Below, one piece after another: positions 1 to 55,610 of a stretch of 55,610 nucleotides of DNA. The notes beneath the pieces were generated by a model. The model worked only from the letters and a program-made list of their open reading frames with translations, had not been told where the DNA came from and did no database searches. Source of the stretch: a virus. Location of the stretch: positions 1 through 55,610 of the IMG/VR virus record IMGVR_UViG_3300032069_000013; one strand, given 5' to 3'. Within the stretch, counting starts at the first letter, position 1. Each line of letters starts with the position of its first letter. The translations under genes were made by a program, and so were the position numbers.

Positions 1-293
1 ACCTGACAGATGCTGACCTGACACGTGCTAACCTGACAGATGCTGACCTGGCATGTACTAACCTGACAGATGCTGACCTGACACGTGCTAACCTGACAGA
101 TGCTGACCTACCATACGCTGACCTGATAGATGCTAATCTGACAGATGCTAACCTGACACGTGCTAACCTATCACACGCTGACCTGTCATGTGCTAACCTG
201 ACACGTGCTGACCTGACACGTGCTGACCTGTCATGTGCTAACCTGACACGTGCTAACCTGACAAATGCTAACCTGACAGATGTGCTACTTTAA
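1..293 (+). CDS. Pentapeptide-repeat protein, 3' part (5' part at 55532-55610)
   Basis: The frame starting at position 3 (CTG ACA GAT GCT GAC) encodes an unbroken run of A(D/N)LXX pentapeptides ending with TAA at 291-293. Joined circularly to the 79 coding bases at the right end, the split codon A|AC gives Asn and the frame stays open, predicting about 123 residues. Such repeats fold into a right-handed quadrilateral beta-helix, known in gyrase-binding DNA mimics (MfpA, Qnr) but also in many proteins of unknown role. Function here is unknown. The sequence after the stop (291-317) is nearly the same as that after the paralogue at 53300-53767, so the two arose by duplication. Confidence 0.8.
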
Positions 294-342
294 TAAACAA
301 GACAGAGGTGTCAATTTTACCTAATTTACCTAAGGAGATTTT

Positions 343-519
343 ATGTTTCAACTTAACACGAGGACGCTTGAGGCGGCGAAAGCGAAATTGGGCAATAGCA
401 ATGCTATTGGCAAACCTGAGACCCTGGGTGTTTTGTTCACGGGTGCCCATCTCAGAGATGCTAATCTCGTAGGTGCTGATCTCGAAAGTGCCTGTCTCAG
501 AGATGCTATCAGGGATTAA
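343..519 (+). CDS. Small pentapeptide-repeat-like protein (58 aa)
   Basis: ATG at 343 follows an AAGGAG ribosome site (332-337); stop TAA 517-519. The N-terminal 35 residues are not repetitive (begins MFQLNTRTLEAAKAKLG), and the C-terminal half has about four pentapeptide units (HLRDA NLVGA DLESA CLRDA). It lies just downstream of the junction-spanning pentapeptide gene. Its last codons and the following bases (504-533) recur exactly at 55465-55494, so a degraded second copy exists upstream of that gene. Function unknown. The call rests on the start, the ribosome site and the repeats. Confidence 0.6.
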   Translation: MFQLNTRTLEAAKAKLGNSNAIGKPETLGVLFTGAHLRDANLVGADLESACLRDAIRD

Positions 520-591
520 TCAAAATTCACAAGCCCGGTCTCAAATTCGGGTACCTGAAAATAAACCAATAACCTAAACAAGTGAGGAAAT

Positions 592-1629
592 ATGCTTCCT
601 GAAATTTTAAAAAAATTAAATCGTATATGTGTTAAAAACAGTAGTCTTCGTATACTAAATTACTACAAAGTAAAGAATGGAAAAGCAGAGTATACCGATT
701 TAGATAACTGGATTTTTACTAAATCAGATTATAAAGACGGAATATATTATAAATTCAAACCGGATCAAAAAGAACAGGCTATTTCTCCAGAAAGTGAAAT
801 GGAAGAATATCCCGTACTTACTCTGGAAGGAGAACCGAAAAAGGAATATGTTTTCAATATTCAAGAATTGAATGAAAATATCATTCTTTTTACTGCAAAA
901 GATGATACTCGTGATTGTCTTATGCAAGTATACATAAACAAAAAAAATGAGGCGGTTGCTACAAATGGATTTTACATATACATTCAAAAAATTTCTTGTA
1001 AAAAAGATTGCATAATTCCGGTATCATTTATACGATTGTGTAAAGTTTTTAATATCTCTGAAGTATACACAGTTGGAAAATGGATATACGGTATGCAAGA
1101 TGATATAGAAATCTATACTAAAATCACGGAAGAAATTTATCCAAATTATGAAGTTGCTATACCAAAACTTGAAAAATCTGAAATCACGGCGGAAGATTTT
1201 AGAAATTTTTCTTCAGCATTAATTGAGTGCAAAAATTACTGGAATGAAAAAACTAACATGATAATTTTCCATGATAACTGGCTGCTTGTTCGTAATGAGA
1301 AAAATAAACGAATGAAGATAAATCTGAATAAGAAAATATTTCCGACTCCGAGAGGATTTAATGGTAAATATTTTCTGGATATTATTTTAAAAACAGCGGA
1401 AGGTAATTTATATTACCATCCTGTAAGTAATCTTTCAATGGTGTATTTCAAATCTGAAAACTCATTAACCGGAATTATGCTATTAAGAATTGTTGAACCG
1501 TATGATCTAAAGGATTTTACTGAAATTTTTGTAACAGAGAAAAAGAAATCGGAAGAGAAAAATAAACCTGATTACAAGAAAATGTATTTTGAACTGCTGG
1601 CTAAATATAATAAAGAGGTCAAAAAATGA
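592..1629 (+). CDS. DNA polymerase III beta-like sliding clamp (345 aa)
   Basis: Length is close to the roughly 370 residues of bacterial DnaN. Three clamp landmarks are visible in order: an N-terminal element ILNYYKVKNGKAEYTDLDNW that parallels the first-domain strands with a dG.L..TATDLE pattern; AVATNGFYIYI, equivalent to the vATDGHRLA signature, followed by a IIPVSFI stretch; and EIYPNYEVAIPK, equivalent to the ieGxFPdYxxVIP signature. The third domain has NGKYFLDI and a C-terminal strand ending in MLLRI, the position of the usual lvMPvRl. A clamp encircles DNA and gives processivity. No clamp loader is seen, so the host loader may be used. ATG 592 follows a GTGAGG ribosome site. Confidence 0.75.
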   Translation: MLPEILKKLNRICVKNSSLRILNYYKVKNGKAEYTDLDNWIFTKSDYKDGIYYKFKPDQKEQAISPESEMEEYPVLTLEGEPKKEYVFNIQELNENIILFTAKDDTRDCLMQVYINKKNEAVATNGFYIYIQKISCKKDCIIPVSFIRLCKVFNISEVYTVGKWIYGMQDDIEIYTKITEEIYPNYEVAIPKLEKSEITAEDFRNFSSALIECKNYWNEKTNMIIFHDNWLLVRNEKNKRMKINLNKKIFPTPRGFNGKYFLDIILKTAEGNLYYHPVSNLSMVYFKSENSLTGIMLLRIVEPYDLKDFTEIFVTEKKKSEEKNKPDYKKMYFELLAKYNKEVKK

Positions 1630-1835
1630 AGACTAAAAAAGAAATCCTTCGGGAACAGGGTTATCAACCTGTAATTGGAAGGCCGTCAGTAGGGGATACA
1701 ATGTTATCTCCTTTAACAATACCTGTTGAAATAAAAAAGGCTCTTGATATTATCAAGAAAAAATATAAAAAATCTTTGCCGGAAATGAGACGACAAATAC
1801 TTTTAGAATATTTACAAAAAGAAAATATGCTATAA
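1626..1835 (+). CDS. Ribbon-helix-helix DNA-binding protein (69 aa)
   Basis: Residues about 28-66 have the MetJ/Arc/CopG pattern: a short beta strand (PLTIPVEI), helix A (KKALDIIKKKYKK), a turn, and helix B (LPEMRRQILLEYLQ). RHH proteins bind DNA as dimers through the strand and usually regulate transcription. The gene overlaps the clamp gene by the ATGA arrangement, so the two are translationally coupled. Its stop lies inside the left edge of quasi-palindromic element A (1826-1980), which makes autoregulation at that element a reasonable inference, not shown. The first 27 residues are basic and may be a flexible arm. Confidence 0.6.
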   Translation: MKTKKEILREQGYQPVIGRPSVGDTMLSPLTIPVEIKKALDIIKKKYKKSLPEMRRQILLEYLQKENML

Positions 1836-1980
1836 AAGTGCTATAACCGGCACCCCTGTATATATGCCTATTTTTTATCATGAAATTAAATGAATTTTTT
1901 TTATTATATAATAATATAAATAAAAGGAGTAAAAATAGGCATATATACAGGGGTGCCGGTTATAGCAAAAATATAGCAAT
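1826..1980 (+). repeat. Quasi-palindromic element A (36-bp perfect inverted repeat, AT-rich core)
   Basis: Bases 1840-1875 (starting GCTATAACCGGCACCCC) are the perfect reverse complement of 1931-1966. The symmetry continues outward less perfectly, so that each side carries two GCTATA half-sites separated by 5 bp. The 55-bp loop is almost pure A/T and contains ATTATATAAT, giving TATAAT on both strands. A diverged relative, element B, is at 12884-13059. The remaining intergenic bases to 2136 are very A/T-rich; I see no gene and only the AAGGAG site at 2126-2131. Possible roles: operator/promoter, replication origin or MITE-like element. Confidence 0.8.
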
Positions 1981-2136
1981 TTACCTTTATGTAAACTAAT
2001 TAATAAAAAAAGAAAAAATTTTAATTTATAATTTATTGTAATTAAAAGAGATACAAAAATTAATAAAAAAATATGAAAATTTTTTTATACAATAACAAAA
2101 AAATAATTTATATTTAATCATATCTAAGGAGAACAC

Positions 2137-3426
2137 ATGATTAAATTATATCCGTATCAAATATTGGTTTTAGACTGGCTCAGGAACAGAAAAGAGTGTG
2201 CTCTGTTTCTGGAACAGCGCCTGGGAAAAACCTATATTACAATAGCGGATATTCTGAATAAACCTATCTATGATAAAATATTAATCATTGCGCCGTATTC
2301 GGCTTGGCTCGCGTGGGAATATACTTTAAAAGAATTTAATCAATACTCAATACAATTCATAGAAGGTACTCGAAAACAACGTATAAATTCATTACATAAT
2401 TTACAAAAATGGAACATAACAAATTACCAGACCTCTATAAAATCAGAATTGCTCTCAGTAAAATGGAATTGTGTCGTATTGGATGAGTCTACATATATTA
2501 AAAATCCGAAAGCAAAAATGACTAAATATTTTTTAAGACTTGGAGACAATACAGAATACAAATATATTCTTTCCGGTACGCCGGGTCTTGAGAATCCGTT
2601 GGATTATTTTTGTCAATTGAGATTTCTCTCCAGAGAATGGCTCGGAAAAAATTATTGGGAATTTAGAAATAAATATTGTTTTCTTAATGGTTATAATTGG
2701 GTATTAACTAACTCCGGAAAAGAAATTTTAAGACAAACACTTCAAAATAATACCTATAATCTTAAACGTAAAGATGTAGGATTTAACTCTAATAAAATTT
2801 ATAAAATTATCACAATAGGCAAAACTAAAGAGTTTGAAAGAATAGAGAAAACATTATTAGAAAAATATTTACTTATGAGAGATGGTAAATTATTAGACTC
2901 TACTGTCTGGATTACTACTATGTTGATATGGTATCGACAACTGACAGGTGGATTTATTAAAAACAATATGATAGATAATTTAAAATCCGAAGAAATTTAC
3001 AAAATAATTAACGAAAACAAAGACAAAAAAATTATAATATGGGCAGTTCTTCTTCCAGAGATAAATTTTTTTTATGACAGAGGAATCGAAAAAATAGACG
3101 GTTCTGTTAAACCAGAAAAACGGATAGAAATAGCTGAAAGATTTAATAACGGAGGATTACAATATATAGTGTGCAATCCTGAAGCTACTAAATTTGGTAT
3201 TAATTTATCTGCTGCTGATATATCTATTTTTTATTCGATGAGTTTTTCATTGACTACACAACTGCAAGCTGAAGATCGCATGGTAAAACAAAATAAGGAA
3301 TCTATTATTTACAAATTGATAAGGAAAAATACCATAGATCAAGATATTTTAAATTGTCATAGTAGAAAATTAACTTTAAACCAGACAATGGAAATAATGA
3401 AAAAGAAATATGAATTTAAAAACTGA
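2137..3426 (+). CDS. Snf2/SF2-type DNA helicase (429 aa)
   Basis: Helicase motifs appear in order: a Q-motif-like KLYPYQ start, Walker A EQRLGKT (26-32), motif II LDES (115-118, a DExx-box variant), motif III SGTP (146-149), and in the C-terminal lobe NPEATKFGINL and QAEDR (376-380, the motif VI arginine). The pattern matches the compact Snf2-like helicases common in phage replication modules, which remodel or translocate on double-stranded DNA. The ATG follows AAGGAG with a 7-nt spacer. It is the first gene of the replication block, directly after element A. Confidence 0.85.
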   Translation: MIKLYPYQILVLDWLRNRKECALFLEQRLGKTYITIADILNKPIYDKILIIAPYSAWLAWEYTLKEFNQYSIQFIEGTRKQRINSLHNLQKWNITNYQTSIKSELLSVKWNCVVLDESTYIKNPKAKMTKYFLRLGDNTEYKYILSGTPGLENPLDYFCQLRFLSREWLGKNYWEFRNKYCFLNGYNWVLTNSGKEILRQTLQNNTYNLKRKDVGFNSNKIYKIITIGKTKEFERIEKTLLEKYLLMRDGKLLDSTVWITTMLIWYRQLTGGFIKNNMIDNLKSEEIYKIINENKDKKIIIWAVLLPEINFFYDRGIEKIDGSVKPEKRIEIAERFNNGGLQYIVCNPEATKFGINLSAADISIFYSMSFSLTTQLQAEDRMVKQNKESIIYKLIRKNTIDQDILNCHSRKLTLNQTMEIMKKKYEFKN

Positions 3427-3461
3427 TATTTGAAAGACGACGCGCAGAAAGGAAAATAACA

Positions 3462-3689
3462 ATGTTTCCTCCACAAGCACCTTGGACTGGCCTTGGGCAA
3501 TTAGAAAGTGAGATTCGTGATGTTAAGTCAATTTTATCGCGCAAAGCAGATGATTGTGAAGTACGTTCGGCGGTGTCTCGTGTGGATAGTTTGGAACGTA
3601 CCATTGGGGAAGTTCGCTCCGATATTGACCGGATTAGCGCTTGGATGCAAAGAGTACAAGAAAATTTAAGAGCTGCAGCAGAAAATTAA
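3462..3689 (+). CDS. Small coiled-coil protein (75 aa), foreign-looking composition
   Basis: The N-terminus is proline/tryptophan-rich (MFPPQAPWTGLGQ) and residues about 15-72 form heptads typical of a long coiled coil (LESEIRDVKSIL...VDSLERTIGEVRSDIDRISAWM). An AGGAAAA ribosome site precedes the ATG. Its codons are clearly richer in G and C than the flanking helicase and resolvase genes, as is the next gene, so the pair looks recently acquired together. Function unknown. Confidence 0.6.
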   Translation: MFPPQAPWTGLGQLESEIRDVKSILSRKADDCEVRSAVSRVDSLERTIGEVRSDIDRISAWMQRVQENLRAAAEN

Positions 3690-3721
3690 GGAGTTGTCAA
3701 TTACATCCCAAAGAAAGAAAA

Positions 3722-4123
3722 ATGCAAATGGTTGAAACAATTTATAAAACTGTCACATTTGAAACAGAAACATGTTATAGGTGTGGAATACTTTTCGCAA
3801 TGCCTGCTGAAATTCGGCAACGCAAATTGCGTGAAGGCGGAGATTTCTACTGTCCAAATGGTCATGGCCAGCATTATGCAAAAACAACCGAACAACGGTT
3901 GCGTGAACAACTTGAACGAGAGCGCAATAAAACCATACGCGAACAGTCCGCAAGAGAGCAAATTCAGGCAGAAGTAAATGAGTTGCGCAAGAAAAATAAT
4001 AAAATCATTGGCAAATTATCTCGTGTTTATAAGCGCGTTCGAAATGGTGTGTGCCCGTGTTGCAATCGGCATTTTGACAATCTCGAAGGCCACATGAAAA
4101 CAAAACACGGTGCGAGGTTATAA
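3722..4123 (+). CDS. Zinc-finger and coiled-coil protein (133 aa)
   Basis: The N-terminal part has CYRCG followed about 27 residues later by CPNGHGQHY, a likely metal site. The middle is a strongly charged coiled coil (TTEQRLREQLERERN...AEVNELRKKNNK), and the C-terminus has CPCCNRHF...HMKTKHG, a C2H2-like finger. This points to a nucleic-acid or protein-binding role; the family is not assigned. The frame is open upstream to 3641, but that start overlaps the previous gene, so ATG 3722 is preferred. The gene shares the higher G+C of its upstream neighbour. Confidence 0.7.
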   Translation: MQMVETIYKTVTFETETCYRCGILFAMPAEIRQRKLREGGDFYCPNGHGQHYAKTTEQRLREQLERERNKTIREQSAREQIQAEVNELRKKNNKIIGKLSRVYKRVRNGVCPCCNRHFDNLEGHMKTKHGARL

Positions 4124-4300
4124 TGCCTATTCGCGCAGTACGGTAAACGTTAGCAGAAATAAATTTTTTTTCAATTTAGGAGGCGCACATGTTAATGTTC
4201 TGTACGTTGATATACAAATGTCATTAATTGACCTCGATCAGGCTGAATTGGTCGAAGTGTTCGTGCCAGCATTCGTTAAAACTATAGGAGCAGCCTCATT
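4124..4300 (+). other. Probable gene remnants between zinc-finger and resolvase genes
   Basis: This 177-nt stretch has a good ribosome site (TTAGGAGG near 4177-4184), but the ATG it serves (4189) leads to only 12 codons. Another frame, open from 4110 to 4304, contains a plausible 29-residue tail beginning MSLIDLDQAELVEVF at 4218. The mismatch between ribosome site and open frame suggests a frameshifted or decayed small gene belonging to the higher-G+C patch. I would not annotate a functional protein here. Confidence 0.35.
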
Positions 4301-4762
4301 ATGATTTTATCATTTGACACGGGAAAAAATATAGGTTTGTGTGTTATGAAATGTAAAGCAATACATACATATAAATTTATTTTAAACAATCCCGAAGAAA
4401 TATTATCTAAAATAAATTTTCTCACAAACATTCAAGAATCTATAATTTATATAGAAGATTACATGATTTATAATTCTCCTAAGTCAATAATATCCGCTAT
4501 ATCGGGCGATCTGAAATTTGTTATAAAAACCGGAATTATACTAGAAAAATATTTTAAGGATTTGAAAGCTAAAAGAGTAATTATGGTTTCTCCTCGCTGG
4601 AAAGGAACTATGAATGATAAACAAGTAAAAGAACGGATAAAATATTGCATGAAAAAATATAAATTTAATTTAGAATTTGAAAAAAGGAAATTATCGTCTC
4701 ATGAATGGGATGCTATAGGAATGGCTTTAAATGGTTTAGGTCTTTTCAATTCAGGAAAATAA
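4301..4762 (+). CDS. RuvC-like Holliday junction resolvase (153 aa)
   Basis: RNase H-fold acidic residues are placed as in RuvC: D6 in LSFDTG at the end of the first strand, E52 in IIYIEDYM, and the C-terminal HEWDAIGMAL with H134 and D137. The length is close to the roughly 170 residues of RuvC. The enzyme would cleave four-way junctions during recombination-dependent replication or resolve branches before packaging. A TAGGAG site lies 11 nt upstream of the ATG. The next gene starts 1 nt after the stop, so both belong to one transcription unit. Confidence 0.85.
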   Translation: MILSFDTGKNIGLCVMKCKAIHTYKFILNNPEEILSKINFLTNIQESIIYIEDYMIYNSPKSIISAISGDLKFVIKTGIILEKYFKDLKAKRVIMVSPRWKGTMNDKQVKERIKYCMKKYKFNLEFEKRKLSSHEWDAIGMALNGLGLFNSGK

Positions 4763-4763
4763 A

Positions 4764-5270
4764 ATGATTGAATGTAAAAAATGCAATTTATATCAGTATC
4801 GCACTAAAATTGTACGTGGTAAAGGTACGTTAAATCCTGATTTTCTTTTGATGGGTGAAGCTCCGGGAAAAGACGAAGATTCAGAAGGTTTTCCTTTTGT
4901 CGGTATGGCAGGAAAATTATTAGATAAATTGTTACAAGACGCTCAGAAACAGACAGAAAAGAAATTTACCTTTTTTATTACGAATACTATATGGTGCAGA
5001 CCGACTGATTATTTATATGGAGAAAATCGTAGACCTGCTGAATTTGAGATTTATCAATGCAGACCGAACGTAATTTCCTTAGTTCAAAAAGTGAATCCGA
5101 AAAATATTATTCTCATAGGTAAAGTAGCAGAAGAATTTTATGGAAATTATTTTAAAATATATTCTACTATTCAACACCCGTCTTATATACTGAGAAAAGG
5201 AGGTTACGTTTCGCAGGTATATATGGATAATTTACAAAAGTTAGTGGAGATATTTAAAAATAAAAAATAA
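4764..5270 (+). CDS. Family 4-type uracil-DNA glycosylase, Fe-S (168 aa)
   Basis: The signature GEAPG (31-35) followed by EDSEGFPFVGMAGKLLD is the uracil-binding segment of family 4/5 UDGs. TNTIWCRP (74-80), NRRP, and IQHPS (136-140) supply the other conserved blocks. Four cysteines (C4, C7, C78, C99) match the spacing of the [4Fe-4S] cluster in family 4 enzymes. It removes uracil from DNA, here probably as repair of the phage genome or as an anti-dUMP function beside the polymerase. It is closely linked to the resolvase and the ATPase genes. Confidence 0.9.
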   Translation: MIECKKCNLYQYRTKIVRGKGTLNPDFLLMGEAPGKDEDSEGFPFVGMAGKLLDKLLQDAQKQTEKKFTFFITNTIWCRPTDYLYGENRRPAEFEIYQCRPNVISLVQKVNPKNIILIGKVAEEFYGNYFKIYSTIQHPSYILRKGGYVSQVYMDNLQKLVEIFKNKK

Positions 5271-5295
5271 ATAACCTAATCGAAAGGAGTACAAA

Positions 5296-6057
5296 ATGTC
5301 CCTAATCCCGCTAAGAAAGTCTCTTCCAGAGGTTGATCTGCAAAAATATACTTTTCTATTTTATGGAGAGCGTAAAATAGGAAAAACAGCAGTCGCTTCA
5401 CAATTTCAAAATCCATTATTTGCTATGATGGAACCTGGTGGTAAAGCACTCTCTATTTATCAATCTCGTATTAAGGATTGGAAATCATTCATAAAATTGA
5501 CTGATGAGATCGAAAAAGACGAGAAATTCAAAACTATCGTTATTGATACCGGCGGAAGAGCTTATTCGTATTGTTATGATTATGTGCTGGAAGAAAAAGG
5601 CGTTTCCGATCCTTCGGAAGAAGGTTGGGGAGGTTGTTGGTCTGATATTGCTAAGGAATTTGAGACACAGAATGATAAAATATTTGAAACCGGAAAAGGC
5701 GTTTTGATTACCGCACATTCCGAAATAATAACTTTACAAAAGAAAGGCGGTATAAAAGAAACCAAAATTCGTGTCGATCTCGGAAAACAGGCGCGTCGAT
5801 ATTATGTAGGTGTAGTCAATACCGTTCTCTATTTTCATTATGATGTAAATGGTGATCGTATAATGACAATACGAGGATCAGAGGATATTGAAGCAGGTAC
5901 TCAGATTAAGAAAAGATTTCTTTATCCTGATGGAGAATATATCAAAGATATTCCTATGGGTAAAGATGAAGAAGAAGCATATAATAATCTTGTACTGGCG
6001 TACAATAACAAACTTCCTAGACCAAAAAAACCCGAACGTAAATTTTTTACTAAATAA
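5296..6057 (+). CDS. Sak4-like RecA-fold ATPase (253 aa)
   Basis: Walker A is GERKIGKT (24-31) and Walker B IVID (81-84) sits in FKTIVIDTGG, followed by a sensor-like stretch GVLITAHSE. This is the pattern of phage AAA_24/Sak4 ATPases, which act as single-strand annealing or strand-exchange factors together with a phage ssDNA-binding protein. The next gene encodes a DUF669-like protein, the usual partner. An AAAGGAG ribosome site precedes the ATG by 7 nt. Confidence in the fold is high; the exact biochemical role is inferred from the family. Confidence 0.82.
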   Translation: MSLIPLRKSLPEVDLQKYTFLFYGERKIGKTAVASQFQNPLFAMMEPGGKALSIYQSRIKDWKSFIKLTDEIEKDEKFKTIVIDTGGRAYSYCYDYVLEEKGVSDPSEEGWGGCWSDIAKEFETQNDKIFETGKGVLITAHSEIITLQKKGGIKETKIRVDLGKQARRYYVGVVNTVLYFHYDVNGDRIMTIRGSEDIEAGTQIKKRFLYPDGEYIKDIPMGKDEEEAYNNLVLAYNNKLPRPKKPERKFFTK

Positions 6058-6092
6058 CTAATTTTTCAATCTTAATTAAAGGAGTGTTCTTT

Positions 6093-6839
6093 ATGAATCA
6101 AAAATTAAGTAGTGATTTTCTTCAAGCCCTTAAGATGACTGCGAAAGTAAACTTTCATGATTCGAAAAAAAGGTTTGAAGAGAACATGAAAAATCGCAGG
6201 ATTTTTCAAGACGGAAAGTATCCCGCAAAACTCATCGGATTGGAACCTGACGTTGTAAATGATAAGCCGATACTTCGGCCTAAGTGGAAATTTCTGGAAG
6301 GGGATAATGTAAACTTTTCGATATACGGGAACACATTCTGGTTACATAATGATGGCGGTATTGCGTGGTTTTTGAATTTTCTTTTTCAGATCGGTATGGA
6401 CGTTGATAATATCAAGAGTCTTGATAATGATACGATTCAGGATATTATCAAGGAAGTCGTTTCTCAGGAAATAGTCTGTCTGGTAAAGGTAGTAAATAAA
6501 CCGGATTCTGATTTTCCTGATGTAAAGATGATTGAAAAAATGGATGAATCAAATATTCAATCCGCTGCAGATAATTCGGAACCGGTATCGGAACAGGAAG
6601 AAGAGAAAAAGCAGGAAAAAGAAGATCCTTTTGAAAATATGTCTCTAAAGGGATTTCAAAATTTTTGCAAGACTCAGAAGATAAAACCTTCCGATACAAC
6701 AAAAATGATCGGAAAGAACTACGGTGATATTGACAATACGAAAAGTATTCTCAGTCAGTACACTTTCAATGGCAAGAAACTTTCTGATGAAGAAAAGCAA
6801 TTCCTGGAATTGCTCGAACTGGATTCATTTATTGAATAA
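6093..6839 (+). CDS. DUF669-like / ssDNA-binding-associated protein (248 aa)
   Basis: The N-terminal half has DGKYPAKLIGLEPD...RPKWKFLEGDNVNFSIYGNTFWL, the beta-rich pattern of DUF669-type phage proteins that accompany Sak4 ATPases and are thought to bind ssDNA. A very acidic linker (SEQEEEKKQEKED) leads to a small C-terminal helical domain ending in an acidic tail (ELLELDSFIE), as in SSBs. The frame is open to a GTG at 6084, but the AAAGGAG at 6078-6084 directs initiation at ATG 6093. A terminator follows the gene. Confidence 0.6.
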   Translation: MNQKLSSDFLQALKMTAKVNFHDSKKRFEENMKNRRIFQDGKYPAKLIGLEPDVVNDKPILRPKWKFLEGDNVNFSIYGNTFWLHNDGGIAWFLNFLFQIGMDVDNIKSLDNDTIQDIIKEVVSQEIVCLVKVVNKPDSDFPDVKMIEKMDESNIQSAADNSEPVSEQEEEKKQEKEDPFENMSLKGFQNFCKTQKIKPSDTTKMIGKNYGDIDNTKSILSQYTFNGKKLSDEEKQFLELLELDSFIE

Positions 6840-6856
6840 CTTTTAACCTGAAATGT

Positions 6857-6889
6857 AAAAAAATACGGGTGTAAAAGCCCGTATTTTTT
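6857..6889 (+). terminator. Rho-independent terminator after the DUF669-like gene
   Basis: AAAAAATACGGG pairs with CCCGTATTTTTT around a loop of about 8 nt, and the 3' arm supplies the uridine tract. It lies in the short gap between the DUF669-like gene and the DNA polymerase gene, so it probably limits readthrough into the polymerase. Confidence 0.85.
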
Positions 6890-6903
6890 GACTCTTAAAT
6901 TTT

Positions 6904-8613
6904 ATGAAATACTGCATTTTTGATATAGAAACTACCGGATTAAATCCTAACAGGAAAACGGAAATTTTTGCCTATGCTTTTTATTTTCCGGAGAAAAACA
7001 ATGTAGTCATAAAGCGAAAAGATGCGGACAGGGATTTTATTCCTTATTTACAAAGTATTTTTAATGATGTTTCTATTTGTAAAGTATGTCACAATTATAA
7101 ATTTGAATATTCATTCTTGAAAAGAATTATACATATACCGAAAAAAACGATATGGCACTGTACTTTATTGATGTCTCAATTACTGGAAAATACAAAACTA
7201 TCTCATTCTTTGGATTATGTTTTTACACAATTGACAGGATCACATCAATACAATACGATTGATGAAAGAGTATCTAAGTATAAAAAGGTAGGATATGATA
7301 AAATATCCGTACCATTATTCAATGAATATCAGACAGCGGATATAATTAGAACCGAAATACTTTTCAGCATTCTTTTTCCAGAGATAAAAAAAGATTCTAT
7401 CTATAAAGTTTACGAAATGGAAATAGAGTTTGCAAAGATAATAAGTGATATGGAAGATACCGGAATTAATCTAGATAGAAATAACACTCTGCTTTTAATA
7501 GAAGACATGAAAAACAGATTTAAAAAAGTTCAGCAGGATGTATATGCGGAAACCGGACAATTTATAAATTTACATTCAGGAAAACAGATTAAAGAATTAT
7601 TGACAAAAAAATATAAGTTTCCTGTTTTGCAGCAAACTGTTAAAGGAAATATGCAGTTGAACAAAGATGTACTTTTTGAATACAAAAGAATGTTTCCTAA
7701 TTTGAAAATACTTGATCTGATAATTCAATGGCGTTCTTATAAAAACGGTATATCAACTATACAATCATATCTTGATATTTTTAATTGTTATGGTCGAGTA
7801 AATCCTATTATTAATCCTAATCAGGCGCTTACCGGAAGGCAATCTGCTCAAGACCCGAATTTACAGAATGTACAGAAACCGGAAGCTCTGAAAAATCTGT
7901 ATCCGGTAAATGCACGTCAATGTTTTTGTTGTGATGAGAATGAGTATTTATTATTCGCTGATTATAAAGGAATCGAAATCCGTTTAATGACGGAAATCAC
8001 TGGAGAGAAAATATACAAGAAAATGATAGAAAATGAGTCCGGTGATCCTCACGATTATGCTGCAAAAATTTTACTTGGGGAACGTTATAACGGGGAAAAA
8101 ATTTTGCGGGATGCTTGTAAAAATGCTCAGTTTGCCATAGCGTATGCTGCCGGAAAAAAACGTGTGGAGAAAACAGTCAATTTAAAAGATATAGATTATT
8201 ATGGATTTAAAAAGAAACTCCCGAAGATAGGTTATTTTTCCAGGAATATTATGCATAAAGCTAAAAATGGTTATGTGGAGACTTCTTTCGGAAGAAGATT
8301 GTATTTACAGACAGGAATGGAATATATGATCGGAAACCACTTGATACAATCTACGGCAGCGGATATTTTGAAACATGCCATTATCAGGATAGACAAATAT
8401 ATAAAAGATTACTGGCAAGGAAAAATGAAAATGATTATTTCAATTCATGATGAGATAATATTTGGAATGAAAAAACGGATTTTTGATGAGCACGGAAATA
8501 TTATAATCAAAGATATTTCTTTACTTATGACTACTTTCGATGAGATAAAAATTCCATTAAAAATCGAATGGAAAAAAACAGAAACCACTTGGGATAAGGC
8601 AGTAAAAATATGA
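6904..8613 (+). CDS. Family A DNA polymerase with 3'-5' exonuclease (569 aa)
   Basis: The exonuclease domain has D7 and E9 in FDIETTG, CHNYKFE, and the YQTAD (YxxxD) motif. The polymerase domain has TGRQSAQDPNLQN, motif A ADYKGIEIRLM, the O-helix-like region RDACKNAQFAIAYAAGKKR, GYVETSFGRR, STAADILKHA and motif C HDE near residue 520. All catalytic carboxylates are present; no 5'-nuclease domain. It is the replicative polymerase of a T7- or SPO1-type replisome. No clear Shine-Dalgarno is visible upstream of the ATG, which directly follows the terminator. Confidence 0.93.
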   Translation: MKYCIFDIETTGLNPNRKTEIFAYAFYFPEKNNVVIKRKDADRDFIPYLQSIFNDVSICKVCHNYKFEYSFLKRIIHIPKKTIWHCTLLMSQLLENTKLSHSLDYVFTQLTGSHQYNTIDERVSKYKKVGYDKISVPLFNEYQTADIIRTEILFSILFPEIKKDSIYKVYEMEIEFAKIISDMEDTGINLDRNNTLLLIEDMKNRFKKVQQDVYAETGQFINLHSGKQIKELLTKKYKFPVLQQTVKGNMQLNKDVLFEYKRMFPNLKILDLIIQWRSYKNGISTIQSYLDIFNCYGRVNPIINPNQALTGRQSAQDPNLQNVQKPEALKNLYPVNARQCFCCDENEYLLFADYKGIEIRLMTEITGEKIYKKMIENESGDPHDYAAKILLGERYNGEKILRDACKNAQFAIAYAAGKKRVEKTVNLKDIDYYGFKKKLPKIGYFSRNIMHKAKNGYVETSFGRRLYLQTGMEYMIGNHLIQSTAADILKHAIIRIDKYIKDYWQGKMKMIISIHDEIIFGMKKRIFDEHGNIIIKDISLLMTTFDEIKIPLKIEWKKTETTWDKAVKI

Positions 8614-8771
8614 AAAGATTGCGAAGAATTGACAGGAGAATTTTAATCAAATCAATTGTCGAAACTATGAATTTACCGAAGGGTAAAAAGACATACAATT
8701 ATTTTACTAAACACCAGCTTATTGAGCTCAATCTTAAAGTGAAAAATTATGCCAAAACTATTTCAGCATGA
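8610..8771 (+). CDS. Small basic protein (53 aa)
   Basis: ATG 8610 overlaps the polymerase stop as ATGA, and the frame ends at TGA 8769-8771, 23 nt inside the primase gene. The product is strongly basic at its N-terminus (MKRLRRIDRRILIKSIVE) and predicted helical. The coupling to the polymerase stop is the same as for several certain genes in this genome, which is the main support. Function unknown; DNA binding is possible from the charge alone. Confidence 0.5.
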   Translation: MKRLRRIDRRILIKSIVETMNLPKGKKTYNYFTKHQLIELNLKVKNYAKTISA

Positions 8772-10881
8772 AAATTTGACAATCTTCAAACAACATGGTT
8801 TTGTTCCAGTAGGTGAATTATCGGATGGAAAACATGTTCATGGTAATTGTATTTTCTGTGGTAGTTATTCACAGAAACTAAAAACATTTAAAAATTCTTT
8901 CTATGTAAATGTTGATATAAAAGCCTGGGATTGTAAAATTTGTTCTCTGGAAGGAGGATACCAGACTTTTTTAAACGAATTATATAAATTCGGAATACAG
9001 AACTTTACAGAAGAAAGAGTAAAAGTCTTATCTGAAAACCGTCAAATACCAAAAAAAATATTGAGATCGCATGGCGTAGGTTATAATCCTGTAATAGACA
9101 AATATTATGTTCCCGTATTCAATCTGAGTCATCAAATTATCGATCTTAAGATATTTGATATAAAAGCAAAAGAAAAATTCAGATATGTTTCTTCCAGCGG
9201 TGCAAAAAAATCTTTGTATTTTGGGAAGAACGTGCCGGATTTACAAAAGAAAATTTATTATCTGGTAGAAGGCGAATGGGATCGAATGGTGTTCAAATCA
9301 GTTATTGATGAATTGAAAATAAAAGCTGAAGTTTTTGGACTGCCCGGAGCACTATCTATGTGCATGGGCTGGATAGATTATTTTAGGGAAAAGGATGTAA
9401 TTGTAATTCTGGATAATGATTTTGACAGAGAAGTCAATGGAAGGCTTATCGAAGGAGCCGGTAAAAAGGGATGTAAAAAAATTTACGGTTTACTGAACGG
9501 TAATTGTAAATCAATCAAATTTCTCCACTGGGAAGAAAGTGGTAAACTGGGAAATGGTTACGATATTCGTGATTTATATATTGACAACAAGAAAGATTCA
9601 AAAAAAATTATTGAGTTTATTAATAAACATTTGTATGACTATCCGCAGGGATTCGAGGAAAAAGAACTGGAAATAATCAGAAAAGAGAATAGCAAACTTC
9701 CGATTATTTACGCTGGAAAAGGATGTACCATAGGAAAAGTTTATGAGGTTTTTAATAAATATTTAAAAATGGAAAATAACGATTTGATTGACATAGTGAC
9801 CTCTACGATAATAGCAAACCGCATGCCGGGTTCGCCAGTATGGTTATTTCTGGTCGGCGCTTCAGGCAGTGGAAAGAGTGAAGTTTCGATGTCTTTGTCA
9901 GGCCTATCTTTTGTGGAGTCCATATCTTCGCTTTCTAACCATGTGTTAATATCAGGGATGAACTATCGAAATCACCATGACCCGTCTCTAATACCGAAAC
10001 TAAATGGACGTGTTCTCAATATAAAAGATTTTACAACGATTATAGGTATGGATAAGACCTCTCAATCAGGCATTGTTACAACGCTGAGGGACGCGTTTGA
10101 CGGGCATTGTGCAAAGCCCTTTGGTAACGGTCGTATGGTACGTTATGAGTCTAAATTCGGCATTATAGCGGGTGTTACGCAGGTTATAGACCATTTCTCG
10201 GAGAATTTGTCTTCTCTGGGAGAAAGATTTATCAGATATGAGATAAAAATCGAAAAAAGTATCGCTGGAGAACAGGCTGTTTTGCTTAAAGTCATGAATA
10301 ATCTTTTTGGAGAAATCAAGGAAAAAATGAAGCTGGAATTGAAGGAAATTATGTCCGAATTTCTCAATTATCCTTTTGTCCTGACCTTTTTTCCAGAGGA
10401 GGAAGCCCGTATAAAAGTGGCTACAATAGCACAATTGACCGGACTTCTCAGAGGTTCGGTATTACGTGATGGACGCACAGGAGATATAATTTACAAGCCG
10501 ATGATCGAAAGCCCTACACGACTGACCGAGCAATTTTTAAAACTATTTATTGCTTTACATGTGATACATGGAGAGAATACGACTAATCTGAAATACCTGG
10601 ATATTCTAAGAGACGTATCTTTGAGCACGATGTCCGCTAATTATCGGGATATTATTAACGTGATTATAAACGAAGAAAAAGATATTTCATTCGAGGATAT
10701 ACAGAAAAAAATCGGATTACCTTCTCCTACCGTAAGAAAAAATATGGATAATCTTGTCATACTCGGAGCACTTGACAAGATACAATTAGATAAAGTAAAT
10801 AATTTTGGCGCGAGATATAAATATAAATTATCGAATCGTTTGAGAATATTGAATCAGAAATCCGGAGTATTTACTAAATAA
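8749..10881 (+). CDS. Primase-helicase (zinc-binding, TOPRIM, P-loop ATPase; 710 aa)
   Basis: The N-terminus has a CHC2-type zinc site (C34, C37, C62, C65). The TOPRIM domain follows with the acidic EGEWD and the DNDFD pair (about residues 180-230). The second half has Walker A GASGSGKS near residue 370 and a Walker B-like VLNIKDF. The C-terminal 70 residues resemble a winged helix (SFEDIQKKIGLPSPTVRKNMDNLVILG). It would synthesise RNA primers and may unwind DNA at the fork with the upstream polymerase. The helicase class of the ATPase part is uncertain; it is not a clear DnaB. Confidence 0.82.
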   Translation: MPKLFQHENLTIFKQHGFVPVGELSDGKHVHGNCIFCGSYSQKLKTFKNSFYVNVDIKAWDCKICSLEGGYQTFLNELYKFGIQNFTEERVKVLSENRQIPKKILRSHGVGYNPVIDKYYVPVFNLSHQIIDLKIFDIKAKEKFRYVSSSGAKKSLYFGKNVPDLQKKIYYLVEGEWDRMVFKSVIDELKIKAEVFGLPGALSMCMGWIDYFREKDVIVILDNDFDREVNGRLIEGAGKKGCKKIYGLLNGNCKSIKFLHWEESGKLGNGYDIRDLYIDNKKDSKKIIEFINKHLYDYPQGFEEKELEIIRKENSKLPIIYAGKGCTIGKVYEVFNKYLKMENNDLIDIVTSTIIANRMPGSPVWLFLVGASGSGKSEVSMSLSGLSFVESISSLSNHVLISGMNYRNHHDPSLIPKLNGRVLNIKDFTTIIGMDKTSQSGIVTTLRDAFDGHCAKPFGNGRMVRYESKFGIIAGVTQVIDHFSENLSSLGERFIRYEIKIEKSIAGEQAVLLKVMNNLFGEIKEKMKLELKEIMSEFLNYPFVLTFFPEEEARIKVATIAQLTGLLRGSVLRDGRTGDIIYKPMIESPTRLTEQFLKLFIALHVIHGENTTNLKYLDILRDVSLSTMSANYRDIINVIINEEKDISFEDIQKKIGLPSPTVRKNMDNLVILGALDKIQLDKVNNFGARYKYKLSNRLRILNQKSGVFTK

Positions 10882-10913
10882 AATTTTCCTAATTTAAACT
10901 AAAGGAGTGTTTT

Positions 10914-11237
10914 ATGAGTGTCAAAGCATTAAAATCCCAGTTAAGAGAGAAGGTAAAAGGTATATCTAATAGTGCATTAGATATACTGGCAAATTGTCTG
11001 GATGGCAAAAAACCAGTTGGTTCGGGAATGATGGATAAATTGATTCGTATCGTTTCACAGGGTATAAAAGTGGAACACATGGATCAATTAAAAGACCAAA
11101 ATGACCGTTCTTTTGCTCTTCGTCTATTACCGTATCTTCCGAAAGACAATAATGCAAGGAAGAATTATATCATGTTGTCAAATCCTTCGTTAAAACCTTT
11201 ACTGGAAGATAAACCGAGAAAGGAAAAAACGGAATAA
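10914..11237 (+). CDS. Hypothetical helical protein (107 aa)
   Basis: The AAAGGAG ribosome site and the AAACTAAAGGAGTG leader are the standard early-gene start of this phage. The protein is basic and mostly helical (KALKSQLREKVKGISNSALDILANCL...) with a proline-rich, charged C-terminus. No domain recognised. It lies between the primase-helicase and the first AGCNN repeat tract, so it is probably an early replication-associated protein. Confidence 0.7.
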   Translation: MSVKALKSQLREKVKGISNSALDILANCLDGKKPVGSGMMDKLIRIVSQGIKVEHMDQLKDQNDRSFALRLLPYLPKDNNARKNYIMLSNPSLKPLLEDKPRKEKTE

Positions 11238-11259
11238 AAAACTAAATAAATATATTCAC

Positions 11260-11317
11260 AGCAAAGCTGAGCACAGCGAAGCAAAGCTGAGCGTAGCAAA
11301 GCAAAGCATAGCAAAGC
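11260..11317 (+). repeat. AGCNN pentanucleotide repeat tract 1
   Basis: Thirteen AGC triplets occur at exact 5-nt spacing, with the two intervening bases varying (AA, TG, AC, GA, GT, AT). The tract ends AGCAATGTATCTTAAATC and is followed by the ribosome site of the gene at 11354. A second tract with the same borders is at 11934-12001. It lies in the presumed 5' untranslated region. Confidence 0.9.
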
Positions 11318-11353
11318 AATGTATCTTAAATCTTAAACTAAAGGAATAGTATT

Positions 11354-11923
11354 ATGAAAACTTCAAAGATAAATGTTACTTTACAAGGGATAGCGCCTAT
11401 ATTGTTCAATAGATTTGTGGATTACTCGAAAGAAGTCAGACCGCCGGAGCAGAAATTATATATAGATAGTCAAAATACGATTGTATTGCCGTCTCTGAAT
11501 ATAGATGCGTTTTTGTTCGGAGAGTTTCCTACCGGATGCGCGAAGACTTTCGAAGGTAAAAAGGGAAAGGATTATCTGAGGATAGGTCAAAGTCATGTTT
11601 TCGTGGAACCTGATTTGATTCCATTTACAGATGGGAAGAAGGAAATAAAATATAACGGGTTCGGTAAACAGTTGATGCTGCATGATTGGGGTTCTCCGAG
11701 AGTGAAGAATGGTTCTCTGAGCGTAAAACAGGAAAGGATTGTAAGACCTATGCTCAATCTGCCGTGGGAATTGACATTCTCTATTAATCTGATTGAGAAT
11801 AGTCTTATAAATTCAACCAAGCTGGAAAACTGGTTTACTCTGGGAGGAATCATGCTGGCTTTCGGATCATGGAGGCCGAAATATGGCAGATTTACAATAA
11901 AGAAATGGGAAGAAACTAAATAA
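11354..11923 (+). CDS. Conserved-type phage protein, possibly RAMP-like fold (189 aa)
   Basis: The N-terminus KINVTLQGIAPILFNRF and the C-terminal GGIMLAFGSWRPKYGRFTI give a beta-strand start and a glycine-rich end resembling ferredoxin-fold RAMP proteins (Cas7-like), but this is a pattern impression only. The family is otherwise unassigned. It starts with an AAAGGAA site after AGCNN tract 1 and ends just before tract 2, so it is framed by the two repeats. A role near replication or recombination is inferred from position. Confidence 0.65.
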   Translation: MKTSKINVTLQGIAPILFNRFVDYSKEVRPPEQKLYIDSQNTIVLPSLNIDAFLFGEFPTGCAKTFEGKKGKDYLRIGQSHVFVEPDLIPFTDGKKEIKYNGFGKQLMLHDWGSPRVKNGSLSVKQERIVRPMLNLPWELTFSINLIENSLINSTKLENWFTLGGIMLAFGSWRPKYGRFTIKKWEETK

Positions 11924-11933
11924 ATATATTCGC

Positions 11934-12001
11934 AGCGTAGCTTAGCCGAGCACAGCCGAGCAGAGCACAGCCAAGCGGAGCATAGCATAGCGAAGCAGAG
12001 C
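11934..12001 (+). repeat. AGCNN pentanucleotide repeat tract 2
   Basis: Fourteen AGC triplets at exact 5-nt spacing with variable intervening dinucleotides (GT, TT, CG, AC, AG, CA, GG, AT, GA). The preceding TAAATATATTC and following AGCAATGTATCTTAAATC are shared with tract 1, so the leaders were duplicated while the NN positions diverged. It precedes the ParB-like gene at 12044. Confidence 0.9.
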
Positions 12002-12043
12002 AATGTATCTTAAATCTTAAATCTTAAACTAAAGGAGTAGCAT

Positions 12044-12718
12044 ATGCTAGAAGCAAAATTAGTCAAAATGTCTGCCCTCAAACTATGGGAAAACAACCCG
12101 CGAAGGAATGAAACCAACATAGAAAAGTTAACGCACATTTTAGCAGTGCATGGTCAACGATCACCGATAATCGTTGATTTGAAGACGAATGTCATTTACA
12201 AGGGAAATGCAACGTACAAAGCGATTACCCTGTTACATGACGGAGGAATAGAAAATTTCTTGACGGAAGAAGACAAGAAATTAATAAAAGGAAACGCTTT
12301 AATATCAACTTTTCATGCCGACGTCCGTAAGGGAATGATATGGGCTTCTTTCCAGAGTTTTCCGTCTGAAGCTGCCGCGATAGCGTATGGAATTTCCGAT
12401 AATGCAGCTTCGGAATGGTCTGAATGGGACAGGGATTTATTGACAAAAATGTTATCGGCGGAGCCAGTCGAGTACAAAACTTTATCCGGATTTACTGAAA
12501 AAGAACTGGATTTTTTCAAGGAAAAATTTAAAAAACAAACTACCGAACCGGACAATAAAGACCCGAAATATAAGGTCGTAATTTCGGTACCGGATGCTAT
12601 GACTTTTGAAAGTTTTGAGGAGATTTTTAATAAAGAGGTTTCTTCAGGGTTTGTTTTGAAGTTGGACTCGAAAGAATTTTTTGAGGTTTTTAATCGAGAA
12701 AAAAAGATGAAAAGTTGA
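12044..12718 (+). CDS. ParB/sulfiredoxin-fold protein (224 aa)
   Basis: Residues about 5-75 fit the ParB/Srx N-terminal fold: LWENNPRRNETNIEKL, then HGQRSPIIVD and VIYKGNATYKAI, where the usual GhxR loop is replaced by GNATYKA. The middle segment AIAYGISDNAASEWSEWDRDLL is typical of phage ParB-like proteins that accompany DNA-modification or PP-loop genes. The C-terminal 60 residues are a separate small alpha/beta domain. Such proteins may bind or nick DNA; activity here is unproved. A second, shorter ParB-like protein is at 15719. The start has the standard AAAGGAGTAG leader. Confidence 0.72.
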   Translation: MLEAKLVKMSALKLWENNPRRNETNIEKLTHILAVHGQRSPIIVDLKTNVIYKGNATYKAITLLHDGGIENFLTEEDKKLIKGNALISTFHADVRKGMIWASFQSFPSEAAAIAYGISDNAASEWSEWDRDLLTKMLSAEPVEYKTLSGFTEKELDFFKEKFKKQTTEPDNKDPKYKVVISVPDAMTFESFEEIFNKEVSSGFVLKLDSKEFFEVFNREKKMKS

Positions 12719-12883
12719 CAAGATGTCACAAAAACCATTCTGTTTTTGGGGTAGTTTTTGATAAAAATTTTTATGATTTTTCGGTTTTAAGGGTTTTCTT
12801 GTCAAAAAGGAATTTTTAGTGTTGAATGAATGATTTTTTGTAACTAATTGAAAAGAAAAGAGATATGAGTTTACAAGAGAAAA

Positions 12884-13059
12884 ATTGCTATATTTTTGCT
12901 ATAACCGGCACCCCTGTATATATGCCTATTTTTTTTTTCTTTCATGAAAGTATATGATTTTTTTTATCATATATTATATAATTAATGATAAGAAAAAGAA
13001 AAATAGTAAATGTATAGACCATATATACAGGGGTGCCGGGTATAGCACTTTTATAGCAT
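12884..13059 (+). repeat. Quasi-palindromic element B (relative of element A)
   Basis: GCTATAACCGGCACCCC and its continuation to 12924 recur as a near-perfect inverted copy at 13021-13046. Paired GCTATA half-sites flank both sides and an A/T-only core contains ATTATATAAT. The right arm carries a roughly 12-bp insertion relative to element A. It sits in the gene-free interval 12719-13132, which otherwise holds a TGACA-AGA-TGTCA dyad at 12714-12726, A/T-rich DNA, and further TATAGCA copies at 13103-13118 just before the next gene's ribosome site. Confidence 0.75.
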
Positions 13060-13132
13060 TTTTCAGCATTTTTTAAAAAAATGTAGTATATTTAGTGTAT
13101 AACAGTTTTATAGCATTTTAAGGAGATAAAAG

Positions 13133-13411
13133 ATGGAAAAGATTAAAATAAGAATTATCGGATGTACTGATAAAAACTGGTGGTATCATGATCGAATAGG
13201 AGAAACATTTTTTACGAGTGAAGTATCCGCACTGGGAAATTGCTTTGTAAATCCTTCAGGTTTCTGCGATCTTACAATCGGTATTGTTAAACATGGTGAT
13301 TATGAAGTTGTAAAGGAAGTTGAATATACCAGGAATACTTTCTTTATGTTTAAATTCCTTTACAACTTCATAATCACTATGTACAAAAATAAAAATCACG
13401 AGATGCAGTAA
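13133..13411 (+). CDS. Small protein of the WYxDxIG type, 3' end altered (92 aa)
   Basis: The motif WWYHDRIGETFFTSE near residues 16-30 matches a small phage protein family with a WYadkIGexFxV start and a final short strand; the role of that family is unknown to me. The last 40 residues lie in a DNA inverted repeat (13292-13318 against 13355-13381, 26 of 27 bases) and look non-native. A second fragment with WYADKIGKVF follows in another frame at 13413. The ATG has an AAGGAG site. Confidence 0.6.
   Translation: MEKIKIRIIGCTDKNWWYHDRIGETFFTSEVSALGNCFVNPSGFCDLTIGIVKHGDYEVVKEVEYTRNTFFMFKFLYNFIITMYKNKNHEMQ
13292..13381 (+). repeat. 27-bp inverted repeat inside the 13133 gene
   Basis: The segment starting CATGGTGATTATGAAG at 13292 (27 nt) is repeated in reverse complement at 13355-13381 with one mismatch, separated by 36 nt. 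It can form a long hairpin. Because it lies in coding sequence and does not resemble a terminator, a replication template switch is the simplest explanation. Confidence 0.85.
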
Positions 13412-13412
13412 A

Positions 13413-13475
13413 CCTAATTATTGGTATGCCGATAAAATCGGAAAGGTTTTCGTTTATAAAGGAGGATCATGCTGA
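13413..13475 (+). pseudogene. Fragment of a second WYxDxIG gene
   Basis: In the +1 frame relative to the preceding gene, the codons after 13413 read PNYWYADKIGKVFVYKGG and stop at 13473-13475. No start codon or ribosome site precedes it. The fragment is clearly related to residues 16-30 of the upstream gene, so it is the residue of a tandem duplicate. Its end overlaps the start of the next gene. Confidence 0.6.
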
Positions 13476-13771
13476 AAAAATACGTGATTGAAATATTTGA
13501 GGGAAGACCTATAGGTATTTCATACAATGATATTACCGAGGTTTGTATCATCGGCGGAAAGTACCGTGTAAAGGAATTGATAGACCATATCCTGGAAGAT
13601 TATTTTCCGTCAATAGAAGAAGTCAATATTACGGAAAAGCAGATACAGAAAAATAAATTCCGGTATTACTTTACTATAAGCAAAAAAGATTTTTTCAGCA
13701 GTATCAAGGAATTGGAAAAAGCCGATTTTCCGGTCACGGAAGTTTACAATTTACAAGAGATAATGAGATAA
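13469..13771 (+). CDS. Hypothetical protein (100 aa)
   Basis: A strong AAAGGAGG site sits 5 nt before ATG 13469. The protein is a small alpha/beta type (MLKKYVIEIFEGRPIGISYNDI...) with several aromatic residues and no recognised motif. It belongs to a run of short genes between element B and the terminase that look like host-interaction or accessory functions. Confidence 0.65.
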   Translation: MLKKYVIEIFEGRPIGISYNDITEVCIIGGKYRVKELIDHILEDYFPSIEEVNITEKQIQKNKFRYYFTISKKDFFSSIKELEKADFPVTEVYNLQEIMR

Positions 13772-13774
13772 TAT

Positions 13775-13915
13775 ATGTTGGACAACTTCTGGTATTGGTG
13801 CATGAATCCGAGAATATTGTTTCCATTAATGATAATTCTTGTGTTATTAATGCTGATATTCTTTTCGATACTATCATTCCTTATAGGCTTTTATTCTTGT
13901 ATGCCTATTAAATAG
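13775..13915 (+). CDS. Small membrane protein (46 aa)
   Basis: After a polar start (MLDNFWYWCMNPR) the protein is one continuous hydrophobic stretch (ILFPLMIILVLLMLIFF...LIGFY), long enough for one long or two short transmembrane helices, and ends CMPIK. It begins 3 nt after the previous stop and precedes a good ribosome site for the next gene. A lysis (holin-like) or superinfection role is possible, but position among early genes argues for caution. Confidence 0.5.
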   Translation: MLDNFWYWCMNPRILFPLMIILVLLMLIFFSILSFLIGFYSCMPIK

Positions 13916-13927
13916 GAGAGCTTTTAT

Positions 13928-14146
13928 ATGCATTTTTCTATTAGTAAAGTTTTTTTGAAAAGAGAAATAATTTTACACGGGTATGTTCTTGAACTGGCAG
14001 ATAAATATTGTCCGAGATGTTTTATAAAACCGATATATCGAGAAAAGAATTATCACAATCCTTTACACTTTTGCCGAGTATGCGGATTGGAATATATCAA
14101 AGGAATTGACGTAAACAAAATGTATAATCGGATAGGAGATAACTGA
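13928..14146 (+). CDS. Zinc-ribbon protein (72 aa)
   Basis: CPRC near residue 28 and CRVC near residue 49 form a four-cysteine zinc ribbon of about 22 residues spacing. The rest is short and basic. It starts after a TAGGAG site and is followed 3 nt later by the next gene. The zinc ribbon implies nucleic-acid or protein binding; no further assignment. Confidence 0.6.
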   Translation: MHFSISKVFLKREIILHGYVLELADKYCPRCFIKPIYREKNYHNPLHFCRVCGLEYIKGIDVNKMYNRIGDN

Positions 14147-14149
14147 TTT

Positions 14150-14842
14150 GTGATCTTTTCTAAAAATTCTCTCTACGCTATGGACTTGACAATTAAAGAT
14201 CGGAATATACCGATTTTGAACAATGTGCTTTTTTGCAGAGACGGTACGGTTATCGGTCTTTGCAAAAATATGATAGCAGTTGTGGAGCCTCTTTCTCCAG
14301 AGATAAGAGATAAACTGCATTTAAAAAATACGTTTAACAAGGATGATATTTTCTTAAGCAGTGACAACGTAAAGAAGATCGTACAGTCTCTTCCGGTAGA
14401 TACGACTTTTAAAGGTTTGTTGGAGTTTTGCGATATTTTTCTTGACAAGAAGCAGGATAAGGTAATTGTCACTACGCATGATGGTACGCAGAGTACCATA
14501 AAAACCATGAATTATGTTAAAGAAGATTCGAGTTTTGTAAAGTCCATTCTGAAGGAAATTTTTGAGATACGTCAAGACCTGTGCGGAGAGTGCAGAATGA
14601 TTATAGGATTACAACGATATAGTAATTTATTAACGGTACTGAAAAAAATAATAAATGATAAAAATGATGAGATTCCGATTTGTCAAAACTGTTTTTCCAT
14701 GAATAAAAAAAGATATTTGAATTTGAAAAGTCAAATACTGAAGACCGGACAACAGGTAATCGGAATCGCCTGGATAAATGATAAGGATGTAGACGAGTAT
14801 TGGATTGAGAAAGGTTTAATAGAAAGGAGATTTGAAAAATAA
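14150..14842 (+). CDS. Hypothetical protein, N-terminal part possibly clamp-like (230 aa)
   Basis: GTG start at 14150, served by TAGGAGA at 14132. Residues 15-50 (NIPILNNVLFCRDGTVIGLCKNMIAVVEPL) resemble the first strands of a sliding-clamp domain, with a similar PILsnVL...dG pattern, but the rest is too short and divergent to be sure. The C-terminal third has CxxC (ICQNC) and a compact domain ending YWIEKGLIERRFEK. I rate the clamp relation as weak inference; function unknown. Confidence 0.6.
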   Translation: MIFSKNSLYAMDLTIKDRNIPILNNVLFCRDGTVIGLCKNMIAVVEPLSPEIRDKLHLKNTFNKDDIFLSSDNVKKIVQSLPVDTTFKGLLEFCDIFLDKKQDKVIVTTHDGTQSTIKTMNYVKEDSSFVKSILKEIFEIRQDLCGECRMIIGLQRYSNLLTVLKKIINDKNDEIPICQNCFSMNKKRYLNLKSQILKTGQQVIGIAWINDKDVDEYWIEKGLIERRFEK

Positions 14843-15015
14843 AATACCTGATATGGAATTTTATTTTGTGGTTTTGTATTAGTTTTTGGAACGTTCTTTT
14901 CGGATATATATTTAATATGAGTCCGATAGAAATAATTTTTATGTGCACGATTTGTTGTGCATTTTGCAGCATAGGAATGTTAATAGGTACCCTTTTCAGG
15001 AGGTTTGACAAATGA
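14839..15015 (+). CDS. Putative two-transmembrane small protein with non-standard start
   Basis: The frame open from 14836 to TGA 15013-15015 encodes two hydrophobic segments: LIWNFILWFCISFWNVLFGY, and after NMSP, IIFMCTICCAFCSIGMLIGT, then the basic tail LFRRFDK. The only ATG (14917) would remove the first segment. AAAGGAG at 14823-14829 is well placed for an ATA codon at 14839 that overlaps the previous stop as ATAA. The TGA overlaps the next gene's ATG. Holin-like topology, but role and start are uncertain. Confidence 0.4.
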   Translation: MKYLIWNFILWFCISFWNVLFGYIFNMSPIEIIFMCTICCAFCSIGMLIGTLFRRFDK

Positions 15016-15509
15016 AACTATTTGAAATTAACTCAGAACTCAGAAATATTGTAGATGAGGTGTCTTTGTATGCCGAAGAACATGACGGCGAGATACCGGA
15101 AAATCTTTCGAATAAATTAACAAGTATTCAGCAGGAAAAAGAGCAGAAAGTTTTATCTATCGGTCGCTGGTACAAAAATCTGAATGCCGAAGCCGAAGCG
15201 ATAAAAACAGAAGAAGATCGTCTCTATTCCCGAAGAAAATCATTGGAAAAACGAATCGAAGGAATAAAATATTTTCTTGAAACATACTTGACAGGAGAGG
15301 AAAAATATTCAGACGGGGCGGTTAAAATATCATTCAGGAAATCGGAACGCCTCAGTATGATTACAGAAGATATTCGTTGTATTCCTGATAAATATCTAAA
15401 ACCACAACTTCCGAAAATTGACAAAGCAGCCATAAAGGACGATATTAAATCCGGCAAACGATTTGATTTTGCAAAAATAGAATTTTGTAACAATATACAG
15501 ATAAAGTAA
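15012..15509 (+). CDS. Siphovirus Gp157 family protein (165 aa)
   Basis: The whole protein fits the Gp157 layout: MKLFEINSELRNIVDEV start, a long charged coiled coil (KTEEDRLYSRRKSLEKRIEGIKYFLETYL), then a beta strand (VKISFRKSERL), IPDKYLKPQLPKIDKAAIKDDIKSGK, and a final FDFAKIEF. This family is found next to replication genes of siphoviruses; in Streptococcus its gene has been linked to phage resistance, and its molecular role is unclear. AGGAGG precedes the ATG by 6 nt. Confidence 0.85.
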   Translation: MKLFEINSELRNIVDEVSLYAEEHDGEIPENLSNKLTSIQQEKEQKVLSIGRWYKNLNAEAEAIKTEEDRLYSRRKSLEKRIEGIKYFLETYLTGEEKYSDGAVKISFRKSERLSMITEDIRCIPDKYLKPQLPKIDKAAIKDDIKSGKRFDFAKIEFCNNIQIK

Positions 15510-15563
15510 TGAACAATCCTGAATACGGTTGTAAACAATTTGTAGCGGTAATTAAAAACAAAT

Positions 15564-15722
15564 ATGGTATTCACTACGGGTGATCCTAAATATTATTTAT
15601 TCAGTCCGGTAGATAATAATGGAATTAATACAGGCGTATCTCCGTTTCCGGTATTGAAAAGTAATTTACAAAACGATATTAAAAAAGCTTTAGCAAAAGG
15701 AAGGGGTAACGCAGGAATATGA
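15564..15722 (+). CDS. Small hypothetical protein (52 aa)
   Basis: ATG 15564 begins MVFTTGDPKYYLFSPVDNNGI, and the TGA (15720-15722) overlaps the next gene's ATG as ATGA, the coupling seen throughout this genome. The ribosome site is weak. A 24-codon frame at 15509 lies upstream in another frame and could be the 5' part of the same gene before a frameshift. No motif recognised. Confidence 0.45.
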   Translation: MVFTTGDPKYYLFSPVDNNGINTGVSPFPVLKSNLQNDIKKALAKGRGNAGI

Positions 15723-16162
15723 AAATCGAAAAAATTGACATAGGAAAACTGAAAAGAAATCCCGACAATCCTCGGATAATCAAAGACGAGAATTTCAAGA
15801 AACTGGTGAACAGTATCAAGAAATTTCCGAAAATGCTTGAAATCAGACCGATAGTCATTGATGATAAAGGAATGATCCTGGGAGGAGATAAACGGTATCT
15901 GGCTTGCAAAGAACTGAAATTGAAACAAGTACCGGTTATCTGTGCATCGGCTCTTTCTCCAGCGGAGAAGGAAGAATTTATTGTCAAGGATAATTTATTT
16001 TCGGGTGAGTGGGATTGGACAAAACTTTCGGGATGGGATACTAAGAAATTGGCTGAATGGGGATTTGAGGAATGGATGTTTAATGAGGGTGAAAAGTCAC
16101 TTGCAGTCAATAAAGAGAAAGAAATAAAAAAATGTCCTAAATGTGGATATGTTTTGAAATGA
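15719..16162 (+). CDS. ParB/Srx-like protein with C-terminal zinc ribbon (147 aa)
   Basis: Typical ParB N-terminal layout: IGKLKRNPDNPRIIKDENFKKLVNSI, IRPIVIDDKGMILGGDKRYLACKEL (the GGxxR loop with its arginine intact), and QVPVI. The next segment EKEEFIVKDNLFSGEWDWTKL matches the phage ParB-like proteins found with DNA-modifying enzymes. The last residues, KKCPKCGYVLK, look like half a zinc ribbon. It is coupled by ATGA to the PP-loop gene downstream, so the two probably act together. Confidence 0.8.
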   Translation: MKIEKIDIGKLKRNPDNPRIIKDENFKKLVNSIKKFPKMLEIRPIVIDDKGMILGGDKRYLACKELKLKQVPVICASALSPAEKEEFIVKDNLFSGEWDWTKLSGWDTKKLAEWGFEEWMFNEGEKSLAVNKEKEIKKCPKCGYVLK

Positions 16163-17067
16163 AACTAGAATTAAAAACCTGTGTATATTGTAAACAATCT
16201 TTGCCGATAAATTTCTTTAATCGAAATCGGCTTCCTGGATTACGGTGGGCTTGGTGTAAAGAATGTGAGAAAAAGTATAATTTTTACGAGAACAGAAAAG
16301 GAAAAGAATTTTCTCATATACTCAGTTTCTCTGGCGGAAAAGATTCTACTGCAATGCTTCTGCTCATGCTCGAAAAGAAAATGAGGATAGATGCAGTTGT
16401 TTATTTTGATTGCGGCTCTTTTGAGTTTCCTCAGATGGCCGAGCACATCGAACAGGTAGAAAAATATACGGGAATGGAAATAATTAAAATAAAACCGGAA
16501 CATGACTTTGGCTGGTTACTGAGTAATAATCCTAATCCTGGTTCAAAGAAACAGGAAAATGGTTGGCCGACATCCTTGATGCGTTGGTGTACTATGATGA
16601 AAATAAATGGTATCAGGCGTTATATGCGTTTATATAGGCCATATTACCTGTATATCGGATATACTGTGGACGAAGTTGAAAGAATAAATAAGGCAGCGGA
16701 TCATAGCCATAATTTAATATTCAGCCATAAACAGATAAATAAATATCCACTCTATGACTGGAATTTGTCTGAAAAAGATTGTTTAAATTACTGTTTTAAA
16801 AAGGGTTTTCATTGGAATGGATTGTATAAACATTTTAATAGAGTGAGTTGTTTCTGTTGTCCTTTACAAAGAAAAGAAGACCTAAAAAAGTTATATAAAT
16901 ACTATCCAGAATTATACAATCAAATTAAAGAATGGAATAAATTAACCTGGAATCATTTTAAGAATGATCCGGACATTTTTAATAAAATAGAATCGGAGAT
17001 CAGGTATGGCAAAGATTTCACGAGAAGTATATGTAGAAGCAAAAAATCAGAAACTACCATTAAGTAA
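16159..17067 (+). CDS. PP-loop ATPase of the PAPS reductase/DndC type with N-terminal zinc finger (302 aa)
   Basis: The N-terminal 40 residues carry two CxxC pairs (C8, C11, C33, C36). The PP-loop is SGGKDS (58-63), followed by VVYFDCGSFEFP, RWCTMMK and the late CFCCPLQ cysteine cluster. This is the N-type ATP-pyrophosphatase fold used by PAPS reductase, by DndC in DNA phosphorothioation and by related phage proteins. Substrate unknown. ATG 16159 overlaps the ParB stop as ATGA and is preferred to the upstream in-frame ATG at 16141. Confidence 0.8.
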   Translation: MKLELKTCVYCKQSLPINFFNRNRLPGLRWAWCKECEKKYNFYENRKGKEFSHILSFSGGKDSTAMLLLMLEKKMRIDAVVYFDCGSFEFPQMAEHIEQVEKYTGMEIIKIKPEHDFGWLLSNNPNPGSKKQENGWPTSLMRWCTMMKINGIRRYMRLYRPYYLYIGYTVDEVERINKAADHSHNLIFSHKQINKYPLYDWNLSEKDCLNYCFKKGFHWNGLYKHFNRVSCFCCPLQRKEDLKKLYKYYPELYNQIKEWNKLTWNHFKNDPDIFNKIESEIRYGKDFTRSICRSKKSETTIK

Positions 17068-17176
17068 AGTAGCAGAAATGAATGGAGTTACCAGACAAGC
17101 GGTATTTCAGATGTTTAAAAAATATGAAAATGAGGATAAGCTAAAATTGATAAAAAAGTCTTCTAAAAAAGTATAG
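17006..17176 (+). CDS. Small helix-turn-helix protein (56 aa)
   Basis: The core LSKVAEMNGVTRQAVFQMFKKY is a clear helix-turn-helix, with the turn at MNGVT and the recognition helix after it. The tail is lysine-rich. ATG 17006 has GGAGATCAGGT upstream; the gene overlaps the end of the PP-loop gene by 62 nt in another frame. It is the last gene before the packaging module and ends within the TATAGCA site, so it could regulate late genes. Too short for a confident class. Confidence 0.6.
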   Translation: MAKISREVYVEAKNQKLPLSKVAEMNGVTRQAVFQMFKKYENEDKLKLIKKSSKKV

Positions 17177-17238
17177 CAGTTTTATAGCATCGTCATTACA
17201 TACAAATTTACATATAGATGTTTATTTTATATGTAAAT
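17170..17238 (+). promoter_or_regulatory. Region upstream of the small terminase gene: TATAGCA pair and a start-codon hairpin
   Basis: TATAGCA occurs at 17172-17178 and 17183-17189, separated like the pairs in elements A and B. Downstream, ATTTACATATA (17206-17216) pairs perfectly with TATATGTAAAT (17228-17238), which includes the first two bases of the terminase ATG at 17237. No Shine-Dalgarno is visible. The hairpin could limit initiation; no conventional promoter can be assigned with confidence. Confidence 0.5.
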
Positions 17239-17680
17239 GGACACAAATAATCCTCCTTTAAAAGACTCAAAGTTAAGCGAAGATACTTCGAAGAATAAAC
17301 TTACAGGAAAAGCACGTTCTCTTGCCAACCTAAAACCGCATAGAAAAGGCGAACCTACACCAAATCCTTATGGCAGACCTAAAGGCGTAACCTTCGAGGA
17401 AACCTTTCGCAGACACCTCGAATTAGTTCCCAAAGCCAGCGAATTAAAGAATTTACAAAAGATATTTCCTCAAATTAATCTTCAGGGATTGACTGCCCGT
17501 GACCTTATGTGCATACGCGCTATAACCAAAGGCATATCAGGAGATGACCGTTGTCTGGATATTATTATGAAGCGTCTCGAAGGGCTTCCGAAACAGTCCA
17601 TCAAAATCACTCAGGAAAATGCTAATAGACAATACTCTATCTCGAATGATTTTCTTCCAGAGGGAGAATCTAAAAAATGA
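17237..17680 (+). CDS. Small terminase-like protein, DUF5681 type (147 aa)
   Basis: The segment ANLKPHRKGEPTPNPYGRPKG (about 31-51) is the signature of DUF5681-type proteins encoded just before large terminases (usual pattern NLKPfkkGqsGNPkGRPKG). The second half is helical (TARDLMCIRAITKGISGDDRCLDIIMKRLEG). It probably recognises phage DNA for packaging. Its stop overlaps the start of the large subunit as ATGA, and its own start lacks a ribosome site and lies in a hairpin. Confidence 0.7.
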   Translation: MDTNNPPLKDSKLSEDTSKNKLTGKARSLANLKPHRKGEPTPNPYGRPKGVTFEETFRRHLELVPKASELKNLQKIFPQINLQGLTARDLMCIRAITKGISGDDRCLDIIMKRLEGLPKQSIKITQENANRQYSISNDFLPEGESKK

Positions 17681-18927
17681 TTTCCCTTATGGAATCGGAA
17701 ATAATACAACTCAATAAATATCTTAACCACAAACATAGAGCTCTTTTCCAGAGTAAAGACGAAATTCTTTTAGTCAGGGGAAGTACAGCAGCAGGTAAAT
17801 CATATTCGATAGCGGATAAACTTTTGTTAAACGCTGTCATACAACCGGAAAGAAAGATTCGTATTCTGGTTATGAGAAAAACATTACCTTCATTGCGTGC
17901 TTCCGTATTACCTATTCTGCAAGAAAGAGCCGAAAAGGTTTTCCATCTTGATTTTCACATAAACCGTTCTGTATGGACGGCTGATTGTGATAATCTCGAA
18001 TTTATTTTCTTATCTGTCAATACGCGCGAGGATTTTGAGAAGTTGAAGTCAATAACCAATATTGATTTTATATGGATAAACGAATTGCCTGGTATACGAC
18101 AAGATGATTTTGATGAAGCCATGCGAAGGATGCGTGGAGGCGAATCGTTTTATAATCAATGTATCGGAGATTTTAATCCTGTAGGTAAATTCTCATGGGT
18201 ATATCGGGAGTTTTATGAGAAGGATTCTTATAAACACAATGCTTTGAAATATACTATCGAAGATAATCACCCTGATTTTTTAAGACAGGAAAAGACTAAA
18301 AATCTTATTGCACGTCTTGACAAATTGAAAGAGACTAACCCGAACGCTTATAAAATTTACAGACTTGGAGAATGGGGCGATCTGAAAGGAATCATATTCA
18401 ACTGGCATGTAGAAGAACTTCCTGAAATTGGATTCGATGACATATTCTACGGACTTGACTTTGGTTATTCTATTGATCCGGCTGCTCTGGTAAAGATATA
18501 TCGAAGATCAGATAAGTTTTGGGTACAGGAACTTATTTATGAGACTGGTTTGACTAATCAGATGCTGGCAAAAAAGATGATTGATTTAGGAATAGGTGTA
18601 AATGATGATTGCTATGCCGATAGCGCCGAACCGAAAAGTATTGATGAATTAAACAGCGAACCGTTCAATTTGAATGTAAAGCCGTGCGATAAAGGGCCGG
18701 ATTCCGTACGCAAGATGATAGATACCTGCTTGGGAATTACCATTTATATCGTTGACGGAAGCGAAAATATAGTCAAAGAACATAATATGTATGTCTGGAA
18801 AGAAGACAAAGACGGACACAACTTGAACGAGCCTGTATCGGTTAATGACCATTTAATGAAAGCCATACAGTACGGAATCTGTACGCATTGTAAACGGATA
18901 CGCTTGCCTGGATTCGAGGTATTATGA
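17677..18927 (+). CDS. terL: Terminase large subunit (416 aa)
   Basis: Walker A is GSTAAGKS (35-42) and the Walker B region IDFIWINELPGI precedes the RMRGG segment. The nuclease half has the acidic GLDFGYSIDPAALV, YADSAEPKSIDEL and a final NDHLMKAIQYGI, giving the RNase H-like carboxylates. It is the ATP-driven motor and DNA-cutting nuclease for packaging into the capsid encoded downstream. Size and motif order are normal for phages with HK97-type capsids. Packaging strategy cannot be read from the sequence. Confidence 0.93.
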   Translation: MISLMESEIIQLNKYLNHKHRALFQSKDEILLVRGSTAAGKSYSIADKLLLNAVIQPERKIRILVMRKTLPSLRASVLPILQERAEKVFHLDFHINRSVWTADCDNLEFIFLSVNTREDFEKLKSITNIDFIWINELPGIRQDDFDEAMRRMRGGESFYNQCIGDFNPVGKFSWVYREFYEKDSYKHNALKYTIEDNHPDFLRQEKTKNLIARLDKLKETNPNAYKIYRLGEWGDLKGIIFNWHVEELPEIGFDDIFYGLDFGYSIDPAALVKIYRRSDKFWVQELIYETGLTNQMLAKKMIDLGIGVNDDCYADSAEPKSIDELNSEPFNLNVKPCDKGPDSVRKMIDTCLGITIYIVDGSENIVKEHNMYVWKEDKDGHNLNEPVSVNDHLMKAIQYGICTHCKRIRLPGFEVL

Positions 18928-21056
18928 GATTTACAGAAAAGATTTTTAATAGATTAGGTTACGAGAAGAAGGAACAAACTTCTGCTAAGATAGAAGAACT
19001 AAAACTGATTTACGAAAGAATGTACTATACAGTCGGTAACAATCTACTTGGATATTATAAACATTGGGTATACACCTGTGTAAATAAAATAGCGCGTCAG
19101 GTTTCATCCTATCCTTTTAAATTATATACGATGAAACGACAAGGAAAACATTTAAGAGGAGGCGTTCTAAAGTCTTTTGTAAAAGCAAACAAGGAACAAT
19201 TAAAATCAGCAGAAATTGACAAAGTAGAAATAGATAATCATCCTTTTCTCGATCTGATAAATGATCCTAATGATATTACTACCAGACGTGCTCTGATAGA
19301 ACATATCATGATTAATCTGGAATTGGACGGTTATACCGCTCTGTATTTACCGAAAGGAAATTTAAATCTTCCTTTCCAGTGCTGGTATCTGCCTTTGACA
19401 AATTCAGGAATCATAACTCCGATAGTAAAAAATAATACTATTGAGAGCTTCACTTATCAAGATGGGACTACCAGTTTGACAATACCTGCTGATGAAATTA
19501 TTTACATAAATTATCCGCATCCGAAGAATCCTTTCTACGGAATGTCGCCTATTCTTTCTCAAACGTATCCGTATGATATAGACGATTATCTCAGTAAACA
19601 TATTTATTCGATTTTTAAAAACGGAGCTACGTTCGGGAATCACTTTACAACAGATCAACAGCTAAAAGGTAAACAAGTAGATGATTTAAAAGAGTTGATA
19701 AACTCACAGTATCAGGGTGCATTAAACGCAGGTAAACCTATTTTTACGCATAGCGGATTGAAACTTGACAATACACCTTTAAAAAGTCCGTTAAGTGATC
19801 TGGCAATAGAGCAGATCACTACGTATGCGCGAGATAAGATCATAACCAGTTACGATATGCCTCCTGAAAAATTACTTCCTAAAAATATCAACAGGGCTAC
19901 AATGGAAGTAGTAGACTCCATGTTTATCACTGATTGCATACTTCCTAAAGTAAATTTCATAGAAGAATATATTCAACGATACATTCAAAAAACATACGAT
20001 ACTGCTTTGATTCTGGAAATAGTAGTACCGATACCGAAAGATAAACAATTTGATTTACAAGAGAGACAAATCAATCTCAGTACTGCGTATACAACGGTTA
20101 ATGAAGAAAGGGCAAAAGAAGGACGCGAACCGGTCGAATGGGGAGACGTGCCGCTAGTGCCTTTTAGTCTGGCTCCTTTAAGCGAGAAACAACAGACGGC
20201 CTCTTTTCCAGTGAGTGAAAAAAAATCTTTTCAAAGACCTAAAAAACGGATATGGAAGTTTAAGGATCATTCCAATACCATGAAGAAATTATTGCAATCT
20301 CCCTGGGAAAAGGCAATGAAACAGTATTTTGAACAAGAATATAATACTTTACAAAAGAAACTTAATTCTCATGGAAAAAGCATACAGGAGACTTTAAAAG
20401 GCTGGAATATCAATAAGAAAAGTAAATGGATCAAGGATAATATAAAGCAGCTTGATGATATAAATATCAGTCCTGTAGAGGAAGAGAAAAGACTAATAGA
20501 GATAGCACGAGGATTGTTTTATCATTGCTTTACAGAATACGGAAACGCTAAACTAAAATTATTCGGAATCAATGAGCCGTATGAAGTCAGTAATCCGAAA
20601 GCCGAGTCCTGGTTATCTTCGCGTTTACGTAAATTCAGTAAAGAGATTACCGGAGTGACTTTTGATGAAGTACAGTCGATTTTAAGAGAAGGTTTTAAAG
20701 AAGGTCAATCAATTTACGAAATAGGAAAAACTCTAAGAGAGAAATTCGAGTCTTATGATAAATACAGAGCCATGACCATAGCGCAGACGGAAGTAAATAG
20801 TGCATGCAGCTTTTCCGAGCTCGATGCTATGCAACAAAAAGGGCTTGACAGTAAGTTAATGAAGTTTTGGATAAATGAATATAATGCTCGTGATACGCAT
20901 ATACAAGCAGGAAAAGACTATAACGAAAACAATGCAATAACTCTGGATGAGGATTTTAATATAGGAGCGGATATTATGCAAGCTCCTGGAATGGGTACTT
21001 TACCGGAGGAGAATATTTCGTGCCGATGTAATTTGGCTTACGTGGAGATAACCTGA
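18924..21056 (+). CDS. Portal protein fused to a MuF-like minor head protein (710 aa)
   Basis: Residues 1 to about 430 match HK97-type portals: HWVYTCVNKIARQVSSYPFKLY, HPFLDLINDPN, GYTALYLPKG and PADEIIYINYPHPKNPFYGMSPI. After a charged linker, the C-terminal 200 residues have the Mu gpF/SPP1 gp7 pattern: AMTIAQTEVNSACSF, YNARDTHIQAGKDY and a final ISCRCNLAYVEI. The portal forms the dodecameric DNA gateway; MuF-like parts sit inside the head. The gene overlaps the terminase stop as ATGA. Confidence 0.88.
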   Translation: MRFTEKIFNRLGYEKKEQTSAKIEELKLIYERMYYTVGNNLLGYYKHWVYTCVNKIARQVSSYPFKLYTMKRQGKHLRGGVLKSFVKANKEQLKSAEIDKVEIDNHPFLDLINDPNDITTRRALIEHIMINLELDGYTALYLPKGNLNLPFQCWYLPLTNSGIITPIVKNNTIESFTYQDGTTSLTIPADEIIYINYPHPKNPFYGMSPILSQTYPYDIDDYLSKHIYSIFKNGATFGNHFTTDQQLKGKQVDDLKELINSQYQGALNAGKPIFTHSGLKLDNTPLKSPLSDLAIEQITTYARDKIITSYDMPPEKLLPKNINRATMEVVDSMFITDCILPKVNFIEEYIQRYIQKTYDTALILEIVVPIPKDKQFDLQERQINLSTAYTTVNEERAKEGREPVEWGDVPLVPFSLAPLSEKQQTASFPVSEKKSFQRPKKRIWKFKDHSNTMKKLLQSPWEKAMKQYFEQEYNTLQKKLNSHGKSIQETLKGWNINKKSKWIKDNIKQLDDINISPVEEEKRLIEIARGLFYHCFTEYGNAKLKLFGINEPYEVSNPKAESWLSSRLRKFSKEITGVTFDEVQSILREGFKEGQSIYEIGKTLREKFESYDKYRAMTIAQTEVNSACSFSELDAMQQKGLDSKLMKFWINEYNARDTHIQAGKDYNENNAITLDEDFNIGADIMQAPGMGTLPEENISCRCNLAYVEIT

Positions 21057-21057
21057 T

Positions 21058-21396
21058 ATGAAAATAAAAGAAGGTGTCAAATTATCAGACCTGAGTCTTG
21101 AAATGTATCCGGCAGTATGCGAGACTAATAAAGTCTATGAGATGTTCGGATATGAATTGACAATTACAAGTACAGCAGACGGAATACACCAAGCGGACTC
21201 TTTACACCCTTTCGGATATGCTTTCGATTGTCGAATAAATGATATAAAAAAAGAGGATATACAGAGGGTTTTTAACACACTTATGTATAGATTATCAGTA
21301 TTAGGTTATCAGGTAATACTTGAGACAGATCATATTCACATAGAAGACGAAGAGACGAAAGATAAGATTTATGAGTACAGAAATAACAAAGCCTAA
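21058..21396 (+). CDS. Peptidase M15-like domain protein (112 aa)
   Basis: The zinc-ligand pattern of M15 carboxypeptidases is visible: DSLHPFGYAFDCRI supplies H and D (HxxxxxxD), and DHIHIED near residue 100 supplies the last histidine. The product is only the catalytic domain, without a cell-wall-binding part. It may be the phage endolysin or a virion-associated wall enzyme; being inside the head operon favours neither clearly. It starts 1 nt after the portal stop, and its end overlaps the protease gene by 26 nt. Confidence 0.7.
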   Translation: MKIKEGVKLSDLSLEMYPAVCETNKVYEMFGYELTITSTADGIHQADSLHPFGYAFDCRINDIKKEDIQRVFNTLMYRLSVLGYQVILETDHIHIEDEETKDKIYEYRNNKA

Positions 21397-22579
21397 GCCG
21401 GAAGAGAATGAAACACAAGAGGAATTTATCGGTCGCTGTATACCGATAATGATTGACGAAGGAAAACCGGAAGATCAAGCGGCAGCGATATGTCATTCAT
21501 TATGGGAAAACAGAAATAAGACTACAGAGAAAGGTATGACAGAACAAACACTTATCTTCAGTAAATCAAAGTTTACAAAAGAAGAAGCAATTTCATGGGC
21601 AAAATCTCATGATTTTAAATATAATTCAGTCAGAGAAACTTCCGATTCATGGAGATTACGTCAACGTCCGCCAGAGGATTTTGACCAATCTACTTTCAGA
21701 ACTATAACTTTATCTGAAGGAATCAGTGCCGTAATAGGAAAATTAAAACAGGAGAAAGGCCTTAACAATATGAGCGAAAAATTCATTACTAAATTTTTAA
21801 CAGGCGAGATAAAAAGTCATAATGACGAAAAGATGATTATTGAGCATTTTATCTCGACAGAATCCGTTGACAGAAGTAAAGATATTATGCTGGCGGAGGG
21901 AATGACAATGGACGGTTGGCCTGTAGTACTTCAGGAACATGGTTATGGTACTATGGGTTATGAACCGATAGCGAAATGTTTAAGTCTGTCTGTAGGCACT
22001 AATGATAAAGGCATTAAGGGAATCATAGCAAAAACACAATATTACGACGGTTCCGGTTTGACTCCTCCCGATAATACGGGACAGCGCCTTTACGAAAAGG
22101 CAAGAGACGATTTTATGCCTTACTTTTCTATTCGTTTCCGTGATCTGGAAAGCGAACCGAAAGAGGATGGAGGTGTTTTTTATAAACGCTGGCTGCTTAT
22201 GGAATATTCTCAAGTCGGTATACCAGACAATATCGAAGCTGCCGTAAGAAAATCAATGACTGACAAAGATATACAAGAGAAAGGCCAGGACATAATTAAA
22301 TATGTCATTCGTAAAGAAGATATAAAAACAGAGTATATTTATAAACCGGAAGATTTTAAATCTTTGACGGAATCTCTCAATAAAATTATTGAGAAAGTGG
22401 ATGCCTTATCGGTGTCATTTGCTGAGTTAAAAAACCCGATTGAAAAATCTATCGACATACCGAAAGAGATTCCAAAGAATCTTACTATGTCTATGGAAGA
22501 TTTGAAACGATCCGTCAAAGAAGCAGTAACGCACGAATTTGCAAAAGAATTTAACAAAATGAAAGGAAAGGTTGTTTAA
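21371..22579 (+). CDS. HK97-type prohead protease with N-terminal adaptor domains (402 aa)
   Basis: The N-terminal 45 residues have the FIGRCIPIMIDEGKPEDQAAAICHSLWE pattern seen at the start of many phage proteases, followed by an AISWAKSHDFKYNS module. The protease core (about 130-290) starts with MIIEHFISTESVDRSKDIM, contains the HGYG histidine and ends around LLMEYSQVGIPDN. The last 100 residues form a coiled-coil, scaffold-like tail (TESLNKIIEKVDALS). It would cut scaffold and capsid N-termini during head maturation. It directly precedes the capsid gene. Confidence 0.85.
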   Translation: MSTEITKPKPEENETQEEFIGRCIPIMIDEGKPEDQAAAICHSLWENRNKTTEKGMTEQTLIFSKSKFTKEEAISWAKSHDFKYNSVRETSDSWRLRQRPPEDFDQSTFRTITLSEGISAVIGKLKQEKGLNNMSEKFITKFLTGEIKSHNDEKMIIEHFISTESVDRSKDIMLAEGMTMDGWPVVLQEHGYGTMGYEPIAKCLSLSVGTNDKGIKGIIAKTQYYDGSGLTPPDNTGQRLYEKARDDFMPYFSIRFRDLESEPKEDGGVFYKRWLLMEYSQVGIPDNIEAAVRKSMTDKDIQEKGQDIIKYVIRKEDIKTEYIYKPEDFKSLTESLNKIIEKVDALSVSFAELKNPIEKSIDIPKEIPKNLTMSMEDLKRSVKEAVTHEFAKEFNKMKGKVV

Positions 22580-22580
22580 T

Positions 22581-23927
22581 ATGCCGGACACTCAAACAAA
22601 ACCCGATCCTGTTACAATCACTCCTGAGATAATCAAGGGTATAGTAGCAGAAGCTATAAAGGACGCTCCTCTTCCTGTAATAGAGGAACTGAAGACGCAG
22701 GTCAATGAATTGAACCGGAAAACGGTATTTCCGTTTCTTGACGGCGCATGGGGAACCGGAGAAGCAGAATCCATGCAAGGTGGAAAAGGCTCTGTAATTG
22801 ACACAAGCTATTTCTCTAAGAGTTATCATAGAAAAATGGGAGTGCGTCAGGATGGAATTGCACTCGGTCAACAGCTTTGCAGAATGGGCGGTCCCTTTAA
22901 ACGCCTTTCTCCAGAGTTAGAGACTTTCGCAAAATTCATCAAAGTCTCTAAAGGAGATGTTTATAAAGCAATGTCTGCTGGTATTGATGTGAAGAAATAC
23001 AATGAAATTATAACCGAACATTTAAAACAGGCCGGAATGTCCGAGGGTATTCTTGCTGATGGTGGCGCTCTTGTTCCGATTGAGTTTTACACCAGTATTG
23101 TCGAGTTTGCAATTGCTCAGAGTAAAATACTCAGTCAAGTATGGCGTCTGCCCATGACTTCGAATATACTGCGTATTCCGAGACTTCAGCAGGCGGCAGG
23201 CGCATACTTCGGCGGAATAACTCTTTATACTCCTGGCGAGGGTGAAGAGAAACTTTCAACAAAACCGGCTCTGGAAAGATTGACATTCGAAGCAAAAAAA
23301 TTAATAGGTCTTGTGTACTTGACAGACGAACTTGTAGCGGATTCGTTTCTCAATATCATCAATTACTTGTTCGGACTTTTTACTCGTGCTTTTCAATATG
23401 AGATGGAACGCAGAGTAATTGCCGGACTCGGTACAGCCATAGGCGGGCCGTGTCTTGGTATTATAAATGATCCGGCTGTTAATGTGGTAGCGCGCGCTAC
23501 TGCAGGTACAATCACTTATCGGGACGTTATCAATCTCGATTCGGCTCTGGACGAAAACTTCAGCAATCTTACATGGCTTACTCGTAAAGCCACGCAGAAC
23601 TGGCTCATGAGTCTTGTTGACAACGCAAACAGACCTATTTTCCTTGCGGATTACAGTGTATTCGCAGGTCAACCGATTCACCCGCCAGCGCTAATTTCTT
23701 ATCCAGTTACCAGAACAAGGAATGTTCCGGTAATAGGAACTAAGGGTGATCTGATTCTTGGTGATTTGTCGTTTTATCTATTGACTATCAGACAAGACTT
23801 GACAATAGACCAGAGTAATGCTCCTCGGTTTATCTACGATGAGCAAACGCTTCGGTTTGTTATGAGATTTGACGGTGCACCTGTCGTTTCTATTGCATTT
23901 GCTCTATTAGGGGACGTTTCTTCGTAG
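22581..23927 (+). CDS. HK97-family major capsid protein (448 aa)
   Basis: After an N-terminal delta-like helical domain of about 110 residues, the HK97 fold is indicated by LVPIEFYTSIVEFAIAQSKIL, IPRLQQAAGAYFGG, LIGLVYLTDELVADS and the C-terminal PVIGTKGDLILGDLSFYLL...LRFVMRFDGAPV. Position directly after the protease and before a strong terminator is typical of the most highly expressed gene. ATG 22581 follows AGGAAAGG; the frame also opens at TTG 22572 inside the protease stop, which is less likely. Confidence 0.92.
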   Translation: MPDTQTKPDPVTITPEIIKGIVAEAIKDAPLPVIEELKTQVNELNRKTVFPFLDGAWGTGEAESMQGGKGSVIDTSYFSKSYHRKMGVRQDGIALGQQLCRMGGPFKRLSPELETFAKFIKVSKGDVYKAMSAGIDVKKYNEIITEHLKQAGMSEGILADGGALVPIEFYTSIVEFAIAQSKILSQVWRLPMTSNILRIPRLQQAAGAYFGGITLYTPGEGEEKLSTKPALERLTFEAKKLIGLVYLTDELVADSFLNIINYLFGLFTRAFQYEMERRVIAGLGTAIGGPCLGIINDPAVNVVARATAGTITYRDVINLDSALDENFSNLTWLTRKATQNWLMSLVDNANRPIFLADYSVFAGQPIHPPALISYPVTRTRNVPVIGTKGDLILGDLSFYLLTIRQDLTIDQSNAPRFIYDEQTLRFVMRFDGAPVVSIAFALLGDVSS

Positions 23928-23948
23928 TACTCCTTTATGTTAGGATTG

Positions 23949-23983
23949 ACAGTCCGGTTATGGACAGCCGGACTGTCTTTTTA
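23949..23983 (+). terminator. Strong Rho-independent terminator after the capsid gene
   Basis: GACAGTCCGG pairs perfectly with CCGGACTGTC around a loop of about 10 nt, followed directly by TTTTT. It separates the head operon from the lipase and glycan genes, so capsid mRNA can end here while part of the transcription continues. Confidence 0.95.
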
Positions 23984-23990
23984 AAAACTT

Positions 23991-24641
23991 ATGTATCAGA
24001 TATTAAAAAACAATTGGAGATATGTATACATATGCGAGGATGAACCGAAAGAAAATCCTTTTGGTAGTGGTATATTTATTCCACTTGAAAATAGTATTGA
24101 TTATGCCTATATTTGGGATAACGAAAATAAAATAATTATTTGTTTTTGTGGTACTAAAAATGATGAAGCCTGGCTCAATGATTTTACTATACATGACTTT
24201 TATGAGGATTTTCCAAGTGTTCATGCAGGATTTTACAAGGGCTGGATGGAATTTGAGAAACCTATATTTGATTATCTGAAAAATAATGTCAATCCTGAAT
24301 TGACAATAGAATATAAAGGTTTTTCAAGAGGTAGTGCTCTTTGCACATTAGGAGCCTATTTTACTAAAAAAAAATTAAAAAGAAAAACAGAAAATTATAA
24401 TTTTGCGAGTCCGCGTGTAGGATTGTATTCTTTTGTATTAGCCTATTCTGATATGTTAATTCCAACTATACGAGTAGTCAATGGTTGGGATATGATTTGT
24501 GAAATGCCAACTACGTCTATGGGTTTTTATCATATAGGTACTGAAAGAATCTGGCTGGAACAACCTGTTTATCACAAGTATTTTTATAAAATCCGTGACC
24601 ATAAACCGAATAGTTATAATAAAGCTATAATAAATTTATGA
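23991..24641 (+). CDS. Class 3 lipase-like alpha/beta hydrolase (216 aa)
   Basis: The order of motifs is that of lipase class 3: IIICFCGTKND (oxyanion strand), VHAGFYKGW, then YKGFSRGSALCTL with the nucleophile elbow G-F-S-R-G (about 110-114, in place of the usual G-H-S-x-G), NFASPRVG, an aspartate in VVNGWDMICEMP and a late histidine. A signal peptide is not seen. It would hydrolyse an ester, perhaps of host lipids or of acylated surface glycan given the following genes. It is coupled (ATGA) to the first glycosyltransferase. Confidence 0.7.
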   Translation: MYQILKNNWRYVYICEDEPKENPFGSGIFIPLENSIDYAYIWDNENKIIICFCGTKNDEAWLNDFTIHDFYEDFPSVHAGFYKGWMEFEKPIFDYLKNNVNPELTIEYKGFSRGSALCTLGAYFTKKKLKRKTENYNFASPRVGLYSFVLAYSDMLIPTIRVVNGWDMICEMPTTSMGFYHIGTERIWLEQPVYHKYFYKIRDHKPNSYNKAIINL

Positions 24642-25669
24642 ACTCTTTACTTTGTGAATATACTGAAGAAAGTATGTCAAAGAAATACGGCAGAATAACA
24701 TTACCTTTACATAAAGCTTTACAACTGGAAACTGAAGGGAAGGTAAAGATAATAAACAAAAACGATAATATTTTAAAAGTAATTTCAGATTACAATAAAA
24801 AAACTAATGATACTGTTTTAAAAAATAGAATAGACAGTAAAAAAAAAGTCGCCTGGGTACAGGATAATTCTAAAACAGGCGGAGCCGAAATCAGTAACGC
24901 ATATTTACGGGAACTAGGAAATCAATTAGGTTTTTACATAGAACTAATCACGCCTCAAAAATTTGATTATTCTTTTTTATTAACATGCGATATAGTCATT
25001 ATAAATAATTTTTATGAATTTGAAAACGAGCAGTATCAAAAAATATATAAAGTAATTTATGAATTGAGAAAACCATATATTAAATACGATCATGACCATA
25101 GAGAAGTAAAACGACCTCATTTATCAAGACAATTATTTACCTTATCGAAAAAAAACATATTTTTTTCTCCAGCGCATGAAAAACTTTTTTATTCTTCTCT
25201 TGGAGAACATATAAAACAACATTCTATAAGACTGCCTGTAGCTATTGATATTAATAAATACGTTAATAAAAATTTACAAAGAGAAAAAGATTCAGTTTTA
25301 GTGCCTTGTCTCAGAAAATGCTTAAATAATTTCAAATTTTACTACGAACAGAATAAAAATAAAAAATATACCGTTATTCTTGACGGAATTTCTAATATTT
25401 ACAGAGGAGAAAAAGAAATAAAATATCTGACACGGGTAAATCAAGACATGATGATAGATTTGTACAATGCACATGAAATAGTTTATCATTGTCCTGATAC
25501 TTTTTGGGCAGGCGAAAGGGTTATTTTTGAGTCTGTACTTTGCGGATGTCAATACATATCGAATGATAATGCCGGACATACTTCATGGAATTTTAATACT
25601 GATAGTATAAAAGTAATATTAAGTAAAGCAAACTATGATTTTTGGAAGGTGGTAGAAAAATGTCTGTAA
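24638..25669 (+). CDS. GT-B glycosyltransferase (343 aa)
   Basis: After a 70-residue lead, VAWVQDNSKTGGAEISNAYLRELG is the nucleotide-sugar glycosyltransferase opening of GT4-like enzymes. The C-terminal lobe has YRGEKEIKYL and ERVIFESVLCGCQYISNDNAGH, where the acidic ExxxE-like donor motif would be. It probably transfers a sugar to a surface polysaccharide or a protein glycan. It starts the glycan island and overlaps its neighbours at both ends. Confidence 0.72.
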   Translation: MNSLLCEYTEESMSKKYGRITLPLHKALQLETEGKVKIINKNDNILKVISDYNKKTNDTVLKNRIDSKKKVAWVQDNSKTGGAEISNAYLRELGNQLGFYIELITPQKFDYSFLLTCDIVIINNFYEFENEQYQKIYKVIYELRKPYIKYDHDHREVKRPHLSRQLFTLSKKNIFFSPAHEKLFYSSLGEHIKQHSIRLPVAIDINKYVNKNLQREKDSVLVPCLRKCLNNFKFYYEQNKNKKYTVILDGISNIYRGEKEIKYLTRVNQDMMIDLYNAHEIVYHCPDTFWAGERVIFESVLCGCQYISNDNAGHTSWNFNTDSIKVILSKANYDFWKVVEKCL

Positions 25670-25917
25670 ATCCTGAGATAATCGATGCGGTTACAGTAGC
25701 TATGAGCGGTGTGATTGTTCTTACTTCTACAATAGTAATTGACAGATACAGAACTAAAAAATCGAATGGTGATAGAAAATCTGAAAACGCCGGAAGAGAA
25801 AAAGGTTTGTGTGATGCACATATAAATTTACTCAGTACTATTACCGAAATGAAAACTGATATTCGATGGCTTGTTTCGGAGATAAAAACCAATGGTGGAA
25901 AAAATAAATTTCATTGA
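25660..25917 (+). CDS. Small single-span membrane protein (85 aa)
   Basis: ATG 25660 has a GGAAGGTGG ribosome site and lies 10 bases inside the previous gene. Residues 10-28 (AVTVAMSGVIVLTSTIVI) form one transmembrane helix; the rest is charged and ends with a helix LLSTITEMKTDIRWLVSEIK. Topology resembles small holins or inner-membrane spanins, but also membrane anchors for glycosyltransferases. In a window with no other clear lysis cassette it is a candidate holin only by inference. Confidence 0.55.
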   Translation: MSVNPEIIDAVTVAMSGVIVLTSTIVIDRYRTKKSNGDRKSENAGREKGLCDAHINLLSTITEMKTDIRWLVSEIKTNGGKNKFH

Positions 25918-26641
25918 ACTAGAAATATTAGACCCAATGCTTAAAGCTAGATGGGGAAAATTGCGCAGTCTCCCTGCTGTGACTGCTCATGTATTGATAA
26001 AGCAAAGAAAGGCCGTAAAAATAAAAACAGAGTCGGCAAAGACTAAAGAAAACTCTTTACAAAAAGAAAGTTTTACATATAACAATAATATTCCGGTGTT
26101 CATTCCCTGGGCTGATGATAAAAATATAGGAAAAAGTTACAACAAAATAATGAATATTATCGACGAGTGGGTGCTTTTTATAGACCATGACATTCTTTTA
26201 GTAAATCCTTTATGGCATACTATTTGTAAACGAGCTATTGATAAGGTAGGTAAAAATGCCGGATGGATTACATGTTTTACAAATAGAATATACTGTAAAG
26301 CTCAATTATATTCCGGTGCGGATAATGCAAGTGATGACATACGTTATCACAGAGACATTGCCAGAAGTATCTATATTAAAAACGAAAGAAAAATACTGGA
26401 TATTTCTAATAGAAAAGAACAATTATCCGGTTTTTTTATTTTGACAAATAAAGAAGCATGGAAAAAGGCAGGCGGATTCAAAAAAGAAGGATTTTTTACT
26501 GTAGACAATCAATACTCGACTGATTTAAAAAGGGCTGGCTATAAATTATATCTTATGGCCGATCTTTATGTATACCATTCATATTTCAGAGATTCTGTAA
26601 ATAACTCTTTTGAAAGGAGCGTTCGATGCGAGCGAGATTAA
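25892..26641 (+). CDS. GT-A (family 2-like) glycosyltransferase (249 aa)
   Basis: Residues 50-130 fit the GT-A fold: NIPVFIPWADDKNIGKSYNKIM, then VLFIDHDILLV with a D-x-D metal motif, and later EQLSGFFILTNKEAWKKAGGF...DNQYSTDLKRAGYKLYLM, the usual acceptor-side segment. The start overlaps the previous gene by 26 nt. It would add a sugar from a nucleotide donor within the island's glycan pathway. The substrate is unknown. Confidence 0.75.
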   Translation: MVEKINFIELEILDPMLKARWGKLRSLPAVTAHVLIKQRKAVKIKTESAKTKENSLQKESFTYNNNIPVFIPWADDKNIGKSYNKIMNIIDEWVLFIDHDILLVNPLWHTICKRAIDKVGKNAGWITCFTNRIYCKAQLYSGADNASDDIRYHRDIARSIYIKNERKILDISNRKEQLSGFFILTNKEAWKKAGGFKKEGFFTVDNQYSTDLKRAGYKLYLMADLYVYHSYFRDSVNNSFERSVRCERD

Positions 26642-26868
26642 AGGAAGATATGGAATTACTGGTTGGATCGGGTACGATAAGAAATAAAGAAAAAAGAACT
26701 GTTTTCTTTAATTCTTCTATATCAATTAAACTGGATAAGGGTACTATTTTTGACGTAGAGGAATATGTAAATAACAGTTATCATGTTATTATCAAGTTTA
26801 GTAAAGGCGTAACTTACTTATTTACAGTTACGAAAGATTTATTCACTGAGATTTCCGGCAAGGAATAA
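26626..26868 (+). CDS. Hypothetical small beta protein (80 aa)
   Basis: A GAAAGGAG site precedes the ATG, and the stop overlaps the start of the next gene (TAATG). The protein is short and beta-rich (VFFNSSISIKLDKGTIFDVEEYVNNSYHVIIKF), with no recognised motif. It lies between two glycosyltransferases and is presumably translated with them. Confidence 0.55.
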   Translation: MRARLKEDMELLVGSGTIRNKEKRTVFFNSSISIKLDKGTIFDVEEYVNNSYHVIIKFSKGVTYLFTVTKDLFTEISGKE

Positions 26869-27800
26869 TGAATACTAAAACTATAGTTTACTTTAAACAT
26901 GGTATCGGTAATCTGATAATGTTTACTCCGGCAATACAGGCTATTGCTAGTATGGATGAGTCAAAACAAGTGGATATTTGTCTTGACTCGGAATGGAATG
27001 ATTATCGTAGACCTGCTTTTGATGATTTTTTCAGTAAATGGAGTCTGATACAGAATATTGTAAACTATCCGAAAGATGACTTTACAAAAGAATATAAAAC
27101 CTGGTTTTATACCGGACATTCCGAACATTCAAAAGCTTTAGATATTTTCAAAGAAAGAAACAGATTGCAGATGATTGATCCTGATTGGTCTTCCGGTATA
27201 CATGAAATTTTCTATTATATGAATATGATAAGTAAATATGGTTATCATGGTTCTTTACCGGATCAGTATATTCCTATAACCGATAAAATCAATATAGATA
27301 AAAATGGAAAATATCTGATAGGAATATGTAATGGCACATATGCCGGAAACATGAAAACCGTTAAGCAGTGGTTTTATTTTAACGAACTCGTAAAGCTTCT
27401 TAAATACTATTACAATTGTCAAGTGGTAAAATTAGGTTATCGAGACGAACTAATGGAAGTAAACACTGATTTTGATTTTGTAAACAAACTCAGTTTAACT
27501 GAAACAGCTTACGTAATAAAACAACTTGATTTATTCATCACGAACGATACAGCCCTAATGCATGTAGGAGATGCTTTACAGACCAATATGATAGTTCTTT
27601 GGGGCGGTTCGATGTGTTCCAAAAACGGAGCCTTAAGCAAAAACGCTTACAATCTGAAATTAAATTTACCTTGTCAGCCGTGCCAACGTACCGGTATGTT
27701 TTATAATTGCAATGATCCGATATGTCTAAATAATCTTACAGTCGGTGATGTAATGGTTATTGTAAAGGACAAGTTGAAAAATGATAGAAGTATCTTTTGA
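26868..27800 (+). CDS. GT9 heptosyltransferase-like protein (310 aa)
   Basis: The N-terminus IVYFKHGIGNLIMFTPAIQAI matches the GIGD.v.mTPai start of GT9 enzymes. The C-terminal lobe has NDTALMHVGDALQTNMIVLWGG, the conserved donor-site region (ndTG.mHlAaAl..p.ialfG), and PCQPCQRTGMFYNC, a common cysteine-containing tail. GT9 members include ADP-heptose LPS heptosyltransferases and related enzymes. In a phage this suggests a glycan with heptose-like or rare sugars, though the exact substrate cannot be read. Confidence 0.82.
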   Translation: MNTKTIVYFKHGIGNLIMFTPAIQAIASMDESKQVDICLDSEWNDYRRPAFDDFFSKWSLIQNIVNYPKDDFTKEYKTWFYTGHSEHSKALDIFKERNRLQMIDPDWSSGIHEIFYYMNMISKYGYHGSLPDQYIPITDKINIDKNGKYLIGICNGTYAGNMKTVKQWFYFNELVKLLKYYYNCQVVKLGYRDELMEVNTDFDFVNKLSLTETAYVIKQLDLFITNDTALMHVGDALQTNMIVLWGGSMCSKNGALSKNAYNLKLNLPCQPCQRTGMFYNCNDPICLNNLTVGDVMVIVKDKLKNDRSIF

Positions 27801-28539
27801 TGCTTTTTATAAAGAAGTTATTGATGTATTTAAAAATCCTCACCCGTGGGCACATATACGCTATGGTGACGGAGAAGGGATCGTATTAAGTTATCCCGAA
27901 TTTACTAGCAAGCAGAAAAGCGAATCTCGCTGGAAAAAATGGCTCGGAACGGTTCCTTCGGATATGTCTTTTCTTGCAGAGAAAATAAGAGAAAGTATAA
28001 GATACGCTGATATAGTCGGACTTCCCTGCAAAAGACATCAAAATGTAAATCAAGACTGGAGAAACGTAAAGAAATTCATAATATCCAATTATAAACTGCT
28101 TTCCAGCGATAGAAAGGTCTGCTGCATGGATTGGACTGTAGATTTACAACGTAATAATCTATACGATAATCTTTTGAATAATAAGAAAAAGATTTATTAT
28201 GTCTCTTCCAGGGATATGACTTCAATTTTTAAAAATAGATTCAAGATAAAAAATGTAATTGGATTTCATCTTTCTTTACAGCATAATCCAAAAATAGGAG
28301 AAAGTTTGACTGACATTCCTCATTATCCTGTTATGTATAATCAGATCATTAATTTTATCAATACACAAGATATTAAAAATCAGATATTTCTTATAGGAGC
28401 GGGAGGATTAGGAAAAATTTATTGCATGGAAGTGAAAAAGGCCGGGGGCATAGCTTTAGATATTGGTTCTTTGTTTGATGGCTGGAAAGGATATGTAACT
28501 CGATCATATCTAAAAGACGGGCATAATTACAAATTATGA
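27781..28539 (+). CDS. GT-D fold glycosyltransferase, copy 1 (252 aa)
   Basis: Begins after a 40-residue lead with HIRYGDGEGIVL, the DGE motif of GT-D (DUF1792-like) glycosyltransferases. It continues with ADIVGLPC and ends with FLIGAGGLGKIYC and GGIALDIGSLFDGWKGY, shared with the next gene. The two genes are tandem paralogues (same motif order, low identity outside motifs). Enzymes of this fold transfer glucose and other sugars to glycoprotein or polysaccharide acceptors. It overlaps its upstream neighbour by 20 nt and its downstream one as ATGA. Confidence 0.7.
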   Translation: MIEVSFDAFYKEVIDVFKNPHPWAHIRYGDGEGIVLSYPEFTSKQKSESRWKKWLGTVPSDMSFLAEKIRESIRYADIVGLPCKRHQNVNQDWRNVKKFIISNYKLLSSDRKVCCMDWTVDLQRNNLYDNLLNNKKKIYYVSSRDMTSIFKNRFKIKNVIGFHLSLQHNPKIGESLTDIPHYPVMYNQIINFINTQDIKNQIFLIGAGGLGKIYCMEVKKAGGIALDIGSLFDGWKGYVTRSYLKDGHNYKL

Positions 28540-29291
28540 ATACGGTTGATATAAAAACAATCGAATATAAATTGATTGAAGTATTGAAAAATGAAAATCC
28601 TTTTTCTTTACTACGTCTTGGAGACGGAGAGTTTCAGATTCTTAAATATCCTAAATACATAAGTAAAGAAAATTTTTATGATAGATTTGAACGCTGGTTT
28701 GATATATCCGATATAAGTTATCAGGAACTTTTCAATATAAGAAATAGTTTGAACTCGTCTTATTTGCGAGCAAATATTCTCGGTATTCCTTCTCCGGCGG
28801 AACAACGAGGATATTCTAAATGGGTCAATTTCGATAAGTTGATGAATGAGTTTTCTTTACTTGAAGATAAAATCTATTTTGCTAACTATGATATTTGTAA
28901 ATTGAATTTTAAAAGGTTACTGTCTTATGTAAAGAAAATATTTATTATTACTTGTCATGATCTGAGAAAGCAGATAAAAAATACCTTTAATTTAAAAGAC
29001 GTATATTTACTGCAATGTCCACGAGAAAAATTTAATTATCATGACAAGAACTGGAAAAATAAAAATAATACGGTAAATCATTATCATGAGAAATTTACTA
29101 GTATAAATAAATCAATACAAGAAAATATTGAAAGAGGTTCTTTATATCTGGTAGGTGCCGGAGGTTTAGGAAAAATATATTGTAATACAATTAAGAATTG
29201 TCAAGGCATTGCTTTAGATATAGGTTCGGTATTCGATGCTTGGGCAGGTATAGATAGCAGACCGTATTTAAAAAGTATAGCGAAATTATAA
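28536..29291 (+). CDS. GT-D fold glycosyltransferase, copy 2 (251 aa)
   Basis: Paralogue of the preceding gene: LLRLGDGEFQIL (DGE motif), NILGIPSPAEQRGY, LYLVGAGGLGKIYC and GIALDIGSVFDAWAGI in the same order and spacing. The middle region differs, so the copies have probably specialised for different acceptors or donors. It is coupled to copy 1 by ATGA. Confidence 0.7.
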   Translation: MNTVDIKTIEYKLIEVLKNENPFSLLRLGDGEFQILKYPKYISKENFYDRFERWFDISDISYQELFNIRNSLNSSYLRANILGIPSPAEQRGYSKWVNFDKLMNEFSLLEDKIYFANYDICKLNFKRLLSYVKKIFIITCHDLRKQIKNTFNLKDVYLLQCPREKFNYHDKNWKNKNNTVNHYHEKFTSINKSIQENIERGSLYLVGAGGLGKIYCNTIKNCQGIALDIGSVFDAWAGIDSRPYLKSIAKL

Positions 29292-29295
29292 CAAT

Positions 29296-30015
29296 ATGAC
29301 TCTGTATGTAAAAATAAATCTGATGTTACCGACTTATCATAGAGTAAAGAATGGTAAGTTAGTAGCTTTTATGGAATCTCTTTATAAGACAGTAAAGGAT
29401 CAATCTAAAATTTGTATTACCTTTCTTATAAATAAAGATGACAAGGAAACAGCGGAATATCTGGATACATTGACAATAGAAAAACAAGTCCTGATAAACG
29501 AGTCCATAGAAAAACCGCATTTAGGAAAATTTTACAACAGAATTTACAATGAAACAAAATTTAACCAGGATAGTACGATAGTTTCCATGCTCGGTGATGA
29601 TATGGAATTTAGAACGTCAGGATGGGAACAAAAAATAATAGACAAAATAAACGAGATACAGGGTATAGGTTTTATTTATTGCAACGACATGAATCAGGAA
29701 AAACGACTTCCGGTTAATCTATTTACAACAAGGAAATTTGTAAAATTAACAAAATACCCATTTATGTGTGAATGGTTCGCAGCGGATTATATAGATACGG
29801 TATGGAAATATGTAGGAGAATACCTGCATTGTGGATATTATCTAACCGATGTTATTATGAAGCATAATCATTATACCGTTACAATGGAAAAACGGGACGT
29901 CACTTCGATTCGTTTACATCAAGTAAAGTTTATAAGAAATAAAGGAAATCGCCTTGTAAAGAATTATGCAAACTGTATTATAAGAAATCTCATGAAAAAG
30001 GGAATGAGGCCATGA
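29296..30015 (+). CDS. GT-A glycosyltransferase (239 aa)
   Basis: INLMLPTYHRVKNGKLVAFMESL is a GT2-type start, and STIVSMLGDDMEFRTSGWEQKI contains the DDxE donor/metal motif. FIYCNDMNQEKRLPVNLFTTRKF and a later CGYYLTDVIM complete the fold. It starts 4 nt after the previous stop and overlaps the methyltransferase start as ATGA. Substrate unknown. Confidence 0.72.
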   Translation: MTLYVKINLMLPTYHRVKNGKLVAFMESLYKTVKDQSKICITFLINKDDKETAEYLDTLTIEKQVLINESIEKPHLGKFYNRIYNETKFNQDSTIVSMLGDDMEFRTSGWEQKIIDKINEIQGIGFIYCNDMNQEKRLPVNLFTTRKFVKLTKYPFMCEWFAADYIDTVWKYVGEYLHCGYYLTDVIMKHNHYTVTMEKRDVTSIRLHQVKFIRNKGNRLVKNYANCIIRNLMKKGMRP

Positions 30016-30602
30016 TTAGATGGATAGGTTCAAAATATGGCGGATGGAATATTGATATAGATAAAATTCCTGAAAAAGGCACGATCATTTCTGCAGGATT
30101 AGGCAATGATTTTTCTTTTGAAGAGGAATTAATAAGACTAAAAGGTTGCTTTATTATCGGTATTGATCCGACAAACTTGACTTATAAGACAATGAATAAG
30201 AAAAAATTGAAAAATTTCTGGTTAATCAGAAACGCTTTATATGTCAATAATGGTATTATTTCTATGACAAAAGCCGATACTAACGGAGCTTCTATTTATG
30301 ACAATAAACCTAAAACGAAAGTTGCTTGTATAACTCTGGAAGAGTTGCTCAAAACATATAAAGACATATCGGTTTTAAAAATGAATATCGAAGGAGCAGA
30401 ATATAGTATAATAAATAATTTACATGAATTGAGTATATCACAGGTTTTAATCAGGTTTCATCACAGAAAACCTAATGTTCCTTTTGAATATTCTGATAGT
30501 GTAAACTGTATTAAAAAATTGAAATCTTTCGGATATAAAGCAAACTATATGTCATCTTATAAAGACCCTAAAATAGATTTTGAGGTACTCTTTATCTTAT
30601 GA
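30012..30602 (+). CDS. FkbM-type methyltransferase (196 aa)
   Basis: IISAGLGNDFSFEEELI is the SAM-binding glycine-rich loop, CFIIGIDPT the acidic strand 2, and VLKMNIEGAEYSIINNL the conserved D/N-x-E-G-A-E motif of FkbM methyltransferases. These O-methylate sugars on polysaccharides and glycopeptides, fitting the surrounding glycan genes. It may cap or tune the glycan. Both ends overlap neighbours as ATGA. Confidence 0.8.
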   Translation: MIRWIGSKYGGWNIDIDKIPEKGTIISAGLGNDFSFEEELIRLKGCFIIGIDPTNLTYKTMNKKKLKNFWLIRNALYVNNGIISMTKADTNGASIYDNKPKTKVACITLEELLKTYKDISVLKMNIEGAEYSIINNLHELSISQVLIRFHHRKPNVPFEYSDSVNCIKKLKSFGYKANYMSSYKDPKIDFEVLFIL

Positions 30603-30853
30603 GTTTACGAGAAGTGGCAAAAGTAAGAACGATATGCGAAGTATTGCGTGAGATAAACGATTTACACCAGTTTAATACTTCTATGGATATACAAACAAGA
30701 AAATTATTAAACGAAGCTGAAGATATGGCAAAACGTATGAGTAAGAAACTTATCGAATATAATAAAAATGTATATGCCGGTTGGTGGAAGAAAAATCCGG
30801 ATTATGAAAAAGATTTACAAAAGAGATTAAATAAAAAGTATGTAGTAGGTTAA
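30599..30853 (+). CDS. Hypothetical helical protein (84 aa)
   Basis: Mostly helical, charged (RTICEVLREINDLHQFNTSMDIQTRKLLNEAEDMAKRM) and ending KNPDYEKDLQKRLNKKYVVG. It overlaps the previous gene by 4 nt and is followed 1 nt later by the next gene. No motif recognised; it may be a small adaptor for the glycan enzymes. Confidence 0.6.
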   Translation: MSLREVAKVRTICEVLREINDLHQFNTSMDIQTRKLLNEAEDMAKRMSKKLIEYNKNVYAGWWKKNPDYEKDLQKRLNKKYVVG

Positions 30854-30854
30854 T

Positions 30855-32096
30855 ATGATAGTAAATTTCGGAAAAACTACTTCGAGTCACATGCCTATAT
30901 TAATGGAATTAATAAGTCAGTTCCATATAAAATCGGTTATTGAATTTGGGGCTGGTCTTTTTTCCAGTGAGTTGTTTGCTAAAAATTGTGAAAATATAAT
31001 TTCTTATGAGACGCATAAAGAATGGTACGAGTTTATAAAGAAACATCTTTCTGTATATGATAATTTTATTTTACATTATATAGAAACAGATTATTTAGTT
31101 CATCATACGGATCACATATTACCTAAATATGATCTTGCTTTTGTAGATACTCAGAATAAAATCAGAGTGCCATTAATTCAATCTGCTTCCGTATTTGCAG
31201 ATATTATAATATGTCACGATACACAAGTGCCTTTTCTGATTAATGAAACTGTAAACGGATTTTATAAAATTATTTTTACAAAAGCTCCTTATAAACACAA
31301 GAATAAAAGCAGACCTTACACAACGCTCTGGACAAAAAGAGAAGATGTCTATAATTATTTTCTTAATATAAAAGAGGAATCTTTGTATGACAAATATAAA
31401 TTTCCTTATGGAATTTTTTACGAGGAGGTAAAGATGGAAAAACGTATAATCAGTTTTGGTTTATGGGGAACTGATCCTAAATATTTAAAAGGCGCTGTGG
31501 AAAATGCGAAATTACAGCCTGAAATATATCCGGGATGGACGTGTCGTTTTTTTGTAGGTTCCGATGTTCCTTTACAGACAATAAAGGAATTGCGGGCTTT
31601 GAAAAGTGAAATAGTATTGACAAAAAAACCTGGAACATACAAAAAAGCGCGATACTGGAGAATCGGTATTGCTTTCGATAAAACCGTAGATCGCTTTATA
31701 ATCAGAGATTGCGATTCGCGTATTAACGCACGTGAAGCGGCAGCAGTACAGGAATGGATTAATTCTAAAAGACCTGTTCACATTATGCGAGATCATAAAA
31801 GACATACCGCTCCTATCATGGGTGGTATGTGGGGCGCTGTGAAAGGTTTTTTTCCAGAGTTAGAACAGAAATATGATTCATGGACAAGAAGAGTACTTGA
31901 CGGATGGATTCCGTTTCCGAGAATAGGAAAAAAGGACGGAGATCAGGCTTTTCTTGCTCAGGTAATCTGGCCTGTAGTAAAAGATAATCATATAGCGCAT
32001 GATGATCGAAAAACTAAAACCGGAAACGAATTGCCTTTTACTGTAAAGTTAACAGGAAAGGATTTTGTAGGTAAACAATATGATATTCAGGTTTGA
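30855..32096 (+). CDS. Fusion of a SAM methyltransferase-like domain and a glycosyltransferase (413 aa)
   Basis: Residues 1-190 resemble a Rossmann methyltransferase (KSVIEFGAGLFSSELFAKN; ISYETHKEW; YDLAFVDTQ; IIICHDT). Residues 193-413 are a GT-A domain: IISFGLWGTDPKYLKGAVENA, FIIRDCDSRI (D-x-D), HIMRDHKRHTAPIMGGMWG, DQAFL. A GAGGAGG ribosome site at 31422-31428 precedes an in-frame ATG at 31434, exactly at the domain border, so the GT half may also be made alone. Stop overlaps the deacetylase start. Confidence 0.72.
   Translation: MIVNFGKTTSSHMPILMELISQFHIKSVIEFGAGLFSSELFAKNCENIISYETHKEWYEFIKKHLSVYDNFILHYIETDYLVHHTDHILPKYDLAFVDTQNKIRVPLIQSASVFADIIICHDTQVPFLINETVNGFYKIIFTKAPYKHKNKSRPYTTLWTKREDVYNYFLNIKEESLYDKYKFPYGIFYEEVKMEKRIISFGLWGTDPKYLKGAVENAKLQPEIYPGWTCRFFVGSDVPLQTIKELRALKSEIVLTKKPGTYKKARYWRIGIAFDKTVDRFIIRDCDSRINAREAAAVQEWINSKRPVHIMRDHKRHTAPIMGGMWGAVKGFFPELEQKYDSWTRRVLDGWIPFPRIGKKDGDQAFLAQVIWPVVKDNHIAHDDRKTKTGNELPFTVKLTGKDFVGKQYDIQV
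31422..31436 (+). promoter_or_regulatory. Internal Shine-Dalgarno and ATG for the glycosyltransferase half
   Basis: GAGGAGG followed 5 nt later by an in-frame ATG (31434) inside the fused gene. It is as good as the ribosome sites of separate genes here and lies at the junction of the two domains, consistent with dual translation or recent gene fusion. Confidence 0.55.
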
Positions 32097-32637
32097 TGAT
32101 ATTAGTGCCAATACCGATTTTAATAAACTAGGTCTTATGATTGACTTTATAAAACCTAAAATAAGTCAGTTATATCTAGGTATCTCTAATCTATGTCATA
32201 CTATCGTAGAAGAAACTGATAACAAGGAAAGAGTTTTTCCTTCATTCTTCAAGACGGCATGCAGTGAAAAAAATTATTATACCGTAAATAAAATGTTGTT
32301 ATCTGAAAAGCTGGCATTGTGGAGATACGCGGAAAAAATAATTTTTGTGAGTCATGGATTAGTGCATATAGATCATACCTTGTTAACAAGAGAACAACAG
32401 GAAATGAGTATTCTTGTGTCAAAATCTTTGATTCCGTCTAATTTTTTCATACCTCCATTCAATAAATTCAATCAGGATACCATATCTATCTGTAAAGAGA
32501 ATAATATTGTGCTACTTGGATTGAATGAAGTCTGGAAAAATGCAGATTTTAATAAATTTGATCCTGAAGTTGAATATTGGTATTGTCATTCCTGGCGCTG
32601 GAAAATTGAAGATTTTGCACAATGGTATATACTATGA
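32080..32637 (+). CDS. Polysaccharide deacetylase-like protein (185 aa)
   Basis: NodB-like motifs are visible in reduced form: MIFRFDDISA (the catalytic DD), FVSHGLVHIDH (metal-binding histidines), FFIPPFNKF (the RxPF-like segment) and YWYCHSW. It would remove acetyl groups from a glycan. The protein is shorter than typical CE4 enzymes and could be inactive or specialised. It overlaps the fusion gene by 17 nt and is ATGA-coupled downstream. Confidence 0.65.
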   Translation: MIFRFDDISANTDFNKLGLMIDFIKPKISQLYLGISNLCHTIVEETDNKERVFPSFFKTACSEKNYYTVNKMLLSEKLALWRYAEKIIFVSHGLVHIDHTLLTREQQEMSILVSKSLIPSNFFIPPFNKFNQDTISICKENNIVLLGLNEVWKNADFNKFDPEVEYWYCHSWRWKIEDFAQWYIL

Positions 32638-33221
32638 AAATAGCTATTCATCAACCTAACTTTTTTCCCTGGTATCCATTTTTTCAGAAAATGATGAGAT
32701 GCGATATTTTTGTTATACTTTCTAACTGTCAATTTGAAAAAAACAATTATCAGAATAGATTTAAGATGCAGGGAAGATACAGGCAATGGAATACTTTAAG
32801 TGTAGCAAATAAGATTGAGAATATTAAAGATAAGTTATATCTGAATCCGATGAATGATTTTGAATTGATAAAAAATAATTTACCTGATTATAAAGAAATC
32901 TTAGAACAATTTCAACATATAATAAATTCTGATAATAGTCAATTATTACTTTTTGTAAATTATTCTATTATTAAAAAGATAAAAGCATTATTAAAAATAG
33001 ATACGGAAATCGGATATGATTTTTTGACTAGTAAAACAGCTACCGAAAGATTGGTTGAACTTTGTAAATTTTATAAATGTGATACTTATTTATCGGGAAT
33101 TGGTGCGGTAAAATATATAAATATGGAAGTATTTAAATATCACGGAATAACCGTAGAATTTCAGGATATAAATGAAATAATCAGAAAACCTATATTAGAG
33201 GTTTTAAAATGTATAGAATAA
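32634..33221 (+). CDS. WbqC-like protein (195 aa)
   Basis: KIAIHQPNFFPWYPFFQKMMRCDIFVILSNCQFEKNNYQNR is nearly the consensus start of WbqC-family proteins (IhQPnYfPWlGyf.Ki..aD.Fv.ld..qf.k..wqNR). Later TATERLVELCKFYKCDTYLSG also fits. WbqC members sit in O-antigen clusters, with a role in rare sugar biosynthesis or transfer. The ATG overlaps the previous stop as ATGA, which sets the start at 32634 rather than the upstream ATG 32622. Confidence 0.85.
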   Translation: MKIAIHQPNFFPWYPFFQKMMRCDIFVILSNCQFEKNNYQNRFKMQGRYRQWNTLSVANKIENIKDKLYLNPMNDFELIKNNLPDYKEILEQFQHIINSDNSQLLLFVNYSIIKKIKALLKIDTEIGYDFLTSKTATERLVELCKFYKCDTYLSGIGAVKYINMEVFKYHGITVEFQDINEIIRKPILEVLKCIE

Positions 33222-33955
33222 TTTTAAGCGCAGATGAGAATAAAGATTATATTGAGATGCTGCCGTATGTTTATGCTGGATGGAAAAAGTTTTTTCCTGA
33301 GTTTGAGATTACTATTGCCCGCGTAATCAATACCGATAATTTGTATAATGTAAATAATACTAATATTTTTAATTTACTAAATATATCGTGTTCGGCTAAT
33401 CAGGCAAAATTAGCCAGATTCTATTTAGCTTCACAATATCCTGATGATATTTGTATGATACATGATATAGATTCTATTTGTTTACAAAGAGAATATTATT
33501 TCAGTAGATTGCAAAAAAGAAAAGAAAATAATTTACTTACTATGGGATATGACTTTTATAAAGAGACTAAAAATACTGGTAAATTTCCTATAGGATACAT
33601 GACTGCTGAAGGAAAGATATTCAATGAAATTTTTAATGTAGGAAATAAATCATGGCATGAGTGGATTCACTATATAGCAGATTTAAAGGGTATTTCTGTA
33701 AAGGAAAATATTAAAAATCCTTTTAAAATTTTTTCCGATGAGTCATTAATAAAATTTCTTTTAAAAAACTGGAAAGGAAAAATACAGAATTTACCTTTGG
33801 ATTATGTTTTAAAAGAAGATTGCATCTGCCGCTGGAGAGGAATCAATTTAAAAAAATTACAAGAAAATGGATATATAGAAGCTCATCATTTAATACCTTT
33901 CAGTAAATATAAAGAATATTTTAAAATCATTAAAACATATCTGGATATGATATGA
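33209..33955 (+). CDS. Glycosyltransferase-like protein (248 aa)
   Basis: RIILSADENKDYIEMLPYVYAGWKKFFP and CMIHDIDSICLQREYYFSRL (D-x-D-like, DIDS) match nucleotide-diphospho-sugar transferases that act on surface glycans. Later IFSDESLIKFLLKNWKGK resembles the acceptor part. It overlaps WbqC by 13 nt and the next small gene as ATGA. Exact family not assigned. Confidence 0.65.
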   Translation: MYRIILSADENKDYIEMLPYVYAGWKKFFPEFEITIARVINTDNLYNVNNTNIFNLLNISCSANQAKLARFYLASQYPDDICMIHDIDSICLQREYYFSRLQKRKENNLLTMGYDFYKETKNTGKFPIGYMTAEGKIFNEIFNVGNKSWHEWIHYIADLKGISVKENIKNPFKIFSDESLIKFLLKNWKGKIQNLPLDYVLKEDCICRWRGINLKKLQENGYIEAHHLIPFSKYKEYFKIIKTYLDMI

Positions 33956-34128
33956 GAACGCAAGTCCTGGACACTCGAATAAATGTAGAGTACTTAGATA
34001 ACTCAAACAGACAAAAATATACCGAAGGAATCAAAATTTTGAATAAAAATTTTAAACTGATACTGAATACGCCTGTAATAAGGCAGGATTTAAAACGGTG
34101 TTGGGAAACGAGTATATGGGTAACCTAA
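33952..34128 (+). CDS. Small hypothetical protein (58 aa)
   Basis: ATG 33952 overlaps the glycosyltransferase stop as ATGA; stop TAA 34126-34128. The sequence (MRTQVLDTRINVEYLDNSNRQ...CWETSIWVT) has no recognised motif. It could be the remaining 5' end of a larger gene, since the glycan island otherwise has longer genes. The coupling is the main support. Confidence 0.45.
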   Translation: MRTQVLDTRINVEYLDNSNRQKYTEGIKILNKNFKLILNTPVIRQDLKRCWETSIWVT

Positions 34129-34191
34129 ATTATCCTGTCTAAAAATAGGTTATAATAACGTTTAAAAAAATTATATAACTTGATAAACATT

Positions 34192-35043
34192 ATGAACATT
34201 TTAATAATGCAATCCGCTGGAAAACATAAGAAAAATTCTGATTTCAGGGAATGTCTCTCTTTCCAGAGAGGTCTTTCCTTTTGTGGTGTCAGAAGTGAGG
34301 TCTACGGTCCCGGATATAGATATTTTGGTAAAGTTAATTTTAATGACTACGATACAATTTTATATTTAGAAAATTACTGGAAAAATTACTGGTTTCCTGA
34401 TTTGAGCAGTCATAAAGGATTAAAATTATTCTGGTCAATAGATTCTCATATAGTTTACAGAAGGCATATAGATTTTGTGCGAAGAAATAATATAGACATT
34501 GTATTATGTTCTAATTTAAGAGATACATTAAAATGGGGAAAAAAATCTTTCTGGTTTCCTAATTGCTATGATAATACGTTGATAGATTTCTTTCCAGAGA
34601 TAAAGAAAAAATATGACATCGGTTTTTGTGGAAACTATGTAAATAGAACAAATTATATAAATGAACTGGAAAAGGATTTTAGAATAAAATTAGATATATT
34701 TGTAATAGGTAAATCAATGGTAAATGCCATTAACAGTTATAAAATTCATTGGAATAAATGTTACAGTTATGATCTTAATTATCGTATTTTTGAAACTCTT
34801 GGATGTAAAACATTTTTATTAACCAATGAAAACAGCGATCTTGAAAAATTATTTACCGTAGATAAAGATTTAATTACATACAAAGATTATGAAGATTGCA
34901 AAAAGAAGATAAAATATTATTTACAAAATGAAGCAGAACGGAACAGAATAGCATATAATGGATTTGAAATAGTAAGAAAAAACCATACCTATAAAAGTAG
35001 AGCGGAAAAATTGATCGAAATTATTAAAACAAATTCTAAATAA
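34192..35043 (+). CDS. CgeB-like glycosyltransferase (283 aa)
   Basis: ILIMQSAGKHKKNSDFRECLSF, IDIVLCSNLRD, DIGFCGNYVNRTNYINEL and a C-terminal YDLNYRIFETLGCKTFLLTNENSDLEKLF...YKDYEDCKKKIKYYLQNEAERNRIA fit CgeB/GT1-type transferases with the ExLgCgtflLt donor region. ATG 34192 has no obvious Shine-Dalgarno; TTG 34180 in frame upstream is also possible. It ends the glycan island. Confidence 0.78.
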   Translation: MNILIMQSAGKHKKNSDFRECLSFQRGLSFCGVRSEVYGPGYRYFGKVNFNDYDTILYLENYWKNYWFPDLSSHKGLKLFWSIDSHIVYRRHIDFVRRNNIDIVLCSNLRDTLKWGKKSFWFPNCYDNTLIDFFPEIKKKYDIGFCGNYVNRTNYINELEKDFRIKLDIFVIGKSMVNAINSYKIHWNKCYSYDLNYRIFETLGCKTFLLTNENSDLEKLFTVDKDLITYKDYEDCKKKIKYYLQNEAERNRIAYNGFEIVRKNHTYKSRAEKLIEIIKTNSK

Positions 35044-35060
35044 TATGAGAGGAGTTATTT

Positions 35061-35444
35061 ATGGGACTTACTTATGAAACTACATTGAGAAATTCTCAAT
35101 GTGACGCTTTTGTTGATTTACTTGACTTGGGTACAATGGAGTTTCACACCGCTGCCGATGCAGAAGTTGCGACTGTTACTTTTGGAAATCCCGCTTTTGG
35201 AAATGCGGGTGCGGTTACTCCCGGAGTAGCTACTGCAAATGCTATTACTAAAGATTCCGATGCTACTGGAAATGCTGCTGCCGTTACAAAAGTAAAGATA
35301 AAAAAAGCAGATACCACTTTGCTTTGTACGGGAACAGTAACAGTAACAGGCGGAGGTGGTGATGCTGAATTGACAAATACTACTATCGTAGCACATGCCG
35401 AAGTATCCATAACTTCAATGACTGTCACTTGTCCTGCTTCATAA
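35061..35444 (+). CDS. Small decoration or structural protein (127 aa)
   Basis: Low-complexity, alanine/threonine/glycine-rich beta protein (ATVTFGNPAFGNAGAVTPGVATANAITKDSDATGN...VTVTGGGGDAELTNTTIVAHAEVSITSMTV) of the type found near head and tail fibre genes. It is more G+C-rich than the glycan genes before it. An AGGAG site precedes the ATG. Probably an exposed virion protein; role not established. Confidence 0.65.
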   Translation: MGLTYETTLRNSQCDAFVDLLDLGTMEFHTAADAEVATVTFGNPAFGNAGAVTPGVATANAITKDSDATGNAAAVTKVKIKKADTTLLCTGTVTVTGGGGDAELTNTTIVAHAEVSITSMTVTCPAS

Positions 35445-35457
35445 CAGAAAGGAAAAT

Positions 35458-35634
35458 ATGAATAAGATATTAAGATTTGCCGATAAGGATTCTTTGAGAA
35501 AATTTTTCAGAACTACCGAAATTCCTTTACCAAAACTTGAAATTAAGATCGAAGGAGAAGTGAAAAATCCTGGTGATGAAGGATGGAGAGGAATGAGTAA
35601 ACAAGAGCAAATTGAAAAGGGTTTTGTAAAATAG
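35458..35634 (+). CDS. Small hypothetical protein (58 aa)
   Basis: AAAGGAAA ribosome site before ATG 35458, stop TAG 35632-35634, then the large fibre gene after 1 nt. The product (MNKILRFADKDSLRKFFRTTE...GDEGWRGMSKQEQIEKGFVK) looks like a folded small protein with proline-containing linker. No motif recognised. Confidence 0.6.
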   Translation: MNKILRFADKDSLRKFFRTTEIPLPKLEIKIEGEVKNPGDEGWRGMSKQEQIEKGFVK

Positions 35635-35635
35635 T

Positions 35636-38434
35636 ATGGCCTATACAAACGGTATTTTCAGGCTTGATTATGTAAACGGTAGTAATGCCGCCAGAACTGC
35701 TTTAACTTCCGTTGCTGTTACAAATAATGGCGGTATTATCCGCTGCACTAAAGTAGGACATGGATTGGTTACAGGAGCGGTTGTAACGGCATCCATATTT
35801 ACTACTGTGGCATATAATACTACTCATATAATCAATCGAATCGACGATGACATATTTGAGTTATTTTCTTCCCGTGCTACGGGAACACTCGTGGTTAGCG
35901 GCACTCCGATTGCGGATGAGTATTTTAACGTAAGTACTCAAAAATTTACATTTAAGGCAAGCAGGACAGGCACCGGTGAAGTCACGATTTCCAGTGACAA
36001 TGTCCAACAAGCAAAAAACATATGTGCTGCAATAATGACGGACATACCGACAAAGGTTATTGCTTTTGTTGGTACAAGATCGCAACCATCTAATCAGTAT
36101 ACAGTAACGATAGACAATTTGGATGCTGGCACAGCAGGGAACTCGACCGTGCTTACCGAAGCGGCTACGGGAATTGCGGTTAGCGGATCAGGTACGCTGG
36201 CGGGTGGCGCTCAGGTAGCATATTCCGCAGATGACTCCGGCACTATTACTCCATTCGGCGGCAGTTCCTGGGCGGATGCGTGGCAGGATATCACCAGTGG
36301 AGCAACCGCAGCTCGCATCGCTCCGGGAGACGTAAATTGGGAAGCGAAATCGCCAGACCCGATAGGATGCGCGTCTGCTCAGTTTACGGATTTATCAAGA
36401 ACCGTAACTTTACAAGCATTGACCAGCTGTTCATTCGCAGATAATGGCAGTGGTGGAGTTAGGGTAACTAAAGCAAATCACAATATTTACAATACCGCTA
36501 TTGTAACGGTTACTCTTTCCACTGATTATAACGCTGATTGGGCGATCACTTGGATTGACGTGAATAATTTTGATTTGGTTGGGGCAACGTATGTTGCTGA
36601 TCGGTCGGGCACGGTCACACCGAAATTTACTTCAATAGTAGATAGATGCGAAACAGCTTGGACAGGTGCCAATGGTGGTGTAGTGGCTCGAACGGCAGTT
36701 GCTACAGACGGTAAAGAGGGTTCGTACTGCATGCAGATAACCGCGCCCGCGAGTCCGGCAACGACTACATTATATGCGTATTATGCAATCACATCCACTG
36801 ATTACTCAAAATATCAGAAGTTGACATTCTGGCTCAAAAATGAAGTCGCGCTCGCTGCGGGAAACTGGCGTATATGCTTGTGTTCAGACAACGCAGGAGC
36901 AACTCCGGTTGGCACCTTTGAAATACCGGCAATAGCATCACTAGGTAGATGGGTGGCTTTAACTATAGCCAGAACTAATGGAGGCAATTGTGGGAATGCA
37001 ATACAGTCAATTGCATTATATTCGTCCACTGTTGCGCCAACGGCAAGTAAGTATGTCCGCGTGGACTGTTTCAACTGTGCCACTACGGTTGGTCTCAATC
37101 AACAATCTTTAATCTCGAAATCCTCGCTGGCTAATGGAACGTATGCCAGTGAAATGTGGTTTGCTTTACAGGGTATAAGTGACAATACTTTGTATCTTGA
37201 TAACGATACCAATAATTTAGCTGGTGTCGGTAGAGGATATGCGGGAACGACTGAAATAGTACCAGCATATATAAGAGAAACGACAAAAACCGCTATGGCC
37301 GCAGCAACCTCAACTATAATTCAGGAGATTCAGGACAGCGGTACAGTGGCTGCCGGGAATATTGTTTTTCTCGGTGGGTTTAATACTAGCACATCTATTC
37401 AGGATGGAGAAACATTTTTTGACGGACAAAACGGATGGGGTTATGGTTTACAATTTAGCAACAAGTCCTTTTTGACTTTGTTCCATATTAATATGGTTAA
37501 ATATTATAATGGTTATTATATGATAACATCCGTTAATAGTAATATAACTTTTAACAGTGAAGTATCAAATAATACTATTAATAATTACGGCATAACACAA
37601 TTAACAAATTCTTACAGTTACTATATTAAAGCAACAGGAACGTCGGGTTATAATCCAGGAGTAAATTTTGGATCATATGTAGGAAATAATATCTTTGAAA
37701 GAATAGTGTCAAATAATAATATTTCTTCGGGATTACAATTTTCTGGAGCGACTGCTAATAATATTATTAAATATTTAATAGCAAGAAACAATTCATCACA
37801 AGGTGTGGACTTTAATTACGGTAGTAATAATTTTATATTAAAATATGATTCTCAGGGTAATGGAACAGGTTCTATACTTCCAGGATTTTATACGAATTAC
37901 ATCAACGATGCAACAATATCTGAAAGTACAAAGGTTATTGCTGGAACAATTTATAGAAATTACAGAATATTGCTAACTAAGATAGGCGGGGATGTAAATG
38001 ATAATAGAGTGTATACCGATGGGGGTTATGCCATTTCGCAAGCAACAATAAGACATACTGCATCGGGGCTTGCAGATCAATTCTTTGTCAACCTGACGCA
38101 TAGAACCTCGGTATATAAAGCCAGATTAAAAATCATGCCTGTCGTGTTTTGTAAAACGCCAAATAAGGCAATTACATGCAGTGTGTATATTAAAAAATCT
38201 CATGGCACGGATATAGAAGCATCTATATTCTGTCAAGGCGGACAAATTTTAGGCGTGGCTTCAGACGTTGAATCTACAGCAGTTGGTAATGATACCGATT
38301 GGGTTAAAAAATCAATTACATTTACTCCGACTGAAGTTGGAGGAGTTGAGATATATGGCCTCATCTGGTGGCTGGCTAATGCCGCAGATGAGAATGTCGT
38401 TTTTGACGATGCAGAGTGTACACAAGCAACATAA
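35636..38434 (+). CDS. Large fibre/receptor-binding-like protein with inserted beta-helix (932 aa)
   Basis: Residues 1-590 are beta-rich, glycine/alanine-rich repeats of a virion fibre type (e.g. TVTIDNLDAGTAGNSTVL). Residues about 600-760 are asparagine-rich (SNNTINNYGITQL, GNNIFERIVSNNNISSG, ANNIIKYLIARNNSS), the look of a right-handed beta-helix, and are encoded by conspicuously more A/T-rich DNA. The last 150 residues form a carbohydrate-binding-like beta domain (VYIKKSHGTDIEASIFCQGG...GGVEIYGLIWW). Probably a host-receptor or glycan-binding spike. Assignment is by composition and position. Confidence 0.6.
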   Translation: MAYTNGIFRLDYVNGSNAARTALTSVAVTNNGGIIRCTKVGHGLVTGAVVTASIFTTVAYNTTHIINRIDDDIFELFSSRATGTLVVSGTPIADEYFNVSTQKFTFKASRTGTGEVTISSDNVQQAKNICAAIMTDIPTKVIAFVGTRSQPSNQYTVTIDNLDAGTAGNSTVLTEAATGIAVSGSGTLAGGAQVAYSADDSGTITPFGGSSWADAWQDITSGATAARIAPGDVNWEAKSPDPIGCASAQFTDLSRTVTLQALTSCSFADNGSGGVRVTKANHNIYNTAIVTVTLSTDYNADWAITWIDVNNFDLVGATYVADRSGTVTPKFTSIVDRCETAWTGANGGVVARTAVATDGKEGSYCMQITAPASPATTTLYAYYAITSTDYSKYQKLTFWLKNEVALAAGNWRICLCSDNAGATPVGTFEIPAIASLGRWVALTIARTNGGNCGNAIQSIALYSSTVAPTASKYVRVDCFNCATTVGLNQQSLISKSSLANGTYASEMWFALQGISDNTLYLDNDTNNLAGVGRGYAGTTEIVPAYIRETTKTAMAAATSTIIQEIQDSGTVAAGNIVFLGGFNTSTSIQDGETFFDGQNGWGYGLQFSNKSFLTLFHINMVKYYNGYYMITSVNSNITFNSEVSNNTINNYGITQLTNSYSYYIKATGTSGYNPGVNFGSYVGNNIFERIVSNNNISSGLQFSGATANNIIKYLIARNNSSQGVDFNYGSNNFILKYDSQGNGTGSILPGFYTNYINDATISESTKVIAGTIYRNYRILLTKIGGDVNDNRVYTDGGYAISQATIRHTASGLADQFFVNLTHRTSVYKARLKIMPVVFCKTPNKAITCSVYIKKSHGTDIEASIFCQGGQILGVASDVESTAVGNDTDWVKKSITFTPTEVGGVEIYGLIWWLANAADENVVFDDAECTQAT

Positions 38435-38443
38435 GGGAAAAAT

Positions 38444-38935
38444 ATGAATTTTAGTAGACTTATAACGAAGTATACCAGAAGTAAAGAAATCGAAGTTCAT
38501 GTAGGACTTGATGATGACAGTTCGATATTCTTGTCATTTAATCATGATCCTACTTTGCTGGAAGTGCGAAATGCAACAGCTTCCTATTGTGCGAACTATG
38601 CAGCGGATCATCAATACGACTCCACCGCAAAAGCAGAAATTGATCTGCTTGAACATAAGAAATTACTCAAGGATTTGATTGTTTATATCAAAGCCAGACC
38701 GTCCTTTACGCTCGCGCAATGGAACACGATGCTTGGTACGCGCCTGTGGTGGGAAGCTGCCATAGCAAGATATTTCGTTTATTCCCTTGCGATATTTCTG
38801 GCTCGGAATAAGGGGATATCGCTTGAGGATATGACCGAGGCAACGGTACTGAGACGCTTAAGGGATTGGATTGTCAATACGTCCATACAGGTAATTCAAA
38901 AAACAGTAACAGGGAATCCGAATAACGGGGATTAA
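38444..38935 (+). CDS. Hypothetical virion-associated protein (163 aa)
   Basis: Mixed alpha/beta: MNFSRLITKYTRSKEIEVHVGLDDDSSIFLSFNHD, then a helical part with RPSFTLAQWNTMLGTRLWWEAAIARYFVYSLAIFLARNKG. It shares the higher G+C of the fibre gene's end and of the following gene's start. Position between fibre and repeat protein suggests a virion or assembly role. No family recognised. Confidence 0.6.
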   Translation: MNFSRLITKYTRSKEIEVHVGLDDDSSIFLSFNHDPTLLEVRNATASYCANYAADHQYDSTAKAEIDLLEHKKLLKDLIVYIKARPSFTLAQWNTMLGTRLWWEAAIARYFVYSLAIFLARNKGISLEDMTEATVLRRLRDWIVNTSIQVIQKTVTGNPNNGD

Positions 38936-40057
38936 ATGCCACTGCCAACCAGATCAGAATTACTTACTTTAGATTATTACTTTAGGGGTGAACCCTTTGT
39001 AATGATTCCGGCAGGTGCATCCGACGACCTGATGGGACTGGATTACTATTGGCGAGGAGAGCCGTTTTGTATTCCGTTGACGGCAGAAGGAACTTCAATT
39101 ACCGGAACCTGCAATACAGATTTACTCATGCTCACTACTGATATATCAGGAACTCAAACTATAAAAGCTATTTTAACTCCTAATTTGTTAATATTGACTA
39201 CCGATATATCGGGAACACAGACTATTAAAGCAATAGTCGATTTTGATTTATTAATATTATTAGCGGATATTCTCGGTAAGCAAACTATAACAGGCACCAG
39301 TAATTCCGATTTATTAATATTAACTACAGATATACATGGTACACAGACTATTGTGGGCGTTCTTTCTCCAGAGTTATTGATCTTTTTTACGTCAATCTCT
39401 GGAAAACAGATAATTACCGGAACTATCAATCCTGATTTATTAATATTTACAACTGATATAAATGGAAAGTTAGCAATTACAGGAATAAGCAATCTTGATC
39501 TTTTATTACTTACTACTGATACACATGGAAAACAAACTATTGTCGGAACTATTAATCCTGATCTTTTACCATTGACAACTAATATAAACGGAAAACAAAC
39601 GATTACCGGAATATCTGATATTGACTTATTGATTTTACGGATGTTTGCTACTGATGGTGTAGTACCTATATCGGGTATAATGGATATAGATATACTATTG
39701 CAAACAACCGATATTCTCGGTAAGCAAGCCATAACAGGTACCAGTAATCCTGATTTATTAGTTTTAACTACAGATATAAACGGTAAACAAATGATTAATG
39801 GAATTTCTAATATTGACTTATTAATCTTAAAAATGTTTGCTTCTAATTATTTAGTATTGATTACCGGAATTTGTGATATTGACTTATTGATGTTAAAAAC
39901 GGATGCTGACGGTGTTTTAAGAGCGTTTTATGATTATATTAATGTTGGTTCAGAATTAAGTAAAGAAACTAGAACAAATTCTTTATTGAATAAACAATCT
40001 CGTTTGAGATCGGCAATTATAAGACAACTTATTTTACAAGGAAAAATACATGGATGA
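38936..40057 (+). CDS. Tandem 21-residue repeat protein (373 aa)
   Basis: After two copies of a LDYYxRGEPF motif (residues 12-22 and 36-45), about 13 repeats of 21 residues follow, consensus ITGTSNPDLLILTTDINGKQT. Two repeats (9 and 12) have the variant LLILRMFA or LLILKMFA and one extra residue. The C-terminal 45 residues are a basic helical tail. A regular, short beta repeat of this kind would form a solenoid or prism on the virion. Function unknown. The first nucleotides share the G+C of the upstream genes; the repeats are A/T-rich. Confidence 0.75.
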   Translation: MPLPTRSELLTLDYYFRGEPFVMIPAGASDDLMGLDYYWRGEPFCIPLTAEGTSITGTCNTDLLMLTTDISGTQTIKAILTPNLLILTTDISGTQTIKAIVDFDLLILLADILGKQTITGTSNSDLLILTTDIHGTQTIVGVLSPELLIFFTSISGKQIITGTINPDLLIFTTDINGKLAITGISNLDLLLLTTDTHGKQTIVGTINPDLLPLTTNINGKQTITGISDIDLLILRMFATDGVVPISGIMDIDILLQTTDILGKQAITGTSNPDLLVLTTDINGKQMINGISNIDLLILKMFASNYLVLITGICDIDLLMLKTDADGVLRAFYDYINVGSELSKETRTNSLLNKQSRLRSAIIRQLILQGKIHG

Positions 40058-40685
40058 TTCAAACGAATTTGTCGGTATAGATCAACCGCTGAAATTAATC
40101 ATTCCTACCGGAATAGATATTTCTTCTTATACCGATATTAGTGTAAAAATAAAAAATATTAATTCTACTGTAATTACAATATTTTCTCCTCCAGATGTGG
40201 AAATGGATAGCACGGATCATACAATAGTAAATGCTTATATTGATGGAGGTTTTCTCGAAGAAGGACGGTATATAGGACAAGTTTTTGTCTATTTTACCGA
40301 TCCTGTTAATCCGTATCCCGGTAGACCTTTTGTATTTACTGTCAGTGACGAACTCATTATAACTTTACTTGAGAGAGTTAAATCTGAAGCTTATATAGGA
40401 ATAACTCATAACAATCACGATTCTGCTATACAAACAATAGTGGATGGAATAATTTTATCGGCTATTGACTATATGGACGATGAGGATATTACACAGGAAA
40501 GTGAAATACCGGAAGGCATTATACATCGGCTATTAAAACAAGTAGCTTATGAATATAGACGTAGAAAGGATTCCGGTTTATCATCGGTAGTATATCCGGA
40601 CGGAAGTGTAAGTAAATTCTCGATAGATGAATGGTTGCCGGATGTTAAAGATGCTTTAAACAGACATAAGGTATACACGCTATGA
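40050..40685 (+). CDS. Head-tail connector with N-terminal beta domain (211 aa)
   Basis: N-terminal 100 residues are an Ig-like beta domain (PLKLIIPTGIDISSYTDISVKIKN...GRYIGQVFVYF). The C-terminal half has IIHRLLKQVAYEYRRRKDSGLSSVVYPDGSVSKFSIDEWLPDVKDALNRH, the pattern of HK97 gp6/SPP1 gp15-like head-tail connectors. It overlaps its upstream neighbour by 8 nt. It would link the portal to the tail. Confidence 0.7.
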   Translation: MDDSNEFVGIDQPLKLIIPTGIDISSYTDISVKIKNINSTVITIFSPPDVEMDSTDHTIVNAYIDGGFLEEGRYIGQVFVYFTDPVNPYPGRPFVFTVSDELIITLLERVKSEAYIGITHNNHDSAIQTIVDGIILSAIDYMDDEDITQESEIPEGIIHRLLKQVAYEYRRRKDSGLSSVVYPDGSVSKFSIDEWLPDVKDALNRHKVYTL

Positions 40686-40840
40686 GCGATTTATATTTAT
40701 TGACTTTAAAGACAGGTGGAATAAACTTCTATACCGAAGAGGAAGCCGAAGAATTGAAGGAAAATGATTTACTATTAATACCTGAAAATGACGGAAAGGC
40801 TTTGACACAACAAGATATTTTCGGAGAAGATTATGAGTAA
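40682..40840 (+). CDS. Small hypothetical protein (52 aa)
   Basis: ATG 40682 overlaps the previous stop (ATGA) and its end overlaps the next gene by 8 nt. Acidic product: MSDLYLLTLKTGGINFYTEEEAEELKENDLLLIPENDGK. Its place among connector genes suggests a small head-completion or stop protein, unassigned. Confidence 0.55.
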   Translation: MSDLYLLTLKTGGINFYTEEEAEELKENDLLLIPENDGKALTQQDIFGEDYE

Positions 40841-41429
40841 TGTAGAAGAAACCAAGAAAAAACTTCTCGATCTGGTAAAGAAAATGATTCAAGCTACTAT
40901 AGATACTATAGATAAAGATATGCCCTTATGGAGCACATATATTTTACAAAATCATTTGACAGGAGGAACTTCATCAACCAGATTAAAGAAAGTTACCGGA
41001 AGATTATCCGGTTCAATGCGTCCTTTACCTACTAAATTAAAATCGGACGGAATTTACGGAGGTCTGGAATTTGGCACTAGGTATGCAGGTATACATATAG
41101 GCAGAATGGGAGACGTAACGACTATAAGATCGAACAGACCTGGAGGATATCTTGCTATACCTTTAGAAGCTGCAAAGACGACAACAGGAAGAACTCGCGC
41201 GGCTCCTCGTGATCCGATGTGGGGAAGTACTTTTATAGCCAAAGGTATTATTTTCGGATATAAAGGAGGAAAAGTAAAAACTGCCGGAAAGATTAGAGAT
41301 ATTGTACCTTTATTTAAACTGAAAAAATCCGTTCGGGTGCCTGTGCGCGTGGACGCTTTAAAATTAGTACAGTGGATAAAACCTAAACTGGAAAAGGATT
41401 TATCAGAGGCTATTTACAATGTCCATTAA
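40833..41429 (+). CDS. HK97 gp10-like / minor head-tail joining protein (198 aa)
   Basis: KKVTGRLSGSMRPLPTKL matches the LTGrLr.S segment of HK97 gp10-type tail-joining proteins. Before it is a helix (VKKMIQATIDTIDKDMPLWS) and after it a beta core and basic C-terminus. It precedes the tail terminator-like gene as expected. It overlaps its neighbours at both ends. Confidence 0.65.
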   Translation: MSNVEETKKKLLDLVKKMIQATIDTIDKDMPLWSTYILQNHLTGGTSSTRLKKVTGRLSGSMRPLPTKLKSDGIYGGLEFGTRYAGIHIGRMGDVTTIRSNRPGGYLAIPLEAAKTTTGRTRAAPRDPMWGSTFIAKGIIFGYKGGKVKTAGKIRDIVPLFKLKKSVRVPVRVDALKLVQWIKPKLEKDLSEAIYNVH

Positions 41430-41877
41430 ATCGGAAATCAGAGATATAGTTTACGTCATGCTTGAGAATATGGATTATTATAATTCTATTATTAATTATC
41501 CTTTTGACAATTCTGAGTTTGAAACATTGAAATTTCCGGCTTGTTTGTTTGAATTGACAGAGAATAATTGCGAAAATAGAAACAGAGTTTTGAATATTTC
41601 AATTACGCTTGATTTTGAACTATGGATAGAAATAACCGAAGCCTTAAAAGAGAATATTTATAAAAGTGCGGATGCGGTAGATTCCGCTTTATATACTGCT
41701 GTTATTTCCTCGGCAGGAGACAGAGTAAATGGTTTAGGAAAATACATACAAAAAATAGAAAGAGGAAATGTAGAATATCTGAGTCCCGATCATCAATTCA
41801 TAGTTATCAAAGTAAGCTATCCAATAAATTTTCTTACAAAATATACGGACTTGACTACAAATAATTTAACAACCTAA
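41419..41877 (+). CDS. Tail terminator/completion-like protein (152 aa)
   Basis: The alpha/beta layout IKSEIRDIVYVMLENMDYY...FPACLFELTEN...LDFELWIEI...YIQKIERGNVEYLSPDHQFIVIKVSYPINF fits phage tail-completion proteins placed between the gp10-like and tube genes. It would cap the tail tube. Identification is based mainly on gene order. Confidence 0.6.
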   Translation: MSIKSEIRDIVYVMLENMDYYNSIINYPFDNSEFETLKFPACLFELTENNCENRNRVLNISITLDFELWIEITEALKENIYKSADAVDSALYTAVISSAGDRVNGLGKYIQKIERGNVEYLSPDHQFIVIKVSYPINFLTKYTDLTTNNLTT

Positions 41878-41889
41878 TAGGAGGTTTTT

Positions 41890-42687
41890 ATGAGTAATTA
41901 CTCACCGAACGTAAACAATTATCAAGTAGCGAAAGGAGTTTTATATTTTGATCGTTATGATGATAATGGAGACTTAACCGGAGAACTTGACCTGGGAAAC
42001 GATCCTTCTTTTGCTCTTTCTCCGAATATTGAAAACCTGGAACATTTCTCTTCCAGAGACGGAATCAAAAGGAAGGATAAGGTCGCAGTCATTCAAGCTT
42101 CAGTCAATGGTAAGTTTACCCTTGACGAAATAAACTATGACAATCTGGCTTTGATTTTCATGGGCGGTGATACATCTTATTTTACACAGACCGGAGCGAC
42201 TGTAACGAATGAAGCTATAACTGCCCATGTAGGAAAGCATGTAAAACTTCAGTATCGTAAATTAACGGACGGTACTGTAGTTATTACCGATTCTACCGGA
42301 ATGACTACTTATATAGAGGATACTGATTATTCAGTAGACTATACAACCGGCAGGATCAAGGCTATTGTCGGAGGGAATATTACCGAAGGAGAAGATTTAT
42401 TTGTCGATTATACCTATGAATCTTGTTCTTATCCGGTGGTCAATATTGCGGATAGTCCCGAAATTACCGGGTTGTTACGTTTCAAGGGTGACTGTACTCT
42501 TGGGTATGACTTTGAGATCGTGCTCTGGAAAATAAAACTCACGCCGACTGGTGATGTGAATTTCATTAGTGAAGGATGGAACCAGGTGGAATTTAACTTT
42601 GAAGGTCTTGATGATACGGCGAATCACCCGACAAGTCCCTGGGGACAGATTATCGACATTGAAGGTGACACTGTGGTGGTATCATAA
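41890..42687 (+). CDS. Major tail tube protein (265 aa)
   Basis: NYQVAKGVLYFDRYDDNG, LGNDPSFALSPNIENLEHFSSRDG, VNGKFTLDEINYDNLAL and a C-terminal GDVNFISEGWNQVEFNFEGL are the pattern of siphovirus major tail proteins (YxxGKGxxYF...lG..p.f.l....e..eH.ss..g). An AGGAGG site precedes the ATG. It is followed by the tail chaperone pair as in lambda. Confidence 0.85.
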   Translation: MSNYSPNVNNYQVAKGVLYFDRYDDNGDLTGELDLGNDPSFALSPNIENLEHFSSRDGIKRKDKVAVIQASVNGKFTLDEINYDNLALIFMGGDTSYFTQTGATVTNEAITAHVGKHVKLQYRKLTDGTVVITDSTGMTTYIEDTDYSVDYTTGRIKAIVGGNITEGEDLFVDYTYESCSYPVVNIADSPEITGLLRFKGDCTLGYDFEIVLWKIKLTPTGDVNFISEGWNQVEFNFEGLDDTANHPTSPWGQIIDIEGDTVVVS

Positions 42688-42689
42688 TT

Positions 42690-43043
42690 ATGAATCTAAC
42701 TGGCGAAAAGGTGGGAGAACTTTTAGTAAAGCCGTGGACTTGGGGCAAAGTAGAACAACTTGCTCCAAGTCTTTCCAGACTATATTCTAAATGTAAATCG
42801 AATAATGTCACTATAACCGACATACAAAGTGTATTATCCAGACCTGAATTTTTGATTGAAATAATGCCGGAAATTACCGAGATTATTTCTATTACTGTAA
42901 ATGAAACACAGGAAGTAGTAAAAGAAAAAGGATTGGACGAAATTCTTATTGTCGTATTGAAAATATTCGAGCAGAATATAGGGTACTTAAAAAACTTATC
43001 AAGCCCGATTCAAACGATACTGGAGAAATTGGTGATAGTTTGA
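42690..43043 (+). CDS. Tail assembly chaperone G-like protein (117 aa)
   Basis: Acidic helical protein (MNLTGEKVGELLVKPWTWGKVEQLAPSLSRLYSKC...) in the position of lambda gpG, between tube and tape measure. Ribosomes that shift by -1 at A AAA AAC (42989-42995) continue into the next frame and make a longer G-T protein. Ordinary termination is at TGA 43041-43043. It binds the tape measure during tail assembly. Confidence 0.8.
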   Translation: MNLTGEKVGELLVKPWTWGKVEQLAPSLSRLYSKCKSNNVTITDIQSVLSRPEFLIEIMPEITEIISITVNETQEVVKEKGLDEILIVVLKIFEQNIGYLKNLSSPIQTILEKLVIV

Positions 43044-43051
43044 TTCGGGCT
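42989..43051 (+). promoter_or_regulatory. Programmed -1 frameshift signal (A AAA AAC plus stem-loop)
   Basis: A AAA AAC is in phase with the G frame (TTA AAA AAC). Six bases downstream, AGCCCGATTCAAAC (43002-43015) pairs with GTTTGATTCGGGCT (43038-43051), 13 of 14 positions. The -1 frame is open from 42995 to 43348. Spacing and elements are those of canonical shift sites. Confidence 0.9.
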
Positions 43052-43348
43052 ATTGCTTTACTGATAGCTCAAGGACATTCTTATCATGATATTATATGGG
43101 AATACCCTATAGATTTATTTTATGATCTGTATGAACAGTGTTTGTTAATGGAGATACAAAGAAACAAACAACTAGCAATCACGTACAGATTAGCAAGGTT
43201 TGCCGATAATAAAGATTTTAAAGAATACGTGTCCGATAACAGAGTTTCTCTAAAACCAAAGAAAAAGAAATTGACAAAAGAAGAACATAAACAGAACGCA
43301 ATGAATTTAAAAAGGATGTTTGTACGGCTGCTGACCAAAAAGAAATAG
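43040..43348 (+). CDS. Tail assembly chaperone T-like extension, made by -1 frameshift (102 aa)
   Basis: The frame is open from 42995 and encodes LIKPDSNDTGEIGDSLIRAIALLIAQGHSYHDIIWEYP...LYEQC, the usual T-domain. Independent initiation would need the TTG at 43040, which lacks a ribosome site; expression as a fusion with the preceding protein is more likely. It ends at TAG 43346-43348, inside the coding region of the tape measure's apparent N-terminus. Confidence 0.8.
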   Translation: MIRAIALLIAQGHSYHDIIWEYPIDLFYDLYEQCLLMEIQRNKQLAITYRLARFADNKDFKEYVSDNRVSLKPKKKKLTKEEHKQNAMNLKRMFVRLLTKKK

Positions 43349-43398
43349 CAAAACTCATTCTCAGTATCGAAGCGCAACTCGGTACTTTCAAAGGTCAA

Positions 43399-45825
43399 TT
43401 GAAAGAGGCGGGTGTTGATTTAGATACTTTAGGAAAAAAGGCGGGAGAAGCAAAACAGAAAATGAGTATCTTCGCGGATACTTATAAAGCTTTCCTTGCG
43501 GTACAAGCTACTATCGCAGTGGCTCAGAGATTGTATAATCGTATTGTCGGAGATTCGGTAGAACTTTACAAAGAACAAGTAAAGGCATTGTCTAATTTAC
43601 GCACGGTTCTCGGATATACCTCTACATCTTTATTGACACAATCTAAAATATTATCGGAACAAACAGCAATTGATGATGAAACAATTGTAACTATATATTC
43701 AGTAATCGGAGCATTTACTAAAGAGGAAAGTGTAATAAAAAGATTGACTCCGGCAATACTCGATTTTGCGAAAGCGCACAAGGATATGTCGCCGGAAACC
43801 GCTGCACAATTATTTACAAAAGCTGTATTTTCTTCTACCGATGCATTAAGCAGGTATGCTATAAAATTAGACGGTGCTGTCGGAAGCGAAGAACGCATTA
43901 ATGATGCTATTAAAAAGAGCACGGCTTTATGGGGAGGTTTGAGCCAAGCCTTTGCAAAAACCGACGTCGGAAGTTTACAAGGAATACAAATAAAAATTGA
44001 CAATATAAAAAAAACCATAGGACAGAAAATAATTCCGTATCAAGTAGAATGGAATGAGTTAATATTAAAAGCATATACATTTTTAAATAAAATTCTATCA
44101 TTAATGGATACTAAAGGATATTCTAAAGAAGAACAAAAACAATACAAACAAATATTTGATGTAATACCTAATATAGAAGATACTCAAAAACGTAAAGAGG
44201 CTTATTTAAAGGTATTATCCGATCTACAAAAAGAAGAAAAAGACATACAAAATAAACTAAAGATCACTACACAAATAGCTCCTTCCACTGGCGAACAATG
44301 GGCTACTAGATTAAAATCAGAAGAGAAGATTGAAAAAGATGTACTAGAAAACAGATTAAAAACTATTAAAGAATATCAAAACAAAATAAATGAAGAAGTA
44401 AAACCGAGAACTCCTGTGACTGTTCCTCCAGCGGGTGATCCTGAAAAAAAGAAACAGGAAATTCAAGTTAGGGATTTACGTTTATTTGAAGAAAAAATAA
44501 AATCTATTTTACTTGATATAGAAGAAGATTACAGAACCAACAGGAAAAATTTAGAACAGTATTATGATTCTCTTTTAGCAAGAACTAAGGATTTGTACGA
44601 AGGACAGATAAGAGCAGCGGAAGAGTATAAAAATAAACTAATCAAAGTAGGAGAAGATAAAGATAAAATAGAAAAGGCCGAAATGGACATAATGGTCAAG
44701 CAAGCCGAAATGAATAATAAGTTAAAAGAAATCAGAATAGAGAAAGCAAAAGCCATAGATAAAGAAACGGAAGCTATTAAAAAATTACAAGAAGCGGCGA
44801 TAGAAGATTTAAAAACAGAAAGAGAACGGGCTAATATTGAAGCATCTAAGATTAATCTTTCTCCTGAGAAAAAGGGTATAGACAAAGAACTTCAAGACAT
44901 AAAAAATAAATATGACAATAATATAAAAGTGTTTAATGATCTTCAATTGCTTTACGAGAAAGATAGCGAAGAATATAAAAAGGCTGAACAAAGTAAACTA
45001 ACAGCAACTCAATTATATTTAGCCGAAAAAGCAGAAATTGAGAAAAAATATTCCGATGAAGAAAAACAAAGAATCCAAGAAGCGTCTTTATATATAACCA
45101 AAACTCTTCTTTCTGCCTGGTCAACTTATTTTGACGTGCGTTTAAATAATTTAGAGAAGCAAAAAAATTCAGAAATCAATTATACAAAATCAACTATCAC
45201 CGATAAAGAAAAACAACAAAAAGCCATAGAACAGATAAATGCTAGATATGAAGCGGAAGCGCGAAAAATGGCAGAGAAGAAAAGAAAGATTGCTATTATC
45301 GAAGCCACCATTGATATGTTTGCTTCTGCTGTTGCCGCTTATAGGGCTTTTATGGGCATAGATATTATAGGCCCTGCATTAGGCGCTGCTGCTGCCGCTG
45401 CCGCGCTTGCTTTCGGAGCAATGAAGATCACTGCAATAGCTTCTGCCCAATATTTTGAAGGCGGTAAAGTATCCGGTCGCCAGGGACGGGACAAGGTAAA
45501 TGCAAAACTTACCGTTGGTGAATACGTACAAAGTAAACCGGCAGTAGATTATTATGGTGAAGGAGCAATGGAAGCGCTTAATAAAAGACTCATCCCTAAA
45601 AATCTTTTCAGAAATTATTCCGGTTTGCTGCCTTCTTTTCCAGGGAGATTTTTAAATTCAGGAGGCATGGTTTCTTCCAGAGATAAGGAAACTACTTTAC
45701 AGATAAATAATATTGTAGATTCAAACTTGATAGGACACTATATCAATTCTTCTGCCGGACAAGATGTAATTTTAAATGTGATTTCTAATAATCAGTATAC
45801 TATAAAAAGGAATCTTCAATTATGA
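43399..45825 (+). CDS. Tape measure protein (808 aa or longer)
   Basis: Helical protein with long coiled coils (about residues 350-610), a hydrophobic segment (AVAAYRAFMGIDIIGPALGAAAAAAALAFGAM, about 640-680) and then GGKVSGRQGRDKVNAKLTVGEYV, typical of tape-measure C-termini. TTG 43399 is the only ordinary start, but the same frame is open from 43291 and the residues just before (DQKEIAKLILSIEAQLGTFKGQ) look like the natural N-terminus. So the true start is probably upstream at a rare codon or reached by frameshift. Confidence 0.85.
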   Translation: MKEAGVDLDTLGKKAGEAKQKMSIFADTYKAFLAVQATIAVAQRLYNRIVGDSVELYKEQVKALSNLRTVLGYTSTSLLTQSKILSEQTAIDDETIVTIYSVIGAFTKEESVIKRLTPAILDFAKAHKDMSPETAAQLFTKAVFSSTDALSRYAIKLDGAVGSEERINDAIKKSTALWGGLSQAFAKTDVGSLQGIQIKIDNIKKTIGQKIIPYQVEWNELILKAYTFLNKILSLMDTKGYSKEEQKQYKQIFDVIPNIEDTQKRKEAYLKVLSDLQKEEKDIQNKLKITTQIAPSTGEQWATRLKSEEKIEKDVLENRLKTIKEYQNKINEEVKPRTPVTVPPAGDPEKKKQEIQVRDLRLFEEKIKSILLDIEEDYRTNRKNLEQYYDSLLARTKDLYEGQIRAAEEYKNKLIKVGEDKDKIEKAEMDIMVKQAEMNNKLKEIRIEKAKAIDKETEAIKKLQEAAIEDLKTERERANIEASKINLSPEKKGIDKELQDIKNKYDNNIKVFNDLQLLYEKDSEEYKKAEQSKLTATQLYLAEKAEIEKKYSDEEKQRIQEASLYITKTLLSAWSTYFDVRLNNLEKQKNSEINYTKSTITDKEKQQKAIEQINARYEAEARKMAEKKRKIAIIEATIDMFASAVAAYRAFMGIDIIGPALGAAAAAAALAFGAMKITAIASAQYFEGGKVSGRQGRDKVNAKLTVGEYVQSKPAVDYYGEGAMEALNKRLIPKNLFRNYSGLLPSFPGRFLNSGGMVSSRDKETTLQINNIVDSNLIGHYINSSAGQDVILNVISNNQYTIKRNLQL

Positions 45826-47624
45826 ATTACTTAGGATTCGATATTAATACTGAAACTACTCCTAAACCCTGGGGTTATCGTGAAAAAATCTGTTGGCAAG
45901 ATGCTTTACAAACTCTTGTTAAGGATACTGTTGACGGAAGTAAATACACAACTGGACATAAACATTTTAAATTATATTCCGATACTACTGGTGAATTGAC
46001 TGTGTATTGTAACTCATTAAAAGATACTACTTTTTATGGTAATATAGGAATTGGTTGTACACCGTCAGATTCATGGTTTACAGGAGTAAATTCCGTTCTT
46101 GAATTTTATGGTAGTTCTGAAATATCTTCCATTAGTAATTATGTTAATCACATAGATATTGCTTTAAATACTTTACAAACGAGTGCAGTAGAATGGAAAT
46201 ACAGAACTTCGTCTTTTGCTGCAAAATACAGTCAAATAGCCGGAGGACATGCTTTTTACAGTGCTATTTCTGGAACTACTGGAGATGTGATTTCTTTTTA
46301 TAATATATTATTAGTTCATTATACCGGTGTTACTGTTAATCTGGACAAAATTTCCGGTTATTTTTCTGTAAATGGTCAGACAACATCAAATTTATTTAAA
46401 ATAAATTTTACAACAGGAAGTGAATATATTCAGGCAAATGGTAAAGTAGGTATTAACTGTATACCTTCTCCCTGGAATGCCTCAGTTAACTCTGTCATGG
46501 AAATCTATGGAATAGATTGTAATGCAGCATTAACTCAAATGAATAGTGATTTACGTTTATCATGTGGAGCAGTACAAACAGGTACAGATGGATTAATAAG
46601 TTGGGTATACAAAAACACATCCAATGCTTATGCCACTTTATATTTACAATACCAGAATACTCATCAATTTTATGGTGTACCTAATGAAGATAACGGCACT
46701 GTATTGAATTGGACAAATAATAGAGTTTTTTATTTATCCGCCGGATTGGGAATAGCAACATTAACGGGAAGTGCTCCATATTTTGATATTATCAACACAA
46801 CACCATCCGATGCTGATGGAGGACGAGCATCAAGAATTTATGGAAGAGGTTATACTGTCGGCGGAGGTACTCCAGTATTACATGCATTGGGTTATCATGA
46901 GTTTTCATATAGTTTAACTGAGGTAGAAAGTCAAGCGGGCATGTGGAGGTTATATCTCAATGATGGAGATGATGGCAGTAATCCTTCTGTAAATATATTA
47001 AAGGCTTTATTGACGAGTATGAATTTTTATGTTGATACCTGGTTATCAAAAAGTGCACCAATATTTTACATTGAAAATACTTCACCGGGTAATGCTGACG
47101 GGGATCGTGCCTGTGTGATAAATGCGAGGGGAATGAGAACGGCAACCCTGGCAGAATTGGGGAAAATGACTTTTTCTCATTATGGAACAGGTACAGATTT
47201 TGCCGGAAAGTGGCAATTAAATCTACGTAATGCCGGATTAGATGATGTAAATATTATTACTGCATCAACAGCAGGAGGAGTAACTATTTATGACAATGTA
47301 GGGAATATAGGATTGATAATAGATGCTGATGCGGCATCGAGCAGTACAGGAAATGCTAGAATTACTTTTATAAATGATACTACACATTCAGGTGGTGTAA
47401 TGATGGCAAGAAGTGGATTAACTGCAACACTAGCAGATTCCTTAACTATTTATGCAGATGGTGTGCATGATATAAATATGAAAACCAATAATATATTACA
47501 ACAAAAAATTGCAGGAGATGGAAAAATTTATATGTATACTTTATCTGATTTAACTGCATCAGGTAATAAAGTTTATATGGTACAAGATACAGTAACAAAA
47601 GAAATAGGTTATTCCTCTACATAG
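45822..47624 (+). CDS. Tail fibre-like protein (600 aa)
   Basis: Glycine/serine/threonine/asparagine-rich beta protein with repeated blocks: GKVGINCIPSPWNASVNSVMEIYG resembles GNIGIGCTPSDSWFTGVNSVLEFYG earlier (about residues 74 and 210), and two blocks of IENTSPGNADGDRACVINARG type (about 327 and 425). The end, GNKVYMVQDTVTKEIGYSST, is common in Bacteroidetes-like and other phage fibres. No S74 chaperone domain is seen. It overlaps the tape-measure gene as ATGA. Confidence 0.6.
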   Translation: MNYLGFDINTETTPKPWGYREKICWQDALQTLVKDTVDGSKYTTGHKHFKLYSDTTGELTVYCNSLKDTTFYGNIGIGCTPSDSWFTGVNSVLEFYGSSEISSISNYVNHIDIALNTLQTSAVEWKYRTSSFAAKYSQIAGGHAFYSAISGTTGDVISFYNILLVHYTGVTVNLDKISGYFSVNGQTTSNLFKINFTTGSEYIQANGKVGINCIPSPWNASVNSVMEIYGIDCNAALTQMNSDLRLSCGAVQTGTDGLISWVYKNTSNAYATLYLQYQNTHQFYGVPNEDNGTVLNWTNNRVFYLSAGLGIATLTGSAPYFDIINTTPSDADGGRASRIYGRGYTVGGGTPVLHALGYHEFSYSLTEVESQAGMWRLYLNDGDDGSNPSVNILKALLTSMNFYVDTWLSKSAPIFYIENTSPGNADGDRACVINARGMRTATLAELGKMTFSHYGTGTDFAGKWQLNLRNAGLDDVNIITASTAGGVTIYDNVGNIGLIIDADAASSSTGNARITFINDTTHSGGVMMARSGLTATLADSLTIYADGVHDINMKTNNILQQKIAGDGKIYMYTLSDLTASGNKVYMVQDTVTKEIGYSST

Positions 47625-47636
47625 AGAAAGGATTTT

Positions 47637-48092
47637 ATGAAAATATCTAGGGAACATTTCTTTCTTTTATTTACAAAGATGAAAATAAAATTCAATTCAG
47701 AAGAAAAAATAGGCGGAAAATGTGCTTATGGATTTGATAAAAACATTCAATTAATGTCAAGTGAGATAAAATCCATAGGAGTATTTGCAAAAGAAATAAA
47801 ATATACCGACTTTGAAAAAAAGTTAAAGGAATTAAATAATGCATATAAGGATGTGAAACGTGTAACGGATGAAGAAAAAGAAAAAGTAGAAAAAGAAATC
47901 GAAGAAAAAATCAAACCGTTAAAAGAAGAGTACAAAGCGGCAATAGAACAATTTGATAAATTCATAAAAGAGGAAATCGAAATTGAATTTTATAAAATAA
48001 AAATGTCGGATTTCAATGAATATTTAAAAGATGAAATTGATACTGGTAATAATTTTTTATTTTGGAAACCTTTATTGACAGAACAATTATAG
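47637..48092 (+). CDS. Hypothetical coiled-coil protein (151 aa)
   Basis: AGAAAGG site before the ATG. After a beta-rich 50-residue N-terminus there is a long charged coiled coil (DFEKKLKELNNAYKDVKRVTDEEKEKVEKEIEEKIKPLKEEYK). Position after the fibre suggests a fibre chaperone or a tail-associated protein, not proved. Confidence 0.6.
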   Translation: MKISREHFFLLFTKMKIKFNSEEKIGGKCAYGFDKNIQLMSSEIKSIGVFAKEIKYTDFEKKLKELNNAYKDVKRVTDEEKEKVEKEIEEKIKPLKEEYKAAIEQFDKFIKEEIEIEFYKIKMSDFNEYLKDEIDTGNNFLFWKPLLTEQL

Positions 48093-48107
48093 AAATCAAA
48101 ATAATTT

Positions 48108-48767
48108 ATGGCTATATACGGCAGTAATTTTGACTACGGAGAATCTCCATATTATAAAGATGACGGCGGAATTATAAATGAAGATTCTCTTTTCGTGTTT
48201 TTTCCAAATTGGAGAGAACCGGTAAAATTGACATATCATTTTGATACAATTATATCCAATAGTCGATATGATTGTGAACAACGTAAATCTTTATTATCTC
48301 GACCTACTCGCAAACAATCTTTTTTATTGACAGAAGACATAGACGCTTCTAAAATATGGAATTATCTTTTAAGGATGCAAGCGAGTTCTTTGTATTGTCC
48401 TATTTACACGGAGTGTATTAAATTTTTAGATACGGGAAGTATCATAGGAAAGACCGAATTAAACTTCGAAGATATTACTTATTTTTATAATATAAAGAAT
48501 TATACAACCGCCATTTTACTTTACGATATAAGACAAATAGTATCAAATGAAATATTGTACATAGATTCGATTGTAATGAATAAAGTAAAATTTTTCAATG
48601 CTGTAGCAGGAGATCATTTATATCAAACGTCAAGAATTTACCCGTTATACAATTGTTATATTACCAATAAAAGCAGACGAGATGTAACAGATAAATTGAC
48701 CGAGATAGAATTAGAATTAACCGAGATTATGGAATTGACTTACATAGGAACTTACGGAGGTTCTTGA
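48108..48767 (+). CDS. Distal tail protein (219 aa)
   Basis: Beta-rich protein (VKLTYHFDTIISNSRYDCEQRKSLLSRPTRKQSF) with the length and place of the first of two distal tail proteins in GTA/lambda-like tail tips, before the DUF2163-like and NlpC/P60 genes. The RKSLLSRPTR motif resembles DUF2460-type or related tip proteins, but I cannot decide the family. It is followed by an AGG-rich ribosome site for the next gene. Confidence 0.6.
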   Translation: MAIYGSNFDYGESPYYKDDGGIINEDSLFVFFPNWREPVKLTYHFDTIISNSRYDCEQRKSLLSRPTRKQSFLLTEDIDASKIWNYLLRMQASSLYCPIYTECIKFLDTGSIIGKTELNFEDITYFYNIKNYTTAILLYDIRQIVSNEILYIDSIVMNKVKFFNAVAGDHLYQTSRIYPLYNCYITNKSRRDVTDKLTEIELELTEIMELTYIGTYGGS

Positions 48768-48768
48768 T

Positions 48769-49365
48769 TTGGAGCCTATTTTTTATCATAAACCGAATTG
48801 GTCACGAATACCGGATGTGAATTTTAATTTTTCACGTGAAGATACTATTTATCCCGGTACTGTAAGAACTTTATCACAAATAAATATTCCGGTACGTTCC
48901 TTTAAATACGGATATACTAATTTAAACAAAACAGACGAGTATGATATACTGAGTTTTTTTATTGATCGTAAAGGAAGACAGAAAAACTTTTGGCTGCCTA
49001 TATGGAAAAATACCTATGTCTGTATTTCTGATATTCTGATCGGGACATTGCAAATATTGATAAAGGAAAGTAACGCAAGGTATAATTACAATCAATATGA
49101 ATATGTTTTTATAGAAACAATTTACAATGAATTTTTTTATTATCAGATTAATAGTATAGAGTATGTGAACTCGACAACTGAGAAAATTAATTTGAATAAT
49201 ACGATTATTCAAACAGTCAATATAGAGAACATAAAATATTGTGGTAAATTATTATTAGTACGATTTGACACCGATGATCTCGAATTTACTTATCCTACTT
49301 CGAGAACAAACGAATTGACTTTACCTTTTATAGAATTAGTAAATGAATATTATGAGCACGAGTGA
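48769..49365 (+). CDS. Distal tail protein, second (198 aa)
   Basis: TTG start (48769) supported by ACGGAGG ending about 8 nt upstream. NWSRIPDVNFNFSREDTIYPGTVRTLSQINIPVRSFKYGYTNLNKTDEYDILSFFIDRKGRQKNFWLP has the arrangement of distal tail/DUF2460-like proteins (r.....f....grr..FWlP). Beta-rich throughout. Confidence 0.62.
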   Translation: MEPIFYHKPNWSRIPDVNFNFSREDTIYPGTVRTLSQINIPVRSFKYGYTNLNKTDEYDILSFFIDRKGRQKNFWLPIWKNTYVCISDILIGTLQILIKESNARYNYNQYEYVFIETIYNEFFYYQINSIEYVNSTTEKINLNNTIIQTVNIENIKYCGKLLLVRFDTDDLEFTYPTSRTNELTLPFIELVNEYYEHE

Positions 49366-49453
49366 TAAACTTTACAGATCAATAGATTATGGCCAGACTT
49401 GGATAGAAGTTGCTTCCGATCAAAACTGGTATAGTCTAGCAATGTCAGGATAA
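49352..49453 (+). CDS. Asp-box mini-ORF (33 aa)
   Basis: ATG 49352 lies inside the end of the previous gene; stop TAA 49451-49453. The sequence reads YRSIDYGQTWIEVASDQNW, which is a single Asp-box (BNR) repeat like those in the tail tip at 50743 (SVDYGVTYTKV). It is too short to be a propeller and looks like a remnant of a duplicated repeat. Translation is possible but its role is doubtful. Confidence 0.4.
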   Translation: MSTSDKLYRSIDYGQTWIEVASDQNWYSLAMSG

Positions 49454-49460
49454 TATTTAT

Positions 49461-50267
49461 ATGAGTATAAATAATAAATTATCAGAAATACAACAAATTG
49501 ACAGTCTGGAAATATATGACTTTATCACAGAGGTGTATACTTACAGATATACGAGTTATGACAAAGAAGTAATTATAGACAATAATACATATCTGCCCGT
49601 ATCCATAAAACGAAGCGGATTCAGGCGCGATTTAAACAGAGGAATTATAGAATGTACGATTACTGCTCCTATCTCTGTTTTATTCAATCAATTTATTACT
49701 TTATATCCTTTACTTTCAATAAAAGTAAAAATAAAAAAATATTTTATAGATGATTTTACAGAATACATCATGGTTTTTAATGGAATAATAAAAGGGATAA
49801 CTATCTCTGGAAAAGAACGTATCGCTTCGGCTAATTGTGTTTCAAGTATGGACGAATTAAATACTAAAGTGCCTTATATTTTTGTACAATCTTTTTGTAA
49901 CAACAGTCTATATGATTCTATTTGTAAACTAAATAAAAATAATTTTTCACAGTCTGTACAGATTATTCTTGATCCTGCCGATAAAACAAAAATTACATTA
50001 CTCGGGGTGATTTTAACAGATGATTATTATACTTTGGGAACTATGGAATATGAAAAAGAAAAACGTCTGATTATAGAACAAAAAGGAAGTATATGCAAGA
50101 TTCAAATTCCTTTTATAGATTTAACAGATAATTCTTTAGTCAAGATAATAAGAGGATGTGATAAAACTAAAGAAACTTGTTACAACACCTTTAAAAATAT
50201 AGATAATTTTTTGGGTATGCCTTACGTAAAAAGCGGACAAAATCCTGTAGATTTTGGAGTAACATGA
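49461..50267 (+). CDS. DUF2163/BR0599-like tail hub protein (268 aa)
   Basis: The C-terminal RGCDKTKETCYNTFKNIDNFLGMPYVKSGQNP is the signature of the phage BR0599 family (CdkT...C..kF.N..NF.G.P.iP..np), and the N-terminus LEIYDFITEVYTYRYTSYDKEVIIDNNTYLP matches the DUF2163 start. GTA-like tail tips use such proteins as hub, next to the NlpC/P60 peptidase, as here. ATGA overlap with the next gene. Confidence 0.82.
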   Translation: MSINNKLSEIQQIDSLEIYDFITEVYTYRYTSYDKEVIIDNNTYLPVSIKRSGFRRDLNRGIIECTITAPISVLFNQFITLYPLLSIKVKIKKYFIDDFTEYIMVFNGIIKGITISGKERIASANCVSSMDELNTKVPYIFVQSFCNNSLYDSICKLNKNNFSQSVQIILDPADKTKITLLGVILTDDYYTLGTMEYEKEKRLIIEQKGSICKIQIPFIDLTDNSLVKIIRGCDKTKETCYNTFKNIDNFLGMPYVKSGQNPVDFGVT

Positions 50268-50752
50268 AAAAAGTTTTTGAAAATACTTTACTAAAAGAAA
50301 ATTTAAACAGAGAAATTAAGTCTTGGTTAGAGACTCCTTATTGTCACTGGGGAAACAAAAAAGGAATAGGGGCGGATTGTTCCCTTTTTATTTTAAAAAT
50401 TTTTCAGGATATTGGTATTATAAATGATTTTACCATACCTTATCGGGATAGAGTATGGAGCAAATACGGAACCGAGGAAGTTTTACTGCAAAAGATAGAG
50501 GAAATCAGAATAAAATATATAAAAATGAATTACTACCTTTTGCAGATTTTTGAAAAAACATTTTTCTTTGGAGACCTTTTGACATTCTCTTCCAGAGACA
50601 GACTGACGGATCACATGGCTATTTATATTGATAAAGGTGAAATTGTTGAATCAACCGAGTCTATGGGAGTACATGTTTTAAAGTTGGATAATCGTATATG
50701 TAAACTAAGCAATTATTATAGATTTTACGAAAGAATAAAAGTATGGGCGTAG
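50264..50752 (+). CDS. NlpC/P60 peptidase of the tail tip (162 aa)
   Basis: GIGADCSLFILKIFQDIGI carries the catalytic cysteine, and LTDHMAIYIDKGEIVES the histidine, in the usual NlpC/P60 order. It would cut peptidoglycan peptides during DNA entry. It is between the hub and the tip protein, as in lambda gpK and GTA. Confidence 0.85.
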   Translation: MKKVFENTLLKENLNREIKSWLETPYCHWGNKKGIGADCSLFILKIFQDIGIINDFTIPYRDRVWSKYGTEEVLLQKIEEIRIKYIKMNYYLLQIFEKTFFFGDLLTFSSRDRLTDHMAIYIDKGEIVESTESMGVHVLKLDNRICKLSNYYRFYERIKVWA

Positions 50753-53118
50753 AAACTGCTATAGTTATTATAAGTTTGTTAGCATCTGCTGTCAGTTTGG
50801 TTATAGGAATAGTCGCTGCTCATAAAGCAGGCGATACACCGTTTTCCAGTGTAGAAAACGAACAAAAAAATCTTGTGGATATACGAAGAATAGAAATGAG
50901 TGAAGGTCTTTGCGTACCGATTATTTACGGCTCTTCTGAAATTGGAGGAAATATTATATGGTGGGATTATAGTCAATACGATCCTACGCATTATCAAGTT
51001 AAGGTATGGTTGACTTTAGCACAAGGTGTGTGTGTAAAATCTTACGGAAATGACTCTGCTAACAATTGGATAATGGTTGATGGAAAATATTTTAAATCAA
51101 GTAATATAGATTATATTTTAAGAACCGGTTTAAATAATACAAAATTGCCTCAGAAAGTAGCGTTTGAAAATGTTTTAGACTCTTTGCCGGATATAGGAAA
51201 ATATGCTTCAGGACTGAAAGAACTGGCGCATATTTTTATTTACAAATATATTCTTGAAGAATACGCAAAATATATACCTTTATTTACATTTAAGATTAAA
51301 AGAGTTTTAAACACTCCGATCATTAACCAAGAAATTTATAAAGCGGAATCTTTTTTAATATTTGATGCTGATATGTTAATTGAATATACTTTTAGTGATA
51401 TATATAATAATTTTGTCGTCAATGAATCTTTTGTAAAAGTGGCTATGGATAGAACCGGAAAATATAGATTATTGTCAAGTTCAGCGAAAACCCGTGGCGG
51501 TTTTGCTTTTACGGCTGGATATCTTTGGTTGTCTGTTGATTATGGAGTTACGTATACTAAAGTATATCCGGGAAAAGAAGCATGGACTTCTGTAGCTATA
51601 AGTAAATCCGGACATGTAATGTTAGCTACTATAAGTGAATCATACCCTAAATTATCCTTAGATTTTGGAACTACTTGGAATACATTAGTGACGCCTTTAG
51701 GGATTAATGCTCAATATAGTTGCTGTGCTATTGATGAGAACGGAAGTACTTTTTTAATAGGTGCTATGAATGGAGCTATAGCTATTACGCATCATTATGG
51801 AAGTGTTTGGTATCCTTCTGTTTTATCCGGTTACCAGTGGTGGGATTTGGCTTGTAGTGATGACGGTCAAGTAATGCTCGGAGCCGCTCTTGACAGAACT
51901 GATATAGCTAAATCTACCGATGGAGGAACAACTTGGGGGGTTTGTGGTACTTTTACAGAACCTTGCGGTATATGCATGGATTCTTATGGTGTACGATTTT
52001 ACGCTATAGATTATTCATTAAAAAGAGTTTATGCTTCTTATAATTCCGGTATATCGTGGGTAAGTATTTCTGATGATATAGAATGTTTATCATGTATCCG
52101 TTGTGATGACACAGGTAAATTAATTGTAGTAAGTCAACGAGCAGATAGTACCGTCGGTGTTTTAGGAAGAGGATATTTTACTAGTTCAGATTATGGAAAT
52201 ACATTGACAGAACGATTTATTCCGGGTGTAGATAATATTCCGACAACATGTTGTATATCCGGAAATGGTAATTATTTTATTATAGATAATGTTGATTTAG
52301 CTGTTCTTTTGTGGGTTGATGAACTCTGGCAGCAAAATTGTCAAATATCCCGAAATATTTTCTTGGGGCATAATCCTGTTGCTGTTATTTATGATCTTCT
52401 TATAAATCAATTAAAAAAATCTTCCAGTGACATAGATTTAATAAGTTTCAATAACGCTGCGAATGAAATGTACAACAAATTATACTCTGTAAATATGACT
52501 ATTAACCAGCCAAAAACCGTTAAGGAAATAGTAGATCAGATTCAGACAGTATATGATATTTATTTGATAAAAAATACGGAAGATAAATATGCGATTTTAT
52601 TTTTTAAGGATACCGATATTTCCAATTGTAAAGCAACTATTTATGATCCCGATATTATAGATTTAAATTTTACCCGTAAATCATGGGACGATACCTTTAA
52701 TTCTTTCACAGGTACATACAATCCTGCTTATGAGATAGATACTCAATACCCCGAAGGCGTGAATTTATACTCGCTAAATCAGCGATCTGTTACGGTAAAA
52801 AATGACGCTAATATTTTATTAACCGGAAATGTAAGATCGAAATCTATTGATCTGTCTATCATGGGTTATAAGCCGTCAGTAGAGAACAGACTGAAAGAGA
52901 TCATGGCGCGTGAGTCTTATCCTTTTTCTGTTGTAAGTGTTACCGTAGGTCTGAAATTTTCTTTTGTTGGTCTGGGAGACATTGTAAAAATAAGTAGCGT
53001 CGATTATTCAATAAATAATTATTTTCGTATCATTGATATTGACAATATGGAAATTGACAAAAACGAATTTAAAATGACACTTATGGAATTAAGAGAGGTT
53101 TTAACCGCTTCCTTGTAA
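50743..53118 (+). CDS. Tail tip (gpJ/TipJ-like) protein with inserted Asp-box propeller (791 aa)
   Basis: N-terminus with a hydrophobic segment (AIVIISLLASAVSLVIGIVA), then RRIEMSEGLCVPIIYGSSEIGGNIIWW, typical of tip proteins. Residues about 225-530 contain six Asp-box-like repeats (SVDYGVTY, SLDFGTTW, THHYGSVW, STDGGTTW, SYNSGISW, SSDYGNTL). The last 240 residues (NPVAVIYDLL...GVNLYSLNQRSVTVKNDANILL...) are again a tip/hub fold. A beta-propeller inserted in the hub probably binds a host glycan. Confidence 0.8.
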   Translation: MGVETAIVIISLLASAVSLVIGIVAAHKAGDTPFSSVENEQKNLVDIRRIEMSEGLCVPIIYGSSEIGGNIIWWDYSQYDPTHYQVKVWLTLAQGVCVKSYGNDSANNWIMVDGKYFKSSNIDYILRTGLNNTKLPQKVAFENVLDSLPDIGKYASGLKELAHIFIYKYILEEYAKYIPLFTFKIKRVLNTPIINQEIYKAESFLIFDADMLIEYTFSDIYNNFVVNESFVKVAMDRTGKYRLLSSSAKTRGGFAFTAGYLWLSVDYGVTYTKVYPGKEAWTSVAISKSGHVMLATISESYPKLSLDFGTTWNTLVTPLGINAQYSCCAIDENGSTFLIGAMNGAIAITHHYGSVWYPSVLSGYQWWDLACSDDGQVMLGAALDRTDIAKSTDGGTTWGVCGTFTEPCGICMDSYGVRFYAIDYSLKRVYASYNSGISWVSISDDIECLSCIRCDDTGKLIVVSQRADSTVGVLGRGYFTSSDYGNTLTERFIPGVDNIPTTCCISGNGNYFIIDNVDLAVLLWVDELWQQNCQISRNIFLGHNPVAVIYDLLINQLKKSSSDIDLISFNNAANEMYNKLYSVNMTINQPKTVKEIVDQIQTVYDIYLIKNTEDKYAILFFKDTDISNCKATIYDPDIIDLNFTRKSWDDTFNSFTGTYNPAYEIDTQYPEGVNLYSLNQRSVTVKNDANILLTGNVRSKSIDLSIMGYKPSVENRLKEIMARESYPFSVVSVTVGLKFSFVGLGDIVKISSVDYSINNYFRIIDIDNMEIDKNEFKMTLMELREVLTASL

Positions 53119-53125
53119 CCTATTA

Positions 53126-53190
53126 TATCTTCAATAAAATCAATGACTTAGGTCATACACCTTTGTATCTTCAATAAAATCAATAACTTA
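53126..53190 (+). repeat. Tandem 25-bp direct repeats
   Basis: TATCTTCAATAAAATCAAT at 53126 and the same with one mismatch (TGACTTA against TAACTTA) at 53166; start-to-start spacing is 40 bp, about four helical turns. They lie in the intergenic region before the pentapeptide gene and upstream of its promoter. Such repeats can be operator sites. Confidence 0.85.
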
Positions 53191-53209
53191 CGTAGTGTAC
53201 ATTTTTTAG

Positions 53210-53264
53210 TTTTTTTATCAAAAATGTGATCGTTTTTGATAAAAAAAATGTATATTATATAATA
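53210..53264 (+). promoter_or_regulatory. Sigma-70-like promoter with -35 in a palindrome
   Basis: TTGATA at 53237-53242 and TATAAT at 53259-53264 are separated by 16 bp. The -35 lies in the right arm of a perfect 15-bp palindrome (53210-53224-like left arm TTTTTTTATCAAAAA; right arm at 53234-53248). A repressor or activator could bind it. It would drive the pentapeptide locus. The stem is not followed by a T tract, so it is not a forward terminator. Confidence 0.65.
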
Positions 53265-53299
53265 AGAAAACAACATAAACCTAAACAGAGGAGTGAGTT

Positions 53300-53767
53300 A
53301 TGAAAATTACACAGTATCAGTTATTAAAATCAGGTGTTGACAAATGGAACACCTGGAGAAAAGAAAACCCCGGTGTTAAGATTGACCTGACAGATGCTGA
53401 CTTGACACGTGCTAACCTATCACACGCTGACCTGACAGATGCTGACCTGACACGTGCTAACCTACCATACGCTGACCTGACACGTGCTAACCTGACACGT
53501 GCTAACCTGATAGATGCTAACCTGGCATGTACTAACCTGACACGTGCTGACCTGACACGTGCTGACCTGTCATGTACTAACCTGACATATGCTAACCTGA
53601 TAGATGCTAATCTGACAGATGCTAACCTGACACGTGCTAACCTGACAGATGCTGACTTGACACGTGCTAATCTGACAGATGCTAACCTGACACGTGCTAA
53701 CCTATCACACGCTGACCTGACAGATGCTAACCTGTCACACGCTAACCTGACAGATGCGCTACTTTAA
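53300..53767 (+). CDS. Pentapeptide-repeat protein (155 aa)
   Basis: Residues 1-33 (ITQYQLLKSGVDKWNTWRKENPGVKID) form the conserved head of a common pentapeptide family, followed by about 24 pentapeptides with consensus A(D/N)LTX to residue 152. Only a small set of unit types is used (LTDA, LTRA, LSHA, LSCT, LPYA, LIDA, LACT, LTYA). The protein would be an acidic beta-helix. Function unknown; DNA mimicry toward gyrase or restriction enzymes is a known role for relatives. GAGGAGT ribosome site; own promoter upstream. Confidence 0.85.
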   Translation: MKITQYQLLKSGVDKWNTWRKENPGVKIDLTDADLTRANLSHADLTDADLTRANLPYADLTRANLTRANLIDANLACTNLTRADLTRADLSCTNLTYANLIDANLTDANLTRANLTDADLTRANLTDANLTRANLSHADLTDANLSHANLTDALL

Positions 53768-53827
53768 TAAACAAGACATAGGTGTCAATACCATAGTTTT
53801 ACTTAAACTTAAACAGAGGAGTGAGTT

Positions 53828-54403
53828 ATGAAAATTACCCGAACCGATTGCAAAATTATCGTATCATCGTCTTATAACGCTGATCTGATTCCTCTCGCTC
53901 ATGCAGCCGGCGGAAAATGGAATAGAGATCACGCCGTGTGGGAATACGATATTAGGGCGGAACAGCAGGTTGCAGAGGCGTATCGTACTGCATACGGGTA
54001 CTGGGATGATGTGGTTGATACTGTGGTTTTGCGCTGCACATCTGATGCTGAGGCTACCATACGTACTGATAGCCTGAAATTAGGCGGCCGCCCGATTGCC
54101 AGAGCGTCAGGGCGCAATAGTGGTGCCAGGCTATGTGATGGTGTGATTATATTGAATGGTGGTTTCAGTAGTGGCGGTAGCGTGAAAAATTGGCAAACGG
54201 TATGCAAAGCAGGAACCAGTTTTCGTTTGCTGGATGTACCAAAACCGATGGCGGAAAAACTGGTTGCTGATCCTGACTGGTGCTCAGAAATAGAAATTGA
54301 GCCAACCGAAAAACCAGCGGAAATCAACCGCGACGCGCTAATCGAGGAGCGTACAAAATTAATGACTAGAATTACAGAAATTGACGCAATTCTGCATCAA
54401 TAA
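53828..54403 (+). CDS. Protein with HARP-like N-terminus (191 aa)
   Basis: The N-terminal ADLIPLAHAAGGKWNRDHAVWEYDI is like HARP/related small beta domains (l...ggkwn...k.Wxf) found at the start of helicase-associated proteins. The rest is glycine-rich, with a coiled-coil end. DNA is markedly richer in G and C than most of the genome. The 30 bases around the start are shared with the pentapeptide genes (CTAAACAGAGGAGTGAG then ATGAAAATTAC), so the leader was duplicated. Function unknown. Confidence 0.6.
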   Translation: MKITRTDCKIIVSSSYNADLIPLAHAAGGKWNRDHAVWEYDIRAEQQVAEAYRTAYGYWDDVVDTVVLRCTSDAEATIRTDSLKLGGRPIARASGRNSGARLCDGVIILNGGFSSGGSVKNWQTVCKAGTSFRLLDVPKPMAEKLVADPDWCSEIEIEPTEKPAEINRDALIEERTKLMTRITEIDAILHQ

Positions 54404-54453
54404 TCGGAAGCCTATATTATTAATTTCTTAAACCTAAACTAAAGGAATGTTTT

Positions 54454-55416
54454 ATGACCCCCAAACAATTTTTAGAGCAAAAATCAACAAAATTAGAACG
54501 GTTGGCAGGAACTCGCGGAATAATTGAAAAACGCGAACGACTGCAAAAATTAATACGGTACCACGCCCAATATACTGGCAGGATGTACCCGATTAATTAT
54601 CATCTGGCAGAAAAAAAACGGGTAGAGGATAAATTGTATACAGAGTATTGCCGGACAAAAAAACTGGCAGCAATCAATGATCCGTTAACGTGGAGACGAG
54701 GAAAATACGGTGAGTTTATCATGGGAAAAGGGCTGCCGACATATGGCCGTTTTGAGCAATTGTATATTGATCGATACAACAAATTACTACAGGCCGAAAA
54801 AAGTATCCTCAACGATCTGCGAAAAAATGCAGATGAACACGGATGGATGGAACGGAGATCATGGGAAAAGGGCCGTGGTGAAGAACTTTCGATTGATCTG
54901 TATGGTGCGGATTTTGATAAAAATCTGTATGTTGTGCAGGTTAGGCAAGCCAGCCGTGCGCGCACTAGTTACTGGTTGGAGGTGCGTAAATCCTATTTTT
55001 TGATCGGCAGAAACGAAAACGGACTCGCATTTGCACATTGCATTAATGGAGCAGGAGTCCGGGCAGCAATCAGACAAGAAACAGAGGCCAAACCAGAAAC
55101 AGCGGTAAATGCTGCATTAAAATGGATATGGAGTACGGATAGATATACGGAGATTGTACGTCAGGGCGATATCGGATTATTACCCGTAAAATTAAAACCA
55201 GCAATAAAACCTATTGGTGCGCATGTGATAATGGTAGTAGATGCTCATCAATTGTGGAGTGGGGAAATCAGGAAAAATGGTAAATTATTTGCCAAAAATC
55301 CTTATCTCCATCATGTTAAAAAACAGCATCCAGACGTTAAATGCAATGGATGGTATCAGGTAATTGTCGGAAAGAGAGAACTGCCCTGGAGTTTTGCTCC
55401 AGCAACAAAAGACTAG
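54454..55416 (+). CDS. Hypothetical protein (320 aa)
   Basis: Basic at the N-terminus (helical, KRERLQKLIRYHAQYTGRMYP), then a mixed domain with aromatic-rich parts and a C-terminal HVIMVVDAHQLWSGEIRKNGKLFAKNPYLHHVKKQHPDVKCNGWYQVIVG. No family recognised. Like its upstream neighbour it has higher G+C than the core genome and probably came in with it. The AAACTAAAGGAATG leader is the standard one of this phage. Confidence 0.65.
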   Translation: MTPKQFLEQKSTKLERLAGTRGIIEKRERLQKLIRYHAQYTGRMYPINYHLAEKKRVEDKLYTEYCRTKKLAAINDPLTWRRGKYGEFIMGKGLPTYGRFEQLYIDRYNKLLQAEKSILNDLRKNADEHGWMERRSWEKGRGEELSIDLYGADFDKNLYVVQVRQASRARTSYWLEVRKSYFLIGRNENGLAFAHCINGAGVRAAIRQETEAKPETAVNAALKWIWSTDRYTEIVRQGDIGLLPVKLKPAIKPIGAHVIMVVDAHQLWSGEIRKNGKLFAKNPYLHHVKKQHPDVKCNGWYQVIVGKRELPWSFAPATKD

Positions 55417-55438
55417 TACAGAGAGAGGTATAAAAATT

Positions 55439-55480
55439 AATCTCATAGGCGCCGATCTCGTAGGTGCTATCAGGGATTAA
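55439..55480 (+). pseudogene. Fragment of the small pentapeptide-repeat gene
   Basis: The frame NLIGADLVGAIRD then stop at 55478-55480 matches the end of the protein encoded at 343-519, and the 30 bases 55465-55494 are identical to 504-533. There is no start codon or ribosome site. It is a decayed duplicate. Confidence 0.6.
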
Positions 55481-55531
55481 TCAAAATTCACAAGTCCGAA
55501 CAATTTTTAAACCTAAACAGAGGAGTGAGTT

Positions 55532-55610
55532 ATGAAAATTACACAGTATCAGTTATTAAAATCAGGTGTTGACAAATGGAACACCTGGAGAAAAGAAAAC
55601 CCCGGTGTTA
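55532..55610 (+). CDS. Pentapeptide-repeat protein, 5' part (continues at position 1)
   Basis: The first 26 codons are identical in sequence to those of the gene at 53300, including the upstream ribosome site (GAGGAGTGAG). The window ends within codon 27, whose first base is A; joined to bases 1-2 (AC) this is Asn, followed by LTDAD. Hence the gene is probably continuous across the ends of the map (about 123 aa). Confidence 0.8.
   Translation, partial: MKITQYQLLKSGVDKWNTWRKENPGV

Follow-up and report, generated by a model that had tools for sequence, protein, structure and literature searches.

Introduction

In phage P4, the cis-acting sequences fall into two distinct regions, ori and crr, and operators of Arc/CopG-type ribbon-helix-helix (RHH) repressors are built of half-sites placed one helical turn apart. 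In Bacillus phage SPP1, about 13 kb separate the origins oriL and oriR, of which one is situated in an extended intergenic region; each combines direct repeats with an AT-rich unwinding element, and the origin-binding protein is gp38 (PMC6316719). The essential putative origin of pRN1 is a stem-loop of 100 bp (stem, 21 nt; loop, 58 nt) that is served by a winged-helix primase/helicase, and its authors proposed the same stem-loop origin scheme for Bordetella phage BIP-1 (PMC4234260). A small repressor gene is cotranscribed with the replication gene of pRN1, and in P4, the winged helix of the alpha protein mediates binding to origin repeats (PMC4234260).

Here, we analysed a window of 55,610 bases that constitutes one whole virus record (IMGVR_UViG_3300032069_000013) of an unclassified phage. 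An initial annotation had reported twin related elements, A and B, bracketing the replication block, and both proved to be real.

Results

The ends of the record join in frame: an ORF read from 55532 runs unbroken through base 1 to a TAA near base 292, and the ORF across the ends (55508-55610 plus 1-292) encodes a pentapeptide-repeat protein. The record thus probably represents a complete genome, either circular or circularly permuted. A second pentapeptide-repeat gene (53276-53767) and the first have 103 identical bases at their starts, and the complete circle was probably cut inside this repeat. Just upstream of the second gene, the interval 53119-53299 contains a 40-bp sequence repeated in tandem (80%), together with a palindrome around TTTTTTATCAAAAATGTGATCGTTTTTGATAAAAAA. 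A greedy ORF call over the whole genome placed 3 of 71 ORFs on the minus strand, the longest of about 70 aa. The gene at 38936-40057 contains 63-nt periodic repeats (21-residue units) at 39120-39907, and two glycosyltransferase-like genes and one methyltransferase-like gene (PHROG matches) are located between the head and tail genes, at 25892-30602.

No relative usable for comparison was found in the viral contigs, genome contigs or phage records searched. DNA and pattern searches of the viral contigs for the arm sequence, the palindrome layout and the operator word described below returned no relative, and neither did searches of the genome contigs for the arm and the terminase; the homologues of the arm sequence that the initial annotation had proposed looking for were thus found in neither collection. 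When the SNF2 helicase, DNA polymerase, portal, terminase and primase/helicase were compared with viral contigs, the sole relative was one helicase, at 22% identity. Among phage records, the first 25 kb had no DNA match and element A had weak AT-rich matches only; the polymerase, portal and terminase had only distant protein matches, and the primase/helicase had no tblastn match. Rfam likewise returned no match.

Elements A (1827-1979) and B (12885-13059) occupy the two largest non-coding gaps of the genome, of 301 and 414 bp, respectively. The interval between them encodes an SNF2-type helicase, a uracil-DNA glycosylase-like protein, a Sak4-like annealing protein, a family A DNA polymerase, a primase/helicase-like protein and a ParB-like protein, and a sliding-clamp-like gene lies upstream of A. 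Two non-coding arrays (11238-11353 and 11924-12043) flank the gene at 11354-11923 on both sides; they consist of 5-bp NNAGC units in which AGC is constant and the first two bases vary, each array being opened by ATATATTC[AG]CAGC and closed by AGCAATGTATCTTAAATCTTAAA...ACTAAAGGA.

Element A is an imperfect palindrome (86% over 65 bp per arm, with 55 nt between). Its left arm (1839-1875, plus strand) is the perfect complement of its right arm (1931-1967, plus strand), so the arms are indeed perfect, as first annotated, with a measured length of 37 bp rather than 36 bp. They form the longest perfect inverted repeat within 300 bp genome-wide. Element B has perfect arms of 20 bp (12905-12924 and 13020-13039, both plus strand; 86% over 44 bp). 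Among perfect inverted repeats within 300 bp, those of A, of 13296-13377 (23 bp) and of B are the longest, followed by one of 15 bp at 53210 and a background of at most 12 bp. The 23-bp stretch belongs to a 47-nt inverted repeat (85%, 13282-13391) inside gene 13133-13411, adjoining B. The 20-mer CCGGCACCCCTGTATATATG, the word common to all four arms, occurs exactly four times in the genome, in agreement with the earlier statement that A and B share arms; allowing up to 3 mismatches revealed no further copy elsewhere in the genome. Furthermore, the right side of A and the left side of B are identical over 52 bp, and a change in an arm of B has no compensating change in the partner arm. A protelomerase telomere was set aside on account of the 55-95 nt spacer between the arms.

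The AT-rich cores of A (1876-1930) and B (12934-13019) align in direct orientation, as had been noted (score 53, reached by 0 of 2000 shuffles), compared with a score of 32 for the reverse-complement alignment (reached by 3.5% of shuffles). The four most AT-rich 60-bp windows genome-wide (2055-2114, 1986-2045, 1869-1928 and 12927-12986) all lie in A, beside A or in B, an observation to be read against the generally AT-rich composition of intergenic DNA. To the right of A, the stretch at 1986-2117 (93% AT over 2013-2112) has the lowest predicted duplex stability of the genome and is a candidate unwinding element; 12927-13026, in B, is the second most easily melted 100-bp region. Clustered repeats (of six TATAGCA pairs in the genome, A and B hold four) and an adjacent AT-rich unwinding element (the four lowest-stability 60-bp windows), as expected of an iteron-type origin, were thus both found. 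GC skew is positive genome-wide with no switch at A or B and so lends no support to an origin there. The TATAAT hexamers reported on both strands of each core are present but uninformative, and a promoter reading of them does not rise above background: 13 such pairs within 20 bp occur in this AT-rich genome, and in core A a promoter scan listed no more than one weak match.

The outer half-sites of A and B are parts of a 19-bp word, TATAGCAnnnnTATAGCAW, composed of two direct half-sites 11 bp apart. With at most one mismatch, the word is found six times in the genome versus 0.04 expected, and six copies were reached by 0 of 100 shuffles. Element A carries putative operator/iteron pairs on its left (TATAGCACTTTTATAGCAT, 1827-1845, minus strand) and right (TATAGCAAAAATATAGCAA, 1961-1979, plus strand), as does B on its left (TATAGCAAAAATATAGCAA, 12885-12903, minus strand) and right (TATAGCACTTTTATAGCAT, 13041-13059, plus strand); all four point outward. 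Two further copies, absent from the initial annotation, stand without arms. The fifth (TATAACAGTTTTATAGCAT, 13098-13116, plus strand) lies against the Shine-Dalgarno sequence of the gene at 13133. The sixth (TATAGCAGTTTTATAGCAT, 17172-17190, plus strand) is found in another of the larger gaps (17068-17236), where it overlaps the stop codon of a small helix-turn-helix (HTH) gene and precedes the terminase and late genes, the gene at 17237 preceding the terminase. A palindrome, TTTACATATA...TATATGTAAA, follows the sixth copy at about 17208-17238. Three operon starts (2137, 13133 and 17237) hold all six copies, and the A-left and 17172 copies each overlap the stop codon of a gene for a small probable DNA-binding protein (69 and 56 aa, respectively).

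The half-sites are constant, whereas the spacers between them vary and are unpaired across the palindrome. Read outward, A left equals B right and A right equals B left, confirming the crosswise match described earlier: a CTTTT-type spacer is present at A left and B right, and an AAAAA-type spacer at A right and B left. The arm-less copies at 13098 and 17172 carry the T-type spacer GTTTT. Constant half-sites, unpaired varying spacers and the uncompensated change in B favour contact by a protein over hairpin pairing, although this comparison covers two elements only and is therefore a weak test of conserved base pairing. The inner operators of A are separated by 115 bp and those of B by 137 bp; the difference of 22 bp corresponds to two turns, so that helical phase is kept, and half-sites one helical turn apart are the layout expected for a cooperatively bound site. 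Similarity outside the outer half-sites (TGTAAA, 12-15 bp out, at A left, A right and B left) was not significant by unanchored alignment.

Three phage proteins are candidates for binding this word. The gene at 1626-1835 (plus strand) encodes a small basic protein of 69 aa whose C-terminal half is possibly CopG/RHH-like. The initial annotation had placed an RHH gene against A, and the gene does end inside the A-left operator; the RHH assignment itself is weak (PHROG CopG, E = 0.042; no Pfam RHH_1 match even at E <= 10). A monomer model of this product (pLDDT 74) predicted helices at residues 34-47 and 51-65 and had no fold match. The alternative is the HTH protein of 56 aa encoded at 17006-17176 (plus strand), whose gene ends inside the sixth copy; it matched NCBIfam putative DNA-binding protein and YlxM-type HTH families with E values of 2e-5 to 1e-4, below the curated cut-offs, and a PHROG transcriptional repressor (E = 0.0043). 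The third, a candidate initiator, is the 710-aa primase/helicase-like protein (8749-10881, plus strand; PHROG primase/helicase, E = 1.2e-8, residues 48-292). By eye, it contains a zinc ribbon, the TOPRIM-like motifs VEGEWD and ILDNDFD and the P-loop GASGSGKS of an ATPase, and a C-terminal fragment matched HTH_24 (E = 4e-4, just under the Pfam cut-off), pointing to a winged helix. AlphaFold, run without relatives, gave no usable model of this protein (mean pLDDT 33).

Discussion

Elements A and B resemble oriL and oriR of SPP1 in being two similar combinations of repeats and AT-rich DNA, about 13 kb apart there on the circular map and 11 kb apart here, with one element in a long intergenic gap and nearly all transcription from one strand in both genomes. 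In contrast to SPP1, family scans recognised no gp38, gp39 or gp40 homologue here, and the repeats form long palindromes and also stand alone at other operon starts. Like pRN1 and BIP-1, the phage combines a large stem-loop (about 100-150 bp) with a nearby replication protein whose C-terminus is a predicted winged helix. However, the primase of pRN1 is archaeo-eukaryotic, whereas the motifs here are TOPRIM-like, and pRN1 has one element without iterons, compared with two that have iterons at the stem base. The primase/helicase with its C-terminal winged helix recalls P4 alpha, in which this domain binds origin repeats, but differs in having no detected sequence similarity to phage proteins; the candidate initiator, which might be related to SPP1 gp38 or P4 alpha, has this winged helix, weak domain matches and no tblastn match among phage records. 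Finally, short half-sites repeated at 11 bp beside a possible RHH gene are reminiscent of Arc/CopG operators, from which A and B differ by their additional arms and core, the RHH assignment here being putative. The sequences of A and B were found nowhere else in the collections searched, the kind of arrangement is known from some phages, and there is precedent for each piece of an origin model.

We tentatively favour, with somewhat less than even confidence, the interpretation that A and B represent a replication-control module present in two copies and acting as paired origins, and that the lone copies of the word are operators. The enrichment of the word, its fixed half-sites and positions, the kept helical phase, the palindromic arms, the location in the largest gaps, the AT-rich minima, the replication genes in between and the precedents above are the observations from which we infer protein binding, the likely binders, and origin and operator function. 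In each module, inverted arms would enclose a readily melting AT-rich core, with outward-pointing TATAGCA pairs on both sides. One of the three candidates (the RHH-like protein, the HTH protein or the winged-helix primase/helicase) would bind the half-site pairs; occupancy of the two sides and of the arms, where a second protein might act, would help to open the core or the adjoining AT-rich DNA, onto which the replisome encoded between A and B could be loaded. The lone pairs at 13098 and 17172 would serve as operators, such that origin use and the switch between replication, middle and late genes may respond to one protein.

A purely transcriptional role is nearly as likely as the origin reading. 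The TATAGCA pairs would then be operators of one regulator at the three operon starts, with A and B as reinforced operators whose two sides, possibly joined by looping, enclose a promoter located in the AT core, and with no part in replication; we regard this as a serious possibility, though held with less confidence than paired origins. Each of the six sites is found where an operon begins, essentially all genes of the phage lie on one strand, the 13098 copy abuts a ribosome-binding site, and genes for small DNA-binding proteins end within two sites. Because the copies at 13098 and 17172 have neither arms nor core, transcription control explains these two sites better than an origin does. However, it leaves unexplained why long inverted arms and lowest-stability cores are confined to A and B and why these are symmetrical on both sides when the neighbouring genes all run one way, and the promoter scan found no strong sigma-70-like promoter in the cores. 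Alternatively, transcripts of A and B might fold into very stable hairpins with a role in protection, processing or termination of the replication mRNA. The predicted folds are strong (-82.3 and -73.6 kcal/mol, z = -16.5 and -13.0), but any long palindrome folds that well, the outer spacers are unpaired, the changes in B are uncompensated, and the word recurs twice without a hairpin; moreover, no T-run follows the stem, so that this is no intrinsic terminator. We therefore consider a hairpin function improbable.

Inversion at the arms, as proposed in the initial annotation, is slightly less probable still. Site-specific or homologous recombination between the arms could flip the cores or the 11-kb block, and inverted arms identical over up to 52 bp across 10.9 kb, together with direct cores and crosswise spacers, are compatible with it. 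However, each element has one spacer of each kind, so the crosswise order is one of two possible orders, a single two-state character of 4-5 nt in an A/T tract and hence weak evidence for inversion. Since the T-type spacer is also present at the arm-less sites, spacer type belongs to the binding site and is no recombination scar. By our reasoning, had direct copies undergone a single 11-kb inversion, T/T and A/A elements would be expected, in contrast to what is observed; the spacers are accounted for only if one core was flipped inside one element, and nothing else calls for such a flip. The record gives a single orientation. An invertible element would be expected to have a cognate recombinase, and Phage_integrase and Resolvase profiles (tyrosine and serine recombinases) had no match in the phage genome, while control genomes gave matches; an enzyme of the host might still serve. 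Given the weakly informative spacer order and the lack of an integrase or resolvase match, we did not adopt inversion. The least probable reading is that of a mobile, MITE-like palindrome inserted twice: the presence in non-coding DNA of two close copies, each with inverted ends, would fit, but inspection revealed no target-site duplication, no transposase was recognised among the proteins scanned, no copy was found elsewhere in the viral or bacterial collections, and the ends consist of an operator that also occurs on its own.

Taken further, the paired-origin reading leads to a joint scheme that we regard as rather unlikely, in which one protein, through the same 19-bp word, would open two symmetrical origins and switch three gene blocks, and in which occupancy of A and B, or looping between the phase-matched palindromes, would couple DNA copying to the early-late switch. 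If the favoured reading of paired origins and operators is correct, the elements would correspond to the replication origins and master operator of a phage lineage without close relative in the databases searched. They would also provide a clear case of an origin and a regulon using one site word, and would indicate that one structure can be both a large-palindrome origin and an iteron origin.
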